Origin: Comamonas sp.
GTDB lineage: Bacteria; Pseudomonadota; Gammaproteobacteria; Burkholderiales; Burkholderiaceae_C
Direction of reading: 5' to 3'
Length of the DNA: 64,000 bases
Assembly: GCA_031277805.1 (NCBI GenBank)
Contig: JAITLR010000027.1
Coordinates: 124,001-188,000, forward strand
The notes beneath the pieces are model-generated. The model searched no databases, was not told the origin of the DNA, and worked only from the letters and a program-made list of their open reading frames with translations. This document shows positions 1-64,000 of the stretch, piece after piece; position 1 is the stretch's first letter, and every line of letters begins with the position of its first letter. The position numbers and the translations under genes are program-made.

Positions 1-72
1 ATCGCATTGGGCATGTTTGTCTACCTTCCATTGCATATCGGTCTGGGCTGGTAGCCCCATCGCCAGTGATAG

Positions 73-95
73 CAGGAGTCTTGTGCTCCTGTTTT
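73..95 (+). terminator. Weak hairpin in the pgk upstream region
   Basis: A 6-bp stem CAGGAG/CTCCTG (73-78 with 86-91) is followed by TTTT. It could end a transcript entering from left of the window. The rest of 1-275 holds no gene. The segment TGCTCCTGTTTT followed by TCGAGTAAG occurs twice, near 84 and near 147, as an imperfect direct repeat of unknown meaning. Confidence 0.3.
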
Positions 96-275
96 CTTGT
101 GGATCGAGTAAGAACACGCTGAAACCTAGTTACAGCATGCGGATGATGCTCCTGTTTTTGAGTCGAGTAAGCGAATCAAAGCACAGCTTGTTATGGGCTT
201 GCGCCCTAAAATGGCCCAGATTTTTCGCTTTTCCAACCTTTGTACCGGCGACTTTTACGAGTCGCTTTTTGCTGC

Positions 276-1469
276 ATGAACATCATTCGCTTCTCCGATC
301 TGTGCGCTCAGGGCAAGGCCCAGGGTCAACGTGTTTTCATCCGCGCCGACCTCAACGTCCCACTGAACGACGCCGGTGAAATCACCGAAGACACCCGCGT
401 GCGTGCTTCGGTGCCTGCCGTCGAGATGGCATTGAAGGCCGGCGCGGCCGTGATGGTCACCAGCCACCTGGGCCGCCCCACGGAAGGCGAGTTCAAGCCT
501 GCGGATTCTCTGGCTCCCGTGGCCAAGCGCCTGGGCGAACTGCTGGGCCGTGATGTGCCCCTGGTCGCCAACTGGGTGGATGGCGTGCAGGTCGCGCCCG
601 GTCAGGTCGTGCTGCTGGAAAACTGCCGTGTGAACATGGGCGAGAAGAAGAACAAGCCCGAGCTGGCCCAGAAGCTGGCCAAGCTCTGCGACATCTTTGT
701 GAACGATGCCTTCGGTACCGCCCACCGTGCCGAAGGCACGACTTACGGCATCGCCGAGTACGCCCCTATCGCCTGCGCCGGCCCGCTGCTGTCAGCCGAA
801 ATCGACGCCTTGAACAAGGCGCTGGCCGCCCCTGCGCGTCCCCTGGCCGCCATCGTGGCTGGCTCCAAGGTGTCGACCAAGCTGACCATCCTCAAGAGTC
901 TGGCCGACAAGGTGGACCAGTTGATCGTGGGCGGCGGCATTGCCAACACCTTCATGCTGGCTGCCGGCCTGAAGATCGGCAAGAGCCTGGCCGAACCCGA
1001 TCTGGTGGCCGACGCCAAGGCCGTGATCGACGCTATGGCCGCTCGTGGCGCCAACGTGCCCGTGCCCACCGATGTGGTCACCGCCAAGAACTTTGCCGCC
1101 GACGCCGTAGCCACCGTCAAGAAAGCCACCGAAGTGGAAGACGACGACATGATTCTGGACATCGGCCCGGAGACTGCGGCTGCGCTGGCCGAGCAGCTCA
1201 AAAAGGCCGGCACCATCGTCTGGAACGGCCCTGTGGGCGTATTCGAGTTCGATCAATTTGCCAACGGCACAAAGGTGATCGCCCAGGCGATTGCCGAATC
1301 GCCCGCTTTCAGCATTGCCGGCGGTGGCGACACTCTGGCCGCCATTGCCAAGTACGGCATCGAAGACAAGGTGGGCTATATCTCCACTGGTGGCGGCGCC
1401 TTCCTGGAAGTGCTGGAAGGCAAGAAGCTGCCCGCTTTCGAAATTCTGGAAAAGCGCGCCAACGGCTGA
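276..1469 (+). CDS. pgk: Phosphoglycerate kinase
   Basis: Cytoplasmic glycolytic enzyme that moves the acyl phosphate of 1,3-bisphosphoglycerate to ADP. The 397-residue length is normal for the bacterial family. N-terminal substrate-domain motifs are clear: [10 protein letters not shown] near residues 21-30 and SHLGRP near 63-68. The nucleotide side is marked by GGGDT near 349 and STGGGA near 371. The ATG at 276 is preferred over an in-frame TTG at 240 because family proteins begin just before the FIRADLN strand; the ribosome site is poor. It appears to be a single-gene unit closed by a strong hairpin about 55 bp downstream. Confidence 0.97.
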
Positions 1470-1522
1470 TTGATATCAAATTCAGCGTTGCCTTTTGCGA
1501 GGCAAGCGCTTGAAGCTATGAA

Positions 1523-1551
1523 AAAAAAGGATCGCATGGCGATCCTTTTTT
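1523..1551 (+). terminator. Intrinsic terminator of pgk
   Basis: The stem AAGGATCGC/GCGATCCTT with loop ATG is flanked by A and T runs, so it can act in both directions. A copy of the dispersed AAGCGCTTGAAGCTAT repeat (1504-1519) sits directly before it. Confidence 0.85.
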
Positions 1552-1714
1552 CATGCAGGACAGTGCAAACAGCGCTTTTTCAGATTGGCGGCCTGGAAAT
1601 CATTGGCGAGAGAGCGGGAGTCGCTTAGCATGCGCAGTGCAGCGATAGACTCCCATGCGGTGTCTGGCTGTCTGTTCATTCCACTCCGGGCCGAGGCCCG
1701 CTCTTGTGCTGCCT

Positions 1715-2194
1715 ATGTCTGCTTCAACACCTCAGGATCTGTCGGCGCTGATCCAGGCGATGACTTCGTCCGTTGCCTCCGATAACGCGCAAAACTTGCT
1801 CACGGCCAGTCAGTGGGAGATGTTGGCGCCCTACCTGGTGCCGGTGAATCTGAATGGCAGCGAGGTATTGTTTGCCGAGGGCACGCTGGACCGCAATCTG
1901 TATATGGTCGAATCGGGCTCGCTCAGCGTCCATTACCAGGATTCCAAGGAGCGTATCCGGCTGGCATTGATTGGACCGGGCTCTCTGGTGGGGGAGGGTG
2001 CCTTCTTTGCGCACAGGCCACGCCGTGCCACGGTTCAGGCGGCTGCACCCAGCCGCCTTTGGTGCCTGACGGCCCTGCGCTACTCCGAATTGGCCAATCG
2101 TCAGCCAGCGCTGGGCCTGGCCTTAGTCACCATGGCAGGCCAGGTGCTGGCGCGCCGTTCTATCGATAGCCGCCGACGCGTGGCCAGCACCTGA
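1715..2194 (+). CDS. Cyclic nucleotide-binding domain protein
   Basis: A 159-residue protein that is essentially one cNMP-binding beta-roll. Residues about 45-135 carry the typical run VLFAEGTLDRNLYMVESG, then IGPGSLVGEGAFF (phosphate-binding cassette region) and RATVQA. There is no helix-turn-helix tail as in Crp/Fnr proteins, so it is a stand-alone sensor module and not an obvious transcription factor. The ligand is not predictable because the usual cassette Arg/Ser pattern is only partly kept. The start at 1715 (MSASTPQ) is chosen over an upstream in-frame codon at 1655 because the domain begins well downstream. Partner unknown. Confidence 0.75.
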   Translation: MSASTPQDLSALIQAMTSSVASDNAQNLLTASQWEMLAPYLVPVNLNGSEVLFAEGTLDRNLYMVESGSLSVHYQDSKERIRLALIGPGSLVGEGAFFAHRPRRATVQAAAPSRLWCLTALRYSELANRQPALGLALVTMAGQVLARRSIDSRRRVAST

Positions 2195-2353
2195 TTCGAA
2201 CGGAGAGGGAGTCTCTCTTTTCTAGCGCCACTGCACGCATTCGCACTTGACGCATGTCTGATAAATACTGATTTCTCAGAAAAAATCCGCATGAGGCACA
2301 GCTCTGGGAGCAAAATGTGTCATCTTGTAAATATCGAAGAATAGAGTCTGTTC

Positions 2354-3022
2354 ATGTCCCTGTTTCAATGGTTTTCTCGCTCGCCTCGCCAAGATAGCGG
2401 TCCGGACGCGGCAGCCAGTCAGCGCGATGCAGAGATCGGTACGGCTCGCCCTTCTCGCAGCGAGCGTTCGCTGCGTCGTGAGCAGTTGCATGGCATGGTG
2501 CGTGAGGCCATGGTGCGCGTGGGCATTCTGTCGGCAGGCTACAAGTTCAAGGTGCTGTCACTGGACAGCAGCGGCCAGCGCTTTGTCGTGATGGTCGACC
2601 TGGCCCCAGCCTATGCTGCAGATGCCAGCCAGCAAAGAAATATCGAAACACTGATTGCCGAACTGGCTCGCTCGCGCCTGGGTGTGGTGGTGCATGCGGT
2701 GTACTGGCGCGTGAATGGCCAGATCCACGCAGCACCTGCGCCAGCGGCGGCGCGTGCTGCACCAACGGAATGGGCCCCAGTGCCTGCACCGGGCCGGCCG
2801 GTGGCGGGAACCCCCGGTGGCAGCGGTTTTGAGCCGATTGATGCGCTGGAAATGGATGCGTTCAGGCAGGCCGTGGCCGCTTCGGCCAACAGCAGGCCTG
2901 CCCCCTTGCGTACAGGCCGAAGCCCTCTGCTAGGCCCGGGATCTGGTTCGGAAGAGGGCGGTGAATATGCGGTGTCCGGCCTGGGATCGCTGGGAGCCAC
3001 CCAGTATGGGGAACTGCGCTAA
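2354..3022 (+). CDS. Conserved hypothetical protein
   Basis: A 222-residue protein that I cannot assign to a named family. Residues about 40-125 form a compact alpha/beta region (QLHGMVREAMVRVGILSAGY, then KFKVLSLD and FVVMVDL). The tail from about 125 is rich in Ala, Pro and Gly and probably disordered. No signal peptide or membrane helix is visible. Codon use matches the neighbours and there is no overlapping better ORF, so it is likely a real gene. It lies between the cNMP-binding gene and the convergent apt. Confidence 0.6.
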   Translation: MSLFQWFSRSPRQDSGPDAAASQRDAEIGTARPSRSERSLRREQLHGMVREAMVRVGILSAGYKFKVLSLDSSGQRFVVMVDLAPAYAADASQQRNIETLIAELARSRLGVVVHAVYWRVNGQIHAAPAPAAARAAPTEWAPVPAPGRPVAGTPGGSGFEPIDALEMDAFRQAVAASANSRPAPLRTGRSPLLGPGSGSEEGGEYAVSGLGSLGATQYGELR

Positions 3023-3040
3023 GGCCGATTCTTGGCGCGA

Positions 3041-3598
3041 TCAGTGACCGGCAAAGTCCACCAGTGTGAACAAGGGTAGGCCGCTGTCCTTGAGATGCCT
3101 GGAGCCGCCCAGCTCGGGCAGATCCACGATGGCCGCGCCTTCCACGACGGTGGCGCCCAGCTTCTCCAGCAGTTTTTTACCAGCCATCATGGTGCCGCCA
3201 GTGGCGATCAAGTCGTCGATCAGCAGCACACGGTCGCCGGGCTTGACGGCGTCGGTGTGCAGCTCCACCGTGGCACTGCCGTATTCCAGCTCATAGGTTT
3301 CCTCCACAGTGGTGAAGGGCAGCTTACCTTTTTTTCGGATGGGTACGAATCCGACGTTGAGCTCGTGCGCAATCACGGCCCCTAGGATGAAACCGCGGGC
3401 ATCCAGGCCTGCCACCACGTCAGGGCGCAGGTCGCGGTCCATGTAGCGGTGAACGAAAGCGTCTGTCATGACGCGAAAGACCTTGGGGTCCTGCAGCAGC
3501 GGCGTGATGTCGCGGAACTGCACGCCCGGAGCGGGCCAATCGGGCACGGTACGGATATGGTCGCGCAGATAGTCGTTGACGCTGGTGGAGGTGTGCAT
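3041..3598 (-). CDS. apt: Adenine phosphoribosyltransferase
   Basis: Purine salvage enzyme that makes AMP from adenine and PRPP. At 185 residues it is full length. The N-terminal FRDITPLL (about 28-35), the flexible-loop region RKKGKLP and the PRPP-binding loop [13 protein letters not shown] (about 123-135) are all present. It is convergent with the preceding unknown gene and divergent from kdsD, leaving about 100 bp for both promoters. No sign of damage. Confidence 0.96.
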
Positions 3599-3700
3599 GT
3601 GCGTTGCCTGGATCTCTCTGATGGGGCTGTCAGTGTATTAGTCTGTCCCCTCGATGGGGGCGGAAGGGATGTTGCGGTCTCGGCTGGCTAAAATCGGTGC

Positions 3701-4702
3701 ATGAATTCTGACGCTGCCTCTTCGCCTTTGATCGACGCGCCGCGCGCTCTGCGCCTAGCCCGTGAAGCCCTGGATATCGAGGCACAAGCCCTCTACGCCA
3801 TGTCCGAGCGCCTCAATGGCGACTTCACTGCGGTGGTGCAGCGCGTTCTGCAACTGCCCGGCCGTGTGGTGGTTATGGGTATGGGCAAAAGCGGTCATGT
3901 GGGGCGCAAGGTGGCGGCTACGCTGGCATCGACAGGAACCCCGGCATTCTTTGTCCATCCTGCAGAAGCCAGCCATGGCGACCTGGGCATGCTGACCTCC
4001 GATGATCTGGTGCTGGCCCTGTCCAACAGTGGCGAAACCGATGAGCTGACCGGCGTGCTGCCTCCCATCAAGCGTATGGGCGTACCGTTGGTGGCTGTGA
4101 CAGGAGGCCTGCAATCAACCTTGGCCAAGCACGCTGACTGGGTGCTGGACACCCAGGTGGCCAAGGAGGCCTGTCCGCTGAACCTGGCGCCCACTGCCAG
4201 TACCACGGCGCAATTGGCCATGGGCGATGCGCTGGCGGTCGCTCTGCTGGATGCGCGTGGCTTTGGTGCCGAAGATTTTGCACGCTCCCACCCCGGTGGT
4301 TCTTTGGGCCGTCGCTTGTTGACCCATGTACGTGATGTCATGCGCAGCGGCGCTGATATTCCTCAGGTTGTAAAGGATGTGAGCTGCGTGGCTCTGATGC
4401 GTGAAATGAGCGCCAAAGGGCTGGGTTGCTCAGCCGTGGTGGACGAGCATCAACAGCTGGTCGGCATCTTCACCGATGGTGATTTGCGTCGCTGTGTAGA
4501 GGCGGGGCTTGATCTGCGTCAGTCCACCGCCAAGGATGTGATGCATGCCAAGCCCTTGACGATCAAGGGCGATATGCTGGCTGTTGCCGCAGCTCGAATA
4601 ATGGAAGAGCGTGGTGTCACGGCAATCCTGGTGACAGATGAGCAGCAGCACCTGCAAGGGGTGGTGCATATTCGCGATCTGATGCGTGCCAAGGTGATCT
4701 GA
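3701..4702 (+). CDS. kdsD: D-arabinose 5-phosphate isomerase (KpsF/GutQ family)
   Basis: Converts ribulose 5-phosphate to arabinose 5-phosphate, the first step of Kdo synthesis for LPS. The SIS domain (about 40-175) shows MGMGKSGHVG, the HPAEASHGD segment with the catalytic His, and SNSGETDE. ARSHPGGSLGRRLL leads into two CBS domains (about 205-333). At 333 residues it is a typical long form. Its TGA overlaps the ATG of kdsC, so the two are translationally coupled. The start at 3701 is the only sensible ATG. Confidence 0.95.
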   Translation: MNSDAASSPLIDAPRALRLAREALDIEAQALYAMSERLNGDFTAVVQRVLQLPGRVVVMGMGKSGHVGRKVAATLASTGTPAFFVHPAEASHGDLGMLTSDDLVLALSNSGETDELTGVLPPIKRMGVPLVAVTGGLQSTLAKHADWVLDTQVAKEACPLNLAPTASTTAQLAMGDALAVALLDARGFGAEDFARSHPGGSLGRRLLTHVRDVMRSGADIPQVVKDVSCVALMREMSAKGLGCSAVVDEHQQLVGIFTDGDLRRCVEAGLDLRQSTAKDVMHAKPLTIKGDMLAVAAARIMEERGVTAILVTDEQQHLQGVVHIRDLMRAKVI

Positions 4703-5262
4703 TGAATAGACCTGCTTTGACTCCTTGCAAGCAATGGGATGCACAGATCTTGCTGCGGGCCCAGGGTGTGCGCGTGGTGTTTCTGGATGTAGATGGTGTG
4801 CTGACGGATGGAGGTCTTTACTTCTCGTCAGAAGGGGAGTCGCTCAAGCGCTTTCATACACTGGACGGGCATGGCCTCAAGATGCTGCAAAAAGCGGGAA
4901 TCACGGCTGCAGTGGTGACTGGAAGAGACTCTGCTCCACTGCGCTTGCGCCTCAAGCAACTGGGCATAGAGCATGCGCGTTTTGGCACCGAGGATAAAGC
5001 ACCTGCTGCCGAGTCCATTCTGGCGGAACTGGGCTTGCATTGGGATCAGGCAGCGGCCATGGGTGATGATTGGCCGGATTTGCCCATGATGCGCCGTAGC
5101 CGCCTGGCTTGTGCACCAAGCAATGCTCACGAGGAAGTGCTGCACGCGGCGGACTGGGTGAGCACCAAATGCGGTGGCGAGGGTGCTGTTCGTCAATTTT
5201 GCGATCTGCTGCTGGTGGCCAATGGGGCTTATGCAGCGCTGCTAGCAGGGTACGGAGCATGA
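4702..5262 (+). CDS. kdsC: Kdo-8-phosphate phosphatase (HAD family)
   Basis: Removes phosphate from Kdo 8-phosphate in LPS inner-core synthesis. It is a C0-type HAD phosphatase of 186 residues. FLDVDGVLTDG (about 25-35) holds the nucleophile Asp, VTGRDS is motif II and GDDWPDLPMM is the metal-binding motif near 118-127. There is no cap domain, as expected for KdsC. It overlaps kdsD by one base upstream and lptC by four downstream, placing it in the middle of a tightly coupled operon. Confidence 0.95.
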   Translation: MNRPALTPCKQWDAQILLRAQGVRVVFLDVDGVLTDGGLYFSSEGESLKRFHTLDGHGLKMLQKAGITAAVVTGRDSAPLRLRLKQLGIEHARFGTEDKAPAAESILAELGLHWDQAAAMGDDWPDLPMMRRSRLACAPSNAHEEVLHAADWVSTKCGGEGAVRQFCDLLLVANGAYAALLAGYGA

Positions 5263-5879
5263 GTCTTCAATGGAGCCGCTTCAGCGACAAGGCTTCGCTA
5301 TATCTGCCTGTGCTCATCATGGGCTTGCTGGCGCTGGGGACCTGGTGGTTGGTGCGCAATGCACCCAAGCCTGCAGTTTCCGCGTCGGAAAAAGTGGTGC
5401 GGCATGACCCAGACTACTTTCTCAAGGACTTTGTCATCAAGAGCTTTGAAGCCTCTGGCCGTCTCAAGACTCGGTTGGCGGGGAGCACGGGCGAGCATTT
5501 TCCAGATACCGATACGCTGGAGATCGAAGCCCCTCGCATGCTCAGCATTACTCCCGATGGGCGACGTACGGTTGGACAGTCTTTGCGGGCATTGAGCAAC
5601 GCCGATGGGTCGGAGGTGCAGATGTTCGGTGATGCTGTCATTCATCGCGAACCTGTACCCGCCAGCGCGGGTCAGAAGGCGGTACCACCCATGCAGATCG
5701 AGAGCGAATTTCTGCAGGTCTGGCCCAACGATGAGCGCATCAGCACTCACAAGCCAGTGGTCATGACACGAGGTGCAGATCGTTTTACGGGTGACAGCAT
5801 GCAATACACCCATCTGGACCAGATTATGCAAATGCAGGGGCGAGTCAAAGGTGTGATCCAACCCAGCAAGGCACAATGA
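5259..5879 (+). CDS. lptC: LPS export protein LptC
   Basis: Inner-membrane-anchored periplasmic part of the Lpt bridge that carries LPS from LptBFG toward LptA and LptD. The 206-residue protein has one N-terminal membrane segment (about 14-32, LYLPVLIMGLLALGTWWLV) and a beta-jellyroll body beginning DYFLKDF. The ATG at 5259 sits in an ATGA overlap with the kdsC stop, which decides the start over the long ORF extending upstream. In many betaproteobacteria lptA and lptB follow; here an SDR gene follows instead. Confidence 0.9.
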   Translation: MSLQWSRFSDKASLYLPVLIMGLLALGTWWLVRNAPKPAVSASEKVVRHDPDYFLKDFVIKSFEASGRLKTRLAGSTGEHFPDTDTLEIEAPRMLSITPDGRRTVGQSLRALSNADGSEVQMFGDAVIHREPVPASAGQKAVPPMQIESEFLQVWPNDERISTHKPVVMTRGADRFTGDSMQYTHLDQIMQMQGRVKGVIQPSKAQ

Positions 5880-6685
5880 GTCAACAGCAAATCGCCATCT
5901 CTTCAAGAGCACCACTTGTATATATCACGGGTGCATCCAGTGGAATTGGGCAGGCATTGGCCCGGCATTACTATGACTTGGGCTGGAGTCTGGCTCTGGT
6001 CGCGCGACGCACGCAGGTCCTTAAGCAATGGGCGCAGGATAGCCAGCTGGATGCACAGCGCTATGCCGTCTATCAGGCGGATGTTACCGATATCGACAGT
6101 GCTTGTGCGGCAGGGGAGGCCTGTCTCGACCATCAAGGCCTGCCTGCGCTCGTGATTGCAAATGCGGGTATCAGCTGGGGAGTCGATACCTCACAGCGTG
6201 AAGACCTGTCAGCGATGCAACAAGTGCTGGCCAGCAACACCATGGGCGTGGCAGCAAGCTTTCAGCCTTTCATTGCCCCCATGGTGGCTCGTGGATCGGG
6301 GAGTCTGGTGGGGGTTGCCAGCATTGCGGGTATCCGGGGACTTCCAGGGCATGGCGCCTACTGCGCAAGCAAAGCCGCGGTCATTGCCTATTGCGAAAGC
6401 CTTAGAACGGAGTTGAAAGCATCGGGAGTGGCCGTCGTTACTTTATTGCCAGGTTATGTAGATACTCCGCTGACGCGAAGTAATCCCTATCCCATGCCAT
6501 TTTTGCTCAGTCCGCAGGAGTTTGCGAGGCGTGCATATCGAGTGATTGACCGCAAGGCGGGTTATGCGATTATTCCGTGGCAGATGGCGTTGATAGGGCG
6601 AGTCATGAATTTGCTTCCCGCATTTATCTGGGATAGGGTGGTCGCAGGCCGTACAAGAAAGCCCAGGCACCTGAGTGAGCACTGA
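5876..6685 (+). CDS. Short-chain dehydrogenase/reductase
   Basis: A 269-residue SDR. The cofactor loop TGASSGIGQA is near residues 19-28, NAGISW near 98-103, the catalytic Ser is in VASIAG and the Tyr/Lys pair is in YCASK near 161. Substrate unknown. The C-terminal third (LSPQEFARRAYRVIDRKAGY, then a hydrophobic stretch around MALIGRVMNLLPAFIWD) suggests membrane association, as in lipid-acting SDRs. ATGA overlap with lptC makes it the last gene of the kdsD-kdsC-lptC operon, which hints at an envelope role, but that is inference from position. Confidence 0.88.
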   Translation: MSQQQIAISSRAPLVYITGASSGIGQALARHYYDLGWSLALVARRTQVLKQWAQDSQLDAQRYAVYQADVTDIDSACAAGEACLDHQGLPALVIANAGISWGVDTSQREDLSAMQQVLASNTMGVAASFQPFIAPMVARGSGSLVGVASIAGIRGLPGHGAYCASKAAVIAYCESLRTELKASGVAVVTLLPGYVDTPLTRSNPYPMPFLLSPQEFARRAYRVIDRKAGYAIIPWQMALIGRVMNLLPAFIWDRVVAGRTRKPRHLSEH

Positions 6686-6700
6686 ATAACCATTTCAATA

Positions 6701-6733
6701 AAACTAAAGGCACCGTCAGGTGCCTTTAGTTTT
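6701..6733. terminator. Bidirectional terminator between the SDR and RRM genes
   Basis: The perfect stem CTAAAGGCACC/GGTGCCTTTAG has loop GTCA and is flanked by AAA and TTT. It serves the lptC operon on the plus strand and the RRM gene on the minus strand. Confidence 0.88.
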
Positions 6734-6741
6734 TGCAGCGC

Positions 6742-7224
6742 TTATTCGCCGTTGTTGTTATTGCCGCCGTAGCCGCCGCGGCCGCCACCGCCATGACGGG
6801 GACCAGAGCCGTAGGGGCTGCGGAAGCCGCCATCGCCACGGCCACCATCACGATCACCGCCGCGACCGTAGCCACCGCCACCACCGTAACCGCCTTCGCG
6901 GTTGCCGCCGCCATAGCCGCCACCGCCTTCATTGCGATAGCCGCCTCCAAAGCCACCAGAGCGAGGAGGGCGGGGCTCCATGGGGCGGGCTTCATTGACC
7001 ACCAGGCTGCGGCCACCCAAAGGCTGACCGTTCATGCCCTGAATTGCGGCCTGAGCTTCTGCGTCACTGCCCATTTCCACAAAACCGAAGCCCTTGGAGC
7101 GCCCGGTATCGCGTTCCATCATGACGCGAGCACTGGTGACGGCTCCGTACTGGCTGAACGCCTGCTCCAGGTCGTTGTCGCGCACACCATAAGGAAGGTT
7201 GCCGACATACAGCTTATTGCCCAT
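6742..7224 (-). CDS. Glycine-rich RNA-binding protein (RRM domain)
   Basis: A 160-residue single-RRM protein of the bacterial cold-shock/Rbp type. RNP2 is LYVGNLPY (about 4-11) and RNP1 is KGFGFVEM (about 44-51). The domain ends near 80 and is followed by an 80-residue Gly/Arg/Tyr-rich tail typical of RNA chaperones. The ATG at 7224 has an AGGAG site 8 bases upstream. A near copy lies directly upstream at 7454-7813, an obvious tandem duplication; this one has the longer tail. Likely role is RNA binding under stress, inferred from family. Confidence 0.88.
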   Translation of the reverse strand: MGNKLYVGNLPYGVRDNDLEQAFSQYGAVTSARVMMERDTGRSKGFGFVEMGSDAEAQAAIQGMNGQPLGGRSLVVNEARPMEPRPPRSGGFGGGYRNEGGGGYGGGNREGGYGGGGGYGRGGDRDGGRGDGGFRSPYGSGPRHGGGGRGGYGGNNNNGE

Positions 7225-7406
7225 TAATAACTCCTAGCTCCTCAATGCTTTCAATATGGCGATCGACTTCAGGATGTCCGCAGTGGACTCGCACAGCCCA
7301 AAATACCTAGTCGCTTGTGAACGGGAGATTCCCGAAATCGGGATTATGAATCAGAACAGTACAAAAAATAAATGCTCCAAAGCCGGAGTTGCTAACGTTT
7401 GGCAAC

Positions 7407-7430
7407 AAAAAAGGACCCGAAGGTCCTTTT
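7407..7430 (-). terminator. UUCG-type terminator of the upstream RRM gene
   Basis: On the minus strand AAAAGGACC-TTCG-GGTCCTTTT followed by TTGTT forms a 9-bp stem closed by the very stable C(UUCG)G tetraloop. It ends the 7454-7813 transcript, so the two RRM paralogs are separate transcription units. Confidence 0.9.
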
Positions 7431-7453
7431 GATTAGCTATTGATAATAACTAA

Positions 7454-7813
7454 TTAATAGCTATTGCGGCGGCCATAACCACCGTCGCCACGGCCACCGC
7501 CGAAGCCACCTTCACGGCCACCGCCGAAACCGCCGCCGAAGCCGCCGGAACGGGGAGGACGTGGCTCCATGGGGCGTGCTTCGTTCACGACCAGGTCACG
7601 ACCGCCGTGGTTTTGACCGTGCAGGCCTTGAATGGCGGCTTGTGCTTCTGCATCGCTGCCCATTTCGACGAAGCCGAAGCCCTTGGAACGGCCAGTGTCG
7701 CGCTCCATCATCACTTTGGCGCTGTTCACAGTACCGAATTCGCTGAAGGCTTGCTCCAGATCTTGGTCACGGAAAGAGTACGGCAGATTGCCGACGTAAA
7801 GCTTGTTGCCCAT
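7454..7813 (-). CDS. Glycine-rich RNA-binding protein (RRM domain), second copy
   Basis: A 119-residue paralog of the adjacent RRM protein. RNP2 LYVGNLPY and RNP1 KGFGFVEM are identical in both, with a shorter Gly/Arg/Phe-rich tail of about 40 residues (GGFGGG-type repeats ending GRRNSY). The start at 7813 is fixed by AGGAG seven bases upstream; the longer open frame to 7936 has no family support. It has its own UUCG-loop terminator, so it can be expressed independently of its neighbour. Confidence 0.88.
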   Translation of the reverse strand: MGNKLYVGNLPYSFRDQDLEQAFSEFGTVNSAKVMMERDTGRSKGFGFVEMGSDAEAQAAIQGLHGQNHGGRDLVVNEARPMEPRPPRSGGFGGGFGGGREGGFGGGRGDGGYGRRNSY

Positions 7814-8084
7814 GGTGGACTCCTGAAAAAACTTGAAAACGCGATGGAGCCCTAGGGAGTCAGCCTTGGATGACAACATTAGAGACGCTAACGCACTTGC
7901 CCCCGCCCAGAGATTGCTCTCTAAACGAAGACTCAAGCATTATGAGTCACAAGACAGTCGCTCGTATTACGAATGCATCAAATTTCATGCTCGTAACAAC
8001 ATTCTCCGGATGGGAGTTACCCTGAAATACGTCATTTGGAATATCTAAATCTCCTTTTGTCTTACAAGGTCTAAATGCTAGAAT

Positions 8085-8216
8085 CGCCATCTACTCTTTG
8101 GGGAGTAGGTCGTTCGGCATCCATCTGCCGAATGCATGCGTCAACAGACTTGGGTCTTTAGAGACCTATGGCGTATGCGGCAAGCGGCGCAATACCGTTT
8201 GTGACTGACCGAGACC
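8085..8216 (+). promoter_or_regulatory. yybP-ykoY manganese riboswitch
   Basis: The hallmark CTTTGGGGAGTAGG lies at 8095-8109. It is followed by a hairpin (TTCGGCA/TGCCGAA near 8113-8129), the conserved GCGTCAACAGACTTGG region and the closing GACCGAGACC (8207-8216). The motif is known to bind Mn2+ and commonly precedes UPF0016 and other manganese-export genes, exactly the gene found 90 bp downstream. The outer P1 pairing is not obvious by eye, so the borders are approximate. The remainder of the gap from 7814 shows no gene. Confidence 0.85.
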
Positions 8217-8250
8217 ATTGATTACGTACCGAGCAAACCTATGGACAAAT

Positions 8251-8298
8251 AGGCCGGAGTCGGTGCGTGGTCAATGCGTTCTCAGGCAACTCCGGCCT
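8251..8298 (+). promoter_or_regulatory. Expression-platform hairpin downstream of the Mn riboswitch
   Basis: The perfect 10-bp stem AGGCCGGAGT (8251-8260) / ACTCCGGCCT (8289-8298) encloses a 28-nt loop. The 5' arm contains GGAG, a good Shine-Dalgarno seven bases before a GTG at 8267. The hairpin has no U-run, so control by hiding the ribosome site is more likely than termination. This is inference. Confidence 0.55.
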
Positions 8299-8308
8299 TA
8301 CCCATATC

Positions 8309-8878
8309 ATGGAAGCTTTCCTCATTTCCACCTCCATCGTTGCCTTGGCCGAGATGGGGGACAAGACGCAGCTGCTGTCGCTGGTGCTGGCCGCGAAATA
8401 TCGCAAGCCCTTGCCCATCGTGGCGGGAATTTTTGCGGCAACCATCGTCAACCATGCGCTTGCCGGCGCAGTCGGAAACTGGATCACCACGGTGCTGGGC
8501 CCCGATGTGCTGCGCTGGATTCTGGGCATTTCCTTCATTTTGATGGCGGGCTGGATGCTTATTCCCGACAAGCTCGATGACGATGAAGCGAACAAGGCAC
8601 CAGGCCGCTGGGGCGTGTTCGGTACGACGCTGGTGCTGTTCTTTCTGGCCGAGATGGGCGACAAGACGCAATTGGCCACGGTTGGTCTGGCTGCCAAGTA
8701 CCCGCTGTCTTATTACTGGGTAGTGGCAGGCACGACGCTGGGCATGATGCTGGCCAATGCACCGGTAGTGTGGTTTGGTGACAAGATCACCAAGAAGCTG
8801 CCTATCAAGACTATCCACCGCGTTTGCGCCGTGATCTTCCTGGTGCTGGGTGTTGCGGCACTGCTGACGAAGGTCTGA
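8309..8878 (+). CDS. UPF0016/TMEM165-GDT1 family manganese exporter
   Basis: A 189-residue inner-membrane protein with about six helices and the family's two signature copies of EMGDKT (about residues 16-21 and 120-125), which line the cation site. It most likely exports Mn2+, as its riboswitch also says. The ATG at 8309 (MEAFLIST) matches the usual family start but has almost no ribosome site. An in-frame GTG at 8267 has GGAG at proper spacing and would add 14 residues; which is used is open. Confidence 0.9.
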   Translation: MEAFLISTSIVALAEMGDKTQLLSLVLAAKYRKPLPIVAGIFAATIVNHALAGAVGNWITTVLGPDVLRWILGISFILMAGWMLIPDKLDDDEANKAPGRWGVFGTTLVLFFLAEMGDKTQLATVGLAAKYPLSYYWVVAGTTLGMMLANAPVVWFGDKITKKLPIKTIHRVCAVIFLVLGVAALLTKV

Positions 8879-8983
8879 AGCTATAGAAAGAGTAGCTGCT
8901 TGCTTTCGAAGTGAAAAGGGGTGACTGCTTTGACAGTTTGGATTCGGGGCAAGCGCAGTGAATGCAGTACACTGAACCTTCAA

Positions 8984-9036
8984 CGCGCCGATTTGCTTCT
9001 GCTTGCGGGCGCTCTATAAATCCTGCTAAAGACGAA
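8984..9036 (+). promoter_or_regulatory. SAM-II-like riboswitch aptamer
   Basis: GCGCC (8985-8989) pairs with GGCGC (9008-9012) as P1. Between and after them are GATTT, TTGCGGGCGC, TATAAATC and TGCTAAAG, in the same order and spacing as in SAM-II aptamers upstream of metA/metX genes. It lies directly before a terminator and metX, the expected target. SAM-II is best known from alphaproteobacteria, so a covariance-model search is needed to confirm class. Confidence 0.7.
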
Positions 9037-9043
9037 ACCAGAG

Positions 9044-9078
9044 AACCCGGCCTCGTTTTTAGCGATGCCGGGTTTTTT
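9044..9078 (+). terminator. Attenuator terminator before metX
   Basis: AACCCGGC (9044-9051) pairs with GCCGGGTT (9067-9074), followed by a T-run. It ends only four bases before the metX ATG, so the 3' arm also covers the place where a ribosome site would be. High SAM would favour this hairpin and shut metX-metW. Confidence 0.85.
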
Positions 9079-9081
9079 CAT

Positions 9082-10236
9082 ATGTCCTTCATCGCCACAC
9101 CGCAATCCATGCATTTCGATGAAGCGCTGCCCTTGCAGGGTGGTGGCTTCATCGCCGACTACGACCTCGCTTTCGAGACCTATGGCCAGCTCAACGCCGA
9201 CAAGAGCAATGCCATCGTGGTCTGCCATGCGCTCAACGCCTCACACCACGTAGCCGGTGTCTACGAAGGCCAGCCCAAGAGTGAGGGCTGGTGGAACAAT
9301 ATGATCGGCCCGGGCAAGCCCGTCGATACCAACAAGTTCTTCGTCATTGGCATCAACAACCTGGGCTCGTGCTTCGGTTCCACTGGCCCCATGCATACCA
9401 ACCCCGCCACTGGCAAGCCATTCGGCGCCGATTTTCCCGTGGTGACGGTGGAAGACTGGGTGGATGCGCAGGCGCGTCTGCTGGACCGCCTGGGCATCGA
9501 GAAACTGGCTGCTGTGTTGGGTGGCAGCCTGGGCGGCATGCAGGCCCTGTCCTGGTCGCTACGTTATCCAGAGCGCATGGGCCATGCCGTAGTGGTGGCC
9601 AGTGCTCCCAATCTGAATGCCGAGAACATTGCCTTCAACGAGGTGGCGCGTCGCGCCATCGTGACGGACCCGGACTTCAACGGCGGCCACTTCTACGAGC
9701 ATGGCGTGGTGCCTGCGCGCGGCCTACGCATTGCACGCATGATCGGCCACATCACATATCTGAGTGATGACGTGATGAACCAGAAGTTCGGCCGGACACT
9801 GCGTGAAGGGCTCCAACTCAAGTACAGCACGCAGGAGGTGGAGTTCCAGATCGAGAGCTATCTGCGCTACCAGGGCGAGAAATTCAGCAGCTATTTCGAT
9901 GCGAACACCTATTTGCTGATCACGCGCGCGCTGGACTATTTCGACCCGGCGCGCAGTCATGACGGCGATCTGACCCAGGCGCTGGCTGCGGCCAGGGCCA
10001 AATTTCTGCTGGTCAGCTTCACCACCGACTGGCGCTTTGCCCCGGATCGCAGCCGCGAGATCGTCAAGTCGCTGCTGGAAAACAACCGTGACGTCAGCTA
10101 CGCCGAGATCGATGCACCCCATGGGCATGACGCGTTCTTGCTCGATGACCCGCGCTACATGGGCGTTATGCGCTCCTATTTCGAGGGCATTGCCAAGGGT
10201 TTGCCCCCCGCCAAACACACAGGAGAAGCAGCATGA
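9082..10236 (+). CDS. metX: Homoserine O-acyltransferase MetX
   Basis: Acylates homoserine (acetyl or succinyl group) in the first committed step of methionine synthesis. The 384-residue alpha/beta hydrolase has its nucleophile in [10 protein letters not shown] (about residues 150-159), the acid in [11 protein letters not shown] and the catalytic His in [10 protein letters not shown] near the C-terminus. The start at 9082 directly follows the riboswitch terminator; the upstream in-frame ATG at 8962 would run through the aptamer and is rejected. It overlaps metW by ATGA, the standard metX-metW pair of betaproteobacteria. Acetyl versus succinyl specificity cannot be read by eye. Confidence 0.95.
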
Positions 10237-10817
10237 CCGAGCTGACCACCATGAAAGCCATTGCCCAATTGGTACCCCAGGGTTCGCGTGTGCTGGACCT
10301 GGGCTGCGGTGACGGTGCGCTGCTTGAACATCTGATGCGTGAGCGCGGCTGTACCGGCTATGGCGTGGAGCTGGACGATGCCAATGTGCTGGCGTGTACG
10401 CGCCGTGGCGTCAACGTTCTGCAGCTCAATCTGGAAGATGGCCTAGCCATTTTTGGGGACAACAGCTTCGATGTGGTGCTGCAGATCGACACGCTGCAGC
10501 ACCTGCGCAATGCCGAAGTCATGCTGCAGGAGACGGCCCGTATCGGCAAGCAGGGTGTGGTGGCTTTCCCCAATTTCGCGCACTGGAACAACCGCCTGTC
10601 CGTGCTGCGTGGGCGCATGCCGGTCACACGTCGCCTGCCTTATCAGTGGTATGACACGCCGAATATTCGCGTGGGTACTTACAAGGATTTCGAGGTGCTG
10701 GCTACCAAGAACCGGTTGCGCATTCTGGACTCCTTCGGTCTCCAGGGTGGGCAGATGGTACGCAGCCTGCCCAATCTGCTGGCGACCACTGCGGTGTTTC
10801 ACTTCGAACACGCATAG
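10233..10817 (+). CDS. metW: Methionine biosynthesis protein MetW
   Basis: A 194-residue SAM-methyltransferase-fold protein that partners MetX. The SAM loop [12 protein letters not shown] is near residues 20-31, followed by YGVELDD and the MetW-typical [19 protein letters not shown] and WYDTPNIR segments. Its precise role is still debated in the family; it supports homoserine acylation and methionine synthesis. It is translationally coupled to metX and shares the riboswitch. An 8-bp GC-rich hairpin at 10836-10863 follows without a U-run. Confidence 0.93.
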
Positions 10818-10941
10818 GCTTTCTTGTTGCGGGATGGCGCGGTTTCCCGAGGAAGACCGCGCCTGAGGCTCTGGCATACTGCGTTGCATCTGGTTGTGTA
10901 ACTCGTAGTTACATTGACTGATCTTTCATCTGCCTCGCTCC

Positions 10942-12114
10942 ATGCCGCTTGTTCTTGACGTGCCCACCATGCTGCTGATGACCGCAGCAGCATCGCTTGC
11001 CATGGCGGTGTCGTTGGCCGCAGCGCGGCCACAGCGCAGCAAGGGCACCGGCATGTGGGCGCTGGGGCTGGTGCTGCACGCGGCAACCTATGTGCTGTAT
11101 ACGTTGCGTGGCACGGTTCCCGATTGGGCCAGCATCGTGCTGTCGAACATGTTGCTGGCCGGTACCTTTGCCATGGCTCTGGGCGCCGTATGCCAGTTCC
11201 GGGGACAGGCTCTGCCCTTGGCCCGCATGTTGATACCCGTGGTGGCGATGACCCTGCTATTCGCGCTCTTCATCCATGACTACCGGGCGCGCATCATGGT
11301 GGCCGGCGTGCTGGCCCCGATTCAGCTTGGCATGGCGCTATGGGTGCTATGGCGACCGCAGCCGCCAGCGCAGTTGCGCGGGGCCTGGTTGTTCAGCGTA
11401 GGGCTGGGGTTGCAGTTCGTGCTGCTTTCCGTGCGGGGTGTGCTGGCCGCGCTGGATGCCATTCCGCTCGGCGGTCTGATGCGCGGAAGCCCCATGCAGT
11501 CCTTTGTCTTCATGGCGGCATTTGTCGTCGTTATCCTGACTTCGCTGGGCTTCATCCTCATGGCCAAGGACCACGCCGATGCGGACAACCGCTATTTTGC
11601 CGTGCATGACGAGCTGACCGGGGCCGCCAACCGCCGCGCCCTTACCCAGACACTGGATCGTGACGTGGCCCGTGCCGTACGGGCTGGCGAACCCTACGCG
11701 CTGATGATGCTGGACATTGACCATTTCAAGGTGGTCAACGATAGCTACGGTCACCATGCGGGCGATCAGGTGCTGCGCCATGTGGTGGCCGTGCTGCGTG
11801 CGCGATTGCGCGCCCAGGATCTGGTGGGCCGCTATGGAGGCGAGGAATTCATGCTGCTGCTGCCCAACACCACGCTCAGCGGTGGGGCCGCGCTGGCCGA
11901 GACACTGCGCGAAGTCATGGAGCAGACCCCTTGCCTGCATGAGGGCCGTTCCATCGCCGTCACAGTAAGCATCGGGGTGTGCGGTGCTCACCTGGAAAAT
12001 GCCAGCAACTGGGATTATCTGATTCAGGCTGCCGACCAGGCGCTGTACCGGGCCAAGGCGGCCGGGCGCAACCGCGTCGAGTGCGCTGATCTGCCACGCC
12101 GCGCCTATGCGTGA
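10942..12114 (+). CDS. Membrane-bound diguanylate cyclase (GGDEF)
   Basis: A 390-residue inner-membrane enzyme making cyclic di-GMP from two GTP. The first about 205 residues form roughly six hydrophobic helices with no recognised ligand domain. A GGDEF domain follows: DELTGAANRRAL, LDIDHFKVVND, and the active-site loop GGEEF near residue 300. RAQD five residues before the loop fits the RxxD inhibitory I-site, so product feedback is expected. It is a single gene, and its signal input is unknown. The ATG at 10942 is chosen because the first helix starts right after it. Confidence 0.92.
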   Translation: MPLVLDVPTMLLMTAAASLAMAVSLAAARPQRSKGTGMWALGLVLHAATYVLYTLRGTVPDWASIVLSNMLLAGTFAMALGAVCQFRGQALPLARMLIPVVAMTLLFALFIHDYRARIMVAGVLAPIQLGMALWVLWRPQPPAQLRGAWLFSVGLGLQFVLLSVRGVLAALDAIPLGGLMRGSPMQSFVFMAAFVVVILTSLGFILMAKDHADADNRYFAVHDELTGAANRRALTQTLDRDVARAVRAGEPYALMMLDIDHFKVVNDSYGHHAGDQVLRHVVAVLRARLRAQDLVGRYGGEEFMLLLPNTTLSGGAALAETLREVMEQTPCLHEGRSIAVTVSIGVCGAHLENASNWDYLIQAADQALYRAKAAGRNRVECADLPRRAYA

Positions 12115-12204
12115 GCAGGCTTCAACCATGGCTGTGTCAGAGCCTTGAGCCCTGGCGTATCCTTGGGCGCATCATCCATTGTTTCCATTTCACGAGGCCT
12201 TGCC

Positions 12205-13695
12205 ATGACCGCCCGTCTGCCTGCCACAGCGCTTGATTCAGTACTTGCACTCGAACGAGTGGATCGTGCGTGGGATGACGACATCCTGCACCAGCTCACC
12301 GACTACATCCGTATCCCCGCCAAGTCGCCCATGTTCGCGCCGGACTGGGAGCAGCAAGGCCATATCGCCACCGTGCTGCGCAATGCGGCCACCTGGGTTG
12401 AGGCGCAGAAAGTGGCCGGACTGAAGCTGGAAGTGATCCAGCAACCGGGTCGCACGCCAGTCATCTTCTTCGAGGTGGAAGGCACGGCCGAGAAAGCCTC
12501 GACCAGCCCCACGGTGCTGATGTATGGCCATCTGGACAAGCAGCCCGAATTTGAGGGTTGGCGCAGCGATCTGGGTCCCTGGACGCCCAAGTACGAGGAC
12601 GGCAAGCTCTATGGCCGTGGCGGTGCCGACGACGGTTATGCCGTCTATGCCAGCGTGGCCGCAATCCAGGAACTCAAGCGCCAGAACGCGCCCCATCCGC
12701 GCATCGTGGGCATTATCGAAACCTGCGAGGAAAGCGGCTCGGCCGACCTGCTGCCCTATGTGGAACTGCTGCGTCCGCGCCTGGGCGATGTGGGATTGGT
12801 GATCTGCCTCGACAGTGGCGCCGGCAACTATGACCAGCTGTGGCTGACCACCAGCCTGCGTGGCATGGCCAGCGGCACGCTCAAGGTGCAGATTCTGACC
12901 GAGGGCGTGCACTCGGGCGATGCATCGGGCGTCGTGCCATCGTCCTTTCGCATCATGCGTCAGGTGCTGGACCGTCTCGAGGACAGCAAGAACGGCCGCG
13001 TGCTGCCGCAGAGCTTTCACTGCGAGGTGCCGGCCGAGCGCATGGCGCAGATCCGCGCCACGGCGGAGATCCTCGGTGAGGACGCCTATGCGCGCTTTCC
13101 CTGGGCGCACTACGACTGCGGCGGCTCGGCCCGTGTGTCCCTGCCCACGACCACCGATCCCGTCCAGGCGCTGGTGCGCCGCACCTGGGAGCCCACGCTG
13201 AGCGTGACCGGTGTGGAGGGCATGCCCAATCTGCAAAATGCCGGCAATGTGCTGCGCCCCTACACGGCCTTCAAGCTCAGCCTGCGCCTGCCACCGCTGG
13301 TCGATGCCGCAGCCTGCGTGCAGGAGATGAAGGCCCTGCTGGAGGACAACGCGCCCTATGAGGCCAGGGTGACCTGGGAGGGGGCGTCCAGCTCCAGCGG
13401 CTGGAATGCGCCAAGCATGGATGGTTGGTTTGAGCGGGCGCTCAATGCTGCTAGCCGTGCCTACTTTGGCGCGGACTGCGGCTATATCGGACAGGGTGGC
13501 ACGATTCCGCTGATGAATATGCTGAGCCAGGGCTTTCCCAAGGCGCAGATGATGGTCTGCGGCGTGCTCGGTCCCAAGAGCAATGCTCACGGTCCCAACG
13601 AGTTTCTACATGTTCCCTATGCCAAAAAGCTCACCGCATCGGTTGCCGAAGTGATCGCCGCCATGGCGCGCGAGCAGGCCGTGGAACAGGACTGA
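12205..13695 (+). CDS. M20 family metallopeptidase
   Basis: A 496-residue cytosolic zinc hydrolase of the M20/M28/ArgE-DapE clan. Metal and catalytic residues are all visible: MYGHLDKQ (His, then Asp), GRGGADDGYA (bridging Asp), ETCEESGS (Glu-Glu), CLDSGAG (Asp) and SNAHGPNEF (last His). The lid/dimerisation domain lies between. The size and GRGGADDG pattern are typical of the long M20 dipeptidase-like branch. The start at 12205 is the first ATG; the longer frame from 12145 uses a TTG. A strong terminator follows. Confidence 0.9.
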   Translation: MTARLPATALDSVLALERVDRAWDDDILHQLTDYIRIPAKSPMFAPDWEQQGHIATVLRNAATWVEAQKVAGLKLEVIQQPGRTPVIFFEVEGTAEKASTSPTVLMYGHLDKQPEFEGWRSDLGPWTPKYEDGKLYGRGGADDGYAVYASVAAIQELKRQNAPHPRIVGIIETCEESGSADLLPYVELLRPRLGDVGLVICLDSGAGNYDQLWLTTSLRGMASGTLKVQILTEGVHSGDASGVVPSSFRIMRQVLDRLEDSKNGRVLPQSFHCEVPAERMAQIRATAEILGEDAYARFPWAHYDCGGSARVSLPTTTDPVQALVRRTWEPTLSVTGVEGMPNLQNAGNVLRPYTAFKLSLRLPPLVDAAACVQEMKALLEDNAPYEARVTWEGASSSSGWNAPSMDGWFERALNAASRAYFGADCGYIGQGGTIPLMNMLSQGFPKAQMMVCGVLGPKSNAHGPNEFLHVPYAKKLTASVAEVIAAMAREQAVEQD

Positions 13696-13712
13696 TTCTT
13701 CACGTCAAATTG

Positions 13713-13753
13713 GCTGTCAACGCTTGATGGGTATGCGTTGACAGCTATTTTTT
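13713..13753 (+). terminator. Terminator of the M20 peptidase gene
   Basis: GCTGTCAACGC (13713-13723) pairs perfectly with GCGTTGACAGC (13735-13745), followed by TATTTTTTTTTTG. The arms are a copy of the dispersed AGCT...AACGCTTG intergenic repeat, showing that this repeat can act as a terminator. Confidence 0.9.
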
Positions 13754-13788
13754 TTTGATACAAAACGAGTTTGTCAGGGCGCGTCGCC

Positions 13789-14097
13789 ATGGAATTGAGT
13801 CTGCCTGCCGAGCTGCACCACCCTTTGGCATGGAGCGTGGTGCAGGAGCTGGGCCATGTGCTCAATGATGCATCGGTCAGCGAGAAGCTGCCCACGGTGT
13901 TCAGGCCCGTGTCGCCTCCTCCTTATCTGAATGGTGGACCTGGCGAGTTTCTGAGCTGGGTCATCGAGTCCGAATACAACTACATAGACCCCGCCTGGAT
14001 TGCCAAGGAGCTGCAGGCCCGCATACCCAGTCCCGTGGATGACCTGAGCTGCTGGCCCGATGCCTCGCTGGAGGCAGGCTTGCGCCCAGAAGACTGA
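13789..14097 (+). CDS. Small hypothetical protein
   Basis: A 102-residue acidic protein with no family I recognise. It has no signal peptide or membrane helix. Prolines cluster in the middle (FRPVSPPPYLNGGPG) and an aromatic/acidic segment follows (FLSWVIESEYNYIDPAW). The ATG at 13789 is preferred over the TTG at 13771. It is preceded by the peptidase terminator, so it begins a new unit that may run into the hydrolase at 14163. Codon use is host-like, which supports a real gene. Confidence 0.55.
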   Translation: MELSLPAELHHPLAWSVVQELGHVLNDASVSEKLPTVFRPVSPPPYLNGGPGEFLSWVIESEYNYIDPAWIAKELQARIPSPVDDLSCWPDASLEAGLRPED

Positions 14098-14162
14098 GCC
14101 CGGTTGACGGATGGCGCGGTCGGCGTCATTCTCAAAACCAGACTAGGCACGCAGGGGCGCAT

Positions 14163-15044
14163 ATGCAGACAACAACTCATGAACACAGCGGGGCAGAAGC
14201 CTGCCTCGACCAGATGGTGGCGCCCGATGGCACCCAGTTGGCGCTGCGTGACTGGCCACTGGCGCAGGGCATCAGGGCGCGTGCGCAGGTGCTGGTGGTG
14301 CATGGCTTGGGCGAGCACAGCGGTCGCTATGCGGCGCTGGCGCGCAGGCTCAATGGCTGGGGCTTTGCCGTGCGCGGCTATGACCAGTATGGGCACGGGC
14401 TCTCGGGCGGCCCGCAAGGCGGTTTGACCAGCGATATGCGGCTGCTTGACGACCTGGCAGTGGTGCTGGATGGCCTGAGAGCCGAGATGCCGAAAAACCA
14501 GGCCATTGTGCTGTTGGGGCACAGCATGGGCGGGCTGGTAGCTGCAGATTTTGTGGCCTCAGGTCTGCGCCATGTAGATGCTCTGGTACTGTCCTCGCCG
14601 GCGCTGGCACTGCATTTGACCGGTGTGCAGAAGGCATTGATGGCCGGCTTGCCCAAGTTGCTGCCCAATCTGCGCGTGGCCAACGGGGTGGAGTCGCGGC
14701 ATCTCTCGCATGATCCGCAGGTGGTGCAGGCCTACGATACCGATGCGTTGCAACACAAGCGCATCAGCGCCAGACTGGCACGCTATATGGCCGAAGGCGG
14801 TGCGCATGTGTTGGCCAAGGCCGGCGGCTGGTGTGTTCCGACCTTGCTGCTATGGGCCGGGCAGGACAAGCTGGTGGATCCCGCTGGCAGTGCGGCCTTC
14901 GCGCAGCAGGCGCCAGCCAGCGTGGTGCAGGCCCAGTGCTTTGAGGCGGCCTATCACGAGATCTTCAATGAAAGCCCCGAGCTGGCCGCCCCGGTATTGC
15001 AGCGGCTTGAGCAGTGGCTGGATCAGCAGTTTCCGCCGGCCTGA
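14163..15044 (+). CDS. Alpha/beta hydrolase, monoacylglycerol lipase/lysophospholipase-like
   Basis: A 293-residue serine hydrolase of the Hydrolase_4 (lysophospholipase) type. VVHGLGEHSGRY forms the oxyanion region, LLGHSMGGLVA holds the nucleophile (about residue 120), WAGQDKLVDP the Asp and AYHEIFNE the His. No signal peptide, so it is cytosolic or peripheral. Substrate inferred only from family: monoacylglycerols or lysophospholipids. Its stop is immediately adjacent to the stop of the convergent SRAP gene, leaving no room for a separate terminator. Confidence 0.88.
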   Translation: MQTTTHEHSGAEACLDQMVAPDGTQLALRDWPLAQGIRARAQVLVVHGLGEHSGRYAALARRLNGWGFAVRGYDQYGHGLSGGPQGGLTSDMRLLDDLAVVLDGLRAEMPKNQAIVLLGHSMGGLVAADFVASGLRHVDALVLSSPALALHLTGVQKALMAGLPKLLPNLRVANGVESRHLSHDPQVVQAYDTDALQHKRISARLARYMAEGGAHVLAKAGGWCVPTLLLWAGQDKLVDPAGSAAFAQQAPASVVQAQCFEAAYHEIFNESPELAAPVLQRLEQWLDQQFPPA

Positions 15045-15779
15045 TTACAGCAGCGGAGGTGGTTGCTTGCGGCCTTTTTCCACAGGGTTGGCTCGCAGTT
15101 TTTCGGCGGGGTAGGGGCGCAGAAATTCCTTGGCTTTGTTGACCTTGGCATTGAGCCAGGCGTCGTAAGCGCCTTCGTTGAGGATGGCGGGCATGGCTTT
15201 GTCGTTGCCGGGGTGGCCATAGCGGTTCATCAGTGCATGGGCATTGGCGTTGATGGTGATGAGGGCGTAGCTGACGATGATTTCGCCGTCCTCGCCCACC
15301 CAGCGTGCCCAGACGCCGGCGGCGCCCATGGGCTGGTTGTCCACACGGGTGATGCGCGTGGGCAGGGGCTTGCCGGGACGCAGATCGTCAACCTGAAATG
15401 CTTGCAGCGGCACGATGCAGCGCTGGCCGGCCAGCCAGGCGTCGCGAAACGCCGTACCTGTGGTCAGGTTGTCGATCTTGGCATTGACCAGCTTGAGCGC
15501 ACGCAGGCGCCCGTCCGAGGCAGATTTGACCCAATGGGGCACCAGACCGAAGCTGGCGGGCACAAGCACGCGCTCCACCGGCGGTATGGGGGCTCCTTCC
15601 TCAGGAGCTGCAAACGTACGACCCAGAAGCGTTGCAGAGGATTCTGCGGCCGCATTGACGATGATGCAGCCCAGACGGCGTGGGGTGATCTGGTGCTCGG
15701 GAGCCGGTTCGGGCGCTTCGACGCGAAAGTTTTGCGAATAGAACTCGGGCTTGGCCAGAGAGAGGTGGCAACTGCTCAT
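15045..15779 (-). CDS. SRAP (YedK/HMCES)-like protein with altered active site
   Basis: A 244-residue member of the SOS response-associated peptidase fold, whose classic members crosslink to abasic sites through Cys2. Family landmarks remain: LVNAKIDN (NAR motif), RCIVPLQAF (matching RCLIPADGF) and AMPAIL (matching RMPVIL). The key residues look changed. The protein begins MSSC, so no Cys at position 2; the Glu of the GFYEW motif is replaced (AFQVDD); the His before RMP reads as Asn. The start is secure, with GGAG eight bases upstream. It lies 3 bp after rsmE in the same operon. It may lack abasic-site chemistry. Confidence 0.75.
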   Translation of the reverse strand: MSSCHLSLAKPEFYSQNFRVEAPEPAPEHQITPRRLGCIIVNAAAESSATLLGRTFAAPEEGAPIPPVERVLVPASFGLVPHWVKSASDGRLRALKLVNAKIDNLTTGTAFRDAWLAGQRCIVPLQAFQVDDLRPGKPLPTRITRVDNQPMGAAGVWARWVGEDGEIIVSYALITINANAHALMNRYGHPGNDKAMPAILNEGAYDAWLNAKVNKAKEFLRPYPAEKLRANPVEKGRKQPPPLL

Positions 15780-15782
15780 GAT

Positions 15783-16523
15783 TTACTCCAGGGCCAATAG
15801 TGAAAGAGCGGCCACGGAGGCCGTTTCGGCGCGCAGCACCCGGTTGCCCAGGCTGGCGGGCTTCCAGCCTCGCTCCAGCGCCCAGTCTTCTTCCTGCGCA
15901 GTCAGGCCGCCTTCGGGGCCATGCAGCACCCAGACGGCTTTCGCATCGCCCGTGGCAGCGCGCAGCGGCTGGTTGCCTTCGCGCAGAGACAGCACCAAGC
16001 GAGCTGCATCGGCGTCAGGTGCATCCTGGCCGCGCAGCCAGTCGGCCAGCGACTGAGGCGCGTGAATCACGGGGACCTGGTTGCGACCGCATTGCTCGCA
16101 GGCCGAGATGGCAATGGACTGCCAGCGCTCGATCTTCTTGTCGGCGCGGTCGCCCTTGAGCTTGAGCACGCTGCGCGCAGCCATCACGGGCTGGATGCTG
16201 GTCACGCCCAGCTCGGTGGCTTTCTCCACCAGCCAGTCCATGCGTTCGTTGGCGGGCATGCCGACTACCAGATGCACGGCGCGTGCCGCTTCTCGTTCCA
16301 GGGCGCGGTGGGATGCTATGCGTACGCCGACATCGCTGCGACCCATATGGGTGATGACGGCGTCGAATTCACCGCCTGTAAAACCGTTGCCTGTCTGGCC
16401 CTCGAACAAGGTGATGACATCACCAGGCTGGTGGCGCAGCACCTGCACATGGCGGGCAGCGCCTGCGTGCAGGTCCAGCTCGGCGCCGATGTGCAGAGGA
16501 ATAGGGCAGTGATAGCGCGGCAT
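15783..16523 (-). CDS. rsmE: 16S rRNA (uracil1498-N3)-methyltransferase
   Basis: SPOUT-class SAM methyltransferase acting on U1498 in the ribosomal decoding centre. It is 246 residues, normal length. The N-terminal PUA-like part is followed by the trefoil-knot motifs: MDWLVEKATELGV, CEQCGRNQVP, LHGPEGGLTAQE and LGNRVLRAETA (about residues 225-235). It is transcribed ahead of the SRAP-like gene with a 3-bp gap. Upstream lie about 100 bp, including a pair of dispersed repeats, before amgK. Confidence 0.95.
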   Translation of the reverse strand: MPRYHCPIPLHIGAELDLHAGAARHVQVLRHQPGDVITLFEGQTGNGFTGGEFDAVITHMGRSDVGVRIASHRALEREAARAVHLVVGMPANERMDWLVEKATELGVTSIQPVMAARSVLKLKGDRADKKIERWQSIAISACEQCGRNQVPVIHAPQSLADWLRGQDAPDADAARLVLSLREGNQPLRAATGDAKAVWVLHGPEGGLTAQEEDWALERGWKPASLGNRVLRAETASVAALSLLALE

Positions 16524-16539
16524 GTCTGAAAATAATGAG

Positions 16540-16617
16540 AGCTGCTAACGCTTGTCATATCTCGATATCAGATTGTTATTTATCTGGAATCAAGTGCAGT
16601 CAAGCGCAAGAAGCTAT
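16540..16617. repeat. Dispersed AGCTGC/AACGCTTG intergenic repeat pair
   Basis: Two facing copies between amgK and rsmE: AGCTGCTAACGCTTG (16540-16555) and CAAGCGCAAGAAGCTAT (16601-16617). They are the best example in the window of a repeat whose core is ATAGCT plus AAGCGCTTG. Similar copies lie at 1504, 8879, 13713, 22761, 24891, 32041, 43216, 51077, 54678, 56291 and 60337. Confidence 0.75.
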
Positions 16618-16621
16618 GGTT

Positions 16622-17728
16622 TTACATGCGACCGTAGGCGTAGCCAACCTGTGCCTGAATGCCTTCGATCTGATCGATCAGGCGCAGGAAGGGGCCCAGT
16701 TCGCGGTAACGGCTGCAAGTGGAGCGGATGTAGTGGATAAAGCGCGGTGTATCGGCCAGATACTTGGGCTTGCCGTCGCGCAGTGTCAGGCGGGCGAAGA
16801 TACCAGCAACCTTGAGATGGCGCTGCAGTCCCATCCATTCGACCCCACGGTAGAACTCGCCAAAGTCATCACCCCAGCCGCTGGCGCTGCCTGCGCCGAC
16901 CAGACCGGCCTTGCGGGCCTTTTCCCAGTAGCGGATGGTGATGTCGATGACGAAGTCTTCTTCCCAGCTGATGAAGGCGTCACGCAGCAGGCTGGCGATG
17001 TCATAGGTGATGGGGCCGTAGACGGCATCCTGGAAGTCCAGCACGCCCAGAGGAGCATCTGGCGAGACAGGCTGCATCAGATTGCGCATCATGAAGTCGC
17101 GATGAACGTAGACGCTGGGGGCCTGCAGGTTGTGGGCCACGATCTGGTCAAAGGTCTTGGCCAGGGTGGCTTGCTGCTTGTCATCCAGCGTGAACTGGCG
17201 GTGCTTGGCGACATACCAGTCGGGAAAGAGCTGCAGCTCGCGGCGCAGCAGAGCTTCGTCATAGGGAGGCAGCTTGCCGGCATTGCCAGCTTTGGAAGCC
17301 AGTTGCCAATCCAGCAGAACCTCGACCGCAGAGCGGTACCAGGCCTCGGCGTCCTGGGGCTTTTCGGGGTTGAGGGCCTCGATCACGGTTTTGCTGCCGA
17401 GGTCATTGAGCAAAATAAAGCCGTGCTGCCCATCCCAATCGAGAATCTGCGGCACACACAGCTTGGCTTCGACCATCAGGGCCTGGACTTTGACAAAAGG
17501 TGCGCAGTCTTCCTTGTCGGGCGGGGCATCCATGACGATAAGGCTATCGCCGTGGGTGCAGTCCAGCCGCAGATAGCGGCGAAAGCTGGCATCCGCCGAG
17601 GCGGGGCGCAGGGTTTCAGGGCGCAGCTGAAAGCGGGCAGCCAGGGGCGCCAGCCAGGCGTCGAAAGCGGCGTGGCGGGCAGCATCTGCCCAGACAACGC
17701 CGACATTGGAGAGGTTTGAAGCGGTCAT
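16622..17728 (-). CDS. amgK: Anomeric MurNAc/GlcNAc kinase AmgK
   Basis: Aminoglycoside-phosphotransferase-fold sugar kinase of the peptidoglycan recycling route that bypasses early Fos-sensitive steps. The 368-residue protein shows ASFRRYLRLD (ATP side), HGFILLNDLG, the catalytic VHRDFMMRNLM (about residues 220-230) and the metal-binding GVLDFQDAVYGP. The start at 17728 avoids a 62-residue extension with no family match. As in other proteobacteria it is divergent from lptD, but murU, which usually follows amgK, is not here; rsmE follows instead. Confidence 0.9.
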   Translation of the reverse strand: MTASNLSNVGVVWADAARHAAFDAWLAPLAARFQLRPETLRPASADASFRRYLRLDCTHGDSLIVMDAPPDKEDCAPFVKVQALMVEAKLCVPQILDWDGQHGFILLNDLGSKTVIEALNPEKPQDAEAWYRSAVEVLLDWQLASKAGNAGKLPPYDEALLRRELQLFPDWYVAKHRQFTLDDKQQATLAKTFDQIVAHNLQAPSVYVHRDFMMRNLMQPVSPDAPLGVLDFQDAVYGPITYDIASLLRDAFISWEEDFVIDITIRYWEKARKAGLVGAGSASGWGDDFGEFYRGVEWMGLQRHLKVAGIFARLTLRDGKPKYLADTPRFIHYIRSTCSRYRELGPFLRLIDQIEGIQAQVGYAYGRM

Positions 17729-17800
17729 GGATAATCGGATTTTACAAACCGATGCCGACGCATCACTGGACAGTGATGCTAGGCTCTCGGTCTTATTCGT

Positions 17801-17880
17801 AGGACTTACGCAAACAAGGGTGCGCCAAGGCGGTTTCCCGAAGGCAAGGCACTGGCTGGAGCCTGATTTGCGTAAGTCGT
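17801..17880. mobile_element. MITE-like 80-bp inverted-repeat element
   Basis: The terminal inverted repeat GACTTACGCAAA is at 17803-17814 and reversed at 17867-17878; there is no coding capacity. ATTCGT occurs just outside both ends (17795-17800 and 17882-17887), consistent with a short target duplication. It lies in the amgK-lptD promoter region. The end sequence resembles IS-type termini, but the parent element is not in this window. Confidence 0.6.
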
Positions 17881-17889
17881 GATTCGTTG

Positions 17890-20445
17890 ATGTATGCCTG
17901 CGCACGCGCGCCAATGACCACCGTGCAATCCCCTAATTCTCCGCAAGACTCCCTGGCTGCCAGCACATTACCCGCTTTACGGGCGGTGAGCGTGCGGCCG
18001 GCGATTCGCCCTCTGGCCTGGGCTGTGGCTCTGGCCTGGGCCGGTGCAGGTCTGCATGCCCAGGCACAGGAGTCTGCGGCTCCAGAGGCGGCTGCGGGGC
18101 AGGAAGCTGCGCTGATGGCTGATGGGCTGCCCGCGCTCAAGCTCAAGTCCAGCTCTCTGCTGCAAGAGACCTACCCGCAGGAAGTGCGCGATCAGCAGCC
18201 CATCTATATCAAGGGCGACAGCCTGTCCGGCCAGCCTGATATCAAGGCTTCGGTGCATGGCGAGGCGGAGTTGCGCCGTGGTGACACCATGATCCGTGCC
18301 GACAAGCTCGATTACGCCTTGCCTGACGACAAGGTCAACGCGGTGGGCTCGGTCTATATCAACCAGGCGGGCAATGTCTACAAGGGCACCACACTGGATC
18401 TGCAGGTGGATGCCTTCAAGGGACAGTTCGACAACGCTGATTACCGCTTCCTGGCCAATGGTGCCTATGGCGAGTCCTCGCGCGTGGATTTCATCGACAA
18501 GGACCATTCGGTCGTCCACAACGCCACCTACACCACTTGCCAGCGTGATGATGAAGCCAGCTGGCAGCCCAGCTGGATGCTCAAGGCAGAGACCATAGAG
18601 CTGGACATGGCCGAGGAAGTGGGCGTGGCGCACAATGCCAAGCTGCAGTTCAAGGGCGTCACCGTTTTGCCCGTGCCGCGTATGAGCTTTCCGCTATCGG
18701 ACAAGCGCAAATCCGGCCTGCTGCCTCCCATGATCGGCATGGACAAGCTGGGCGGCATCGAATATTCCCAACCGTATTACTGGAATATCGCCCCCAATCG
18801 TGATCTGACGGTCACGCCGACGCTGATGACCAAGCGTGGCGTCAATCTGACCGGCCTGTTCCGCTATATGGAGCCCAGCTACTCAGGTGAGACATACGCC
18901 AGCTACATGCCTGGCGATAATCTGCGTGGCCGGGATCGCTGGGGCTATTCCTGGCAGCACAGGGCCATGATTGATTCGCCCCTTGGCGGGCTGGGTCTGA
19001 ACCTGAATCTGAATCGTGTCAGCGATGATGATTACTGGCGTGATTTCAGACTGGCTCCGGTTGCGATGCGCCAGCGTCTGCTGCCCAGCACGGCCAGCCT
19101 GAGCTGGGCCAAGGGCGATGGTGTGCTGAGCCTCAATATGACGCGCTACCAGACGCTGCAGGATCCTGATGCGCCGATCGCACCGCCCTACAGCATGGTG
19201 CCTCAGCTTCAGTACCGCTACACGCCGCAAGAGCTGCCGCATGGGCTGGACTTCAGCCTGGTCGCGGATACCACGCGCTTTGAGATGATCCGCCCGCTGG
19301 CTGGGCTGATCTACCCTAACCCACAAGCGGGTGTGCCAGCGCAATACATGAACAACGGCCAGCGCAGCTATGTGCAGGCCCAGCTCAGCCGTCCTTTTCT
19401 GTCGCCAGGTGCATTCATTACACCCAAGCTCATGCTGCATACGTCGAGGTATGACACGGACAGCATGATGAGCAATGGCAGCAAGAGTGCCAATCGCACG
19501 TTGCCGACCTTCAGCCTGGACAGCGGCCTGGTTTTTGAGCGCGATACCTCCTGGTTCGGCAAGAAGCTGCTGCAGACTTTCGAGCCACGTGCCTTCTATA
19601 CCTACACGCCCTATCGCGATCAGAGCATGCTGCCGCTGTATGACACCGGTCGCAGTGACTTCAATTTCTCGAGTATTTTTTCCGAGAACGACTACGTCGG
19701 TCAGGACCGCATTGCCGACAACCATCTGGTGACCCTGGGCGCGACTTCGCGCTTCATCGACCCCGAAAGCGGTGCCGAGAAGCTCAAATTCGCCGTGGCC
19801 CAGCGCGTGCGCCTTTCGGATCAGCGCGTGCTGTTGCCCGGAGAGGTGGCCGCCACCAGCAAGCTGTCCGACATCCTGCTGGGTGCGGCCATCAACTGGA
19901 CCGACAAGTGGTCTCTGGAAGGCACCACCCAGTACAACAAGGATCTGGGGCGCACGGTGCGGACAACGGCCACGGCACGCTACAGCCCAGGCAACTACCG
20001 CACTTTCAATATTGGCTACCGTACACAGTACGACACCGTGGCCCAGACCGATGCCAGCAAGCTGGTCGATGTGGGCTGGCAGTGGCCCATCAATGATCTG
20101 TGGGGTGACAAGGGCAAGGACCTGGGCGCAGGCCGAGGTCAGGGCGGCGGCCGCTGGTACGCGGTCGGCCGCCTCAACTATTCGATCAAGGACCGAAAAA
20201 TGGTGGACACCGTGGTCGGCCTTGAATATGACGGCTGCTGCTGGATTGGTCGTGTAGTGCTGCAGCGCCTGCAAAGCTCGGTGGTCCAGTCCAATCTGCA
20301 ATTGTTGTTCCAGATGGAGTTTGTGGGCTTCTCGCGCCTGAGCTTTGGTGCAGACCCCACGGCCAGCCTCAAGCGCAACGTGCCGCGTTACCAATATCTG
20401 CGTGAGGCGGTATCTCCGCCCAGCCGCTTCACCAATTACGATTGA
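17890..20445 (+). CDS. lptD: LPS-assembly outer-membrane protein LptD
   Basis: Outer-membrane translocon that places LPS on the cell surface with LptE. About 850 residues. A signal peptide (hydrophobic core PLAWAVALAWAGAG, cut near AQAQES) is followed by the periplasmic OstA/jellyroll domain (about 80-230, with IYIKGDSL and GSVYINQAG) and the barrel domain. Conserved cysteines used for the disulfide pattern appear as TTCQRDD and DGCCW. Start is either ATG 17890 or ATG 17914; both give a long n-region. It heads the lptD-surA-rsmA cluster and starts right beside the MITE-like element. Confidence 0.95.
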   Translation: MYACARAPMTTVQSPNSPQDSLAASTLPALRAVSVRPAIRPLAWAVALAWAGAGLHAQAQESAAPEAAAGQEAALMADGLPALKLKSSSLLQETYPQEVRDQQPIYIKGDSLSGQPDIKASVHGEAELRRGDTMIRADKLDYALPDDKVNAVGSVYINQAGNVYKGTTLDLQVDAFKGQFDNADYRFLANGAYGESSRVDFIDKDHSVVHNATYTTCQRDDEASWQPSWMLKAETIELDMAEEVGVAHNAKLQFKGVTVLPVPRMSFPLSDKRKSGLLPPMIGMDKLGGIEYSQPYYWNIAPNRDLTVTPTLMTKRGVNLTGLFRYMEPSYSGETYASYMPGDNLRGRDRWGYSWQHRAMIDSPLGGLGLNLNLNRVSDDDYWRDFRLAPVAMRQRLLPSTASLSWAKGDGVLSLNMTRYQTLQDPDAPIAPPYSMVPQLQYRYTPQELPHGLDFSLVADTTRFEMIRPLAGLIYPNPQAGVPAQYMNNGQRSYVQAQLSRPFLSPGAFITPKLMLHTSRYDTDSMMSNGSKSANRTLPTFSLDSGLVFERDTSWFGKKLLQTFEPRAFYTYTPYRDQSMLPLYDTGRSDFNFSSIFSENDYVGQDRIADNHLVTLGATSRFIDPESGAEKLKFAVAQRVRLSDQRVLLPGEVAATSKLSDILLGAAINWTDKWSLEGTTQYNKDLGRTVRTTATARYSPGNYRTFNIGYRTQYDTVAQTDASKLVDVGWQWPINDLWGDKGKDLGAGRGQGGGRWYAVGRLNYSIKDRKMVDTVVGLEYDGCCWIGRVVLQRLQSSVVQSNLQLLFQMEFVGFSRLSFGADPTASLKRNVPRYQYLREAVSPPSRFTNYD

Positions 20446-20457
20446 TCAAGGTTTTTC

Positions 20458-21879
20458 ATGCGTTTTTCCCCCAAATCATTGAGCGTTTGCGGCATGGCCG
20501 CGGCCTTGTTCATGCTGGCCGCTGGTGCGCAGGCCCAGGGCCTCAAGAGTCCTGGTGCGGGCAAGTCCAAGGGCTCTGACGCTTCCATCTCCCGTGCGCT
20601 TGATGCAACCGTGCAGCCCTCGGGACGCCAGTTGCCGGCTGCCGGCCCGCGCTCGGCGGATTACATTGTGGCGGTGGTCAATTCCGAGCCTATCACCAAT
20701 AACGAGGTGCGTGCCCGCATGGCGCGTGTGGCTCAGAACGTGAGCGAGCAAGGCGGTCAATTGCCGCCACAGTCCGAGCTGGCGCGCCAGGTGCTGGAGC
20801 GTCTGATCGTCGAGCGCGTGCAGCTGCAGGAGGCTTCGGATACGGGTCTCAAGGTGGATGATCTGACGGTCAATCAGGCCATGGACAATGTGGCGCGCCA
20901 GAACAGCACGGACCTGCCGGGGTTGCTGTCGCGTCTGAAGGCCGAGGGCCTGTCCGAAGCGCAGTTCCGTGCAGAAATCCGCAACCAGATGATCATGCAA
21001 CGCGTGCGTGAGCGCGAGGTGGACGGCAAGGTCAAGGTCAGCGAGGCAGATATTGACCGTTTCCTCAAGGAACAAAAGCGCCCTGGCGAAGCCGCTGCAT
21101 CGGCCATGGTTGACCTGGGCCATATCCTGATCGTTGTGCCCGAGAACGCCAGCCCTGCCGTGGTGGCCGAGCGCGAAGCCAAGGCCAAGCAGGCGGCGGA
21201 AGCCGCGCGCAAGAACCCTGATTTCATTGCCGCCGTGCGTGAGTTTTCGGACGTTCCCAATGGGCAAGGTGGCGGCTCCATGGGCATGCGCCCCATGAGC
21301 GAGTATCCCGAGCTGTTTGCCAAGCAGGTTGGCTCGGCCGCCACGGGCAGCATCGTGGGACCCTTCCGCTCCGATGCGGGCTTTCACGTGCTCAAGGTGC
21401 TGAGCAAGTCCCAGTCCGGCGCCCCTGTCTACATCACGCAAAACCATGCGCGTCACATTCTGCTGGTGGTGGACAAGAATCTGACAGAAGCCCAGGCGGC
21501 CAAGCGCCTGGAGGACTACAAGCGCCGCGTGGAATCCGGTCAGGCCACCTTCCAGCAACTGGCCCAGGAGTTTTCCAAGGACGGTAGCGCTCGTAATGGC
21601 GGCGATCTGGGCTGGTCCTCGCCCGGCCAGTTCGTGCCCGAGTTCGAACGCGTGCTCGACGGCCTCCAGCCCGGCCAGATCAGCAACCCCGTGGTGTCGC
21701 GTTTTGGCGTGCACCTGATTCAGCTGATCGAGCGCCGCCAGGAAAAGCTCACCGAGCGCGAACAGCGCGAAATGGTGCGCAACGTGGTGCGCGAGCGCAA
21801 GGCCGAGCAGGATTACGAAACCTGGCTCAAGGAGCTGCGCGGCAAGGCATTTGTCGAATACCGCGAGCCACCTCAATAA
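20458..21879 (+). CDS. surA: Periplasmic chaperone/peptidyl-prolyl isomerase SurA
   Basis: Escorts outer-membrane proteins such as LptD across the periplasm. The 473-residue protein has a signal peptide (cleavage near AGAQAQG), the SurA_N chaperone module starting DYIVAVVNSEPITNNEV (about 65-80), a first parvulin domain around LGHILIVVPENA and a second around NHARHILLVVDKN. It follows lptD by 12 bp, so they are co-transcribed. pdxA, which separates surA from ksgA in E. coli, is absent. Confidence 0.95.
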   Translation: MRFSPKSLSVCGMAAALFMLAAGAQAQGLKSPGAGKSKGSDASISRALDATVQPSGRQLPAAGPRSADYIVAVVNSEPITNNEVRARMARVAQNVSEQGGQLPPQSELARQVLERLIVERVQLQEASDTGLKVDDLTVNQAMDNVARQNSTDLPGLLSRLKAEGLSEAQFRAEIRNQMIMQRVREREVDGKVKVSEADIDRFLKEQKRPGEAAASAMVDLGHILIVVPENASPAVVAEREAKAKQAAEAARKNPDFIAAVREFSDVPNGQGGGSMGMRPMSEYPELFAKQVGSAATGSIVGPFRSDAGFHVLKVLSKSQSGAPVYITQNHARHILLVVDKNLTEAQAAKRLEDYKRRVESGQATFQQLAQEFSKDGSARNGGDLGWSSPGQFVPEFERVLDGLQPGQISNPVVSRFGVHLIQLIERRQEKLTEREQREMVRNVVRERKAEQDYETWLKELRGKAFVEYREPPQ

Positions 21880-21955
21880 GTCCATGCAATCCGCTTGAAG
21901 TGTCCGGTAATGTCATCATTGCGCATCGGGCACTCAAGTCACCCTCCCTCATATC

Positions 21956-21979
21956 AAGCGGTGCTCAGGCACCGCTTTC
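21956..21979 (+). terminator. Hairpin between surA and rsmA
   Basis: AAGCGGTGC (21956-21964) pairs with GCACCGCTT (21969-21977), loop TCAG, then TTCG. It sits just before the rsmA ATG at 21986 and could attenuate read-through or cover the ribosome site; the T-run is short. Confidence 0.5.
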
Positions 21980-21985
21980 GCATTC

Positions 21986-22747
21986 ATGAAACATATTCCC
22001 CGCAAGCGCTTTGGCCAGAACTTTCTGACCGATGGCGCCATCATCGACAACATCGTTGAGGCCATCGATCCCAAGGCAGGCGAGCCCATGGTCGAGATCG
22101 GCCCGGGCCTGATGGCTCTGTCCCAGCCCCTGGTCGAGCGCCTGGGCAAGCTCACCGTGATCGAGCTGGACCGCGACCTGGCGGCGCGTCTGCGCCTGCG
22201 CGACGACCTCGATGTGGTCGAGTCCGACGTGCTCAAGGTGGACTTCCGTGCGCTGGCTGCGAGCCTGGGCGTGCCCAAGCTGCGCGTGGTGGGCAACCTG
22301 CCCTACAACATCTCCAGCCCCATCCTGTTTCATTTGCTGGAGCAGGTCGATGTGGTGGAGGATCAGCACTTCATGCTGCAAAAAGAGGTGATTGACCGTA
22401 TGGTGGCCGACGCCGGCAACTCAGCCTATGGCCGGCTTTCGGTGATGCTGCAGTGGCGCTATGCCATGGAAGATGTGCTGTTCGTGCCGCCGGGCAGCTT
22501 CAACCCGCCGCCCAAGGTAGACAGCGCCGTGGTGCGCATGATTCCGCGCGAGAAGCCTGCAGAGCTCAACCCCAAACTGCTCGAAGAGCTGGTGCAGGTG
22601 GCCTTCAGCCAGCGCCGCAAGATTTTGCGAAATACCCTGGGCAAATGGCTGGAGGAAAAAGGCTTCTCCGGTGAGTTCGATCTGCAGCGCCGCGCCGAGG
22701 AAGTTCCTGTGGCCGAGTACGAAGCACTGGCTGCGCAGTTTTCCTGA
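21986..22747 (+). CDS. rsmA: 16S rRNA dimethyladenosine transferase (KsgA)
   Basis: Dimethylates A1518 and A1519 of 16S rRNA late in 30S assembly. It is 253 residues, full length. KRFGQNFL (about 6-13) is the N-terminal signature, EIGPGLMAL is the SAM loop, and [14 protein letters not shown] (about 107-120) is the catalytic NLPY motif. The C-terminal helical part carries [13 protein letters not shown]. It follows surA by about 105 bp with a hairpin between, the conserved lptD-surA-rsmA order. Confidence 0.97.
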
Positions 22748-22760
22748 AATTGCATGAAAA

Positions 22761-22800
22761 CAGCTGCAAACGCTGACTGGTAGAACGCTTGCAGCTATTG
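22761..22800. repeat. Dispersed intergenic repeat between rsmA and the transaminase
   Basis: CAGCTGCAAACGCT faces GAACGCTTGCAGCTATTG, forming an imperfect hairpin between the two convergent genes. It probably serves as their terminator. Confidence 0.7.
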
Positions 22801-22810
22801 ATTTTGCGAA

Positions 22811-24178
22811 TCAGGCAGTCGCCTGCAGCGCATCGCCCAAGGCATTGATCAGGCGTTCGATTTCGGCCTGCTCGCTGATGAACGGCGGAGCCAGCTGGAT
22901 CGTGTCGCCGCCGTAGCGCACATAAAAACCGGCATCCCAGCATTTCATGGCGATTTCATAAGGGCGCTTGGCGGGCTCGCCAGGCGCTGGGGCAATCGTC
23001 AGACCCGCCGCCAGCCCGATATTGCGGATATCGAGCACATGCTTCGCTCCCTTGAGACTGTGCACGGCCTGCTCGAAAAACGGTGCCAGCGCCCGCACGC
23101 GGCCTGGCCCATCCTCCCGCGTCAGCAAATCCAGGGCAGCAATACCTGCTGCGCAGGCCACGGGATGGGCCGAGTAGGTATAGCCGTGGGCAAATTCCAG
23201 CATGTACTGCGGGCCACCCGCATCCATGAAGCAGTTGTAGATCTCTGGCGTGACGACACAGGCGCCCAGCGGCTGCGTGCCGTTGGTGACCTGCTTGGCG
23301 ATATTCATGATGTCCGGCGTCACGCCAAAGGCCTCGGCTGCCGTCATGGCTCCCAGGCGACCAAAACCGGTGATGACCTCGTCAAAGATCAGCAGGATGT
23401 CATGCTGGGTACAGATTTCGCGCAGACGCTGCAGGTAGCCATCGGGCGGTATCACCACGCCGCCGGAACCCGACATGGGCTCCACAATCACGGCAGCGAT
23501 ATTGCTGGCGTCATGCAGGGCGATCAGGTCGAGCAGACGGTCGGCCAATGCCCGGCCGTCGCTGTGGGCTATGGTCTGCGGCTGACCCTTGCAGAACGAG
23601 CCCACAGGTGGCTGGGTGTGCGGCAGATGGTCGGCTTCTATGCCTTGCCCAAATGTCTTGCGGTTTCCGCCCATGCCGCCCACCGAGATGCCGCCGAAGT
23701 TCACACCGTGATAGCCTTTCTCGCGTCCGATCAGCCGGGTCTTGCTGCCCTGGCCCCTGGCGCGCCAATAGGCACGAGCCATCTTGAGCGAGGTGTCTGC
23801 AGCTTCGGAGCCTGAGCCGGTAAAGAACACATGCTCCAGTCCCTCCGGCATCAGGCCCACGATGCGGTTGGCCAGCTCGAAGGCCGCCGGGTGTCCGAAC
23901 TGAAACGCTGGTGAATAGTCCAGCTGCTGCGCGGCCTTGCCAATGGCTTCGGCAATCTCGCTGCGACCATGGCCAAGACCGCTGCACCACAGGCCGGAGA
24001 GTCCGTCAAAGACCTGTCGCCCGTCTGCGTCGGTGTAGTAAGCGCCTTTGGCGGCCGTGATGATGCGCGGCTGGGCCTTGAAGTTTCGGTTGCCGGTGAA
24101 AGGCATCCAGTAGGCGCTCAACCATTGAGCATCTTGCTGCCCGGCAAAGCTCTGGGTCTCGGTGTCTGCGATCTGCAT
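22811..24178 (-). CDS. Class III aminotransferase, omega-amino acid:pyruvate type
   Basis: PLP enzyme, 455 residues, probably beta-alanine/omega-amino acid:pyruvate transaminase. Markers: YWMPFTGNRNFK near the N-terminus, GLWCSGLGHG, FTGSGSEAADTSLKMAR (PLP phosphate), EPMSGSGGVVIPP, DEVITGFGRLG (cofactor Asp) and the Schiff-base Lys in NIAKQVTNG (about 290). The start at 24178 has AGGAG nine bases upstream, against a weaker frame start at 24217. Likely used in beta-alanine, amine or pyrimidine catabolism. No adjacent dehydrogenase partner is present. The 300 bp upstream hold no gene. Confidence 0.9.
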   Translation of the reverse strand: MQIADTETQSFAGQQDAQWLSAYWMPFTGNRNFKAQPRIITAAKGAYYTDADGRQVFDGLSGLWCSGLGHGRSEIAEAIGKAAQQLDYSPAFQFGHPAAFELANRIVGLMPEGLEHVFFTGSGSEAADTSLKMARAYWRARGQGSKTRLIGREKGYHGVNFGGISVGGMGGNRKTFGQGIEADHLPHTQPPVGSFCKGQPQTIAHSDGRALADRLLDLIALHDASNIAAVIVEPMSGSGGVVIPPDGYLQRLREICTQHDILLIFDEVITGFGRLGAMTAAEAFGVTPDIMNIAKQVTNGTQPLGACVVTPEIYNCFMDAGGPQYMLEFAHGYTYSAHPVACAAGIAALDLLTREDGPGRVRALAPFFEQAVHSLKGAKHVLDIRNIGLAAGLTIAPAPGEPAKRPYEIAMKCWDAGFYVRYGGDTIQLAPPFISEQAEIERLINALGDALQATA

Positions 24179-24276
24179 GGGAACTCCTTGAATTCCCGTC
24201 CATTGTTGAACCGCCACCGTTTTGGCGAAATAGCCGCAAACCCATGGGTTGTCATTTCAACGACAGCTGGATTCAG

Positions 24277-24285
24277 TTATCCACA
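24277..24285 (+). other. Single consensus DnaA-box sequence
   Basis: TTATCCACA occurs once in the non-coding gap 24179-24475. I see no second box, AT-rich unwinding region or dnaA/dnaN genes nearby, so it does not mark an origin. It may be chance or a DnaA-titrating/regulatory site. Confidence 0.3.
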
Positions 24286-24475
24286 GATCTTTTGCTGGAG
24301 TTATTCAATGCTCAATCTTCAGAGAGAAATTGATGCAGAACCGTTCATTTGTTCAAGAAATCCTGAATACTTATGCACAGCATTTTTCCAGATCAGTCCA
24401 GATGGCCTGCGCAGTCTCCAATGGCTGCCAGTGATTGCATCAGCCATTGCGGAAAGTCGGTGGGAATTTGCATGT

Positions 24476-24730
24476 TCATACCGTCAGAGCCTCTGCGGGC
24501 TGTGGTGACTGCTGCTGCTTCTTCAGGCGACGTTCCCAGGCTTTCTCGTGGAAGAAGAAGGCAAAGGCCTGCACCGTGGGCTCCAGCAGGCTCAGTGTCA
24601 GCGAGGCGATCAGATTGCCCGTGACGGCATAGGCAACGCAGGCGGCGACCGTGATGTGAATGCAGTAGTAGCTGGCTGTCTTGGTCAGGGTCAGGCGGTT
24701 GTGGTTCAGGGCTTGGATCAGACGGGTCAT
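24476..24730 (-). CDS. DUF2061 family small membrane protein
   Basis: An 84-residue protein with two hydrophobic helices (about 20-38 and 40-60) joined by a tight turn at TGNLIASL, ending in the family-like FFFHEKAWERR. A charged tail (KKQQQSPQPAEA) faces the cytoplasm. DUF2061 proteins are uncharacterised membrane proteins. ATG at 24730 with GGAG-like purines upstream (AACCCC is poor, so expression may be low). Stand-alone gene. Confidence 0.75.
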   Translation of the reverse strand: MTRLIQALNHNRLTLTKTASYYCIHITVAACVAYAVTGNLIASLTLSLLEPTVQAFAFFFHEKAWERRLKKQQQSPQPAEALTV

Positions 24731-24928
24731 GGGGTTCTCCAGATGCGTTGACCCAATGGTATGAAAATCTAGTGTATCAATCTAATTGAGAATTATTACC
24801 ATTGCGATAGGCGGCGCATCGACAGTGCCATCGCACTCTTGCTAAGCTGGAAAGATTGATTTTTAAGAAAAATTGGCTTCTAGCCCTTTGTAGATAAGCG
24901 CTGGCAGCTATGAATTGATGAGTTTCTG

Positions 24929-25441
24929 ATGACGAAGTTGATGGAGATCCAGCTGCGCCCGCTGGTGGCCGCCGATGTGGAGGCCGTGTTGCGCATACAG
25001 GAGCAGTGCTACGGGCAGGACTTTGCAGAATCACGCAATGTATTTGTCCGTCGACTGGCCATGTCGGGGCACTGTTCCTGGGCTGCCGTGCGCGGGTCGC
25101 AGATGCTGGCCTATCTGGCTGCCTATTGGTCGCTGCCCGGTGCAGTCACGCCGTTCAACGGCGATTTTGAAGACTATGCGGATGCCAGCGTGCTCTATCT
25201 GCACGATATGGCGGTGTCCCCCGAGGCCGCCGGGCAGGGCCTGGCCAAGCGTATGGTGCAGGCCACGCGCGAGCAAGCCAGGGCGCGCGGCATTGAGCGC
25301 ACGGCGTTGGTGTCGGTGCAGGGCTCACAGACCTATTGGGAACGTCAAGGCTATGCGAGGACGAATCCTGGAAATGCTGCGCAGCAACAACACTTGGCCA
25401 GCTATGGCGAGGATGCCGTCTATATGGAGGGATTAATCTGA
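24929..25441 (+). CDS. GNAT family N-acetyltransferase
   Basis: A 170-residue acetyl-CoA-dependent acetyltransferase. The fold markers are the beta strand IQLRPLVAADVEAVLRIQE at the N-terminus, VLYLHDMAVSPEAAGQGLAK (about 90-109, with the QGLAKR pyrophosphate-binding loop close to the usual Q/RxxGxG/A) and YWERQGYAR near the C-terminus. Substrate not predictable. Start 24929 or the ATG four codons later at 24941 are both possible. It is followed 35 bp downstream by a Nudix gene, so they may form a pair. Confidence 0.85.
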   Translation: MTKLMEIQLRPLVAADVEAVLRIQEQCYGQDFAESRNVFVRRLAMSGHCSWAAVRGSQMLAYLAAYWSLPGAVTPFNGDFEDYADASVLYLHDMAVSPEAAGQGLAKRMVQATREQARARGIERTALVSVQGSQTYWERQGYARTNPGNAAQQQHLASYGEDAVYMEGLI

Positions 25442-25476
25442 CATGACTGCCGGGCAGGGCAAGGATAATGCCGCCC

Positions 25477-26025
25477 ATGCCCAATCGCTGGAAACCCAAT
25501 GTGACAGTCTCGGCCATCATCGAGCGCGATGGCCGCTTTTTGCTGGTGGAAGAACAAACGGCGGATGGACTGCGTCTGAACACGCCTGCGGGTCACCTGG
25601 ACCCCGCCGAGACGCCTATCGATGCCTGCGTGCGCGAAGTCATGGAAGAGACGGCCTACAGCTTCACTCCCACGGCGCTGGTCGGCATCTATATGAACCG
25701 CTTTGTGCGCACCCGAACGGGGGCCGACATCACCTATCTGCGTTTTGCCTTTACGGGTGAGCTGGGCATGCACCATGCGCAGAGCCATCTTGACGAGGGC
25801 ATTGTGCGCAGCGTCTGGCTCTCGCACGATGAGCTCAAAGCCACGGCCCATCTGCATCGCAGCCCCATCGTGCTGGAGTCTGTGGGCGACTATCTGGCCG
25901 GTCAGCGCCATGATCTGGGTCTGGTCCATGCGGACGCCAGCATCTACCGCCCGCCTCTGCCGACACCGGCAGTGCCGCAGGATGCGGGTGCCACGCTGGA
26001 TGATGTGCTGGCGCAGATTCATTAA
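25477..26025 (+). CDS. Nudix hydrolase
   Basis: A 182-residue pyrophosphohydrolase. The Nudix box reads G(HLDPA)E, seven residues, then REVMEETAY (about residues 38-60), matching GX5EX7REUXEE. The body resembles the NudJ-type phosphatases that in many bacteria lie near mnmA, though mnmA is 14 kb away here. Two in-frame ATGs, 25468 and 25477, share one AAGGA; 25477 matches family length better. The C-terminal 50 residues are Pro/Ala-rich. Confidence 0.88.
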   Translation: MPNRWKPNVTVSAIIERDGRFLLVEEQTADGLRLNTPAGHLDPAETPIDACVREVMEETAYSFTPTALVGIYMNRFVRTRTGADITYLRFAFTGELGMHHAQSHLDEGIVRSVWLSHDELKATAHLHRSPIVLESVGDYLAGQRHDLGLVHADASIYRPPLPTPAVPQDAGATLDDVLAQIH

Positions 26026-26075
26026 GCCCTGTTTGAAGCAGCCGTGACAGGCGCGCACGGCCCAGGCTGTGCACA

Positions 26076-26981
26076 ATGCACGGCATGTCCTTGGCCAGCC
26101 TGATCCGACTGCTTGCACTTGCCGCCCTTTGGGGCGGCAGTTTCCTTTTCATGCGCGTTGCCGTTCCACATCTGGGGGCGATACCCACGGCGGTGGGGCG
26201 CGGCCTGTTTTCCACGCTGGGTCTGGGAACTGCGCTGGCCATCATGGGCTACCGGCCACGGCTGGGGCGCTATCTGTGGCCCTTGCTGCTGCTGGGCGTC
26301 ATCAATTCCGGCATTCCTTTTCTCATGTACGCGCTGGCGGCCCAGGTGCTGCCATCAGGCTATAGCGCCATCTTCAACGCCACCACACCATTGGTCGCCA
26401 CGGTCGTCGGAGCTTTGGTGTTTGCCGAAGGCATTACCCCGGCGCGTGTGGTGGCGGTGCTGTTGGGCATCTGCGGTGTGGCGGTGCTGGCGCAGGCCGG
26501 GCCGCTGGAGATCTCCACGGCCGTGCTGGGCGGCATGGCCGCCTGTTTTGTGGCCACGGTCTGCTATGCGTTTTCCAGCTTTCTGACCTTGAACTTGGCT
26601 GGCGCCAATGCACCGGTGGATATGCGCGCTGCCGTGTTCATCAGCCAGTTGGGCGCCTTGCTGGTGCTGCTACCTGCGCTGCTGCTGCACTTTGTCTGGC
26701 ACCCGCAGGCCGTGGCCGAGTTGCAGGCCGCACCGCTGCTGGCCTGGGGCAATGTGGCATTGCTGGGCCTGTTCAGCACCGCCTTGGCCTATGTGCTGTA
26801 CTTCCGCCTGATTGCCGATGAAGGCCCACAAAAGGCCTTGACCGTGACCTTCATCGTGCCCGTGTTTGCCGTGCTCTGGGGCTGGGCCCTGCTGGATGAG
26901 TCGCTGACCGTTGCACATGCCATCGGCGGCGGGCTGATTGCGCTGTCGCTATGGGTGGTGCTGCGCCCCAAGGCACGTTGA
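26076..26981 (+). CDS. EamA/DMT family transporter
   Basis: A 301-residue inner-membrane protein with ten predicted helices in two EamA repeats. The first repeat opens LAALWGGSFLFMRVAVP, and the second runs from about 150 after AAYFVATVCYAFSSF-like residues to the end (VLWGWALLDESLTVAHAIGG). Such proteins export amino acids or metabolites; the substrate here is unknown. Start 26076 or the ATG at 26085. It ends 28 bp before the convergent LysR gene. Confidence 0.88.
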   Translation: MHGMSLASLIRLLALAALWGGSFLFMRVAVPHLGAIPTAVGRGLFSTLGLGTALAIMGYRPRLGRYLWPLLLLGVINSGIPFLMYALAAQVLPSGYSAIFNATTPLVATVVGALVFAEGITPARVVAVLLGICGVAVLAQAGPLEISTAVLGGMAACFVATVCYAFSSFLTLNLAGANAPVDMRAAVFISQLGALLVLLPALLLHFVWHPQAVAELQAAPLLAWGNVALLGLFSTALAYVLYFRLIADEGPQKALTVTFIVPVFAVLWGWALLDESLTVAHAIGGGLIALSLWVVLRPKAR

Positions 26982-27009
26982 GCTGAGGCGCCTGAGGGCT
27001 GCCGTCTTT

Positions 27010-27927
27010 TCACCAGGCGGAGGGCAGGCGCAGCTGCAACAGCTCCAGAAAGGACTGGGCCGCATGCGGCAGCGTGCGCCCGGCCAGGGTCTGTACCTCG
27101 ATGTCGCGCAGGTCCATGCCGCGGTCGCTGAGCGAGATGGCCACCAGCGCCCCGGTGGCGATCATGTGGCGTGCCGCGATCTCGCTGGCCACGGCCACGG
27201 CCGTGCCCTGGGCCGCGAAGTTCAGCAGCGTCTTGCCATGGTTGCTTTCCATCACGGGCGCCAGCATCAGGCCCTGGCGGCTGCAGGCCGCATCCAGCAA
27301 CTGTCGCACGGCCGTATTTGGCGGTGTGAGCGCCAGCGGGTGATGCACCAGCTGGGCCAGCGACACGCTGCGGGAGGCCGCCAGTGCATGGCCGGGTGCG
27401 GCAAGGGCCAGCACGGGCGCAGCCACGCGGCAGGCGACGGCAATGCCTTTTTCGGGAGCGCGGCTGAAGCACAGGCCAATGTCGGCCATACCGGCGCGCA
27501 CGGCGTTGGGTACCTCGGGCGTGGGCAGTACCGTCACTTCGAAGACGATGCCCGCATGTTGGCGCTGGAAGTCCGAGCACAGGCGCGGCAGGAACTCGCT
27601 GGCAAAGGCGTCGGAGCTGGCGATGCGCACCCTGCCGCTGCGCAGGCCCTGCAGCGCCTGGATCTCGCCCAGGGCGCGCTCGGCATCGAGTCGGGTGCGG
27701 CGGGCGTGGTCGGCCAGGATCTCGCCCGCGGCATTGAGCACCATGCCGCGTGGGTGGCGCTCGAACAGCGGCGTGCCGAGCTGGGCCTCCAGCGCCGCGA
27801 TCTGGCGGCTGATGGCCGAGGCCGCCACATGCAGGCGTGCCGAGGCCTCGGTCAGCGAACCGCACTGCGCCACCTCGTGGAAGTAGCGCAGCGCCGTGTC
27901 TTGGAGCAGATGGAAGGGATAGGGCAT
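27010..27927 (-). CDS. LysR family transcriptional regulator
   Basis: A 305-residue regulator. The winged helix-turn-helix is at about 12-70 (ALRYFHEVAQCGSLTEASA, then AISRQIAALEAQLGTPLFERH) and the effector-binding domain at about 95-300. It is divergent from a Bug receptor gene with a 157-bp shared promoter region, so it very likely controls the receptor and perhaps the gamma-glutamyltransferase behind it. Effector unknown. Confidence 0.92.
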   Translation of the reverse strand: MPYPFHLLQDTALRYFHEVAQCGSLTEASARLHVAASAISRQIAALEAQLGTPLFERHPRGMVLNAAGEILADHARRTRLDAERALGEIQALQGLRSGRVRIASSDAFASEFLPRLCSDFQRQHAGIVFEVTVLPTPEVPNAVRAGMADIGLCFSRAPEKGIAVACRVAAPVLALAAPGHALAASRSVSLAQLVHHPLALTPPNTAVRQLLDAACSRQGLMLAPVMESNHGKTLLNFAAQGTAVAVASEIAARHMIATGALVAISLSDRGMDLRDIEVQTLAGRTLPHAAQSFLELLQLRLPSAW

Positions 27928-28084
27928 GGGACGGACCTCGCATCCATTGTGCCCGGTTTGCTTTTATGGCAATGCCGGATTGCATATTTGCTGATGGTGG
28001 CAAAACGAGTGATTTCCTAAGATGGCCTGTTCCGGCATCGCCGGGGTGTTTTACGTTTTTCCTTGTCCAATCGGGAGCAGTTTC

Positions 28085-29104
28085 ATGATGGCTCGGCCTT
28101 GTGTTCCACCTAGCGTTCCATCCTCGCGGCGCAAGGCCGTGCAGGCACTTGCAGCCGTCGCCTGCGGGCTGGCCCTGCTGGGCACGGCCCAGGGGCAGGA
28201 CGCCTGGCCCGTGCGGCCGATACGCGTGATCGTGCCTTTCCCGGCCAGCGGCGCCACTGACCTGGTAGCCCGTGTGATCGCCCAGCGCGTGTCGCAGGAG
28301 CTGGGCCAGCAACTGATCATCGACAACAAGCCCGGCGCTGGCGGCACGATAGGAACGGGCGAAGCCGCCAAGGCCGTGGCCGACGGCTACACGCTGCTGT
28401 TCACCACCAGCAGCACGCATGCCATCTCGCCTCACCTGATTCCCAGGCTGGCCTACAAGGCGGACAAGGACTTCACTCCCATTGCCCACACAGCCGATGC
28501 AGCCAGCGTGTTGCTGGTCACGCCCTCGCTGTCGGTCAAGAGCGTGCAGGAGCTGATCGCCTACGCCAAGGCCAACCCCGGCCAGCTCAACTACGCCACC
28601 AGTGGCAACGGCACCATCGTGCACCTGAACACCGCCGCCTTTGCGGCGCAGGCCGGCATACAGCTCACCCATGTACCCTACAAGGGCACGGCCCAGTCCA
28701 TCACCGACCTGGCCGCGGGCCAGGTGCAGTTGCTGTTTGACTCCATCCCCACCGGCATGCCCCATGTGGCCAGCGGCCGCCTGCGTGCCCTGGCCGTCAC
28801 GGGTGACAAGCGCAGCATGCTTGCCCCTAATCTGCCCACGGTGGCTGAATCGGGTCTGCCCGGCTACTCCTCGGTTACCTGGTTCGGCGTCTATGGTCCG
28901 GCTGGCATGAAGCCCGAGCTGGTCGGCCGGATCAACCAGGCCTTCAACCGCGCCATCCAGAATCCCGAGGTGATCGCCAGCTTGGCCAAGCAGGGTGTGG
29001 AGCCGGCCAAGCCGCAGACGCCGGCGGAGTTCGCGGCGATGGTGAAGGCCGATAGCGCGCGCTGGGCCAAGGTCATCAAGGACAACCACATTACCTTGGA
29101 ATAA
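28085..29104 (+). CDS. Tripartite tricarboxylate (Bug) family substrate-binding protein
   Basis: A 339-residue periplasmic receptor. The signal region is QALAAVACGLALLGTAQGQD (cut near AQGQD), then the Bug opening WPVRPIRVIVPFPASGATD, LIIDNKPGAGG (ligand loop 1) and DYATSGNGT-type loop 2 (LNYATSGNGTIVHL). No TctA/TctB membrane partners lie nearby, as is common for Bug orphans. The ligand, probably a carboxylate or amino acid derivative, is not predictable. ATGs at 28085 and 28088 are equivalent. It lies upstream of ggt, so glutamyl compounds are a guess. Confidence 0.9.
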   Translation: MMARPCVPPSVPSSRRKAVQALAAVACGLALLGTAQGQDAWPVRPIRVIVPFPASGATDLVARVIAQRVSQELGQQLIIDNKPGAGGTIGTGEAAKAVADGYTLLFTTSSTHAISPHLIPRLAYKADKDFTPIAHTADAASVLLVTPSLSVKSVQELIAYAKANPGQLNYATSGNGTIVHLNTAAFAAQAGIQLTHVPYKGTAQSITDLAAGQVQLLFDSIPTGMPHVASGRLRALAVTGDKRSMLAPNLPTVAESGLPGYSSVTWFGVYGPAGMKPELVGRINQAFNRAIQNPEVIASLAKQGVEPAKPQTPAEFAAMVKADSARWAKVIKDNHITLE

Positions 29105-29106
29105 AG

Positions 29107-29222
29107 CACCCCCTGAGCCGCTTCGCGTCTTCCCCCTGGCCGGGCGCCCCTCTCTCGCTGCGCAGGAGGGGGACCACGCCCTCGCTGCGGGGTGGCTCTT
29201 GCTCGATGCCTTTGGCCTGGAG
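29107..29222. repeat. GC-rich dispersed intergenic repeat, copy 1
   Basis: Begins CCCCCTGAGCCGCTTCGCG and ends GGTGGCTCTTGCTCGATGCC. The same start and end blocks recur at 30873 and 32721, each time just after a stop codon. Non-coding. Confidence 0.75.
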
Positions 29223-29273
29223 CGTGTCAGTTTTAGACGCCACGCCCATGAATCACTGATCGGATCTTTACGT

Positions 29274-30872
29274 ATGACACACATCAAGGACTGGACGCTT
29301 CCCTATGCCTCGCACCGCTCGTCGGTGCTGGGGCGCAATATGGTCAGTACCTCGCAGCCGCTGGCCGCGCAGGCCGGCCTGCGCATGCTGCTGGCCGGCG
29401 GCAACGCCGTGGACGCGGCGCTGGCCGCGGCGATGACGCTCACCGTGGTCGAGCCCACGGGCTGCGGCATCGGCAGCGACGGCTTCGCCATCGTCTGGGA
29501 CGGCAAGGAGCTGCACGGCCTCAACGCCTCGGGCCGCTCGCCCGCGGGCTGGACACCCGAGTACTTTGCAAAGCTCGGCGGTATCCCCGAAAAAGGCTGG
29601 AACGGCGTGACCGTGCCCGGCGCCGTATCGGCCTGGGTGGCGCTGTCCAAGCGCTTCGGCAAGCTGCCTTTTGCGCAGGTGGCCCAGCCGGCCATAGCCT
29701 ATGCGCGCCATGGTTTCGCCGTCTCGCCCACCATTGCCACGCTGTGGGAGCTGGGCGGCAAGAAGCTGGGCGACCAGCCCGGCTTTGCCGAATGCTTTCT
29801 GCCCGGCGGCCGCGCGCCCAAGGCCGGCGAGGTGTTCAAGAGCGAAGCCCATGCGCGCACGCTGGAGGAGATTGCCGCCACCATGGGCGAGTCCTTCTAC
29901 CGCGGCGCGCTGGCCCAGAAGATGGCCGCGCATTCGCGCGCCTGCGGCGGCGTGATGACCGAGGAAGACCTCGCCGAGCACCAGGCCGAGTGGGTGGGCA
30001 CGGTGTCGCAGAAGTTCGGCGACTCGGTGATCCACGAGATCCCGCCCAACGGCCAGGGCATTGCGGCGCTGATGGCGCTGGGCATGCTCGATGAATTGGG
30101 CGTGGGCGCGCAGCCGCTCGACGGCGTGGACAGCGTGCACCTGCAGATCGAGGCCATGAAGCTGGCCTTTGCCGACCTGCACCAGTACAACGCCGACCTG
30201 GACCACATGCGCGTCACCCCCGCGCAGCTGCTGGACCGCGGCTACCTGCGCGAGCGCGCCCAGCGCATCAACCGCGAGACGGCCAGCGCGCCCAGCTACG
30301 GCGCGCCCCGGCCCGGCGGCACGGTCTACCTGGCGGCGGCCGATGCCAGCGGCATGATGGTCTCGTTCATCCAGTCCAACTACATGGGCTTCGGCTCGGG
30401 CGTGGTGGTGCCGGGCACCGGCATCAGCCTGCAGAACCGCGGCTGCGGCTTCACCACCGAGGCTGGCCATGCCAACGAGGTGGGCCCGCGCAAGCGCCCC
30501 TCGCACACCATCATCCCGGCCTTTGCCATGCATGCCGACGGCACGCCGCAGATGGCCTTCGGCGTGATGGGCGGCCCGATGCAGAGCCAGGGCCATCTGC
30601 AGATGGCGCTGCGCGTGCTGCGCTACGGCCAGAACCCGCAGGCCGCGGCCGATGCGCCGCGCTGGCGCGTGACCGGCGGCAAGGGCGTGGCGGTGGAGCC
30701 GGCCTTTGACGCCGCCGTGGTCGAGCAGCTGCGCGCCCGCGGCCACGAGGTCACCGTCGAGGCCGGCCACGGCGTGTTCGCCTTTGGCGGCGCCCAGCTG
30801 GTGCTGCGCGATGGCGACCACTACATCGCGGGCTCCGATCCACGCAAGGATGGGTGCGCAGTGGGGTATTGA
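29274..30872 (+). CDS. ggt: Gamma-glutamyltransferase family protein
   Basis: A 532-residue N-terminal-nucleophile hydrolase of the GGT family, self-cleaving into two chains. MVSTSQPLAAQAGLRML opens the large subunit; the nucleophile Thr is in PGGTVYLAAADASG (about residue 350); GFGSG and GPRKRPSHTIIP follow in the small subunit. No convincing signal peptide is present, so it may be cytosolic and act as a glutamyl-hydrolase on a specific amide. The ATG at 29274 is chosen over 29199, which lies in the upstream repeat. Wobble positions are unusually GC-rich compared with flanking genes. Confidence 0.88.
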   Translation: MTHIKDWTLPYASHRSSVLGRNMVSTSQPLAAQAGLRMLLAGGNAVDAALAAAMTLTVVEPTGCGIGSDGFAIVWDGKELHGLNASGRSPAGWTPEYFAKLGGIPEKGWNGVTVPGAVSAWVALSKRFGKLPFAQVAQPAIAYARHGFAVSPTIATLWELGGKKLGDQPGFAECFLPGGRAPKAGEVFKSEAHARTLEEIAATMGESFYRGALAQKMAAHSRACGGVMTEEDLAEHQAEWVGTVSQKFGDSVIHEIPPNGQGIAALMALGMLDELGVGAQPLDGVDSVHLQIEAMKLAFADLHQYNADLDHMRVTPAQLLDRGYLRERAQRINRETASAPSYGAPRPGGTVYLAAADASGMMVSFIQSNYMGFGSGVVVPGTGISLQNRGCGFTTEAGHANEVGPRKRPSHTIIPAFAMHADGTPQMAFGVMGGPMQSQGHLQMALRVLRYGQNPQAAADAPRWRVTGGKGVAVEPAFDAAVVEQLRARGHEVTVEAGHGVFAFGGAQLVLRDGDHYIAGSDPRKDGCAVGY

Positions 30873-30972
30873 GGCCCCCCTGAGCCGCTGCGCGGCTTCC
30901 CCCGGAGGGGCGACGTGCAACGGGACGACGCCTTTGCCGCGAGGCGGCTCTTGCTCGGCGTCCCTGGCTCGG
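30873..30972. repeat. GC-rich dispersed intergenic repeat, copy 2
   Basis: CCCCCTGAGCCGCTGCGCGG to GGCGGCTCTTGCTCGGCGTC directly after the ggt stop. The first and last 20 bases are close to copy 1; the middle differs. Confidence 0.75.
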
Positions 30973-30994
30973 AGTGCGCCCGTTTTGGCTGCGT

Positions 30995-31021
30995 TGTCAC
31001 AAAAGCTGCGCGTTCTGCGTC
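30995..31021 (+). promoter_or_regulatory. ECF41-type promoter of the sigma factor gene
   Basis: TGTCACA (30995-31001), 16-bp spacer, CGTC (31018-31021). This is the published ECF41 promoter pattern and is repeated with the same spacing before the partner gene at 32155. It implies autoregulation. Confidence 0.8.
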
Positions 31022-31082
31022 TAAGGCTTGGTGCCTGTCACACTGGGTGACTGGCCCCTGGCCTATTTGCAGGAGACACCAC

Positions 31083-32006
31083 GTGAGCCCCACTTCCCAC
31101 GCTGCGCCGTCCGCCGATGCGGGACTGCAGGATTTCGAGCGCCATCGCCCGCGCCTGTTCGGGCTGGCCTATCGCATGCTGGGCCAGCGGGCCGAAGCCG
31201 AGGATCTGGTGCAGGACGTCTGGCTGCGCTGGCAGGACAGCGAGCGCGCCGCCATTGCCCAGCCCGAGGCCTGGCTGGTGACCACGGCCACGCGGCTGGC
31301 CATAGACCGGCTGCGGCGCCTGCGTGTGGAGCGCGAGCACTATGCGGGTTTCTGGCTGCCCGAGCCGCTGGTTCAGCCCTGGACCGAGGCCGCTCCCTCG
31401 GCCGAGGAGTTGCTGGAGCAGGCCCATGATGTCTCCACGGCGCTGCTGTTCGTGCTGGAGCAACTGACGCCCGAGGAGCGCGCGGCCTTTTTGCTGCGTG
31501 AGGTCTTCGATGCCGACTACGCCGAAGTGGCCCAGGCGCTGGGCCGCAGCGAGGCCGCCTGTCGCCAGCTGGTGCATCGCGCGCGTGCCCATGTGAAGGC
31601 CGGACGGCCGCGCTTCGAGGCGCCGGCACAGGCCCATGCCGAGCTGTTGCGCCGCTTTGCCCAGGCCTCGCAGGGCGGGAATCTGGCGCAGATTCAGGCG
31701 CTGTTTGCCCCCGATGCCGTGCTGATCAGTGACGGGGGTGGCAAGGTGCCGTCCTTCGGCAAGGTGCTGGAGAGCGGTCGACGCCTGGCGCTGCTGTACT
31801 TCGCCACGGCCCGGCGCCTGCGCCGCGACGGGCAGGAGCAGAGTCTGCATCTGGCACGGGTCAACGGCCTGCCGGGTCTGGTGCGCTGCGTGGACGGCCA
31901 GGTGGAGTCGGTGCAGACGCTGCTGGTCGAGGATGGACTCATACAGCGCATCTACACGCTGCGCAATCCGGACAAGTTGACCGGCGTGCTTGTACCTGCG
32001 GCCTGA
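31083..32006 (+). CDS. ECF41 family RNA polymerase sigma factor
   Basis: A 307-residue ECF sigma factor with a SnoaL-like C-terminal extension. Sigma2 (FGLAYRMLGQRAEAEDLVQD, about 25-45), sigma4 (LTPEERAAFLLREVFDADY, about 130-150), then the linker motif WLPEP, DGGGK near 218 and the terminal NPDKL, all ECF41 hallmarks. In this family the C-terminal domain tunes activity in place of an anti-sigma factor. GTG start at 31083 is set by AGGAG (31071-31075). The next gene is a CMD-family protein, the standard ECF41 partner, with an identical promoter type. Confidence 0.92.
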   Translation: MSPTSHAAPSADAGLQDFERHRPRLFGLAYRMLGQRAEAEDLVQDVWLRWQDSERAAIAQPEAWLVTTATRLAIDRLRRLRVEREHYAGFWLPEPLVQPWTEAAPSAEELLEQAHDVSTALLFVLEQLTPEERAAFLLREVFDADYAEVAQALGRSEAACRQLVHRARAHVKAGRPRFEAPAQAHAELLRRFAQASQGGNLAQIQALFAPDAVLISDGGGKVPSFGKVLESGRRLALLYFATARRLRRDGQEQSLHLARVNGLPGLVRCVDGQVESVQTLLVEDGLIQRIYTLRNPDKLTGVLVPAA

Positions 32007-32040
32007 TGGACGACATCTGTCGGAGTGAGCAAAGAAAACA

Positions 32041-32121
32041 ATAGCTGTTACTGCTATTCAATCAACGGATTCAGATGGCTTTATTGCTGAGTTGATTATG
32101 TATAGAGCGATAGCAGCTATC
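32041..32121. repeat. Dispersed intergenic repeat pair after the ECF sigma gene
   Basis: ATAGCTGTTACTGCTAT (32041-32057) and GATAGCAGCTATC (32109-32121) are facing copies in the gap between the sigma factor stop and the CMD promoter. Confidence 0.6.
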
Positions 32122-32154
32122 TTTATTGATGGTTCGGTGATGAATTGCAGCACC

Positions 32155-32181
32155 TGTCACAAACTGCGCTGCTGCTGCGTC
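32155..32181 (+). promoter_or_regulatory. ECF41-type promoter of the CMD gene
   Basis: TGTCACA (32155-32161), 16-bp spacer, CGTC (32178-32181), followed by TAAG as in the sigma gene promoter. This identifies the next gene as a direct target of the ECF41 sigma factor. Confidence 0.82.
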
Positions 32182-32237
32182 TAAGAGGTATGGGCCAGCC
32201 ATTGGGGCAGGCCCGCAACGCCTCAAGGAGTATTCAC

Positions 32238-32723
32238 ATGGCCGACACCGCCAACCCCATCGCCATTCCCACGCCGCGCCTGGATTTCCGCACCCTTGCT
32301 CCCGAGCTCTACAAGGCACAGGGCGGAATCAACGCGCAGCTGGCTCGCTCCAGCCTGGGCGTGCAGCTGCTGGAGCTGGTCTATCTGCGCGTCTCACAGA
32401 TCAACGGCTGTGCTTTTTGCGTGGACATGCATGTGCGCGAGCTGCTCTCGCGCGGCGAGGACCTGCAGCGCATCAACAGCGTGGTGACCTGGCGCGAGGT
32501 GGATTTCTTCGAGATGCGCGAGCGTGCCGCGCTGAACTGGGCCGAGCGCTGCACGCGACTGAGCCAGGCACACCCCGAGCAGCAGGACTTCGACGTGCTG
32601 CGCCCGCACTTCAGCGAGCGCGAGATCGTGGAGCTCAGCTACGCCATCGGCTGCATCAATGTCTGGAACCGCCTGTGCGTGGGCTTTGCGGCTCCCGTGG
32701 AGAAAAAGCCCATCACCGTCTGA
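32238..32723 (+). CDS. Carboxymuconolactone decarboxylase/AhpD-like protein
   Basis: A 161-residue all-helical CMD-family protein. INGCAFCVDMH (about residues 53-63) gives the CxxCxxxH redox centre used in AhpD-like peroxidatic or disulfide chemistry. ELSYAIGCINVWNRL follows near the end. AAGGAG eight bases before ATG 32238 fixes the start. As the target of the neighbouring ECF41 sigma factor it is probably an oxidative or chemical stress protein, though ECF41 regulon functions remain poorly known. Its TGA is also the first triplet of a dispersed GC-rich repeat. Confidence 0.9.
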   Translation: MADTANPIAIPTPRLDFRTLAPELYKAQGGINAQLARSSLGVQLLELVYLRVSQINGCAFCVDMHVRELLSRGEDLQRINSVVTWREVDFFEMRERAALNWAERCTRLSQAHPEQQDFDVLRPHFSEREIVELSYAIGCINVWNRLCVGFAAPVEKKPITV

Positions 32724-32800
32724 GCGGCTGCGCGGCTTCCCCCGTGGCACGGCGCCGTCGGCGAGGCCCTTGCTCGCCGTCCCCGACCTGGGCTGCGTCC
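32721..32800. repeat. GC-rich dispersed intergenic repeat, copy 3
   Basis: TGAGCGGCTGCGCGGCTTCC to CCCTTGCTCGCCGTCCCC. The repeat's opening TGA supplies the stop codon of the CMD gene, so its arrival may have reset that C-terminus. Confidence 0.7.
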
Positions 32801-32846
32801 CACTCCTGCCTGATGCCTCGGGGCCAGCGGGACTGTGAGCACGCTC

Positions 32847-33830
32847 TCAGTTCTGGGTGATCTTGCGTTCCTTGACCACCTTGCCCCATTGCTCGTATTC
32901 CTTCTTCATGAAGGCCGCGAACTCGGCGCGGGTCGTGGGCTGGGGTGTCAGGCCGTGGACCTTGAGCGCCTCGGCCACGCCGGGGTCCTTGAGCACCTTG
33001 ACGATTTCCAGGTTCCAGCGGTCCAGCACGGGCGTGGGGGTCTTGCCGGGGGCGACGAAGGCATACCAGTTCAGCGCCTCGAAGCCCGGATAGCCCGCTT
33101 CGGCCACGGTGGGAATATTGGGCATGTAGGCGGGGCGGGTCAGGCCGGTGGTGGCCAGCGGAATCAGCTTGCCGGTCTCGACATGCGGCAGGGCCGTCGG
33201 GGGCGCGGCGAAGTAGGAGGTGACGCGTTCACCCAGCAGGTCCTGCAGGGCCGGTGCACCGCCCTTGTAGGGCACGTGAACCATTTCCACGCCGGCGCGC
33301 TGGTTGAACAGCTCGCCCGCCAGGTGCGAGGCCGAGCCCGCGCCGGTGGAGGCATAGTCCACGCTGCCGGGGCTCTTCTTGGCCTTGGCCACGAACTCGG
33401 CCAGGTTCTTCACGCCGGCGCCCTTGTGCACCACCAGCACATTGGGGAAGTTCACTCCGCCCGAGATGGGTGCCAGATCGGTGAAGGGGTTGTAGCCCAC
33501 CTTCATGATGTGGGGCGCAATCGTCAGCGGGCCGATGGAGCCGAACAGCAGCACCGAGCCGTCGGTCGGTGCCTTGGCCACGAACTGGTGGGCGATATTG
33601 CCGCCCGCGCCGCCCTTGTTGTCCACCACCACGGTCTGGCCGATGTTCTCGCCCAGCTTCTTGGCAATCATGCGCGCCGCCGCGTCGGCGGCTCCGCCAG
33701 CGGCAAAGCCCACGACCAGGGTCACGGGCTTGTTGGGCAGCCAGTCGGGTGCGGCCTGTGCCGCCGAGCCCAGGCTCAGCAGGGAGGCGGCCAAGGCCGT
33801 GGCGCGCAGGAAATGGCGTTTGTTCATCAT
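32847..33830 (-). CDS. Tripartite tricarboxylate (Bug) family substrate-binding protein
   Basis: A 327-residue periplasmic receptor. Signal peptide FLRATALAASLLSLGSAAQA, then the Bug start LPNKPVTLVVGFAAGGAAD, VVVDNKGGAGGN and the second ligand loop VDYASTGAGSASHLAG. AAGGAG before the two adjacent ATGs (33830, 33827) supports this start. It is the last gene of a minus-strand run with tcuB and tcuA, so its ligand is plausibly a tricarboxylate-like acid. No TctA/TctB membrane genes accompany it. Confidence 0.9.
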   Translation of the reverse strand: MMNKRHFLRATALAASLLSLGSAAQAAPDWLPNKPVTLVVGFAAGGAADAAARMIAKKLGENIGQTVVVDNKGGAGGNIAHQFVAKAPTDGSVLLFGSIGPLTIAPHIMKVGYNPFTDLAPISGGVNFPNVLVVHKGAGVKNLAEFVAKAKKSPGSVDYASTGAGSASHLAGELFNQRAGVEMVHVPYKGGAPALQDLLGERVTSYFAAPPTALPHVETGKLIPLATTGLTRPAYMPNIPTVAEAGYPGFEALNWYAFVAPGKTPTPVLDRWNLEIVKVLKDPGVAEALKVHGLTPQPTTRAEFAAFMKKEYEQWGKVVKERKITQN

Positions 33831-33931
33831 GGGATGTCTCCTTGGTCGGGGAAAGGAATGCCGGTAATCCGGCTGATTTTTTGAAGTGACTGGCATGAGA
33901 GGCCATGCCGGCCCGTGGTTTTTTCAGACCT

Positions 33932-35140
33932 TCAGTCGGCGCCCAGGCCGATAGGACTGGGCTCGCGCTTTTCGGTGTTGTGGCGCAGCAGCGCAGCCGT
34001 GCGGAACACGCCGTGGGCAAACTTGCCATAGGGCAGGGTGGCAAACAGCGCAATCACGGCGCCCAGATGCAGGCACAGCAGCAGAGCCAGCGCCGGTGTG
34101 GCGCGGCCCAGCCATAGCGTCAGACCGCTGGAGGCCACAAGGAACAGCAGGGCGATGAAGCCAAGGTCCATGGGCTTTTGCTTGGCATCGCCATGTAGCG
34201 GGTGACGGGCGCGGTTCAGCATCCAGAGGCCGGCCGTGCCAATCATCAGGCTCACGCCGCCCAGGGCGCCCAAAATCTTGGGCAGGCTGGGCAGCTCGTA
34301 GGGGGCAGGCAGATCGAAGACATAGTGATAGACCGTGGCCAGGCCGGTGGCCGCAAAGCACAGCATGAAGCCGTAGAAGGTCAGATGGTGGAAGCGGCGG
34401 CGCTTCAGGGTGTACTCGTCGTCCTCGTTGTGGCAGCCGTCGCCATGGCCGCCGTCCAGGTATTTCAGGCGCAGCACGTCATGTGTGGCTTCGGCAGCGG
34501 CGGGGCCGCTGACGTCCACATTGCTGGTGGCGGGCTTGACGTCCTGCCAGAAGCGGCGCACGCCCATGAACAACGCGAACACCACGAACAGGAAGACCGG
34601 CGCAAAGATGCCGACCAGCAGGTTGTGCGGGAACAGGTTGTAGAAGTTGTTGCCCAGATTGCCATTCCACAGCTGGCTCGGGCCGCCTTGCGCGGCAACA
34701 GCCAGCGCCAGGAACAGGAAGAGTCCGGCGACCAGTGCCAGGGACAGGGTCAGGCCGTTCTTCTGGTACAGCTTGCCCATGGCGGGCGGCCAGGCATAGT
34801 CGGCATAGGTCTGGCCGCGCACTTCGGCCATGGCCTTGGGGATGTTGATGCCGAATTCATGCGGCGGTGCGTACTGGCAGGCGTGCAGGCAGGCTCCGCA
34901 GTTGTGGCAGAGATTGGCCAGGTAATGCACATCGGCCTTGCCGAACTCCAGACGGCGCGTCATGGCCGGGAACACGGCGCAGAAGCCTTCGCAGTAGCGG
35001 CAGGCATTGCAGATCTGCATCACGCGCGCCACTTCGCTTTCGGCAGCGGTTTCCGTCGGGGCGGGGAGGATGGGAATCACCTTGCCGGTGGCCAGGGTCT
35101 GGGCTTCCTTGCCCAGTTCTTGCAGGGATTGGATGCTCAT
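33932..35140 (-). CDS. tcuB: Tricarballylate utilization protein TcuB (Fe-S, membrane)
   Basis: A 402-residue membrane protein thought to reoxidise the FAD of TcuA and pass electrons to the quinone pool. Two cysteine clusters, [11 protein letters not shown] (about 43-53) and [11 protein letters not shown] (about 78-88), bind Fe-S centres. Six or so helices follow from about 125 ([17 protein letters not shown]) to the C-terminus, with histidines suitable for heme. It begins 3 bp after tcuA, so coupled translation is expected. TcuB/CitB naming follows the Salmonella operon. Confidence 0.9.
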
Positions 35141-35143
35141 GAT

Positions 35144-36583
35144 TCAGACCTCGTCCTTTACGGCGCCATGGATAGCGGGTTTGCCGGCAGCCGCGAGAGC
35201 CGCATTGCGTCCGGCAATGCGGCCAAAGGCCGTGCCTATCGACATGCCCACGCCAGCCGTGTAGCCCTTGCCCAGCACATTGCCGGCCATCATTTCGCCG
35301 GCCACGAACAGGTTCTGGCTGGGTTGATCCTTGAAGCGCACGGCGGAGGTGTCGTCCACCTTCAGGCCCAGGTAGGTGAAGGTCACGCCAGGGCGCAGCG
35401 CATAGCCGTAGTAAGGCCCGGTATCGAGCGGGCGCGCCCAGTGCGTCTTGGCCGGAGCCAGGCCTTCGGTGTGGCAGTCGTCCAGCGCGGTATGGTCGAA
35501 ATGTCCGACCTTGCAGCTGTGGTTGTAGGCGTCTAGCGTGGTTATGAAGCGGTCCACGTCCAGACCCAGCTTCTGCGCCAGCTCGGGCAGGCTGTCGGCC
35601 TTCATGCCGGGGAAGACCGGTGGCATGAAGCGGCCAATGGCCTTGCTGTCGATGATCGAATAGGCAATCTGGCCGGGCTGCTGTGCCACCAGACGTCCCC
35701 AGATCGCATAGCGCTTGGGCCAGAAGTCCTCGCCTTCGTCGTAGAAGCGCTGGGCATCGCGATTCACCACCACGCCCAGCGATACGCAGTCTATGCGCGT
35801 GCAGATACCGCCGTCGTACAGCGGCGCGCGCGCGTCGATGGCCACCATATGGGCCTGGGTCGGGTCGCCGATGCCGTCGGCCTGCTGCTCTTGCAGCATG
35901 TGGCGGAGCAACGTTCCCTTGTTGAAGGCCGTGCCACGGATCAGGAAATTGTCCGAAGGCCATTCGCCACGTTCGTTCTGGCCCCAGGCCTCGCGCAGCC
36001 ATTCGCGGTTGGATTCGAAGCCGCCTGCCGCCAGCACGCAGCTTTTGGCCGTGATGCGTTGGCCTTTGACCCAGGCGGCCTTGAATTGGCCGTCTGTGAT
36101 CTCCAGCTTGTCCACGGGCGATTCATAACGGACCTCCACACCCAGCTTTTCGGCGCTGCGGAAATAGGCGTTCACCAGCGCCTTGCCGCCGCCCATGAAG
36201 AAGGCATTGGTACGCGCCACATGCAGCGCGCCCGACAGCGGTGGCTGAAAGTGCACGCCATGCCTGCGCATCCAGCTGCGGCAGGTCGAGGAGGCGCGGA
36301 TCACCATGCGCGCCAGATGTTCGTTGGTGATGCCGCCCGTGACCTTGAGCAGATCCTGCCAGTACTCTTCTTCGGGATAGGCCTCGACCAGCACGTCCTG
36401 GGGGGCGTCGTGCATGCAGCGCAGATTGCGGGTATGGGCGGAGTTGCCGCCGCGCCAGGCGCGGGGCGCGGATTCGAGCAGCAGCACGCGGGCTCCTGCC
36501 TCGCGCGCCATGAGGGCGGCGCAGAGCGCAGCATTGCCGCCACCGATGATGAGCACATCGGTGTCAAAGGCTTCAGTTTTCAT
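35144..36583 (-). CDS. tcuA: FAD-dependent tricarballylate dehydrogenase TcuA
   Basis: A 479-residue flavoprotein of the fumarate reductase/succinate dehydrogenase superfamily that oxidises tricarballylate to cis-aconitate in Salmonella. The dinucleotide fold VLIIGGGNAALCAALMAREAG is at residues 10-30 (shown here in part), with RGGNSAHTRN (flavin region), and the C-terminal VAGEMMAGNVLGKGYTAG and GMSIGTAFGRIAG bind FAD. Length and order tcuA-tcuB match the known operon. Whether the true substrate is tricarballylate or a related acid cannot be read from the sequence. Confidence 0.9.
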   Translation of the reverse strand: MKTEAFDTDVLIIGGGNAALCAALMAREAGARVLLLESAPRAWRGGNSAHTRNLRCMHDAPQDVLVEAYPEEEYWQDLLKVTGGITNEHLARMVIRASSTCRSWMRRHGVHFQPPLSGALHVARTNAFFMGGGKALVNAYFRSAEKLGVEVRYESPVDKLEITDGQFKAAWVKGQRITAKSCVLAAGGFESNREWLREAWGQNERGEWPSDNFLIRGTAFNKGTLLRHMLQEQQADGIGDPTQAHMVAIDARAPLYDGGICTRIDCVSLGVVVNRDAQRFYDEGEDFWPKRYAIWGRLVAQQPGQIAYSIIDSKAIGRFMPPVFPGMKADSLPELAQKLGLDVDRFITTLDAYNHSCKVGHFDHTALDDCHTEGLAPAKTHWARPLDTGPYYGYALRPGVTFTYLGLKVDDTSAVRFKDQPSQNLFVAGEMMAGNVLGKGYTAGVGMSIGTAFGRIAGRNAALAAAGKPAIHGAVKDEV

Positions 36584-36803
36584 GATGGGCTGCCACCGGC
36601 GGGGGCAGGTGGCGGTTCAACGTAGGGAGAATTGCGACCTGAAAAGTCCTTTCTGAGAAGGACGTTCGAACTCAGGTTGCCGTTGAAGCCACTTTAGAGA
36701 GTGCCGCCTCACCCGTGCAGCGGGGTGAGGGGATGGGGGTATCACGATTTGTGATGAAGCCTCTTGCTAGAGGCAGGCCGCTGCTGCAAGCGACCCAAAG
36801 CTT

Positions 36804-38186
36804 TTATACGGTCACGACCGCATTGAAGATCAGCACCATGATCAGCCCCACCACGGCCACGATGGATTGCACCACCGAGATGGTCTTGGTGGCTTCGCTC
36901 ATGCTCATGCCAAAGGATTCCTTGACCATCCAGAAGCCTGCATGGTTGGCGTAGTTGAAGAACAGCGAGCCGCAGCCAATCGACAGTGCCAGCAGGGGCA
37001 GGTTCAGGCTGGGGTCGGCGCCTGCCAGCGGTGCTAGCAGGCCGGCGGCGCCCACGATGCCTACGGTAGCCGAACCCGTGGAGACGGAGAGCAGCATGGC
37101 GATCAGCCAGCCCAGGATCAGCGGCGGAAAGGCGAACTGCTGGGTCAGGTGCACGATGGCATCACCGACCTTGGCGCTGGTCAGCATCTGCTGAAAGGCA
37201 CCACCGCCGGCAATGATCATGATGATGGAGGCAATGGGCTTGAGGCTCTTGCCCAGTGCATCGCGCAGCTTGTCCATATCGCCGCCGCGCACCATGACCA
37301 GAGCCACGATGGCAAACAGTACGCCCAGCAGCATGGCGATCAGCGGATTGCCCAGGAAACTGGCTACCTGCATGGCATCAGAGCCCTTGGGCAGCACCAT
37401 TTCGGCGATGGCATGCACCAGCATCAGGATGGCGGGCAGCAACGCGGCCAGCACGCCCAGGGCCACGCTGGGCTGGCTGCTGCCGTCGGTCTTGGCGGTG
37501 ATGGTGAACTGGTCCAACAGGGTCTGGTCAGGCTTGGTGCTCATGCGTGGCGCAATGAAAGCACCGTATAGCGGGCCGCCCAGAATCATGGCGGGAACGG
37601 CCGCCAGAAAACCGTACAGCATGGTGGGGCCGACGGAGGTCTTGAGCGTGGCAATGGCCGTCAATGGGCCGGGGTGGGGCGGCACCATGCCGTGCATGGC
37701 AGCCAGGGCCGAGATCACGGGAACGCCCACGTATACATAGGCGGAGCCCTTGAAGCGCGCCTGGCTCTCCAGCTTGCGCGCCACGCTGAAGATCAGCGGC
37801 AGCATCACAACCAGGCCCACTTCAAAGAACATGGGAATGCCGACGATGAAAGCCACCAGGGTCATGGCCCAGGGAATCATGCGCGCGGAGGAGTGTTTGA
37901 GGATTGCTTCGGCGATTTGCTCGGTGATGCCCGCGTCGGCCAGGATCTTGCCCAGCATGGCGCCCAGTGCAATCACCACGCCTACAGCGCCCAGGGTCTT
38001 GCCGGCGCCCTGGGTCAGTTGCTTGACGATGTGGGTGGGTTCCATGCCGGTGGCAAAGCCCACGCCGACAGAGACGACGAGCAGGGCCAGCAGCGGGTGC
38101 ATCTTGACGCGCGAGACGATGAGCGCAACCAGCACCAACACGCTGACCAAAGCGGTCAGCAATAGCTGTGTATCGAGAGATGTCAT
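36804..38186 (-). CDS. GntP family transporter
   Basis: A 460-residue permease with about 12-14 helices, GntP (gluconate:H+ symporter) type. Signature stretches include MHPLLALLVVSVGVGFATG, GIPMFFEVGLVVMLPL and SVSTGSATVGIVGAAGLLAP. Placed 220 bp ahead of tcuA on the same strand, it probably imports the hydroxy- or tricarboxylic acid handled by TcuAB. That role is filled by the MFS protein TcuC in Salmonella, so this would be a replacement by an unrelated permease. It could instead serve a sugar acid. Starts at ATG 38186. Confidence 0.9.
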   Translation of the reverse strand: MTSLDTQLLLTALVSVLVLVALIVSRVKMHPLLALLVVSVGVGFATGMEPTHIVKQLTQGAGKTLGAVGVVIALGAMLGKILADAGITEQIAEAILKHSSARMIPWAMTLVAFIVGIPMFFEVGLVVMLPLIFSVARKLESQARFKGSAYVYVGVPVISALAAMHGMVPPHPGPLTAIATLKTSVGPTMLYGFLAAVPAMILGGPLYGAFIAPRMSTKPDQTLLDQFTITAKTDGSSQPSVALGVLAALLPAILMLVHAIAEMVLPKGSDAMQVASFLGNPLIAMLLGVLFAIVALVMVRGGDMDKLRDALGKSLKPIASIIMIIAGGGAFQQMLTSAKVGDAIVHLTQQFAFPPLILGWLIAMLLSVSTGSATVGIVGAAGLLAPLAGADPSLNLPLLALSIGCGSLFFNYANHAGFWMVKESFGMSMSEATKTISVVQSIVAVVGLIMVLIFNAVVTV

Positions 38187-38275
38187 GAATAAGCCTTGGT
38201 TTTGGCTGACGGACCAGACAACGGCTCCATGTTCAGCCCTAAGAGCTAACTCAGGTTGACAGTCTCCTCCGTATT

Positions 38276-38299
38276 GCGATGTACGTAGCGATGTACGTG
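38276..38299. repeat. 12-bp tandem duplication in the GntP upstream region
   Basis: GCGATGTACGTA is followed immediately by GCGATGTACGTG. It lies 90 bp upstream of the GntP start in the otherwise featureless 38187-38478 gap and could be a paired operator half-site. Confidence 0.4.
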
Positions 38300-38478
38300 C
38301 CGCAAGGTGGATGCATGAAAGCCGATCCGAAGATCGCGGCAGCTGTTGTTGTAGATATGACGCCAGTCCGGATTTTGAATATTTGCATAGACAAAATTTC
38401 TGTGGAAATTACCTAACAGCCTCGTTATGGTTATTCATACGGGCTTTACAAATCAATGAATCAGACGGGAGTGATGGC

Positions 38479-39417
38479 TTACGCAGTCAGTGTGGCGCCT
38501 ACCCAGTTGCCCGATTGCACGAGCTGGCGCGCGCAATCCATGAGCACCACGCGCGCGGCCAGCGCGGCAGGTGAAAGCTCGTCGTCAGATAAGCTGCACA
38601 GCGCGGCCTTGCGCCGCACGGAATCATCGGCAATCTGCGACCACTGAAAGCGCTCGGCAGCATCGCGATACATGCCCACGGCCGACCAGGGTTGAACCGT
38701 AGCGCCCATGCCGGCGTCCACGGCCTCCATCAGCAGCGGCAGAGAGTCGATTTCCATGGCCATCTGTGACTGAAAGCCCGCGCTATTGAACGAGGCCATG
38801 ACCGAGCTGCGTAACCCATGGCTGCCCGAAGGCAGGATCAGAGGTACTTGCTGCAGCTGCTCCAGGCTGATGGGAGTGTCGTGCGGTATCTGCGCCGCCA
38901 CGGGCTGGCGACGTGACTGGATCAGAAACAGCTTTTCTTCCAGCAGCGGCATCACGCTCCAGCGGCGAGCGCTGTTCGTATCAAAAAGAATAGCTAGATC
39001 CAGTTGCCTGGCATTGAGAAGACTCGTCAAATGCCCTGAGAGTGCCGACACCATATGTAAACGTACATCGGGGTAGCGCTCGCGCATGGCGCACATCAGC
39101 GGCAGGCCCAGCACATTGGCGATCGTGGGCGACAGGCCCATGCTGACGGCCCCGGACAGCCGTGCCTGCTGGGCTGCATGAATGGCCTGCTCGGCATGGC
39201 GCAGCGTGAGCTGGGCCTCGTGAAAGAAGGCCTGGCCTGCCTCGGTAGGAATGACGCCGCGCGGTGTGCGCTGCAGCAAACGTGTGGAGAGTTCTGACTC
39301 CAGGCGGCTGATCTGCTGGCTCAGTGCGGACTGCACCATATCCAGGTCCAGCGCGGCGCGGCTCATGGAACCCAGTTCAACAATCCGTACAAAGTAGCGC
39401 AGCTGGCGCAGTTCCAT
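38479..39417 (-). CDS. LysR family transcriptional regulator
   Basis: A 312-residue regulator. Helix-turn-helix in [20 protein letters not shown] through [11 protein letters not shown] (residues 1-50) and an effector domain from about 92. It lies in the same orientation upstream of GntP-tcuA-tcuB, a plausible counterpart of Salmonella TcuR, but the resemblance is positional only. It is divergent from mnmA with 53 bp between starts. Confidence 0.9.
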
Positions 39418-39470
39418 GGCAAATCCTCACGCCCGCAGCAGTTGATGGGCGCTGGGATAATCGCATACCT

Positions 39471-40601
39471 ATGAGCAACAAGCAGCGTGTCGTGGTGGGC
39501 TTGTCGGGCGGTGTGGATTCCGCCGTCACCGCCTATCTTCTCAAACAGCAGGGCCACGAGGTCGTCGGCATCTTCATGAAAAATTGGGAAGATGACGACG
39601 ACAGCGAGTTCTGCTCGTCCAATATCGACTTTGTCGATGCGGCCGCCGTGGCCGACGTGATCGGCATCGAGATCGAACACGTCAATTTCGCTGCCGATTA
39701 CAAGGACCGCGTGTTCGCCGAGTTCCTGCGCGAATACCAGGCCGGTCGCACGCCCAACCCCGATGTGCTGTGCAACGCCGAGATCAAGTTCAAGGCCTTC
39801 CTCGACCACGCCATGCGCCTGGGTGCTGAAAAGATCGCCACGGGTCACTATGCGCGCGTGCGCCAGAACCCTGATACCCAGCTGTTCGAGCTGCTCAAGG
39901 GTCTGGACCCGGCCAAGGATCAGAGCTACTTCCTGCACCGCCTGAACCAGGCTCAGCTGTCCAAGGCCATGTTCCCCGTGGGCGAGTTGCACAAGACCGA
40001 GGTGCGCCGCATTGCCGAAGAGATCGGCTTGCCCAATGCCAAGAAAAAGGATTCAACCGGCATCTGCTTCATCGGCGAGCGGCCTTTCCGTGATTTCCTG
40101 AATCGCTATATCAGCAAGGAGCCAGGTCTGATGCTGGACGACCGGGGCCGCAAGCTGGGCAAGCATGTGGGCCTGTCGTTCTACACCCTGGGCCAGCGCT
40201 CGGGCCTGGGCATTGGCGGTGTCAAGGAAAAGGGCGCGGCGCGCGGTGCGGGCGACCACCAGCCCTGGTTTGTGGCGCGCAAGGATCTGGACAAGAACCA
40301 GCTGCGTGTGGTGCAGGGCCATGATCACCCCTGGCTGCTGTCGAATGCGCTGGTGGCGGACCAGATCAGCTGGGTGGCCGGGCATGCGCCGGCCGAGGGC
40401 AAAGAGTATGGCTCCAAGACTCGTTATCGCCAGCCCGATTCGCCAGCGCTGATCTCTCAGGCCACGGATGCGGGCTTTCGCCTGGATTTCCCCGAGGCGC
40501 AATGGGCGGTCACGCCCGGTCAGTCTGCCGTGCTGTATGACGGCGATGTCTGCCTGGGCGGCGGCATCATCGCGCAGGTGGATCCTGACGCAGCCCAATA
40601 G
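39471..40601 (+). CDS. mnmA: tRNA-specific 2-thiouridylase MnmA
   Basis: Inserts sulfur at U34 of Lys, Glu and Gln tRNAs. The 376-residue protein carries the PP-loop GLSGGVDSA (about 10-18), the catalytic Cys of [14 protein letters not shown] (about 98) and the persulfide Cys of [13 protein letters not shown] (about 199), so both active cysteines are present. The ATG at 39471 is selected because the PP-loop normally lies within 15 residues of the start; the longer frame to 39324 overlaps the divergent LysR gene. Single-gene unit. Confidence 0.96.
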
Positions 40602-40615
40602 TCATGAGGCGGTGA

Positions 40616-42514
40616 TCAAGCCGTTGCGAGGCTAGTCTGCGAGCGAGGGTCCAGTTGCATATTCGCTTGCAGCAAGGTGTGGCCCGGCTTCGACTGGATC
40701 ACCAGACTGCCTTGAACACGCTCCATGCGCGCCAGCATGCTGCGCATGCCGACACCCATGCTGTTGATCTGGGTGGAGTGCACATCAAAGCCCAGACCGT
40801 TGTCCGCAATTACCAGCTTCAGCTCCTGAGGCTGGTGCAGTTCCAGCGCAATACTGACCTGGCTGGCACGGCTGTGCTTGATCACATTGGTCAAGGCTTC
40901 TTCCAGTACACGCGTCAGCGTCAGGCATTGAATGGCGCTGGGGCAGTGCTGCCAGTTGACGGGCAGGCTCCAGCTGGCTTTGAGGTCCAGCTCTTCAAAC
41001 AGCATGCTGAAGCGGTGACGCAAGGGGGCAATCCATTGCGCAGGGGTTTCGGGAACCTGCAGCTGGGCACTGGCCCCGTTGTCAATCATCTGACGCAGGT
41101 CGTCCCGCATCAGCTTGAGCATGGATAGTACCTGGGTGTTGGGCAGCGGTGTGCGCGACTGCTCGACATAGGCAATCGAGCGGACCAGAGAGCCGCCCAG
41201 GCTGTCATGCAGGTCGTGGGATATCTGCATGCGCTCTTGCAGCAGGTTGTGACGCATGGCCAGCGAGTGCTCCCGCTCCAGCGTGGAGCTTAGATCTTCG
41301 CAAGCACGGGTGATGCTGTCCGTCAGCTCCACATTGAACTGTTCGATGCGCTGCATATTGAGCGTGAGCTGGCGACCCAGTACCAGCGCCAGGGCCAGCA
41401 TGGTGACGGGAATGGAGTAGGGCATCAGGATGTGGCTTTGGCTGAAAAAGCCGTGCAGATGCAGAAAATCATGCAGACCCAATATCAGAAAGATCGGTAC
41501 ACAGGCTGCAAAGACGGCGTGGCCGAGTTTGCGGGTCTTCCAGGCATGCCAGGGAAACCACAGGCATATGCCCACCACCAGCGGCAGATACAGCAGGACA
41601 GCCTGCTTGGCCAGGGGAAGCCATGGTTGTGGCGTGAAGATGAGGCCAGCTGCAGCCAGGCAGGAGAGTGACCACAGTACCCATTCGGTTCTGGGCAGGT
41701 GAAGATCGGCAAAGCGCCAGACAAACAGGCAGAAGCTCAGCGAAAAAGCCATAAAAATCAGTGCAGTGAGTCGCTCTACCGCCACAGACGAGGGGAAGGG
41801 CCAACTGCTGGTGCTGAGGGCGCTGCCCATCAGCAGGGCCCAGAACAGGGCATTGAGCGCATACCAGCCAAAGACCTCATAGCTGCGGTTTTGCAGCCAG
41901 GCGAAGCCGAACAGCACCGACAGAACCAGGGACACCGTCACGCTGATGATCAGGACGGTGCGATCGCTCCATTCGGCCTGTTCAAACTGTTCATGCAGCT
42001 GTTGCGGATCGCCGATTTTCACGAGCCCCATGCCCGCGCTGTCGTTGGCACGGCCGTGGACGCGAATCCATATCTGATTCTGGCCCTGTCGTATGGTGGC
42101 CTGCGGCAGCAGCCAGTAGCGGGGCTTGTTCCAGCTGCGGCTCAGTGGCTCGCTCAGATGTGCGTCCTGCCACAACAGGGACTCATTGGCAAAGACCTCC
42201 CCTGCCATGACGATGGATTTGAGCAGCAGGGCTACAGGTTGGTCCGCGCAGGGCAGTTCCCAGTCAATCCGGTACCAGGCCGCGCCATCGTAGTCAGGCC
42301 AGAGGTCTCGCCAGAGGTGGCGCAAGGTGACGGGCTGCCAGTCCAGGTTTTCGTGAACGGGAGGCGGCCCCTCCGCCTGCGCCTTGGTGACAAAGCTGCC
42401 CGTGATGCGCGGCTCGCAGGATGAGGCACTTTGAGCGTGTGCGGTGCCTGAAAGCCAAAGTCCCCAGCAGATGCAGAGCCATAGACCCCAATGGCTGAAC
42501 AGGCGTCTTCCCAT
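40616..42514 (-). CDS. Membrane sensor histidine kinase (7TM, NarX-type core)
   Basis: A 632-residue kinase. Signal-like helix at 7-27 (ends AHAQS), a periplasmic beta-rich sensor of about 160 residues, seven hydrophobic helices at about 188-405, then HisKA_3 with the phospho-accepting His in SHDLHDSLGGSL (about 445) and a HATPase with VLEEALTNVIKHS and ADNGLGFDV. The layout matches 7TMR-DISM kinases. It starts 2 bp after the response regulator stop, so the two are co-expressed. Signal unknown. ATG at 42514 is used; the frame extends to 42607 within the regulator gene. Confidence 0.9.
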   Translation of the reverse strand: MGRRLFSHWGLWLCICWGLWLSGTAHAQSASSCEPRITGSFVTKAQAEGPPPVHENLDWQPVTLRHLWRDLWPDYDGAAWYRIDWELPCADQPVALLLKSIVMAGEVFANESLLWQDAHLSEPLSRSWNKPRYWLLPQATIRQGQNQIWIRVHGRANDSAGMGLVKIGDPQQLHEQFEQAEWSDRTVLIISVTVSLVLSVLFGFAWLQNRSYEVFGWYALNALFWALLMGSALSTSSWPFPSSVAVERLTALIFMAFSLSFCLFVWRFADLHLPRTEWVLWSLSCLAAAGLIFTPQPWLPLAKQAVLLYLPLVVGICLWFPWHAWKTRKLGHAVFAACVPIFLILGLHDFLHLHGFFSQSHILMPYSIPVTMLALALVLGRQLTLNMQRIEQFNVELTDSITRACEDLSSTLEREHSLAMRHNLLQERMQISHDLHDSLGGSLVRSIAYVEQSRTPLPNTQVLSMLKLMRDDLRQMIDNGASAQLQVPETPAQWIAPLRHRFSMLFEELDLKASWSLPVNWQHCPSAIQCLTLTRVLEEALTNVIKHSRASQVSIALELHQPQELKLVIADNGLGFDVHSTQINSMGVGMRSMLARMERVQGSLVIQSKPGHTLLQANMQLDPRSQTSLATA

Positions 42515-42516
42515 GC

Positions 42517-43206
42517 TCAGGACAGCAGCCCGCGTGCGCGTGCTTCGCTGACTGCCTTGGTCCGCGACGGCACGGAGAGCTTGCGGTAGATGTTCTTGAT
42601 ATGGCACTCCACGGTATAGCGGGAGAGAAATAGCGACTCGGCAATTTCGCGGTTGGTCAGCCCGTCGGCCACCAGCTTGAGAATCTGCACTTCACGCACG
42701 CTGAGCACACTCTCGGGTGGCTGCTCCTTGTTTGCTGTCGGGGCGGATGGTTGCAGTTCGGCAATGATGCGACGGGCAATAAAGGGGTCAATGGGAGCGC
42801 CGCCGCGCAGCACGCTGCGAATGGACAGGGTGACCTCCAGATCGTCGCGTTCCTTGAGCACATAGCCATTGGCACCAGCGCGCAGGGCCGCGAGGATAGC
42901 GTCTTCGGTACTCCAGGCCGAGATCACCAGAATGCCCATGCCGGGATCGGCCTGGCGCAGTTCGGCGATCAGGTCGATGCCGTTGCCGTCGGGCAGTCCC
43001 AGATCCACCAGCGCCATCGCGACGGGATGCTCTTGCAGGCAAGCACGGGTTTCTGCGATGGATGCAGTAAAAATGAGAGCGTCATCCGTATATCCCAGAC
43101 CGCGCAGAATGCCCTCCAGCCTTTTCCGGATCAAGGGCTCGTCCTCTACCACCAGCAGCGGGCTGGGGAGCGTCGATTCGGTGGGAAGGATGGAAAATTG
43201 GTTCAT
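42517..43206 (-). CDS. NarL/FixJ family response regulator
   Basis: A 229-residue two-component regulator. Receiver domain (about 15-135): acidic pocket VVEDEPL, phospho-acceptor Asp in ALVDLGLPDGNG (about 63), and KERDD. LuxR-type helix-turn-helix follows: LSVREVQILKLVADGLTNRE then TVECHIKNIYRKL. It is the first gene of the pair with the 7TM kinase. ATG 43206 is preferred; an in-frame upstream codon at 43239 would add 11 residues. It is divergent from the TerC gene. Confidence 0.92.
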   Translation of the reverse strand: MNQFSILPTESTLPSPLLVVEDEPLIRKRLEGILRGLGYTDDALIFTASIAETRACLQEHPVAMALVDLGLPDGNGIDLIAELRQADPGMGILVISAWSTEDAILAALRAGANGYVLKERDDLEVTLSIRSVLRGGAPIDPFIARRIIAELQPSAPTANKEQPPESVLSVREVQILKLVADGLTNREIAESLFLSRYTVECHIKNIYRKLSVPSRTKAVSEARARGLLS

Positions 43207-43414
43207 TTTCTGAAAACGCTTGGCGAATGCTATAGGCAAGACTGTGAACAGGATTGCTGTTCCTGCACATCACTGAAAACTGGTAATTTGCGGTCTTTTT
43301 TAGGCGGTATGCATCTGGTTTTCTGGTCGCAGCGGCTCCAATTCCCATGCTGCCAGCAGCAATACGCTGGCTGCCTGCGCCGCGGACAAAGGACTAAACT
43401 TTTCCCCAGTTGTG

Positions 43415-43440
43415 ACGCCCGGCCATTTGCTGCCGGGCGT
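43415..43440 (+). other. Leader hairpin upstream of the TerC gene
   Basis: ACGCCCGGC (43415-43423) and GCCGGGCGT (43432-43440) form a perfect 9-bp stem with an 8-nt loop, followed by TTGTCC. The yybP-ykoY boxes that often precede terC genes are not visible, so the control type is unknown. Confidence 0.4.
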
Positions 43441-43486
43441 TTGTCCGTGCAGATTGCGACGGACTTGCTGCTCAGGACTGCTTGCC

Positions 43487-44179
43487 ATGGATGCCTTGCT
43501 GGGTGCCGACTTCTGGATCGGCCTGCTCAAAATCGTCTGGATCAACATCATTCTCTCAGGAGACAACGCGGTCGTGATCGCGCTGGCCGCCCGGGGGCTG
43601 CCTGCCGGGCAGCAGAAGAAAGCCGTCATGTTCGGCTCCGGTGCTGCGGTGGTGCTGCGCATCGCGCTGACGGTGGTGGCCGCAAGGTTGATGCAACTGC
43701 CTTTCGTCGAGGTGATCGGTGGGTTGCTGTTGCTGTGGATAGGTATGGGCCTGCTCAAGGGCGAGGACGAAGAAGAGGGTTCGGGCCATGTCGCGAAACA
43801 AGGCATGATGGCTGCCATCCGCACCATCTTGCTGGCTGATCTGGTCATGAGCCTGGATAACGTCATTGCCGTAGCTGCGGCAGCTGGTGGCGATATGCTG
43901 CTATTGATTCTGGGCCTGACAATCAGCATCCCGCTGGTGATCTTCGGCTCCACGCTGATGATCAAGCTCATGGAGCGATTTCCCTTCATCGTCACACTGG
44001 GCGCAGCCCTGATTGGCTGGGTCGCAGGCGAAACCATTACCAGCGATCATGTGATGGAAGCCTCGGTGCAGGCCATGCCCTGGCTGCATTACGCGGTGGC
44101 CGCAGCGGGGGCTGTACTGGTGGTGGTGGTCGGCAAGTGGCTGCAGATGCGCAGCAACGGCAGGATGGTCGGTGCCTGA
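43487..44179 (+). CDS. TerC family integral membrane protein
   Basis: A 230-residue protein with seven to eight helices. The family acidic motifs are clear: IILSGDNAVVIALAARGLP (about 22-40) and the repeat unit LVMSLDNVIAVAAAA (about 123-137). TerC/YjbE proteins handle metal ions, with manganese export best supported, and are linked to tellurite resistance by name. ATG at 43487 gives the usual MDALLG-type start. The upstream 75 bp carry a strong hairpin. A bidirectional terminator separates it from the convergent barstar gene. Confidence 0.88.
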   Translation: MDALLGADFWIGLLKIVWINIILSGDNAVVIALAARGLPAGQQKKAVMFGSGAAVVLRIALTVVAARLMQLPFVEVIGGLLLLWIGMGLLKGEDEEEGSGHVAKQGMMAAIRTILLADLVMSLDNVIAVAAAAGGDMLLLILGLTISIPLVIFGSTLMIKLMERFPFIVTLGAALIGWVAGETITSDHVMEASVQAMPWLHYAVAAAGAVLVVVVGKWLQMRSNGRMVGA

Positions 44180-44198
44180 GCACATCGAGCCGCCAATG

Positions 44199-44225
44199 AA
44201 AACGCCCGCGAGATGCGGGCGTTTT
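44199..44225. terminator. Bidirectional terminator between terC and the barstar gene
   Basis: AACGCCCGC (44201-44209) pairs with GCGGGCGTT (44215-44223), loop GAGAT, flanked by AAAA and TTTT. It serves both convergent genes. Confidence 0.88.
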
Positions 44226-44241
44226 GCGGTTTGGGCCTTGC

Positions 44242-44667
44242 CTACAGGAACGAATAGAAGCAGCGGAAGGCGATCTTGCGCTCTGCCCAGAAGTCGGCGG
44301 TATCGCGGAACACATCGAGCAGTTGCTCGCGGACTTCCTTGTCGAACTTGGGTGTGGTGGGAATCTGGTCCAGCACCACGACAAAGCCGGGCTGGGGGCC
44401 AGCCTTGCTGATGGGGTCAGTCAGGCAGTCATACAGTGCGTCCCAGTTCTTGCCGAAGTGGGCAGGCAGGTGAAATTGCGTGGACAACAACTCGAAGATG
44501 TCCGCCTTGGTCTGGGCATGCGCCAGGTTGGCATAGAGGAAATGGGCACCCAGAGACTCGGCTGCTGCCTGCAGGTCCGGAATACGGTAGGCGCGTATGG
44601 CCTGCACGATATTGGTGCGAACATTGCGCAGAGGCGTTTCGGTGGGCTTACGAAGTGGCGTGTCCAT
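44242..44667 (-). CDS. Barstar family ribonuclease inhibitor
   Basis: A 141-residue barstar-fold protein. The inhibitor helix region FELLSTQFHLPAHFGKNWDA (about 65-84) followed by LYDCLTD is the family signature and carries the acidic/aromatic face that plugs barnase. No signal peptide, so it is cytoplasmic. It is downstream of the secreted barnase-like RNase on the same strand and is therefore the probable immunity partner. The ATG at 44667 is used; two adjacent ATGs at 44694/44691 would add nine residues. Confidence 0.9.
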   Translation of the reverse strand: MDTPLRKPTETPLRNVRTNIVQAIRAYRIPDLQAAAESLGAHFLYANLAHAQTKADIFELLSTQFHLPAHFGKNWDALYDCLTDPISKAGPQPGFVVVLDQIPTTPKFDKEVREQLLDVFRDTADFWAERKIAFRCFYSFL

Positions 44668-44787
44668 CTCCGTGATTCTTTCTAAAAACATCAAATGGGT
44701 TGGCAGATGCGTCGCTGACGACGCTGTAGGTCATTGGCGCGATCCGCCGCTGCCAGGATGGGGGAGGAAGCTGTACAGCCCATATCT

Positions 44788-45207
44788 CTATTCGACGATC
44801 TGTTGGAAGCTGTTGTAGTGATCGCCGGTGTAGAAGCAGGCATCCGGGATTTGCGGCTGAAGGCCGCCGCAGACGATGCGCCTGGCACCACGGTTGCGGG
44901 CGCCGGGTGTGCGCACGGTGTACTCGCGGTAATAGCCGCGAGCCTGCCGAGGCAGGATGCGCTCGCGATTGCCGAAGACAGAGCCGTCCTTGTCGCTGGT
45001 GAACGGACCACCTTGCAATATGCGGGCGTAAGTGCTGCGACCGTCGCGTGGCAGATCGGCCAGGGCAATCGTTTCGAAGCCGGGGACAGCTATACCGGCT
45101 TCGGGCGCCTTGCGCGCCAAAGCCGATGATGATGCCAGCGAGAAAGCGGCACCCAGCACAAGCGTCAAGCCCGTCCGGTACACCTTGGCTGCAGTGGCCT
45201 TGAGCAT
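44788..45207 (-). CDS. Secreted barnase-like guanyl ribonuclease
   Basis: A 139-residue N1/T1-type RNase with a signal peptide (TGLTLVLGAAFSLASSSALA, cut near ALARK). The mature part has FGNRERILP, GYYREYTVRTPG with the general-base Glu, GARRIVCGG with the catalytic Arg, and the His in YTGDHYNSF, matching barnase YTTDHYQTF. Two cysteines (VCGG and DACFY) could form a periplasmic disulfide. It is followed 120 bp later by a barstar gene. The active residues look intact, so the RNase should be functional. Confidence 0.9.
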   Translation of the reverse strand: MLKATAAKVYRTGLTLVLGAAFSLASSSALARKAPEAGIAVPGFETIALADLPRDGRSTYARILQGGPFTSDKDGSVFGNRERILPRQARGYYREYTVRTPGARNRGARRIVCGGLQPQIPDACFYTGDHYNSFQQIVE

Positions 45208-45417
45208 TCACTAAACCTTTCAGAATCTCAGGGAATCCCTGAAATTTCGACCCGTGAGTGTGACGGATAGGCCTGTAAATTGCAAGGATGCCCTGCTTTT
45301 GTGCATCTCAAGAGTGGCTGTTTACTGGCGTAGGCGGGCCGCCACGGTTTGCTCCAGGCAAGAACCCCCCCACTCGTTTTCAAACGGATGGGGCTATGAA
45401 GCAGAGGCGTTGGCGAT

Positions 45418-46908
45418 TTATTCGCCGTGTGTCGCAATTTCGACATTCACCTGACGATGAATGTTCTGCATGGAGGGGGATGGCTGCTTGTCCAGCAGGC
45501 TGACCACGACGATGGCGAGCGTGGAGAGCACAAAGCCGGGAATGATTTCATAGACCTCAAGCCATTGGAAATATTGCCAGACCAGCACGGTCAGTGCGCC
45601 TACGATCATGCCGGCCAGCGCGCCATTGCGGGTCATGCGGCCCCAGAGCAGCGACAGCAGCACCAGCGGGCCAAAAGCGGCGCCAAAGCCGGCCCAGGCA
45701 TTGCTGACCATGCCCAGCACCTTGGCCTTGGGGTCCTGGGCGATGATGATGGCGATGACGGCAATGGCAAAGACCATGGCGCGACCAAACCAGACCAGCT
45801 GCTTCTGCGAGGCATTCTTGTTCAGGAATGCCTTGTAGATATCCTGGGTCAGCGCGCTGGAGCACACCAGCAGCTGGCAGGACAGGGTGCTCATCACGGC
45901 AGCCAGCACGGCGGCAAGCAGTACGCCGCTGATCCAGGGGTTGAACAGCAGCTTGGCCACTTCCAGGAACACGTTCTCAGAGTTGGCATTCACGCCTGCG
46001 GCCAGATCGGGGCGGCTGCCGAAGAAGGCGATACCGAAAAAGCCCACGGCCACGGCGCCGCCCAGGCACAGCGCCATCCAGCTCATGCCGATGCGGCGTG
46101 CGTTGGGGATGGTGGCAACCGACTCGGCGGCCATGAAGCGCACGAGAATATGCGGCTGGCCGAAATAGCCCAGGCCCCAGGCCAGCAGGGAAACGATGGC
46201 AATGGTGGTCTGGCCCTGGAACATGTCGAAAGCGCCGCTGCGTGCGCTTTCGATGATCGCTGTGCTGGCCCCAACGCCGCCGTCGGCGTAGATGACCATC
46301 AGCGGCGCCAGGAGCAACGCCGTGATCATCAACGAGGCCTGGATGGTGTCGGTCCAGCTCACGGCAAGAAAGCCGCCGATGAACACATAGGCCATGGTGG
46401 CCACGGCGCCCACCCACAGGGCGGTCTGGTAGTCCATGCCGAACATGGATTCGAACAGGCGGGCACCGGCGACCACGCCTGAGGCGCAGTACACGGTGAA
46501 GAACACCAGAATCACCAGCGCCGTGACGATGCGCAGCAGATTGCTGCGGTCTTCAAAACGATTGGTGAAGTAGTCTGGAAGCGTCAGCGCATTGCCCACT
46601 TTTTCGGTGTAGACGCGCAGTCGCGCCGCCACAAAGCGCCAGTTGCACCAGGCGCCAAGGCACAGGCCGATCGCAATCCATGAGGCCGACAGTCCCTTGC
46701 TGAATACCTCACCAGGCAGGCCCATGAGCAACCAGCCGCTCATGTCCGAGGCACCTGCAGATAGCGCAGTCACGACCGGGCCAAGACTGCGGCCGCCCAG
46801 AATGTAATCGGACAGGCTGGATGTGGCCCTGTAGCCCATCCAGCCGATGAAAAACATGCCCAGCAGATAGATGGCAAAGGTGACTATGGTTGGGGTATTG
46901 GCGGTCAT
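45418..46908 (-). CDS. putP: Sodium/proline symporter
   Basis: A 496-residue SSS-family transporter with about 13 helices that imports proline with Na+. The N-terminal core GGRSLGPVVTALSAGASDMS and GWLLMGLPGEVFSKG is the PutP signature (about 37-70), with SLLAWGLGYFGQPHI later (about 235). It is a single gene on the minus strand. No putA lies in the window. The 210 bp between its end and the RNase gene show nothing clear. Confidence 0.94.
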   Translation of the reverse strand: MTANTPTIVTFAIYLLGMFFIGWMGYRATSSLSDYILGGRSLGPVVTALSAGASDMSGWLLMGLPGEVFSKGLSASWIAIGLCLGAWCNWRFVAARLRVYTEKVGNALTLPDYFTNRFEDRSNLLRIVTALVILVFFTVYCASGVVAGARLFESMFGMDYQTALWVGAVATMAYVFIGGFLAVSWTDTIQASLMITALLLAPLMVIYADGGVGASTAIIESARSGAFDMFQGQTTIAIVSLLAWGLGYFGQPHILVRFMAAESVATIPNARRIGMSWMALCLGGAVAVGFFGIAFFGSRPDLAAGVNANSENVFLEVAKLLFNPWISGVLLAAVLAAVMSTLSCQLLVCSSALTQDIYKAFLNKNASQKQLVWFGRAMVFAIAVIAIIIAQDPKAKVLGMVSNAWAGFGAAFGPLVLLSLLWGRMTRNGALAGMIVGALTVLVWQYFQWLEVYEIIPGFVLSTLAIVVVSLLDKQPSPSMQNIHRQVNVEIATHGE

Positions 46909-46971
46909 GTCGGCTCCGGGTCGGCGCAGCGCGCTATCAACATGTGAGTTTCATGCTGAGCGAAAACAAAT

Positions 46972-47007
46972 CCGCCAGCGGTCTCCTGTTGGGAGGCCTG
47001 CTGGCGG
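46972..47007 (-). terminator. Terminator of the penicillin-binding protein gene
   Basis: CCGCCAGC (46972-46979) pairs with GCTGGCGG (47000-47007), with CTCC/GGAG pairing inside. On the minus strand the hairpin is followed by ATTTGTTTTC. It lies 60 bp past the PBP stop and before putP. Confidence 0.7.
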
Positions 47008-47070
47008 GTGTCAGTGGGCGATTTGACCAGTTATTCGACAGCCCAGTGGGGCATGTGGCTGAACACGTTC

Positions 47071-49620
47071 TTACTGGGCGTCTTGCGGTGCATTCAGCGG
47101 CGCGGCTGGCGGCAGTGCCGTACCTATATCGCTCCAGGTGGATGGGTTGGGCGCTGGCGGGGTGTCGGCAGGTGCCAGTCCGGGGCTGCTGTCAGCATCG
47201 GGTGCCGGTGCGCTGCTGTCGGGTGCTGGCGTGCGGGTGCCTGCCGGGCTGGCAGGCAGGGCCGGTGTGCTCTCGGTGATATCTGTATCGTTGCTATCCG
47301 GTACGGAGGGCGCGGTGCCGGGCGTATGCGGGGCTACCGGTGGCTGACGGGGGCTGTCATGGTCCTCGGCATCGCTGCCATTGCTGCCCCATTGCTGCAT
47401 CCTGTCTCGCAGGCGGCCCACGAAATCGCTCCACCAGTGCGAGGTATTGGGCTCGGCAAAGCGCGCCTTGGCGTTGAGCAGGGGGCTGTGCAGTGCACGG
47501 AACATGAAGTCCCCCACCATGGGCAGAGCGCTGCGCGAACCCTGGCCCCATTGGTCGCTCTTGAGGGTGATGCGTGCATCGTTGAAGCCGGCCCAGGCAC
47601 CGACCACGATCTGCGGATGCATGAGGATGAACCAGCCATCCGCATTGCCCTGCGTGGTGCCAGTCTTGCCGGCCACATCGGCGCGTATGCCATATTGCTT
47701 GCGAATGGCGCGGCCCGTGCCCTTGTCGATCACGGTGCGCATCATTTCCAGCAGGTGGTAGTTGTGCTCCTCGTCCCAGGCTTCGTCGGGCCTGGGCGGT
47801 GTGAATTCGGCCAGCACCTGGCCATCGGCGCTCTCGATGCGGGTGACCAGCTGGGGTGGTGTGTAGCGGCCGGCATTGGCGATGCTGCCATAGGCGTTGA
47901 CCATTTCCAGTAGCGTGACGGGGCTGGAGCCCAGGGCCAGCGCAGGCACGGCCTCCAGAGGACTCTGGCGCACTCCCAATGCCCGTGCCAGTTTGATGAC
48001 CCGGTCCACGCCCACTTCCTGCATCAGCTCGGCGGTGATCGTGTTCTTGGAATAAGCCAGGGCATCGCTGAGCGTCATGGGCACGCCCGTGGGCTCGACG
48101 GCATCGCTGGGACGCCAGATCTCGCCGCCCGGCAGCTTGATCTCGACTTCTTCATCCTTGCGCGTGTCGTCAGGCCTGGCGCCTTGCCGCAGCGCAGCGC
48201 CATAGACAAAAGGCTTGAAGGTGGAGCCAGGCTGGCGCCGCGCCTGGGCGACATGGTCGAACGCATCCTGCGCATAGTCGCGGCTACCCACCCAGGCCAG
48301 CACGGCTGAGTTGCGTGGGTCCATGGCCAGAAACCCGGCCTGCACCCGTGTCTTGTCGTCCCGCAGCTGTTTCATGAAGGCCTTGTCGGTCAGCAGCTTC
48401 TTGAGGGCCTCCTCGGCGCTCAGGCTGCCCGCCTGCACCAGCTTGCGATAGGCCGGTGTCTCGCGCACCAGCTGCAGCACCAGATCGTTGTCGGGGCTCC
48501 AGCCGTCACGGTGGCTCCAGTTGGTGTTGGCGATGTTTTGCAGCGTGCGCATCTGGCGGTTCACCGATTGCTGCGCCCAGCTCTGCAGCCGTGAATCCAG
48601 CGTGGTGCGCACCACCAGGCCATCGGTGTAGATGTTGTAGTCGTTCTGGTCGGCCCAAGTGATCAGCCATTTGCGCAGCTGCTGCGCAAAGTGCGGCGCC
48701 ATGCCCACGGGCTCTTCCTGGCGCTCGAAGTCCAGGCGCATGGGGCGCTTTTTCAGGCGCTCGAATTCGTCATCTTTCAGCTCGCCGCGCTTGACCATCT
48801 GGCTCAGCACCGTGTTGCGGCGGGCCAGTGCGCGGTCCGGGTTGATGACGGGGTTGTAATAGGCGTTGCCCTTGAGCATGCCCACCAGCGTGGCGCTCTC
48901 CAGCACCGTAAGCTTGGCGGCCGACTTGTCGAAATAGGTGCGTGCCGCCATCTCTATGCCATAGGCGTTGTAGAGAAAGGGGACGGTGTTCAGATAGGTC
49001 TCTAGGATCTCGTCCTTGGTGTAGAGCGCCTCTATCTTGAAGGCCGTGATGGCCTCCTTGAGCTTGCGGTTGATATTGCGGGCGCGGCCGATTTCAGTGG
49101 GGTAGAGATTGCGTGCCAGCTGCTGGGTAATGGTGGAGCCTCCCTGCGGATTGCCCTGGAGGGTGTGGAGGACCGAGCCCATGGTGCGCGTGAAATCCAT
49201 GCCATGGTGCTGATAGAAACGATGGTCTTCCGTGGCCACCAGGGCCTTGACGACGGAGGGCGAGATCTGCTCCAGCGGCACCCACTGGCGGTTGCTGCGC
49301 TTGAACTCGCCAATCAGCTTGCCGTCGGCGCTCATGATTTGCGCGGGCTGTTCCAGCTTGGCCTTGCGCAGGTCGCTGATGCTGGGTGTGAATGGAATCA
49401 GCAGCAGCACATACAGCACGAACAGCACGGGCAGGGCGACCAGCACGCGCAGCCATTCCTGGCGGGTCGGCCAGCGATGCCACCAGGGCAGGGCGGCAAT
49501 GCGCTGGCCTAGCGCGGTGGCGCGAGCGCGCGTCCACAGTGCTTTAGCCTGTGAGACACATTTTTCTTGGATTTCTTGAAAGGACAAACGCACGTTGCAA
49601 GGCAGCCCGCCAAGGGCCAC
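47071..49620 (-). CDS. Bifunctional class A penicillin-binding protein
   Basis: Peptidoglycan polymerase and crosslinker of about 840 residues. A cytoplasmic stub and one membrane helix (VLVALPVLFVLYVLLLIPF) precede the GT51 domain with EDHRFYQHHG (about 131), GGSTITQQLARN and RKLKEA. The transpeptidase domain has STFK in RQPGSTFKPF (active Ser), SKN in AYSKNT, and KTGTTQG. The last about 95 residues are a Pro/Ser/Asp-rich, probably disordered tail. No ATG start fits: candidates are GTG 49620, GTG 49593 and TTG 49587, all with weak ribosome sites, so the N-terminus is uncertain. Confidence 0.9.
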   Translation of the reverse strand: MALGGLPCNVRLSFQEIQEKCVSQAKALWTRARATALGQRIAALPWWHRWPTRQEWLRVLVALPVLFVLYVLLLIPFTPSISDLRKAKLEQPAQIMSADGKLIGEFKRSNRQWVPLEQISPSVVKALVATEDHRFYQHHGMDFTRTMGSVLHTLQGNPQGGSTITQQLARNLYPTEIGRARNINRKLKEAITAFKIEALYTKDEILETYLNTVPFLYNAYGIEMAARTYFDKSAAKLTVLESATLVGMLKGNAYYNPVINPDRALARRNTVLSQMVKRGELKDDEFERLKKRPMRLDFERQEEPVGMAPHFAQQLRKWLITWADQNDYNIYTDGLVVRTTLDSRLQSWAQQSVNRQMRTLQNIANTNWSHRDGWSPDNDLVLQLVRETPAYRKLVQAGSLSAEEALKKLLTDKAFMKQLRDDKTRVQAGFLAMDPRNSAVLAWVGSRDYAQDAFDHVAQARRQPGSTFKPFVYGAALRQGARPDDTRKDEEVEIKLPGGEIWRPSDAVEPTGVPMTLSDALAYSKNTITAELMQEVGVDRVIKLARALGVRQSPLEAVPALALGSSPVTLLEMVNAYGSIANAGRYTPPQLVTRIESADGQVLAEFTPPRPDEAWDEEHNYHLLEMMRTVIDKGTGRAIRKQYGIRADVAGKTGTTQGNADGWFILMHPQIVVGAWAGFNDARITLKSDQWGQGSRSALPMVGDFMFRALHSPLLNAKARFAEPNTSHWWSDFVGRLRDRMQQWGSNGSDAEDHDSPRQPPVAPHTPGTAPSVPDSNDTDITESTPALPASPAGTRTPAPDSSAPAPDADSSPGLAPADTPPAPNPSTWSDIGTALPPAAPLNAPQDAQ

Positions 49621-49802
49621 AGAGAGGCAAGACTGCGAAGAATGCCCAAAAAACAGGCGCGATGCAGCAGTCTCGTCTCTTTTCTATGGTTGCAGCCCCG
49701 GTATTTGTGCGGCAGCCGCCGTCATGGTTGCAAACCGACAACGGGGAATCTGTGGCCCGAGGCGAGCACGAAAGCAGGCAGACGAAGTTTCAAATCCCGC
49801 GT

Positions 49803-50345
49803 CTATTTGTGCATCCAGTCGGACAGCTCGTCGGCGTGCTCTTGCTCCTGTTCCAGAATCTGCTCGATCAATCGGCGCGTGGTGTGGTCCTTGTCGCCGA
49901 TCAGCGCAATCATCTGCGTATAGGCCTCGATGGCCACACGTTCGGCCACCAGGTTGGAGCGGATCATGGCGTGCAGGTCCAGCTCCTCGTTGTAGTCGGC
50001 ATGGCTGCGCTTGGTCAGTGTGGCGGGGTTGAAGTCGGGCTCGCCGCCCAGCTGCACAATGCGTGCCGCGATGCGGTCGGCATGGGCTTGCTCCTCATTG
50101 GCGTGCACCAGAAACTCGTTCGCCACTGCGGGCGACGACAGGCCGGTGGCCGTGAAGTGGTGGCGCTTGTAGCGCAGGATGCACACCAGCTCGGTAGCCA
50201 AGGAGTCATTGAGCAGCTTGATGATGTCCTGGCGCCAGGGGCTTTTTTCGTCAACCACCGCGCCATCGTCCAGGCTGCGTTTGGCGCGCTCCAGCGCTTT
50301 TTCATCCAGCTTGAGAGGGGTCTTCTTGTCAGCAGATTGCGTCAT
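49803..50345 (-). CDS. Ferritin-like (bacterioferritin/Dps-type) protein
   Basis: A 180-residue four-helix-bundle protein. Carboxylate/His ligands typical of a diiron ferroxidase are visible in ATELVCILRYKRHHF (about 64-78), EEQAHADRIAARI, ERVAIEAYTQM and EQEQEHADEL (about 165). That spacing resembles bacterioferritin more than Dps. Likely iron storage or protection against peroxide. The ATG at 50345 is preferred; the frame to 50444 lacks family support. It is divergent from the glutathione peroxidase gene, which suits a shared oxidative-stress role. Confidence 0.88.
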   Translation of the reverse strand: MTQSADKKTPLKLDEKALERAKRSLDDGAVVDEKSPWRQDIIKLLNDSLATELVCILRYKRHHFTATGLSSPAVANEFLVHANEEQAHADRIAARIVQLGGEPDFNPATLTKRSHADYNEELDLHAMIRSNLVAERVAIEAYTQMIALIGDKDHTTRRLIEQILEQEQEHADELSDWMHK

Positions 50346-50571
50346 ACGTGGGTCTTTTGAAGTTGGGGGGAAAGAGCAAGCGAGGAGGGTAGATCTGGGC
50401 CGCCTCGGTGAGCTTGCGCAGGCGAAGGCTGGCCGTACGGCCATCCGGCGTGGTCCAACTTAGACCGCTTTGCCGGGGCTGTCTGTGAGACAAGTCCGCA
50501 TAAGCTCGGCCAAGAGCCGCCGGTATCGCTGCTGGCGTAAGCTAGGCAATCAACATCCAAGGAGAGGCGTC

Positions 50572-51057
50572 ATGACTGCATCGGTCTACGACTTTGAAGC
50601 CACCAGCATCACGGGCCAGAGCGTGCCGCTGGCCGACTATCGCGGCAAGGTGCTGCTGATCGTCAACACCGCCAGCGCCTGCGGCTTCACGCCGCAGTAC
50701 AAAGGCCTGCAGGCTCTGCACGAGCAGTACGAGGGCCAGGGCCTGGTGGTGCTGGGCTTTCCCTGCAATCAGTTCGGAGCGCAGGAAAAAGGCTCGGACG
50801 ATGAAATCGTCAGCTTTTGCGAGATGAATTTCGGCGTGACCTTCCCGTTGATGCACAAGATCGAGGTCAACGGCGAGGGCGCGCACCCGCTGTACCGCTG
50901 GCTCACAGCCGAAGCGCCCGGCGTGTTGGGTACCAAGTCCATCAAGTGGAACTTCACCAAGTTTCTGATCGGGCGCGATGGGCAGGTCATCCGCCGTTAT
51001 GCGCCACAGGACAAGCCCGAAAAACTGGCGGCGGATATCCAGGCCGCGCTGGCCTGA
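50572..51057 (+). CDS. Glutathione peroxidase family protein (Cys type)
   Basis: A 161-residue thiol peroxidase. The active Cys is in NTASACGFTPQY (about residue 37), FPCNQFGAQEKG carries the Gln/second Cys and KWNFTKFLIG the Trp-Asn of the catalytic tetrad. It reduces hydrogen or lipid peroxides with glutathione or thioredoxin. The start at 50572 is fixed by AAGGAG. It is divergent from the ferritin-like gene. A dispersed AGCT...AAGCG repeat hairpin (51077-51120) lies after the stop and may terminate it. Confidence 0.94.
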   Translation: MTASVYDFEATSITGQSVPLADYRGKVLLIVNTASACGFTPQYKGLQALHEQYEGQGLVVLGFPCNQFGAQEKGSDDEIVSFCEMNFGVTFPLMHKIEVNGEGAHPLYRWLTAEAPGVLGTKSIKWNFTKFLIGRDGQVIRRYAPQDKPEKLAADIQAALA

Positions 51058-51125
51058 ATACCGGCCTTGATCAAAGTGATAGCTGCTGGCGCTTGCACAT
51101 CAAGCGTTTGAGTTGTTTTTGATGC

Positions 51126-52037
51126 TTATTCCTCGGTCAGCGCCCTGAAGGCTTGCGCCAGATGATCAAGCAAGGCACGCACTGCGGGCAACTGGCCGCG
51201 GCGTGATGCGTAGACCGCATGGATGATTTCGCGCCGGGGCTCCCAGCCGGGCAGCACCTGCACCAGAGAGCCACTGAGCAGGTCATCGAGCACAAACATG
51301 CTGGGTAGCTGCACCACGCCAACGCCCTGAATGGCGGCCTCGTGCAGCGCCTGCATGGACTGCGTGACATAGCGCGGGCTATGGCGTACCTCGGCATGAA
51401 TATTGTCCGGCCCATATAGCTGCCAGCGATGTGTTTCCCGTGGCGGGCCCAGATCCAGGCTGGGCCAATGGCTCAGATCCATGGGGCCGGAGGCCTGGCC
51501 GTACCGGGTGATCAGGGCCGGGGCGGCGACCAGACACTGGCGACGCTCTGCCAGGTGGCGCAGCACCAGCTCGCTGTCCTGCAGCGGTGGCGGGCGTACG
51601 CGTATGGCCAGATCCAGCCCCTCGGCCACTACATCCACACGGCGGTTGGTTTCATCGACCTGCAACTGAACCTCGGGATACTGGGCCATGAAGTCCGCCA
51701 GCATGCTGCCCAGGCGCGAGGACAGCAGAGCCACGGGGCAGCTCAGGCGCACCAGGCCGCAGGGCGCGGTATGCAGCACGGCCACGGACTCCTCTGCGGC
51801 CTGGGCCTCGGTCAGCATGGCGCGGCAATGCTCGTAATAGCGTTTGCCGACTTCGGTGACGGCAAAACTGCGCGTGGAGCGCAGCAGCAACTGGGCGCCC
51901 AGGCGCTCTTCCAGCGCGGCCACATGGCGGCTGAGTTTGGATTTGGGAATGCCCAGTGCGCGGCCCGCAGCGGCGAAGCCGCCGTGTTCCACCACCTGGG
52001 CGAAGTAGTAGAGCTCGTTGAGATCTGGCAGTTTCAT
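51126..52037 (-). CDS. LysR family transcriptional regulator
   Basis: A 303-residue regulator. DNA-binding domain at 4-62 (ELYYFAQVVEHGGFAAAGRA then KSKLSRHVAALEERLGAQLL), effector domain from about 90. Divergent from the pirin gene, with 133 bp between starts, so control of the pirin-isochorismatase set is likely. AT-rich segments in that gap could hold the T-N11-A site, but I do not mark one. Effector unknown. Confidence 0.92.
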   Translation of the reverse strand: MKLPDLNELYYFAQVVEHGGFAAAGRALGIPKSKLSRHVAALEERLGAQLLLRSTRSFAVTEVGKRYYEHCRAMLTEAQAAEESVAVLHTAPCGLVRLSCPVALLSSRLGSMLADFMAQYPEVQLQVDETNRRVDVVAEGLDLAIRVRPPPLQDSELVLRHLAERRQCLVAAPALITRYGQASGPMDLSHWPSLDLGPPRETHRWQLYGPDNIHAEVRHSPRYVTQSMQALHEAAIQGVGVVQLPSMFVLDDLLSGSLVQVLPGWEPRREIIHAVYASRRGQLPAVRALLDHLAQAFRALTEE

Positions 52038-52170
52038 CGTTTCAAAAGTGGAACTCTGAGGCTGAATATTGTGGACTACTCAAGTCGATGTTCCAGATTC
52101 ATACTTCATCCATGTTCAACGCCTGCCCTGTTTTTCACGAACTGCAGGCTCGTCGCAAGGAGAAATCACC

Positions 52171-53121
52171 ATGCTCAAGAAAATCCTGGGTGTCTACGAA
52201 GCCCCACGTCCCCACTGGGTGGGCAATGGCTTTCCCGTGCGCTCGCTGTTCAGCTACGGCGATCACGGCAAGGCGCTGAGCCCCTTTTTGCTGCTGGACC
52301 ACGCCGGACCCCATCAGTTCACGCCCACCACCGAGCAGCGCGGCGTAGGCACGCACCCGCACCGCGGCTTTGAAACTGTGACCATCGTCTACGAAGGCGA
52401 GGTGGCCCACCGCGATTCCACTGGCGCTGGCGGCACCATCGGCCCAGGCGATGTGCAATGGATGACGGCTGCCTCGGGCATCCTGCACGAGGAGTTCCAC
52501 TCCGAAGCCTATGCCAGGACGGGCGGCCCGTTCGAGATGGTGCAACTGTGGGTCAACCTGCCCGCCAAGGACAAGATGGCTACCCCCGGCTATCAGACGC
52601 TGCTGAATGCGGACATTCCGCAAGTGGCTTTGCCCGACGGTGCAGGTTCGGTGCGCGTGATTGCGGGCGACTTTGAAGCCGCTCAAGGCGAGGTCTCACG
52701 CGGCCCGGCCTCTCGTGGCCCGGCCTCTCGTGGCCCGGCCAGGACATTCACGCCCATCAATGTCTGGGATGTGCGTATCAAGGCCGGGGCTGCCACTGAA
52801 CTCAAGGCCCAGCCCGGTCACACGCTGGCGCTGGTGGTACTGCACGGCACGCTGCTCATCAACGGCACGGACGTGGCCCGTGCCGGTCAGCTGGTGCACA
52901 TGGACCGCGCCGCCGACACGGTGCACCTGGAGGCCAACAACGACGTCACGCTGCTGTGGCTGTCGGGCGAGCCTATCGACGAGCCCGTGGTCGGCTATGG
53001 CCCCTTTGTCATGAACAGTGACGAGGAAATCGCTCAGGCCATGGACGACTTCCGCAGCGGCCGCTTCGGGCGCATTCCGCCCGCCGAGCGCCATGCCAGA
53101 GCCGCCGGCCCGGCTCACTAA
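52171..53121 (+). CDS. Pirin family protein
   Basis: A 316-residue bicupin. The metal-binding N-terminal cupin has THPHRGFETVTIVYEGE (about 60-76) and the later Glu/His of ILHEEFHSE (about 108-116); the second cupin covers about 195-285. Bacterial pirins are quercetinase-like or redox regulators; function here is unproven. Between the cupins lies a 15-residue threefold SRGPA repeat encoded by a 15-bp tandem DNA repeat, outside normal pirin sequence. AAGGAG fixes the ATG at 52171. It heads a group with two isochorismatase-like genes. Confidence 0.9.
   Translation: MLKKILGVYEAPRPHWVGNGFPVRSLFSYGDHGKALSPFLLLDHAGPHQFTPTTEQRGVGTHPHRGFETVTIVYEGEVAHRDSTGAGGTIGPGDVQWMTAASGILHEEFHSEAYARTGGPFEMVQLWVNLPAKDKMATPGYQTLLNADIPQVALPDGAGSVRVIAGDFEAAQGEVSRGPASRGPASRGPARTFTPINVWDVRIKAGAATELKAQPGHTLALVVLHGTLLINGTDVARAGQLVHMDRAADTVHLEANNDVTLLWLSGEPIDEPVVGYGPFVMNSDEEIAQAMDDFRSGRFGRIPPAERHARAAGPAH
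52696..52740 (+). repeat. 15-bp tandem repeat inside the pirin gene
   Basis: Three in-frame units of TCTCGTGGCCCGGCC (the first slightly changed) encode SRGPA three times. It is a likely site of copy-number change by slippage. Confidence 0.85.
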
Positions 53122-53249
53122 GCGCTGATCCTGGCATTCGCAGCCGCGTCAGGCGTCTGCGCATCCCGATGCCGACCTGTCCGCAAAGCGGGTCGGCATC
53201 TTTCCCTCCCGTTCCATCAACCAGGCTTTCCGAAGCCCAAGGAGCACCC

Positions 53250-53945
53250 ATGTCCGTTCAATCCGTCGCCATCCCCGCCAACTTCAACGGCGCCAAGCCC
53301 GTGATCGACCCCGACAACGTCGCCATGCTGCTGATCGACCATCAAAGCGGCCTGTTCCAGACCGTGCACGACATGCCGTTCACCACCTTGCGCATGCTGG
53401 CCAGCACCCTGGCCAAGATCGCTTCGCTGGCCAAGATTCCGGTGATCACCACGGCATCGGTGCCCCAGGGCCCCAACGGTCCCTTGATCCCCGAGATCCA
53501 CCAGAACGCACCCCATGCGAAGTACATCGCCCGCAAGGGAGAAATCAACGCCTGGGACAACCCCGAATTCGTGCAAGCGGTGAAGGACACCGGCAAGAAG
53601 CAACTCATCATTGCCGGCACCATCACCAGCGTGTGCATGGCCTTTCCCTCCATTGCTGCCGTGGCCGATGGTTACCAAGTGTTTGCTGTCATCGATGCGT
53701 CGGGAACCTACTCCAAGATGGCGGAGGAAATCACCCTGGCTCGCATGATGCAGGCCGGAGTGGTGCCCATCGACACCGCAGCCGTGGCTTCGGAGTTGCA
53801 GAAGACCTGGAACCGGGAGGACGCCGCCGAATGGGCCCAGGCCTATACCGGCATCTTCCCCAACTACCAGTTGCTGATCGAAAGCTACGCCAAGGCCCAG
53901 GAAGTGATTCAGAACCATGAAGTGCTGGATTCCCAGCGCGCCTGA
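53250..53945 (+). CDS. Isochorismatase-like hydrolase (YcaC type), first copy
   Basis: A 231-residue cysteine hydrolase. The catalytic Asp is in MLLIDHQSGLF (about 34), the Lys in DTGKKQLIIAG and the Cys in TITSVCMAFPS (about 131). The whole-length pattern resembles YcaC-type proteins of unknown substrate. AAGGAG gives the start at 53250. The next gene is a paralog with the same core, and pirin lies upstream, so the three probably form one regulon under the divergent LysR protein. Confidence 0.88.
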   Translation: MSVQSVAIPANFNGAKPVIDPDNVAMLLIDHQSGLFQTVHDMPFTTLRMLASTLAKIASLAKIPVITTASVPQGPNGPLIPEIHQNAPHAKYIARKGEINAWDNPEFVQAVKDTGKKQLIIAGTITSVCMAFPSIAAVADGYQVFAVIDASGTYSKMAEEITLARMMQAGVVPIDTAAVASELQKTWNREDAAEWAQAYTGIFPNYQLLIESYAKAQEVIQNHEVLDSQRA

Positions 53946-53978
53946 TTTTTCACCCCAACCACCCTGAAGGAGATCGCC

Positions 53979-54608
53979 ATGAGCAACAAGCCTTATATCC
54001 GTCTCGACAAGGACAACGCTGCCGTGCTGCTGGTGGACCACCAGACCGGTCTGCTGTCCCTGGTGCGTGACATCGACCCCGACAAGTTCAAGAACAATGT
54101 GCTGGCGCTGGCCGATATGGCCGAGTATTTCAAGCTGCCGACCATTCTGACCACCAGCTTCGAGAACGGCCCCAACGGCCCGCTGGTGCCCGAGCTCAAG
54201 GAAAAATTCCCCACGGCACCCTATATCGCACGCCCCGGCCAGATCAATGCCTGGGACAACGAGGACTTCGTCAAGGCCGTCAAGGCCACGGGCAAGAAGC
54301 AGCTCATCGTCGCCGGTGTGGTGACCGAAGTCTGCGTGGCCTTCCCCGTGCTGTCGGCCCTGGCCGAAGGCTTTGAGGTGTTCGTGATTGCCGATGCCTC
54401 GGGCACCTTCAACTCCATGACCCAGCAGGCCGCCTGGAGCCGCATGGAGCAGGCCGGTGCCCAGCTCATGACCTGGTTCGGCGCGGCCTGCGAGCTGCAT
54501 CGCGACTGGCGCAATGACATCGAGGGCCTGGGAACGCTGTTCTCCAACCACATCCCCGACTACCGCAACCTGATGAACAGCTACAGCACACTGACGGCTG
54601 GCAAATAA
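53979..54608 (+). CDS. Isochorismatase-like hydrolase (YcaC type), second copy
   Basis: A 209-residue paralog of the preceding gene, 33 bp downstream. Triad: Asp in VLLVDHQTGLL (about 17), Lys in ATGKKQLIVAG and Cys in VVTEVCVAFP (about 117). The shared segment GQINAWDNEDFVKAVKATG shows a tandem duplication followed by divergence, mainly at the C-terminus. AAGGAG before ATG. It is closed by a strong terminator. Confidence 0.88.
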   Translation: MSNKPYIRLDKDNAAVLLVDHQTGLLSLVRDIDPDKFKNNVLALADMAEYFKLPTILTTSFENGPNGPLVPELKEKFPTAPYIARPGQINAWDNEDFVKAVKATGKKQLIVAGVVTEVCVAFPVLSALAEGFEVFVIADASGTFNSMTQQAAWSRMEQAGAQLMTWFGAACELHRDWRNDIEGLGTLFSNHIPDYRNLMNSYSTLTAGK

Positions 54609-54631
54609 GCGGTCGTGAGCCTAGGCAAAGA

Positions 54632-54664
54632 AGCCCGCAAGCTGCTGCAGCCTGCGGGCTTTTT
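54632..54664 (+). terminator. Terminator of the isochorismatase pair
   Basis: AGCCCGCA (54632-54639) pairs with TGCGGGCT (54653-54660), followed by TTTT. A copy of the dispersed AGCTT...AAGCGCTTG repeat follows at 54678-54716. Confidence 0.85.
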
Positions 54665-54712
54665 GATGAATTCTTCTGTTTTGATAGCTTGAAGCGCTTG
54701 ATCTATAAGCGT

Positions 54713-55117
54713 TCAGGCCACTTTTTGCTTTGAATCTACCGTGCAGCCAATCATTGCCGCTGCACATGCATCGTCATGCAGCTCGCCGGTCGATTCATGG
54801 CGGCTGGCGTACTGAACGCCCCAGTTGCGCATGGCAATCAGCACCGGCTGCAGGCTGTGGCCCAGTTCGGTCAGCTCATAGTCCACGCGCGGCGGTACTT
54901 CTGCGTGAACGGTGCGCAGCACAATGCCGGCTTCTTCCAGCTCACGCAGCTGCAGCGTCAACATGCGCTGGGTGATTCCGCCTATGGTGCGCCCCAGCTC
55001 GCTGAAGCGCTTTTTGCCAGGCAGCAGATGGAACAGGATGACGGGTTTCCAGGTGCCGCCCATCACGGACAGGGTCACCTCCACGGCGCAGCCGCTTTTG
55101 CTGTTCAGTCGCTTCAT
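54713..55117 (-). CDS. HxlR family transcriptional regulator
   Basis: A 134-residue winged-helix regulator. SGCAVEVTLSVMGGTWKPVI (about 7-26) carries the family's conserved Cys and GKWK-like motif, then KRFSELGRTIGGITQRML and LTELGHSL. Such proteins often sense aldehydes, quinones or redox state through the N-terminal Cys. The ATG at 55117 lies five to six bases after GGAG. It is divergent from the alcohol dehydrogenase gene, which it very likely controls. Confidence 0.92.
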   Translation of the reverse strand: MKRLNSKSGCAVEVTLSVMGGTWKPVILFHLLPGKKRFSELGRTIGGITQRMLTLQLRELEEAGIVLRTVHAEVPPRVDYELTELGHSLQPVLIAMRNWGVQYASRHESTGELHDDACAAAMIGCTVDSKQKVA

Positions 55118-55286
55118 CATCACTCCGTTTTCTGGACTGGCCTGGGGCCTGTAGCCTAGCCGCAAAGCCACTGTTGATTCAATACTTCCCTTTTTAATAC
55201 TACGGCACAAATATGTTGGTTCTGGTGGATTGCGCCCTAGGCCTGCAAGATGGCGGCTGTTCGCATTTTCACGACCAAGGATTGCT

Positions 55287-56294
55287 ATGAAAGCCATGCA
55301 ACTTGCCGCCCCTGGCGGCCTGGACAACCTGAAACTGGTAGAGCTTCCCGCAGCCGCTGCGCCTGAAGCTGGTCAGATCCAGGTGCGCATTCACGCCAGC
55401 TCGCTCAACTATCACGACCTTGGCGTGGTCTCACGCCCCGGTGCTGCCGCCGACGGCCGCATTCCCATGGCCGATGGCGCGGGCGTGGTCACTGCCGTCG
55501 GCGCGGGTGTGACCGAATTCGCCGTGGGCGATGCGGTGGTTTCCACCTTTTTCCCGCAATGGATTGCAGGCCGCAACGTGCCTACCGACTTCCAGCTCGT
55601 GCCCGGCGACGGTGTGGACGGTTTCGCCCGTGAATCCGTCACCTTGCCCGCCACCAGCTTCACCCACGCCCCCAAGGGCTGGAGCCACGCCGAAGCCGCC
55701 ACGCTGACCACCGCTGGCCTCACGGCCTGGCGTGCCCTGGTCGTGGACGGCGGTATTCAGGCTGGCGACACCGTGCTGGTGCTGGGCACGGGCGGTGTCT
55801 CCATCTTCGCGCTGCAAATGGCCAAGAGCATGGGCGCGAAAGTCATTGCCACCACCTCCAGCGCGGCCAAGGCAGAACGGCTGCAGGCCCTGGGGGCCGA
55901 TGTGGTCATCAACTACAAGGACACTTCCGAATGGGGTGACGCCGTGCTGGCCGCCACCGGCGGGCGCGGTGCCGACATCGTGGTCGAAGTCGGCGGCCCG
56001 GGCACCTTGCCTGAGTCCATCCGCGCTTGCGCGCCCGGCGGCCATATCGCGCTGATCGGCGTGCTCACCGGCATCGCGGGTGCCGTGCCCACGCTGGAGC
56101 TGATGCGCAAGCAGCAAATCCTCAAAGGCCTGATCGTCGGCAGCCGCGAGCAGCAGCAGGACATGGTGCGCGCGTTGGACCTGTTTGGCTGGAAGCCCGT
56201 GATCGACAGCCGCTACCCGCTGGAGCGCATGGCCGATGCCTTTCTGCATCAGCGCTCGGCCCAGCATTTCGGCAAGATCTGCCTGGAATATTGA
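55287..56294 (+). CDS. Zinc-type alcohol dehydrogenase/quinone reductase (MDR)
   Basis: A 335-residue medium-chain dehydrogenase. The GroES-like part (about 20-130) shows NYHDLGV and DGAGVVTAVGAGV; the nucleotide fold is VLGTGGVSIFALQMAKSMGA (about 166-185). The structural zinc cysteines are not evident, so a zinc-free NAD(P)H:quinone-type activity is possible. AAGGA before the ATG at 55287. Divergent from the HxlR regulator, a common detoxification pair. A 14-bp-stem terminator follows. Confidence 0.9.
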   Translation: MKAMQLAAPGGLDNLKLVELPAAAAPEAGQIQVRIHASSLNYHDLGVVSRPGAAADGRIPMADGAGVVTAVGAGVTEFAVGDAVVSTFFPQWIAGRNVPTDFQLVPGDGVDGFARESVTLPATSFTHAPKGWSHAEAATLTTAGLTAWRALVVDGGIQAGDTVLVLGTGGVSIFALQMAKSMGAKVIATTSSAAKAERLQALGADVVINYKDTSEWGDAVLAATGGRGADIVVEVGGPGTLPESIRACAPGGHIALIGVLTGIAGAVPTLELMRKQQILKGLIVGSREQQQDMVRALDLFGWKPVIDSRYPLERMADAFLHQRSAQHFGKICLEY

Positions 56295-56331
56295 TAGCTG
56301 ATGGCGCTTTCTGCGCCTTGATTTGAAGCGA

Positions 56332-56375
56332 ATCGGGCATGTGATTCTTGTAGGATCACATGCCCGATCTGTTTT
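56332..56375 (+). terminator. Strong terminator after the alcohol dehydrogenase
   Basis: ATCGGGCATGTGAT (56332-56345) pairs perfectly with ATCACATGCCCGAT (56355-56368), followed by CTGTTTT. The rest of 56295-56603 shows a dispersed-repeat fragment (56291-56330) and no gene. Confidence 0.9.
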
Positions 56376-56603
56376 CAGGAAATGAGCCGAAGCCCGGTTT
56401 CTGGCATATGCCGGAAGAAAAAGGCCTGAGACCTGAGATAAAGGTTCTGGAAGTAAATCCCTGAGCTACCCAAAATAAATGCAAACCCGTATCTCGCCAA
56501 TGTGAGCGACAGCTTTTATCGTCTTTGCAAGATTCAGAAAGGGTTCATCGGCTATAAACACTTCATTCTTGAAACAAGAAGATACATGTAAGAGGTGGAG
56601 GCA

Positions 56604-58409
56604 ATGGCGGTATTAATACCCGCGCTCGGCAGTTGCGCGGGGCGGATGACCAGCGGAGAAAAACGGCTGGCAGAACGTTTGCAGCAAAAACTCGAAAACG
56701 ATTATTTGCTGTGGTGGGATGTGCCGATTGGCCCCAAGCAGACGCGGCCCGATTTTGTGGTGGTGCACCCGCGCCGGGGTGCGCTGATTCTGGAAACCAA
56801 GGATTGGCATCTGGAAACCATTTGCAAGGCCACGCGTGAATATTTCGAGATTCTCGACAGCGGTACCGGCCAGCCCAAGGTGGTGATGAGCCCGCTGCAG
56901 CAGGCACGTCACTGCGCCATTCAGGTCATCAACGCACTGGAGCGCGATCCGCAACTGGTGCAGGGCGAAGGCCCGCACCAAGGCAAACTGGCTTTTCCCT
57001 GGGGCCATGGCGTGGTCTTCACCCGAATCACGCGCAAGCAGTTTGATGCGGCGGGCCTGGGCGATGCATTGCCCGGCCACCTGGTCATCTGCCAGGACGA
57101 AATGGTCGAAGCTGTGGACGCTGAAGCCTTTCAGCAGCGGCTGTGGAATATGTTCCCCCACAGCTTTGGGCGTGCCATCAGCCTGCCTCAGCTGGATCGC
57201 ATCCGTTGGATTCTTTTTCCTGAAATTCGCGTGCCTCAGCAGCAAAACCTGTTTGGCGAAGAGGTGCATGACGAGGAAGACCTGCCCGACATCATGCGCG
57301 TCATGGACCTGCAGCAAGAGCAACTGGCACGCAGCCTGGGCGACGGCCACCGCGTCATCCATGGCGTGGCGGGCTCGGGCAAGACCATGATCCTCGGCTA
57401 CCGCGCCGAGCATCTGGCGCAGACCCAGACTGCGGACAGCAAGCCGATTCTTGTGCTTTGCTACAACGAGCCGCTGGCCGTGAAACTGGCCGCAGGCATG
57501 GCGGCCAAAGGACTGTCCGAACGTGTGCATGTCGTGCACTGGGACAAATGGACGCGTGCGCAACTCACCGCCTACAACCTCTACACGCTAGAGCTGGATG
57601 CGCTGCATGTAAGCAAGAAATTTGACGAGATTGCGCGCAGTGTCATCAAGGGCGTGGATGACAAGCACATTCCGGCAGGCCAGTACCACGCCGTGCTGAT
57701 CGACGAAGGCCACGACTTTGCGCCCGAATGGCTGCGCCTGGTCACGCAGATGGTGGACCCCAGCACCAACAGCCTGCTGCTGCTCTATGACGACGCGCAA
57801 AGCATTTACGACCGGGGTCAGAAGCGCAACTTCAGCCTCAAAAGCGTGGGCATACAGGCGCCCGGTCGCACCACCATCCTCAAGATCAACTACCGCAACA
57901 CGCGCCAGATTCTGCAACTGGCCCACCGCGTGGCGGGCGACATGCTCACGCCCGAAGACGCCAAGGACGAAGACGGCATCCCGCTCTTGAAGCCCCTGAG
58001 CTGTGGCCGCGAAGGCCCAGAGCCCATCGTCATCGACCTGCCCACCTTGCCCGCCCGCGCAGGCCGCGTGGCAGACCTGCTGGCCGACCAGCATGCCCAA
58101 GGCCATGCCTGGGGCGAAATGGCCGTGCTATGCCGGCACAAGGACGAAATGCTGGTCTGCGCCGATGCCCTGCGCCGCAAAGGCTTGCCTTACCGCGTGC
58201 GCCAGAAGTCCGGCGACTTCAAACCCGAACACGATTCCATCAAGGTCATGACCATGCATGCGAGCAAAGGGCTGGAATGGCCTGTTGTCGCTGTTGTTAC
58301 TTCGGAGGAAGAGCGCAAGGCGAGGGATGTGAAGAAGGATGGGACGTTGGAGGCTCGGTTGGTTTATGTGGCTTCGACGCGAGCAACTGGTCTGGCAATT
58401 TCCGCTTGA
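56604..58409 (+). CDS. NERD-domain UvrD/REP-like superfamily 1 helicase
   Basis: About 601 residues. N-terminal nuclease-related domain: RPDFVVVHPRRGALILETKDW (about 46-66, shown in part) matches the D...ExK core of NERD nucleases. Helicase motifs: Walker A GVAGSGKT (about 250), Walker B VLIDEGHDF, LYDDAQSIYD, YRNTRQI, and motif V/VI VMTMHASKGLEW and RLVYVASTRAT. It stops only seven residues after that last motif, shorter than usual, and codon choice shifts in the last about 45 codons. Start 56604 follows GGAGG; GTG 56595 is the alternative. The next gene begins 19 bp later. Confidence 0.85.
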   Translation: MAVLIPALGSCAGRMTSGEKRLAERLQQKLENDYLLWWDVPIGPKQTRPDFVVVHPRRGALILETKDWHLETICKATREYFEILDSGTGQPKVVMSPLQQARHCAIQVINALERDPQLVQGEGPHQGKLAFPWGHGVVFTRITRKQFDAAGLGDALPGHLVICQDEMVEAVDAEAFQQRLWNMFPHSFGRAISLPQLDRIRWILFPEIRVPQQQNLFGEEVHDEEDLPDIMRVMDLQQEQLARSLGDGHRVIHGVAGSGKTMILGYRAEHLAQTQTADSKPILVLCYNEPLAVKLAAGMAAKGLSERVHVVHWDKWTRAQLTAYNLYTLELDALHVSKKFDEIARSVIKGVDDKHIPAGQYHAVLIDEGHDFAPEWLRLVTQMVDPSTNSLLLLYDDAQSIYDRGQKRNFSLKSVGIQAPGRTTILKINYRNTRQILQLAHRVAGDMLTPEDAKDEDGIPLLKPLSCGREGPEPIVIDLPTLPARAGRVADLLADQHAQGHAWGEMAVLCRHKDEMLVCADALRRKGLPYRVRQKSGDFKPEHDSIKVMTMHASKGLEWPVVAVVTSEEERKARDVKKDGTLEARLVYVASTRATGLAISA

Positions 58410-58428
58410 TTTAGAAAGTTTTCCGTAA

Positions 58429-59049
58429 ATGGCAGAAATTATTGATTTGGTTAATGGCAATAATATTTTGTATTCATTGATTGCAGGTGTTTTATCGACA
58501 ATCATTGCTGGATTTATTTTTTTCTTATTTAAAGATGCTGTTTTTAAAAAGCCAGATTTTAGTGGAAGATTTTTTCTTAAAGTTATTGTTTATGATTCAA
58601 CTCTGAATCCGTACAAAGGAATGGAATTGCATTTTTTAGTACATATTGCCCCAAAAGGAAATGAATTTATAGGTGGGGGCGAACGAATATATGAAGATTC
58701 GTCGCTGGGAAAAAATTTTCCTCATATTATTCATTACATGGGAGATAGTAAAATTCCCATGAAAATTAACGGAGAATATAGTAAAAGGATTTTTTTGAAA
58801 GATGATTTTATTTTAATGTGCGAGATAACATCAAAAGATAGAATTTCTCATATGGTAGTTAATTTTAAAGTGCCGTTTTTTTATGACTTGAAAGATTTTT
58901 CTTTGCTTGAGGGGACTTTTACATGGAGTGTCGCAAACAAGAGTGGCGTAGCATATTTGAGTACTTCCATGTTTAATCAAAAGGAGGCAACTCATGGAAA
59001 GTTGGCTGTAGATAAGGGGCTTTCTAAGTGCAAAGAAATCTCGCCATAA
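58429..59049 (+). CDS. Unknown membrane-anchored beta-rich protein (AT-rich islet)
   Basis: A 206-residue protein with no family I can name. One N-terminal membrane helix (about 13-35, ILYSLIAGVLSTIIAGFIFF) is followed by a lysine-rich stop and then a domain of alternating hydrophobic strands and turns (FSGRFFLKVIVYD, IGGGERIYED, TFTWSVANKSGVAYLS near 168). The strand-rich, single-domain look suggests a lipocalin-like or Cap15-like barrel, but this is impression only. DNA is strongly AT-rich, unlike all flanking genes, indicating transfer. It overlaps the next gene by 22 bases. Confidence 0.7.
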   Translation: MAEIIDLVNGNNILYSLIAGVLSTIIAGFIFFLFKDAVFKKPDFSGRFFLKVIVYDSTLNPYKGMELHFLVHIAPKGNEFIGGGERIYEDSSLGKNFPHIIHYMGDSKIPMKINGEYSKRIFLKDDFILMCEITSKDRISHMVVNFKVPFFYDLKDFSLLEGTFTWSVANKSGVAYLSTSMFNQKEATHGKLAVDKGLSKCKEISP

Positions 59050-59654
59050 ATCTGCTTTATTTTCCTTTTAGTGTGTTCTTTTATTTGTTTGCAATTGCTT
59101 TACTGAAAATTCATAGACGATTTGAGATTGATTTTCAAATTCTTGAGAAAAATATAAGAAATTCAGAGCTTTGTGAAGGAAAAATAGAATTTGTGAATAA
59201 ATTAATTCTCGCGGAAGATCATAGGTTTTTAAGCCATTTTGGAGTTGATTTCATAGCAATGTCGAGGGCCATTTATTCAACAAAAATAAAAGGAGTTTTT
59301 CAAGGGGCTAGCACAATAGAGCAGCAATTAACTCGAACTATAACTGCAAGGTATGAAAGAACTTTGAGAAGAAAGTTGCGAGAGCAATTGTTGGCTGTTT
59401 TGATTTCTAGAAAATTCTGTAAGTATTTGATCGCTCAATGTTATCTTGAAAATGCATATTTTGGTCACGGAATTAAGGGGATGGGGATGGCCCTGAGGAC
59501 TTTGGATAATAATGAGTGCGATGATTTTTGTGAGTTTTTAGTATCTTTGCTTAAATATCCAAAACCTAAATTTTATAGTAATGAGTGGGATGAGAAAATA
59601 AAAAATAGAATCTCATATATTAAAAAAAGATATATTAAATACTGCTGTCAATAG
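59028..59654 (+). CDS. Stand-alone GT51 peptidoglycan glycosyltransferase (AT-rich islet)
   Basis: A 208-residue monofunctional transglycosylase. Membrane anchor at about 8-27; motif 1 EDHRFLSHFG (63-72) with catalytic Glu63; motif 2 QGASTIEQQLTR (92-103); motif 3 RRKLRE (114-119); motif 4 YLENAYFGHG; motif 5 SLLKYPKP. All five GT51 motifs are present, so it should polymerise lipid II. It is not like the GC-rich host PBP in this window. GTG start at 59028 with AGGGG nine bases upstream, overlapping the upstream gene by 22 bases. AT-rich and foreign-looking. Confidence 0.82.
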   Translation: MQRNLAINLLYFPFSVFFYLFAIALLKIHRRFEIDFQILEKNIRNSELCEGKIEFVNKLILAEDHRFLSHFGVDFIAMSRAIYSTKIKGVFQGASTIEQQLTRTITARYERTLRRKLREQLLAVLISRKFCKYLIAQCYLENAYFGHGIKGMGMALRTLDNNECDDFCEFLVSLLKYPKPKFYSNEWDEKIKNRISYIKKRYIKYCCQ

Positions 59655-59704
59655 CTCATGGTGTATCAATTTTGAGACTGTTAGCTGGCCTATTTTCTGC
59701 TGAC

Positions 59705-60305
59705 AGAAAGTAGGCAAAGAGCCGGCCCTTACTGCCCCGGTCCCTACGTTTCGCTATGGCAAACCTGCGCCGTCAATTTCTTTTGGCTGTACGGTAAAAC
59801 TCACTTCGAGCTTCGCACTCCGTTCAAACACGTTGCCGTAAAAGTGATGACGAGGCAGTTGCACTCTGCGGTGCAACTGCGCGCCACAAGAGGCTGCCGT
59901 CACAGACGTGGGCACAAGGGGCAATACTGGGAGCCAACAGCCAGATAGTTTCTTTGTATTTCTGAGAGCTGTTACCGCAGTCTGAATAAGCGCTAGAGGC
60001 TAATTTCGTCATAACTCTCGCAGGCCACCCGCACCCGTTCCACCCGTCTGGCTGCGCCTGCGGCACGCTGTTCGGGCTGCGGGCATTGGCACCGGAGAGT
60101 GCCAATGCATCGTGATCTGACTTGCGGCAACGTGTTTGAGCGGAGTGCGTCAGCACGCAGCGAGTTTTGCCGCACCGCAGACTGAATGGCGTGACGCAGG
60201 TTTGCCCGGAGCGAAGCGCAGGGACGCAGACAATCGGGTAGTGTTCTTTGCTTACTTTCTTGCACGAGCAAGAAAGTGAGTCGTCCGCCGGGGCGAAATC
60301 CCGGC
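59705..60305 (+). repeat. Large nested inverted-repeat, probably structured non-coding element
   Basis: Four arm pairs nest in order: 59705-59719 with 60246-60260, 59740-59769 with 60195-60225, 59793-59808 with 60156-60171, and 59815-59838 with 60125-60148. The innermost has 24 of 24 pairs when G-U is allowed on the plus-strand RNA. Local 10-bp hairpins lie at 59855-59880, 60083-60108 and 60254-60277 (the last competes with the outer arm). No credible ORF. Fills most of the 59655-60481 gap. Confidence 0.7.
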
Positions 60306-60423
60306 CTCTGCCCCCAGCAGAAAGCAAGATGAATTTTGATAGCTGCCTACGCTTGATAGATAAGGGAAAGAGGCACATTTGACTCAAACCTACAGTCGCG
60401 CAGCAACCCAACAGAGCACCCAT

Positions 60424-60459
60424 AAAAAATGCCACCCAGCAATCTGAGTGGCATTTTTT
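60424..60459. terminator. Bidirectional terminator beside the HPF-family gene
   Basis: AAAAAATGCCAC (60424-60435) pairs perfectly with GTGGCATTTTTT (60448-60459). It ends the minus-strand gene at 60482 and blocks read-through from the AT-rich islet. Confidence 0.9.
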
Positions 60460-60481
60460 GAGAGTGTACTAACGAAGGCCA

Positions 60482-60859
60482 TCAAGCCGTCGCGGCATTC
60501 TCCGCACTGGGGTCATCCACACCCCTCACGCTTTCGCGCAGATTCTTGTCCTTGAGCTTGCCCAAGTCTGTTTCCACAGCACGTTTGAGCTTGTCGATGG
60601 CCGCGCTAAAGGCCTCCTTGACCTTTTCCGCTTCGGCGTTAACCGCAATGGGCGGTCGGCCCGTGGCTCGTGTTTCCAGTACGCAGCGTTTGCCCGGGCC
60701 TCCGGTGGATTTGAGGGCATCGACTCCTGTGAGGAAGACCTCCACACGCACCACGTATTCCTTCAGGCGGGCCAATTTGCTATTGATCTCCTCCTGTGCC
60801 CATTGCGCCAGAGACTCACCACCCTGGATGGAATCGTCGGCATGAACCTGTACTTGCAT
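60482..60859 (-). CDS. HPF/RaiA family ribosome-associated protein
   Basis: A 125-residue ribosome hibernation/translation-inhibitor family protein. It begins MQVQVHADDS, has the central strand RVEVFLTG and the TRATGRPPIAV segment typical of the short HPF/YfiA fold, then a helix EKVKEAFSAAIDKLKRAVE and a short acidic tail. Such proteins bind idle 30S subunits. AGGAGG seven bases before the ATG at 60859 makes the start clear; the longer frame to 60949 is rejected. The 325 bp upstream hold no gene. Confidence 0.82.
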   Translation of the reverse strand: MQVQVHADDSIQGGESLAQWAQEEINSKLARLKEYVVRVEVFLTGVDALKSTGGPGKRCVLETRATGRPPIAVNAEAEKVKEAFSAAIDKLKRAVETDLGKLKDKNLRESVRGVDDPSAENAATA

Positions 60860-61140
60860 GCAAATCCTCCTAGTCACCAAATGCCGCACCACTGCGGCGA
60901 AAGAGTTGTCGGGGTACCCTGAAGCGCGTGGCCGAGGAGAGTTGGTCACGCACTCTTGATCGGGTCAGACCATCGTAACGCCAGAATTAGGCCCTGCACA
61001 TCAGGAGTTGTTACGTTAGTTGACCCGAGGGGCTTTTGATCATTGTGCGCAGCCATGGCGCCACTCCAAGCCTGATCTGTCCTCTGAGGGCCTCTTATCT
61101 GCAGGCAGCTTGAGGCAGAGCAAGTCGAGCAGGATGCGGT

Positions 61141-61173
61141 GGTCAGTGCGGACGCTTTTTTGCCGCACTGACC
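61141..61173 (-). terminator. Hairpin after exbD
   Basis: GGTCAGTGCGG (61141-61151) pairs perfectly with CCGCACTGACC (61163-61173), 12 bp past the exbD stop on the minus strand. It lacks a trailing T-run (the T-run is in the loop), so it may stabilise the 3' end more than terminate. Nothing else is seen in 60860-61184. Confidence 0.5.
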
Positions 61174-61184
61174 GTCAGTCACTG

Positions 61185-61628
61185 TCAGCGTGCGGGAGCC
61201 TTGGGCAGTGGATCGGTGACAAAGCCGATGCGTGTCAGGCCTGCTGTGTGGGCCCAACCCATGATTTGCACGACGCGGCCGTAGGGGACGCTGGTGTCGG
61301 CGCGCAGCTGGACTTCGGCCTGCGGGTTGCGCTGGCCCAGGCTTTGCAGTTGCTGCTGCACGGCAGCGTCATCACGGGCGGCTCCTTGCAGCCAGATTTC
61401 ACCCTGCGGGCTGACTTCCAGCATCAGCATGTCGCCTTGGGCGACCTGGGTTTGCGGTGTGGCGGCCTGGGCCTTGGGCAACTGCACGCGCAGGCTGGCG
61501 GCGAGCATGGGCGCGGCGAGGATGAAGATGACGACCAGCACCAGCATCACGTCCACCAGAGGGGTGACGTTGATACTGTTGATGGGGGCATCGCTGCGGG
61601 TGCGGCTGCTCATGCGTCCGAATGACAT
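61185..61628 (-). CDS. exbD: ExbD/TolR family biopolymer transporter
   Basis: A 147-residue inner-membrane protein with one helix near the N-terminus (SINVTPLVDVMLVLVVIFI, Asp in the membrane entrance) and a periplasmic domain ending in GWAHTAGLTRIGFV. With ExbB it forms the proton channel that energises TonB for iron-siderophore and other uptake, or the Tol equivalent. No TonB gene is in the window, so assignment to ExbD over TolR rests on the neighbouring genes dapB and bamE, next to which fur/iron genes often occur. Confidence 0.88.
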   Translation of the reverse strand: MSFGRMSSRTRSDAPINSINVTPLVDVMLVLVVIFILAAPMLAASLRVQLPKAQAATPQTQVAQGDMLMLEVSPQGEIWLQGAARDDAAVQQQLQSLGQRNPQAEVQLRADTSVPYGRVVQIMGWAHTAGLTRIGFVTDPLPKAPAR

Positions 61629-61639
61629 GGCGGTTCCGC

Positions 61640-62314
61640 TCAGTGGGCGTTCTGCCCGAATTGTTCCTGCAGGTCGTGGGCAAAGCCTTCGAGCAGGGCT
61701 TCGAGCGTGCTGGCCGCGCGGCCCAGCAGGTTGTAGGCCAGCACGGCGGGCAGGGCCACGGCCAGGCCGGCGGCGGTCATGACCAGGGCTTCGCCCACGG
61801 GGCCGGCCAGCTGGGCAATATCGACCTGACCGCTACCGGCCAGCGTACCCAGTGCGTGGTGTATGCCCCAGACGGTGCCCAGCAGGCCGACGAAGGGGGC
61901 GGTGGTGCCAATGGTTGCCAGCAATGTCTGGCCCCATTGCAGCTGGCGGGCTGACGCACCGAGCGCGGCCCGCAGCTGGCGCATGAGGCGCTGGCCCTGG
62001 CCTGCGTCTTGACCCAGAGAGCCGGTCTGCGCGGTGCTCTGGACCTGAGCCAGGGTGTCGGCCACAGCGTCCGCCATGGGGCGAACCAGACCTTGGGTAT
62101 CGAGGGCCTGCACACGGGCCTGAGCCTGAGGCAGGTCAGGCATCTGCCAGAAGGCGTCCATGGCGCGGGGGACGCTGCGGTGCGCCCCGGCCATGAACCA
62201 GAGCTTGTAGAGGATGACGATCCAGCTGAGCACGGACATGAGCAGCATCACCGCCGCCGTGCTGCGTGTGACGGTATCGCCCTGTGCCAGCCACTGCCAG
62301 GTTGCTGTGGACAT
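61640..62314 (-). CDS. exbB: MotA/TolQ/ExbB proton channel protein
   Basis: A 224-residue protein with three membrane helices: AAVMLLMSVLSWIVILYKLWF (about 18-38), then TLLATIGTTAPFVGLLGTVWG (about 125-145) and ALVMTAAGLAVALPAVLAYN (about 170-190). The last two hold the family's conserved Thr/Gly pore residues. It is the partner of exbD, 11 bp downstream. The order dapB-exbB-exbD suggests one transcript, though 58 bp and a hairpin-like A/T stretch separate dapB. Confidence 0.9.
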   Translation of the reverse strand: MSTATWQWLAQGDTVTRSTAAVMLLMSVLSWIVILYKLWFMAGAHRSVPRAMDAFWQMPDLPQAQARVQALDTQGLVRPMADAVADTLAQVQSTAQTGSLGQDAGQGQRLMRQLRAALGASARQLQWGQTLLATIGTTAPFVGLLGTVWGIHHALGTLAGSGQVDIAQLAGPVGEALVMTAAGLAVALPAVLAYNLLGRAASTLEALLEGFAHDLQEQFGQNAH

Positions 62315-62372
62315 TGACCACCTCGCTCAAAAAACAAAAAGGGCCGGTTGCGGCCCTTTTGCAGTCAGCGCA

Positions 62373-63203
62373 TCAGCGCAGGTTCAGCACATCGTACATA
62401 TCGTACTGGCCGGTTTTCTTGTCGGCCAGGTAGCCCACGGCACGCAGGCTGCCGTTGGCATAGCCGGCGCGGCTGCTGGACTTGTGCGAGATCTCGATGC
62501 GCTCGCCCGTGCCGGCAAACAGCACGGTGTGGTCGCCCACGATATCGCCGCCGCGCACGGTGGCAAAGCCGATGCTGTCGGCCTTGCGCTCGCCGGTGTG
62601 GCCGTAGCGCTCATACACGGCACGGTCGGCCAGATTGGTGCCCTGGGCTTCGGCGATGACTTCGCCCATCTTCAGCGCCGTGCCAGAGGGGGCATCCACC
62701 TTGTGCTTGTGGTGGGCTTCGACGATTTCGATGTCGTAGCCGCCTTCCTTCAGCGCCTTGGCTGCCATCTCCAGCAGCTTGAAGGTCACGTTCACGCCGG
62801 CACTCATATTGGCCGACAGCACGACGGAGGTCTTCTTCGCATATTCGGCGATCTGCGCCTTCTGTGCATCGCTGAAACCGGTGGTGCCGATGACCACGCC
62901 CACGCCCAGCTCGGCCGCCACGGCCAGATGCTCCATCGTGCCTTCGGGGCGGGTGAAGTCGATCAGGCAATCGGCCTTGGACAGCGCGGAGCGCACATCG
63001 CTTTCAATCTGCAGGCCGCTGGGCTTGCCCAGAAAGGCGGAAGGATCGGAGCCGATGGATGGGCTGTCCGCACGGTCCAGTGCCGCAGCCAGCACGCAGT
63101 CGCTGCTGTTCAGGATGGCCTCGATCAGCATATGACCCATACGGCCAGAGGCACCGGCGACGGCAACGCGCTGACGGGGTGTGGAGGAGGGGGATGCGGT
63201 CAT
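62373..63203 (-). CDS. dapB: 4-Hydroxy-tetrahydrodipicolinate reductase
   Basis: NAD(P)H enzyme of the diaminopimelate/lysine pathway. The 276-residue protein has the nucleotide loop [14 protein letters not shown] (about 13-26), [14 protein letters not shown] and the active segment [17 protein letters not shown] (about 160-176) with catalytic His and Lys. Full length with ordinary codon use. It lies between bamE and exbB on the minus strand, an arrangement common in betaproteobacteria. Confidence 0.96.
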
Positions 63204-63330
63204 GGCGCTATCACTTGATCTGGGAAAACAGTGCAGTGACCGGCAGACGCGCAGTCACAACGAAAAGAGGAGCATGCTTCGCTGGTTGCAAGCGGGGTTC
63301 AGCGTGTTTTCATGCTGAACCCCACCGCGC

Positions 63331-63888
63331 TTAGCGGGATTCCAGCGGAGGGTAGCTGGCCGCCGCAGGCGCGGTGTTGACGGAGGTATCCGCGCCATCA
63401 TCCGTCTGGCGTGCGGGGTACTTGGCCAGTTGCGCTTCGGTGGCTTCGAGCTGAGGGACCTTGGGCTTGCCCTTCATGCCCTGCAGGCTGGCCACGAAGT
63501 CGGATTCGGAAGGCATCTCGTCACCTTCGGCGCGGGCAAAGCTGTCGCCATTGAAGAAGACGGTCAGCTTGCGCACCTGCGGATCCACACCGGGGCGCTT
63601 GATGGTGAACACGTATTCCCAGCGGTCGGAGTGAAAGACACTGGTGACCAGTGGTGTGCCGAGGATGTCGCGGATCTGCTGGCGGCTCATGCCGGGCTGC
63701 AGTGCTTCGACCTGCTCCTTGGAGACGAAGTTGCCCTGCACGACTTCCACTTTGTAGGGGGTGACGGCATTGGCGACACGGTGTGCCGCACCATCGAGAC
63801 TGTTGCAGCCGGCCAGTGCCGCTGCGATTGCCAACGTCAGGGCCAGACCTGCGCGGCTACGGGCTTGAACATGCATGGGTAATGGCAT
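63331..63888 (-). CDS. bamE: Outer-membrane assembly lipoprotein BamE
   Basis: A 185-residue lipoprotein of the BAM complex that inserts barrel proteins such as LptD. Signal peptide with lipobox LAGC (Cys about 28), followed by the BamE fold: PYKVEVVQGNFVSKEQVEAL, GMSRQQIRDILGTPLV (about 67-82) and WEYVFTIKRPG. The C-terminal about 50 residues are longer than in E. coli and rich in Ala/Thr. ATG 63888, or the ATG at 63876. Beyond it, 63889-64000 shows no gene; fur is often divergent here but is not visible. Confidence 0.92.
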   Translation of the reverse strand: MPLPMHVQARSRAGLALTLAIAAALAGCNSLDGAAHRVANAVTPYKVEVVQGNFVSKEQVEALQPGMSRQQIRDILGTPLVTSVFHSDRWEYVFTIKRPGVDPQVRKLTVFFNGDSFARAEGDEMPSESDFVASLQGMKGKPKVPQLEATEAQLAKYPARQTDDGADTSVNTAPAAASYPPLESR

Positions 63889-64000
63889 AGGGATATGATC
63901 AGGTTCATTGTAGCGGCAGGCTCTGTCGGACCCCGGAGATTCCCTCGCACCAAGGTGTAAAGCTCACTGGGTTCTGTCTGAACAGGCCTTGCGCATGTGC

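Follow-up and report, generated by a model that had tools for sequence, protein, structure and literature searches.

A mobile two-gene islet that pairs a membrane barrel protein with a stand-alone GT51 glycosyltransferase: a possible inside-out peptidoglycan polymerase

The 64,000-nucleotide stretch of Comamonas sp. DNA analysed here (the window) contains two overlapping genes with a GC content of 31.6%, against 61.8% in the remainder of the surrounding 20 kb, and the second of them encodes a glycosyltransferase of the GT51 family. The genome carries four GT51 genes besides this one, one of them within the window on the minus strand, so the GT51 of the islet is surplus to normal wall synthesis. 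What, then, does such an enzyme do in an islet of this kind, and what is the part of the gene in front of it? The features of the locus are as follows.

56595..58409, + strand: NERD-UvrD helicase, bounding the cassette site on the left; the final codons vary between genomes
58429..59049, + strand: gene 1, 206 aa, one N-terminal membrane helix and a beta-barrel domain, proposed sensor or gate
58447..58530, + strand: hydrophobic segment of gene 1, residues 7-34
59028..59049, + strand: overlap of genes 1 and 2, 22 bases
59028..59654, + strand: gene 2, stand-alone GT51, 208 aa, proposed effector (Pfam Transgly 8.9e-29; mobile GT51 clade 100/100)
59037..59105, + strand: hydrophobic N-terminal region of the GT51 (residues 4-26), Pro13 at its centre
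59214..59216, + strand: codon of Glu63, the first GT51 catalytic glutamate, motif I (from alignments)
59382..59384, + strand: codon of Glu119 in motif III (RKxxE), the second of the two active-site glutamates (from alignments)
59683..60500, + strand: repeat after the cassette (blastn), also present close to cassette sites elsewhere in the genus
60482..61628, − strand: right flank, with genes that we take to be hpf-like (60482-60949) and exbD-like (61185-61628)

The original prediction had described two ORFs sharing 22 bases, far richer in A and T than their neighbourhood and preceded by a NERD helicase, with a first product of no known family and a second that is a genuine GT51, and each of these points was borne out. 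The upstream gene matched a helicase model with high significance (PADLOC C3a187, 6e-154). The gene 1 product gave no match in Pfam, NCBIfam or PADLOC at E values up to 1, and in PHROGs only two matches at chance level (E 0.26 and 0.33).

Gene 2 scored 100.6 bits against Pfam Transgly, where the cut-off is 27, and its profile matched 2oqo (E 4.8e-32). Glu63 and Glu119, which in GT51 enzymes have a catalytic and an active-site role, respectively, both align to 2oqo and were invariant in 16/16 aligned clade members, as were RK and motif II's second Q. By its profile and active-site residues gene 2 is a GT51, with polymerization of lipid II as its putative activity. The alignments also revealed changes specific to the clade, namely a KYPxP-type motif V and, after QQL, an R that replaces the K of the 2oqo sequence. 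Against TIGR02070, the MtgA equivalog model, the protein scored 66.5 bits, below the cut-off of 182.65.

In its structure model, gene 1 has a single helix (residues 2-33) preceding a small beta-barrel domain, the order of membrane part and barrel expected of an S-2TMbeta or Cap15 protein. The hydrophobic segment has two acidic residues ahead of it and four K/R within the 15 residues behind; the hydrophobicity scan took the best segment of each of nine sequences rather than a count of segments. Compared with the S-2TMbeta effectors Cap15 (CBASS) and OptE (Panoptes), the model has one membrane helix instead of two, the sequences do not match, and gene 1 stands beside a GT51 in all places found but one. 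Neither a cyclase nor a cyclic-nucleotide synthase was present beside gene 1 among the annotated or listed neighbours in the window and the E. coli loci. The proposal that a barrel protein senses or gates the GT51 is compatible with this model, since a Cap15-like fold, as predicted, could do either.

Conservation and spread of the pair

We named type A the GT51s that accompany gene 1, and type B those of the same clade that accompany a nucleotidyltransferase-like gene. Searches starting from gene 1 identified nine strong places in eight genomes, the window included, and in 8/9 of them gene 1 adjoined a GT51; in viral contigs, the two were paired in 5/5 cases. The pair was present in 5 of 5426 E. 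coli genomes, always on the chromosome and with 5/5 matches paired, and tblastn revealed an E. coli plasmid that carries both genes side by side (40.5% identity for the GT51 and 20.4% for gene 1, the latter with an E value of only 0.02). The E. coli loci L013 and L014 have some neighbours in common. The contexts come from four of the five chromosomal records (all except H79): in a P2-like prophage the pair lies between tail-fibre assembly and tail sheath genes, in lambdoid prophages between the antiterminator and the holin, just ahead of the lysis genes, and one integrative element also carries it.

Elsewhere gene 1 was rare. It matched in 2/61 near genomes, which are the window genome and one relative in the genus, while profile searches gave only the window's own copy among 369 genomes, two matches in a single genome among 398, three (one marginal) among 329 and six (one marginal) among 325 genomes of another order; the marginal matches G988 (E 0.0046) and G1189 (E 0.0083) were excluded from the counts. 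The earlier idea of an acquired two-gene module agrees with this sporadic occurrence and with the presence of the pair in E. coli prophages, a plasmid and an integrative element. The two cases named against it did not hold, given that gene 1 mostly adjoins a GT51 and that two of 61 near genomes is not the distribution of vertically inherited core genes. Pairing was retained in homologues with as little as 22-32% identity to the window's gene 1.

Downstream of one strong gene-1 homologue, in G1052, 8.3 kb of sequence lacked any GT51 motif; the contig stops 1.9 kb upstream. The GT51-less homologue (L188:8277-8768) sits behind a gene for a small membrane protein and may have a different effector as its partner. 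Genome G628, on the other hand, carries two diverged barrel/GT51 pairs at different sites (L142 and L143).

A search from the GT51 side, in which 80 of 529 confirmed loci were examined, yielded 66 long PBP ORFs, six loci unmatched by the motif search and eight stand-alone GT51s (L033-L040), four of them beside gene 1 and four beside the nucleotidyltransferase-like gene. The former, with gene 1 upstream, were from Rheinheimera, a proteobacterial MAG, Geomonas and Desulfuromusa; inspection by eye showed no mobile element at the Rheinheimera (L033) and MAG (L034) loci. Altogether, the type B arrangement was found in at least seven loci (an Aliarcobacter plasmid, two viral contigs and four MAGs), with a partner of 219-244 residues that is nucleotidyltransferase-like and has a GSxRxGxS...SDLD-type motif.

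The overlap between gene 1 and the GT51 was 22 bases in five of eight measured type A pairs, 4 in two and 0 in one. We rejected the 22-base overlap as proof of descent, as the nearest relative, G013, has an overlap of 0 through a one-base difference. This difference in length changes the frame of the gene 1 C-terminus (58990-59049) between the window and G013 and leaves the GT51 frame unaffected.

In a maximum-likelihood tree of 57 rows, type A (11) and type B (7) formed one group with a support of 100/100, separate from the class A PBPs (31 rows) and from MtgA (8 rows). The PBPs were 28 drawn at random from 71 together with the window genome's own, two of these rows being entered twice. Type A was monophyletic (93/84), while type B did not form one group. 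Gene 2 resembles MtgA in being a stand-alone GT51 domain, but differs from it in its TIGR02070 score below the cut-off, its separate clade, its cysteines, its proline-broken segment and its mobile partner genes. With class A PBPs it shares the GT51 motifs and the match to the 2oqo profile, but it has no transpeptidase domain, belongs to a separate clade and is not a core gene. The association of one enzyme with two unrelated partner genes suggests an effector and a sensor, and we consider it quite probable that the pair is a real sensor-effector module.

A cassette site behind the helicase

The NERD-UvrD helicase was present in 24/53 genomes of the genus, 22 of which were read (G034 and G006 were left out). 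In these genomes the protein is maintained up to a YVAxTR-type motif, followed by divergent tails, and an AT-rich cassette comes after the gene in 12/22, with a transposase gene intervening in one of the 12; the GT51 pair is the cassette in two (G000 and G013). The boundary between helicase and islet is thus the edge of a cassette site, and the 3' end of the helicase gene looks like a cassette exchange point. Differing cassettes of one or two AT-rich genes stand behind the helicase in the various genomes of the genus.

The alternative cassettes encode AriA/AriB-like (4.7e-33 and 2.6e-7), AriA-like (6e-19) and NsnB-like (2e-33) proteins and several without a match; a PADLOC scan of ten cassette proteins gave four clear matches, one weak match and five without any. 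In four genomes a common right flank accompanies four different cassettes, two of them AriA-like, and differing cassettes beside one shared flank are what characterizes a site for defence cassettes. Genes resembling AriA/AriB of PARIS are alternatives to the GT51 pair at the same helicase-bounded site in relatives, their proteins being unrelated to gene 1 and to the GT51.

Around 18 module loci, the families at the head of the Pfam tally (the first 25 of 137) included recombinases, integrases, methylases and Fic proteins. A control set from the surroundings of PBP genes (140 of 144 picked proteins, four long ones being left out) had none of these at the head of its own tally, the first 25 of 172 families. 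At a threshold of 1e-20, 61 PADLOC families occurred near the module and 19 in the control, a count of families and not of genes that lends weak support to a defence setting. In PADLOC-DB 2.0.0 itself, 0 families matched the two window genes, and the same was true of the E. coli pair and of two of the type B GT51s. The defence role put forward in the original prediction holds as far as the context goes, which the occupied sites support; for the function we infer it, and regard it as rather likely.

The helicase was discarded as a fixed part of the module: its model matched 2 of 140 neighbour proteins of the 18 loci (in the window and in G013), and other cassettes, or none, stand behind it elsewhere in the genus. 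P2 has an exclusion gene near its tail-fibre genes. The position of the E. coli pair, next to tail-fibre assembly, is not the P2 defence hotspot between gpA and gpQ that Rousset et al. describe (PMC9122126).

Some further observations concern the site. The repeat at 59683-60500, of about 0.8 kb and with inverted matches too, was found again close to comparable sites in at least ten of the loci retrieved from the genus. In genome G002 (L164), a transposase gene, presumably IS30-like, appears to separate the helicase from a cassette similar to the AriA-like cassette of G003.

Which side of the membrane the enzyme faces

Over a core of 135 residues, type A proteins (n=11) contain 2.18 cysteines on average and type B proteins (n=7) 1.43, as compared with 0.03 in class A PBPs (n=71) and 0 in ORFs of under 340 aa (n=6). 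A rank test gave 4e-15 for this difference, uncorrected for relatedness, and tests on sequences that are related to one another lack independence. The counts of the groups overlap at 0 and 1, with no cysteine in 2/11 type A and 2/7 type B cores and one in 2/71 PBPs. In the window genome, three of the four housekeeping GT51s have no cysteine and the other has one, counted over a slightly different stretch; four type A GT51s found later have 0 (G1000), 1, 1 and 2. AT-richness was rejected as the source of the cysteines, because the 14 housekeeping GT51s taken from AT-rich loci include 12 without a cysteine and two with one.

The N-terminal segment differs as well. A proline lies amid the hydrophobic stretch in 11/11 type A proteins versus 3/75 housekeeping anchors, and in three of the four later members, G1260 being the exception (for three of these four, the start was placed by eye). 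No segment reaches a Kyte-Doolittle mean of 1.8 in 6/7 type B and 2/11 type A proteins; 75/77 housekeeping GT51s have one that does. Class A PBP anchors have a net charge of +4.8 in the 15 residues before the segment and −0.3 after it, whereas the type A segment has a modest positive charge on either side, with K/R on both flanks, and is ambiguous.

Type A proteins have K/R ahead of or at the start of a proline-broken segment, which is the anchor expected of a PglC-like protein. PglC is a monotopic phosphoglycosyl transferase with a basic N-terminus and a short hydrophobic segment in which a proline, preceded by S/L/I/V, makes a break; it acts on a polyprenol-linked substrate at the cytosolic face (PMC6133551). 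Its Ser-Pro break and basic N-terminus make the segment re-entrant and keep the enzyme cytosolic, and the authors of that study consider that a branched residue followed by Pro possibly has the same effect (PMC6133551). The two enzymes are unrelated and resemble each other in the anchor alone.

Taken together, the cysteine content, the N-terminal segment and the lack of a strong anchor in type B argue for a GT51 clade that probably faces the cytosol, a statistical inference in which the flank charges alone are not decisive. The same three lines of evidence disfavour the envelope repair role that had been suggested for the pair.

A candidate mechanism and its competitors

In the reading that we propose, and to which we give a little less than an even chance, the two genes form a mobile sensor-effector module, most likely an abortive anti-phage device with a cytosol-facing GT51. 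The inner membrane would anchor gene 1, whose Cap15-like barrel would lie in the cytosol, and the protein would restrain the GT51 or free it upon an infection signal. The enzyme would be held at the cytosolic face of the membrane by its proline-broken hydrophobic segment and, once freed, would consume lipid II, which MurJ flips, or another lipid-linked precursor ahead of outward flipping. Polymer and undecaprenyl carrier might then be trapped inside, so that wall synthesis would halt with an abortive outcome. That the module, the defence role, the cytosolic location and lipid II as the substrate all apply jointly is a tentative proposition. We are equally reserved about its general form, an inside-out peptidoglycan polymerase in which mobile GT51s with exchangeable sensors, either the Cap15-like barrel or the nucleotidyltransferase-like partner, would arrest infected cells from the cytosolic leaflet by polymerizing unflipped lipid II.

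The main competitor places the GT51 in the periplasm, N-in/C-out like MtgA, where its glycan would serve superinfection exclusion or wall repair by countering DNA injection or the endolysin of competing phages. The solved GT51 relatives found are extracytoplasmic enzymes, type A does have an N-terminal hydrophobic stretch and the lambdoid prophage pair directly precedes the lysis genes, all of which fits. However, the cysteine distribution is unlike that of 77 housekeeping GT51s, in spite of the overlap at 0 and 1, the segment charges and central proline differ from theirs, and type B mostly has no strong anchor and a nucleotidyltransferase-like, presumably cytosolic, partner; we thus find a periplasmic role fairly unlikely. 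An addiction system, in which the partner restrains a GT51 toxin for the stability of a plasmid or prophage and not for phage defence, appears quite unlikely to us, as the type A partner is membrane-bound with a barrel of the ligand-binding type and the pair shares its site with PARIS-like defence genes, even if both roles are compatible.

A further possibility is a changed substrate: the GT51 might polymerize another lipid-linked glycan, or titrate lipid II as a modified binder. The KYPxP-type motif V and the R for K after QQL are in line with this, but neither the two glutamates nor RK nor motif II's second Q varies in any of the aligned members (16/16), and such a change is in our view very unlikely. 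Finally, the two genes could be ordinary passengers with uncoupled functions, as their rarity might suggest (2/61 near genomes and 6/325 elsewhere, one marginal). This was already unlikely because the pairing is conserved, and with pairs that persist at 22-32% gene-1 identity, in overlapping or abutting frames in distant bacteria, it becomes highly improbable.

A GT51 at work on the cytosolic leaflet, if the location is right, would be the first known to us. Searches of the open-licence PMC literature, judged by titles and abstract openings, listed no GT51 in phage defence, no GT51/barrel pair, and no defence effector or GT51 described as polymerizing lipid II on the cytosolic side. If the proposed abortive device is real, lipid II would be a weapon that the cell directs at the synthesis of its own wall, and immune effector chemistry would gain a new class. 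The device would then also make lipid II pools switchable by genetic means and take Cap15-like barrels beyond cyclic-nucleotide operons. Should the location be wrong, there would still be a mobile GT51 clade that has two conserved and unrelated partners and occurs in E. coli prophages, something that those titles and abstract openings do not describe. Beyond the earlier reading, the analysis adds the second type of partner, the cassette site and the likely cytosolic location of the GT51, and moves the interpretation from envelope repair toward a defence-like module.

The search of 398 genomes also found two relatives of the type B partner (L144:1243-1830 and L145:1444-1992), both directly before another gene, which we take to be DUF262-like. 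This arrangement suggests another two-gene module and, from that pairing, the type B partner too seems to be exchangeable.
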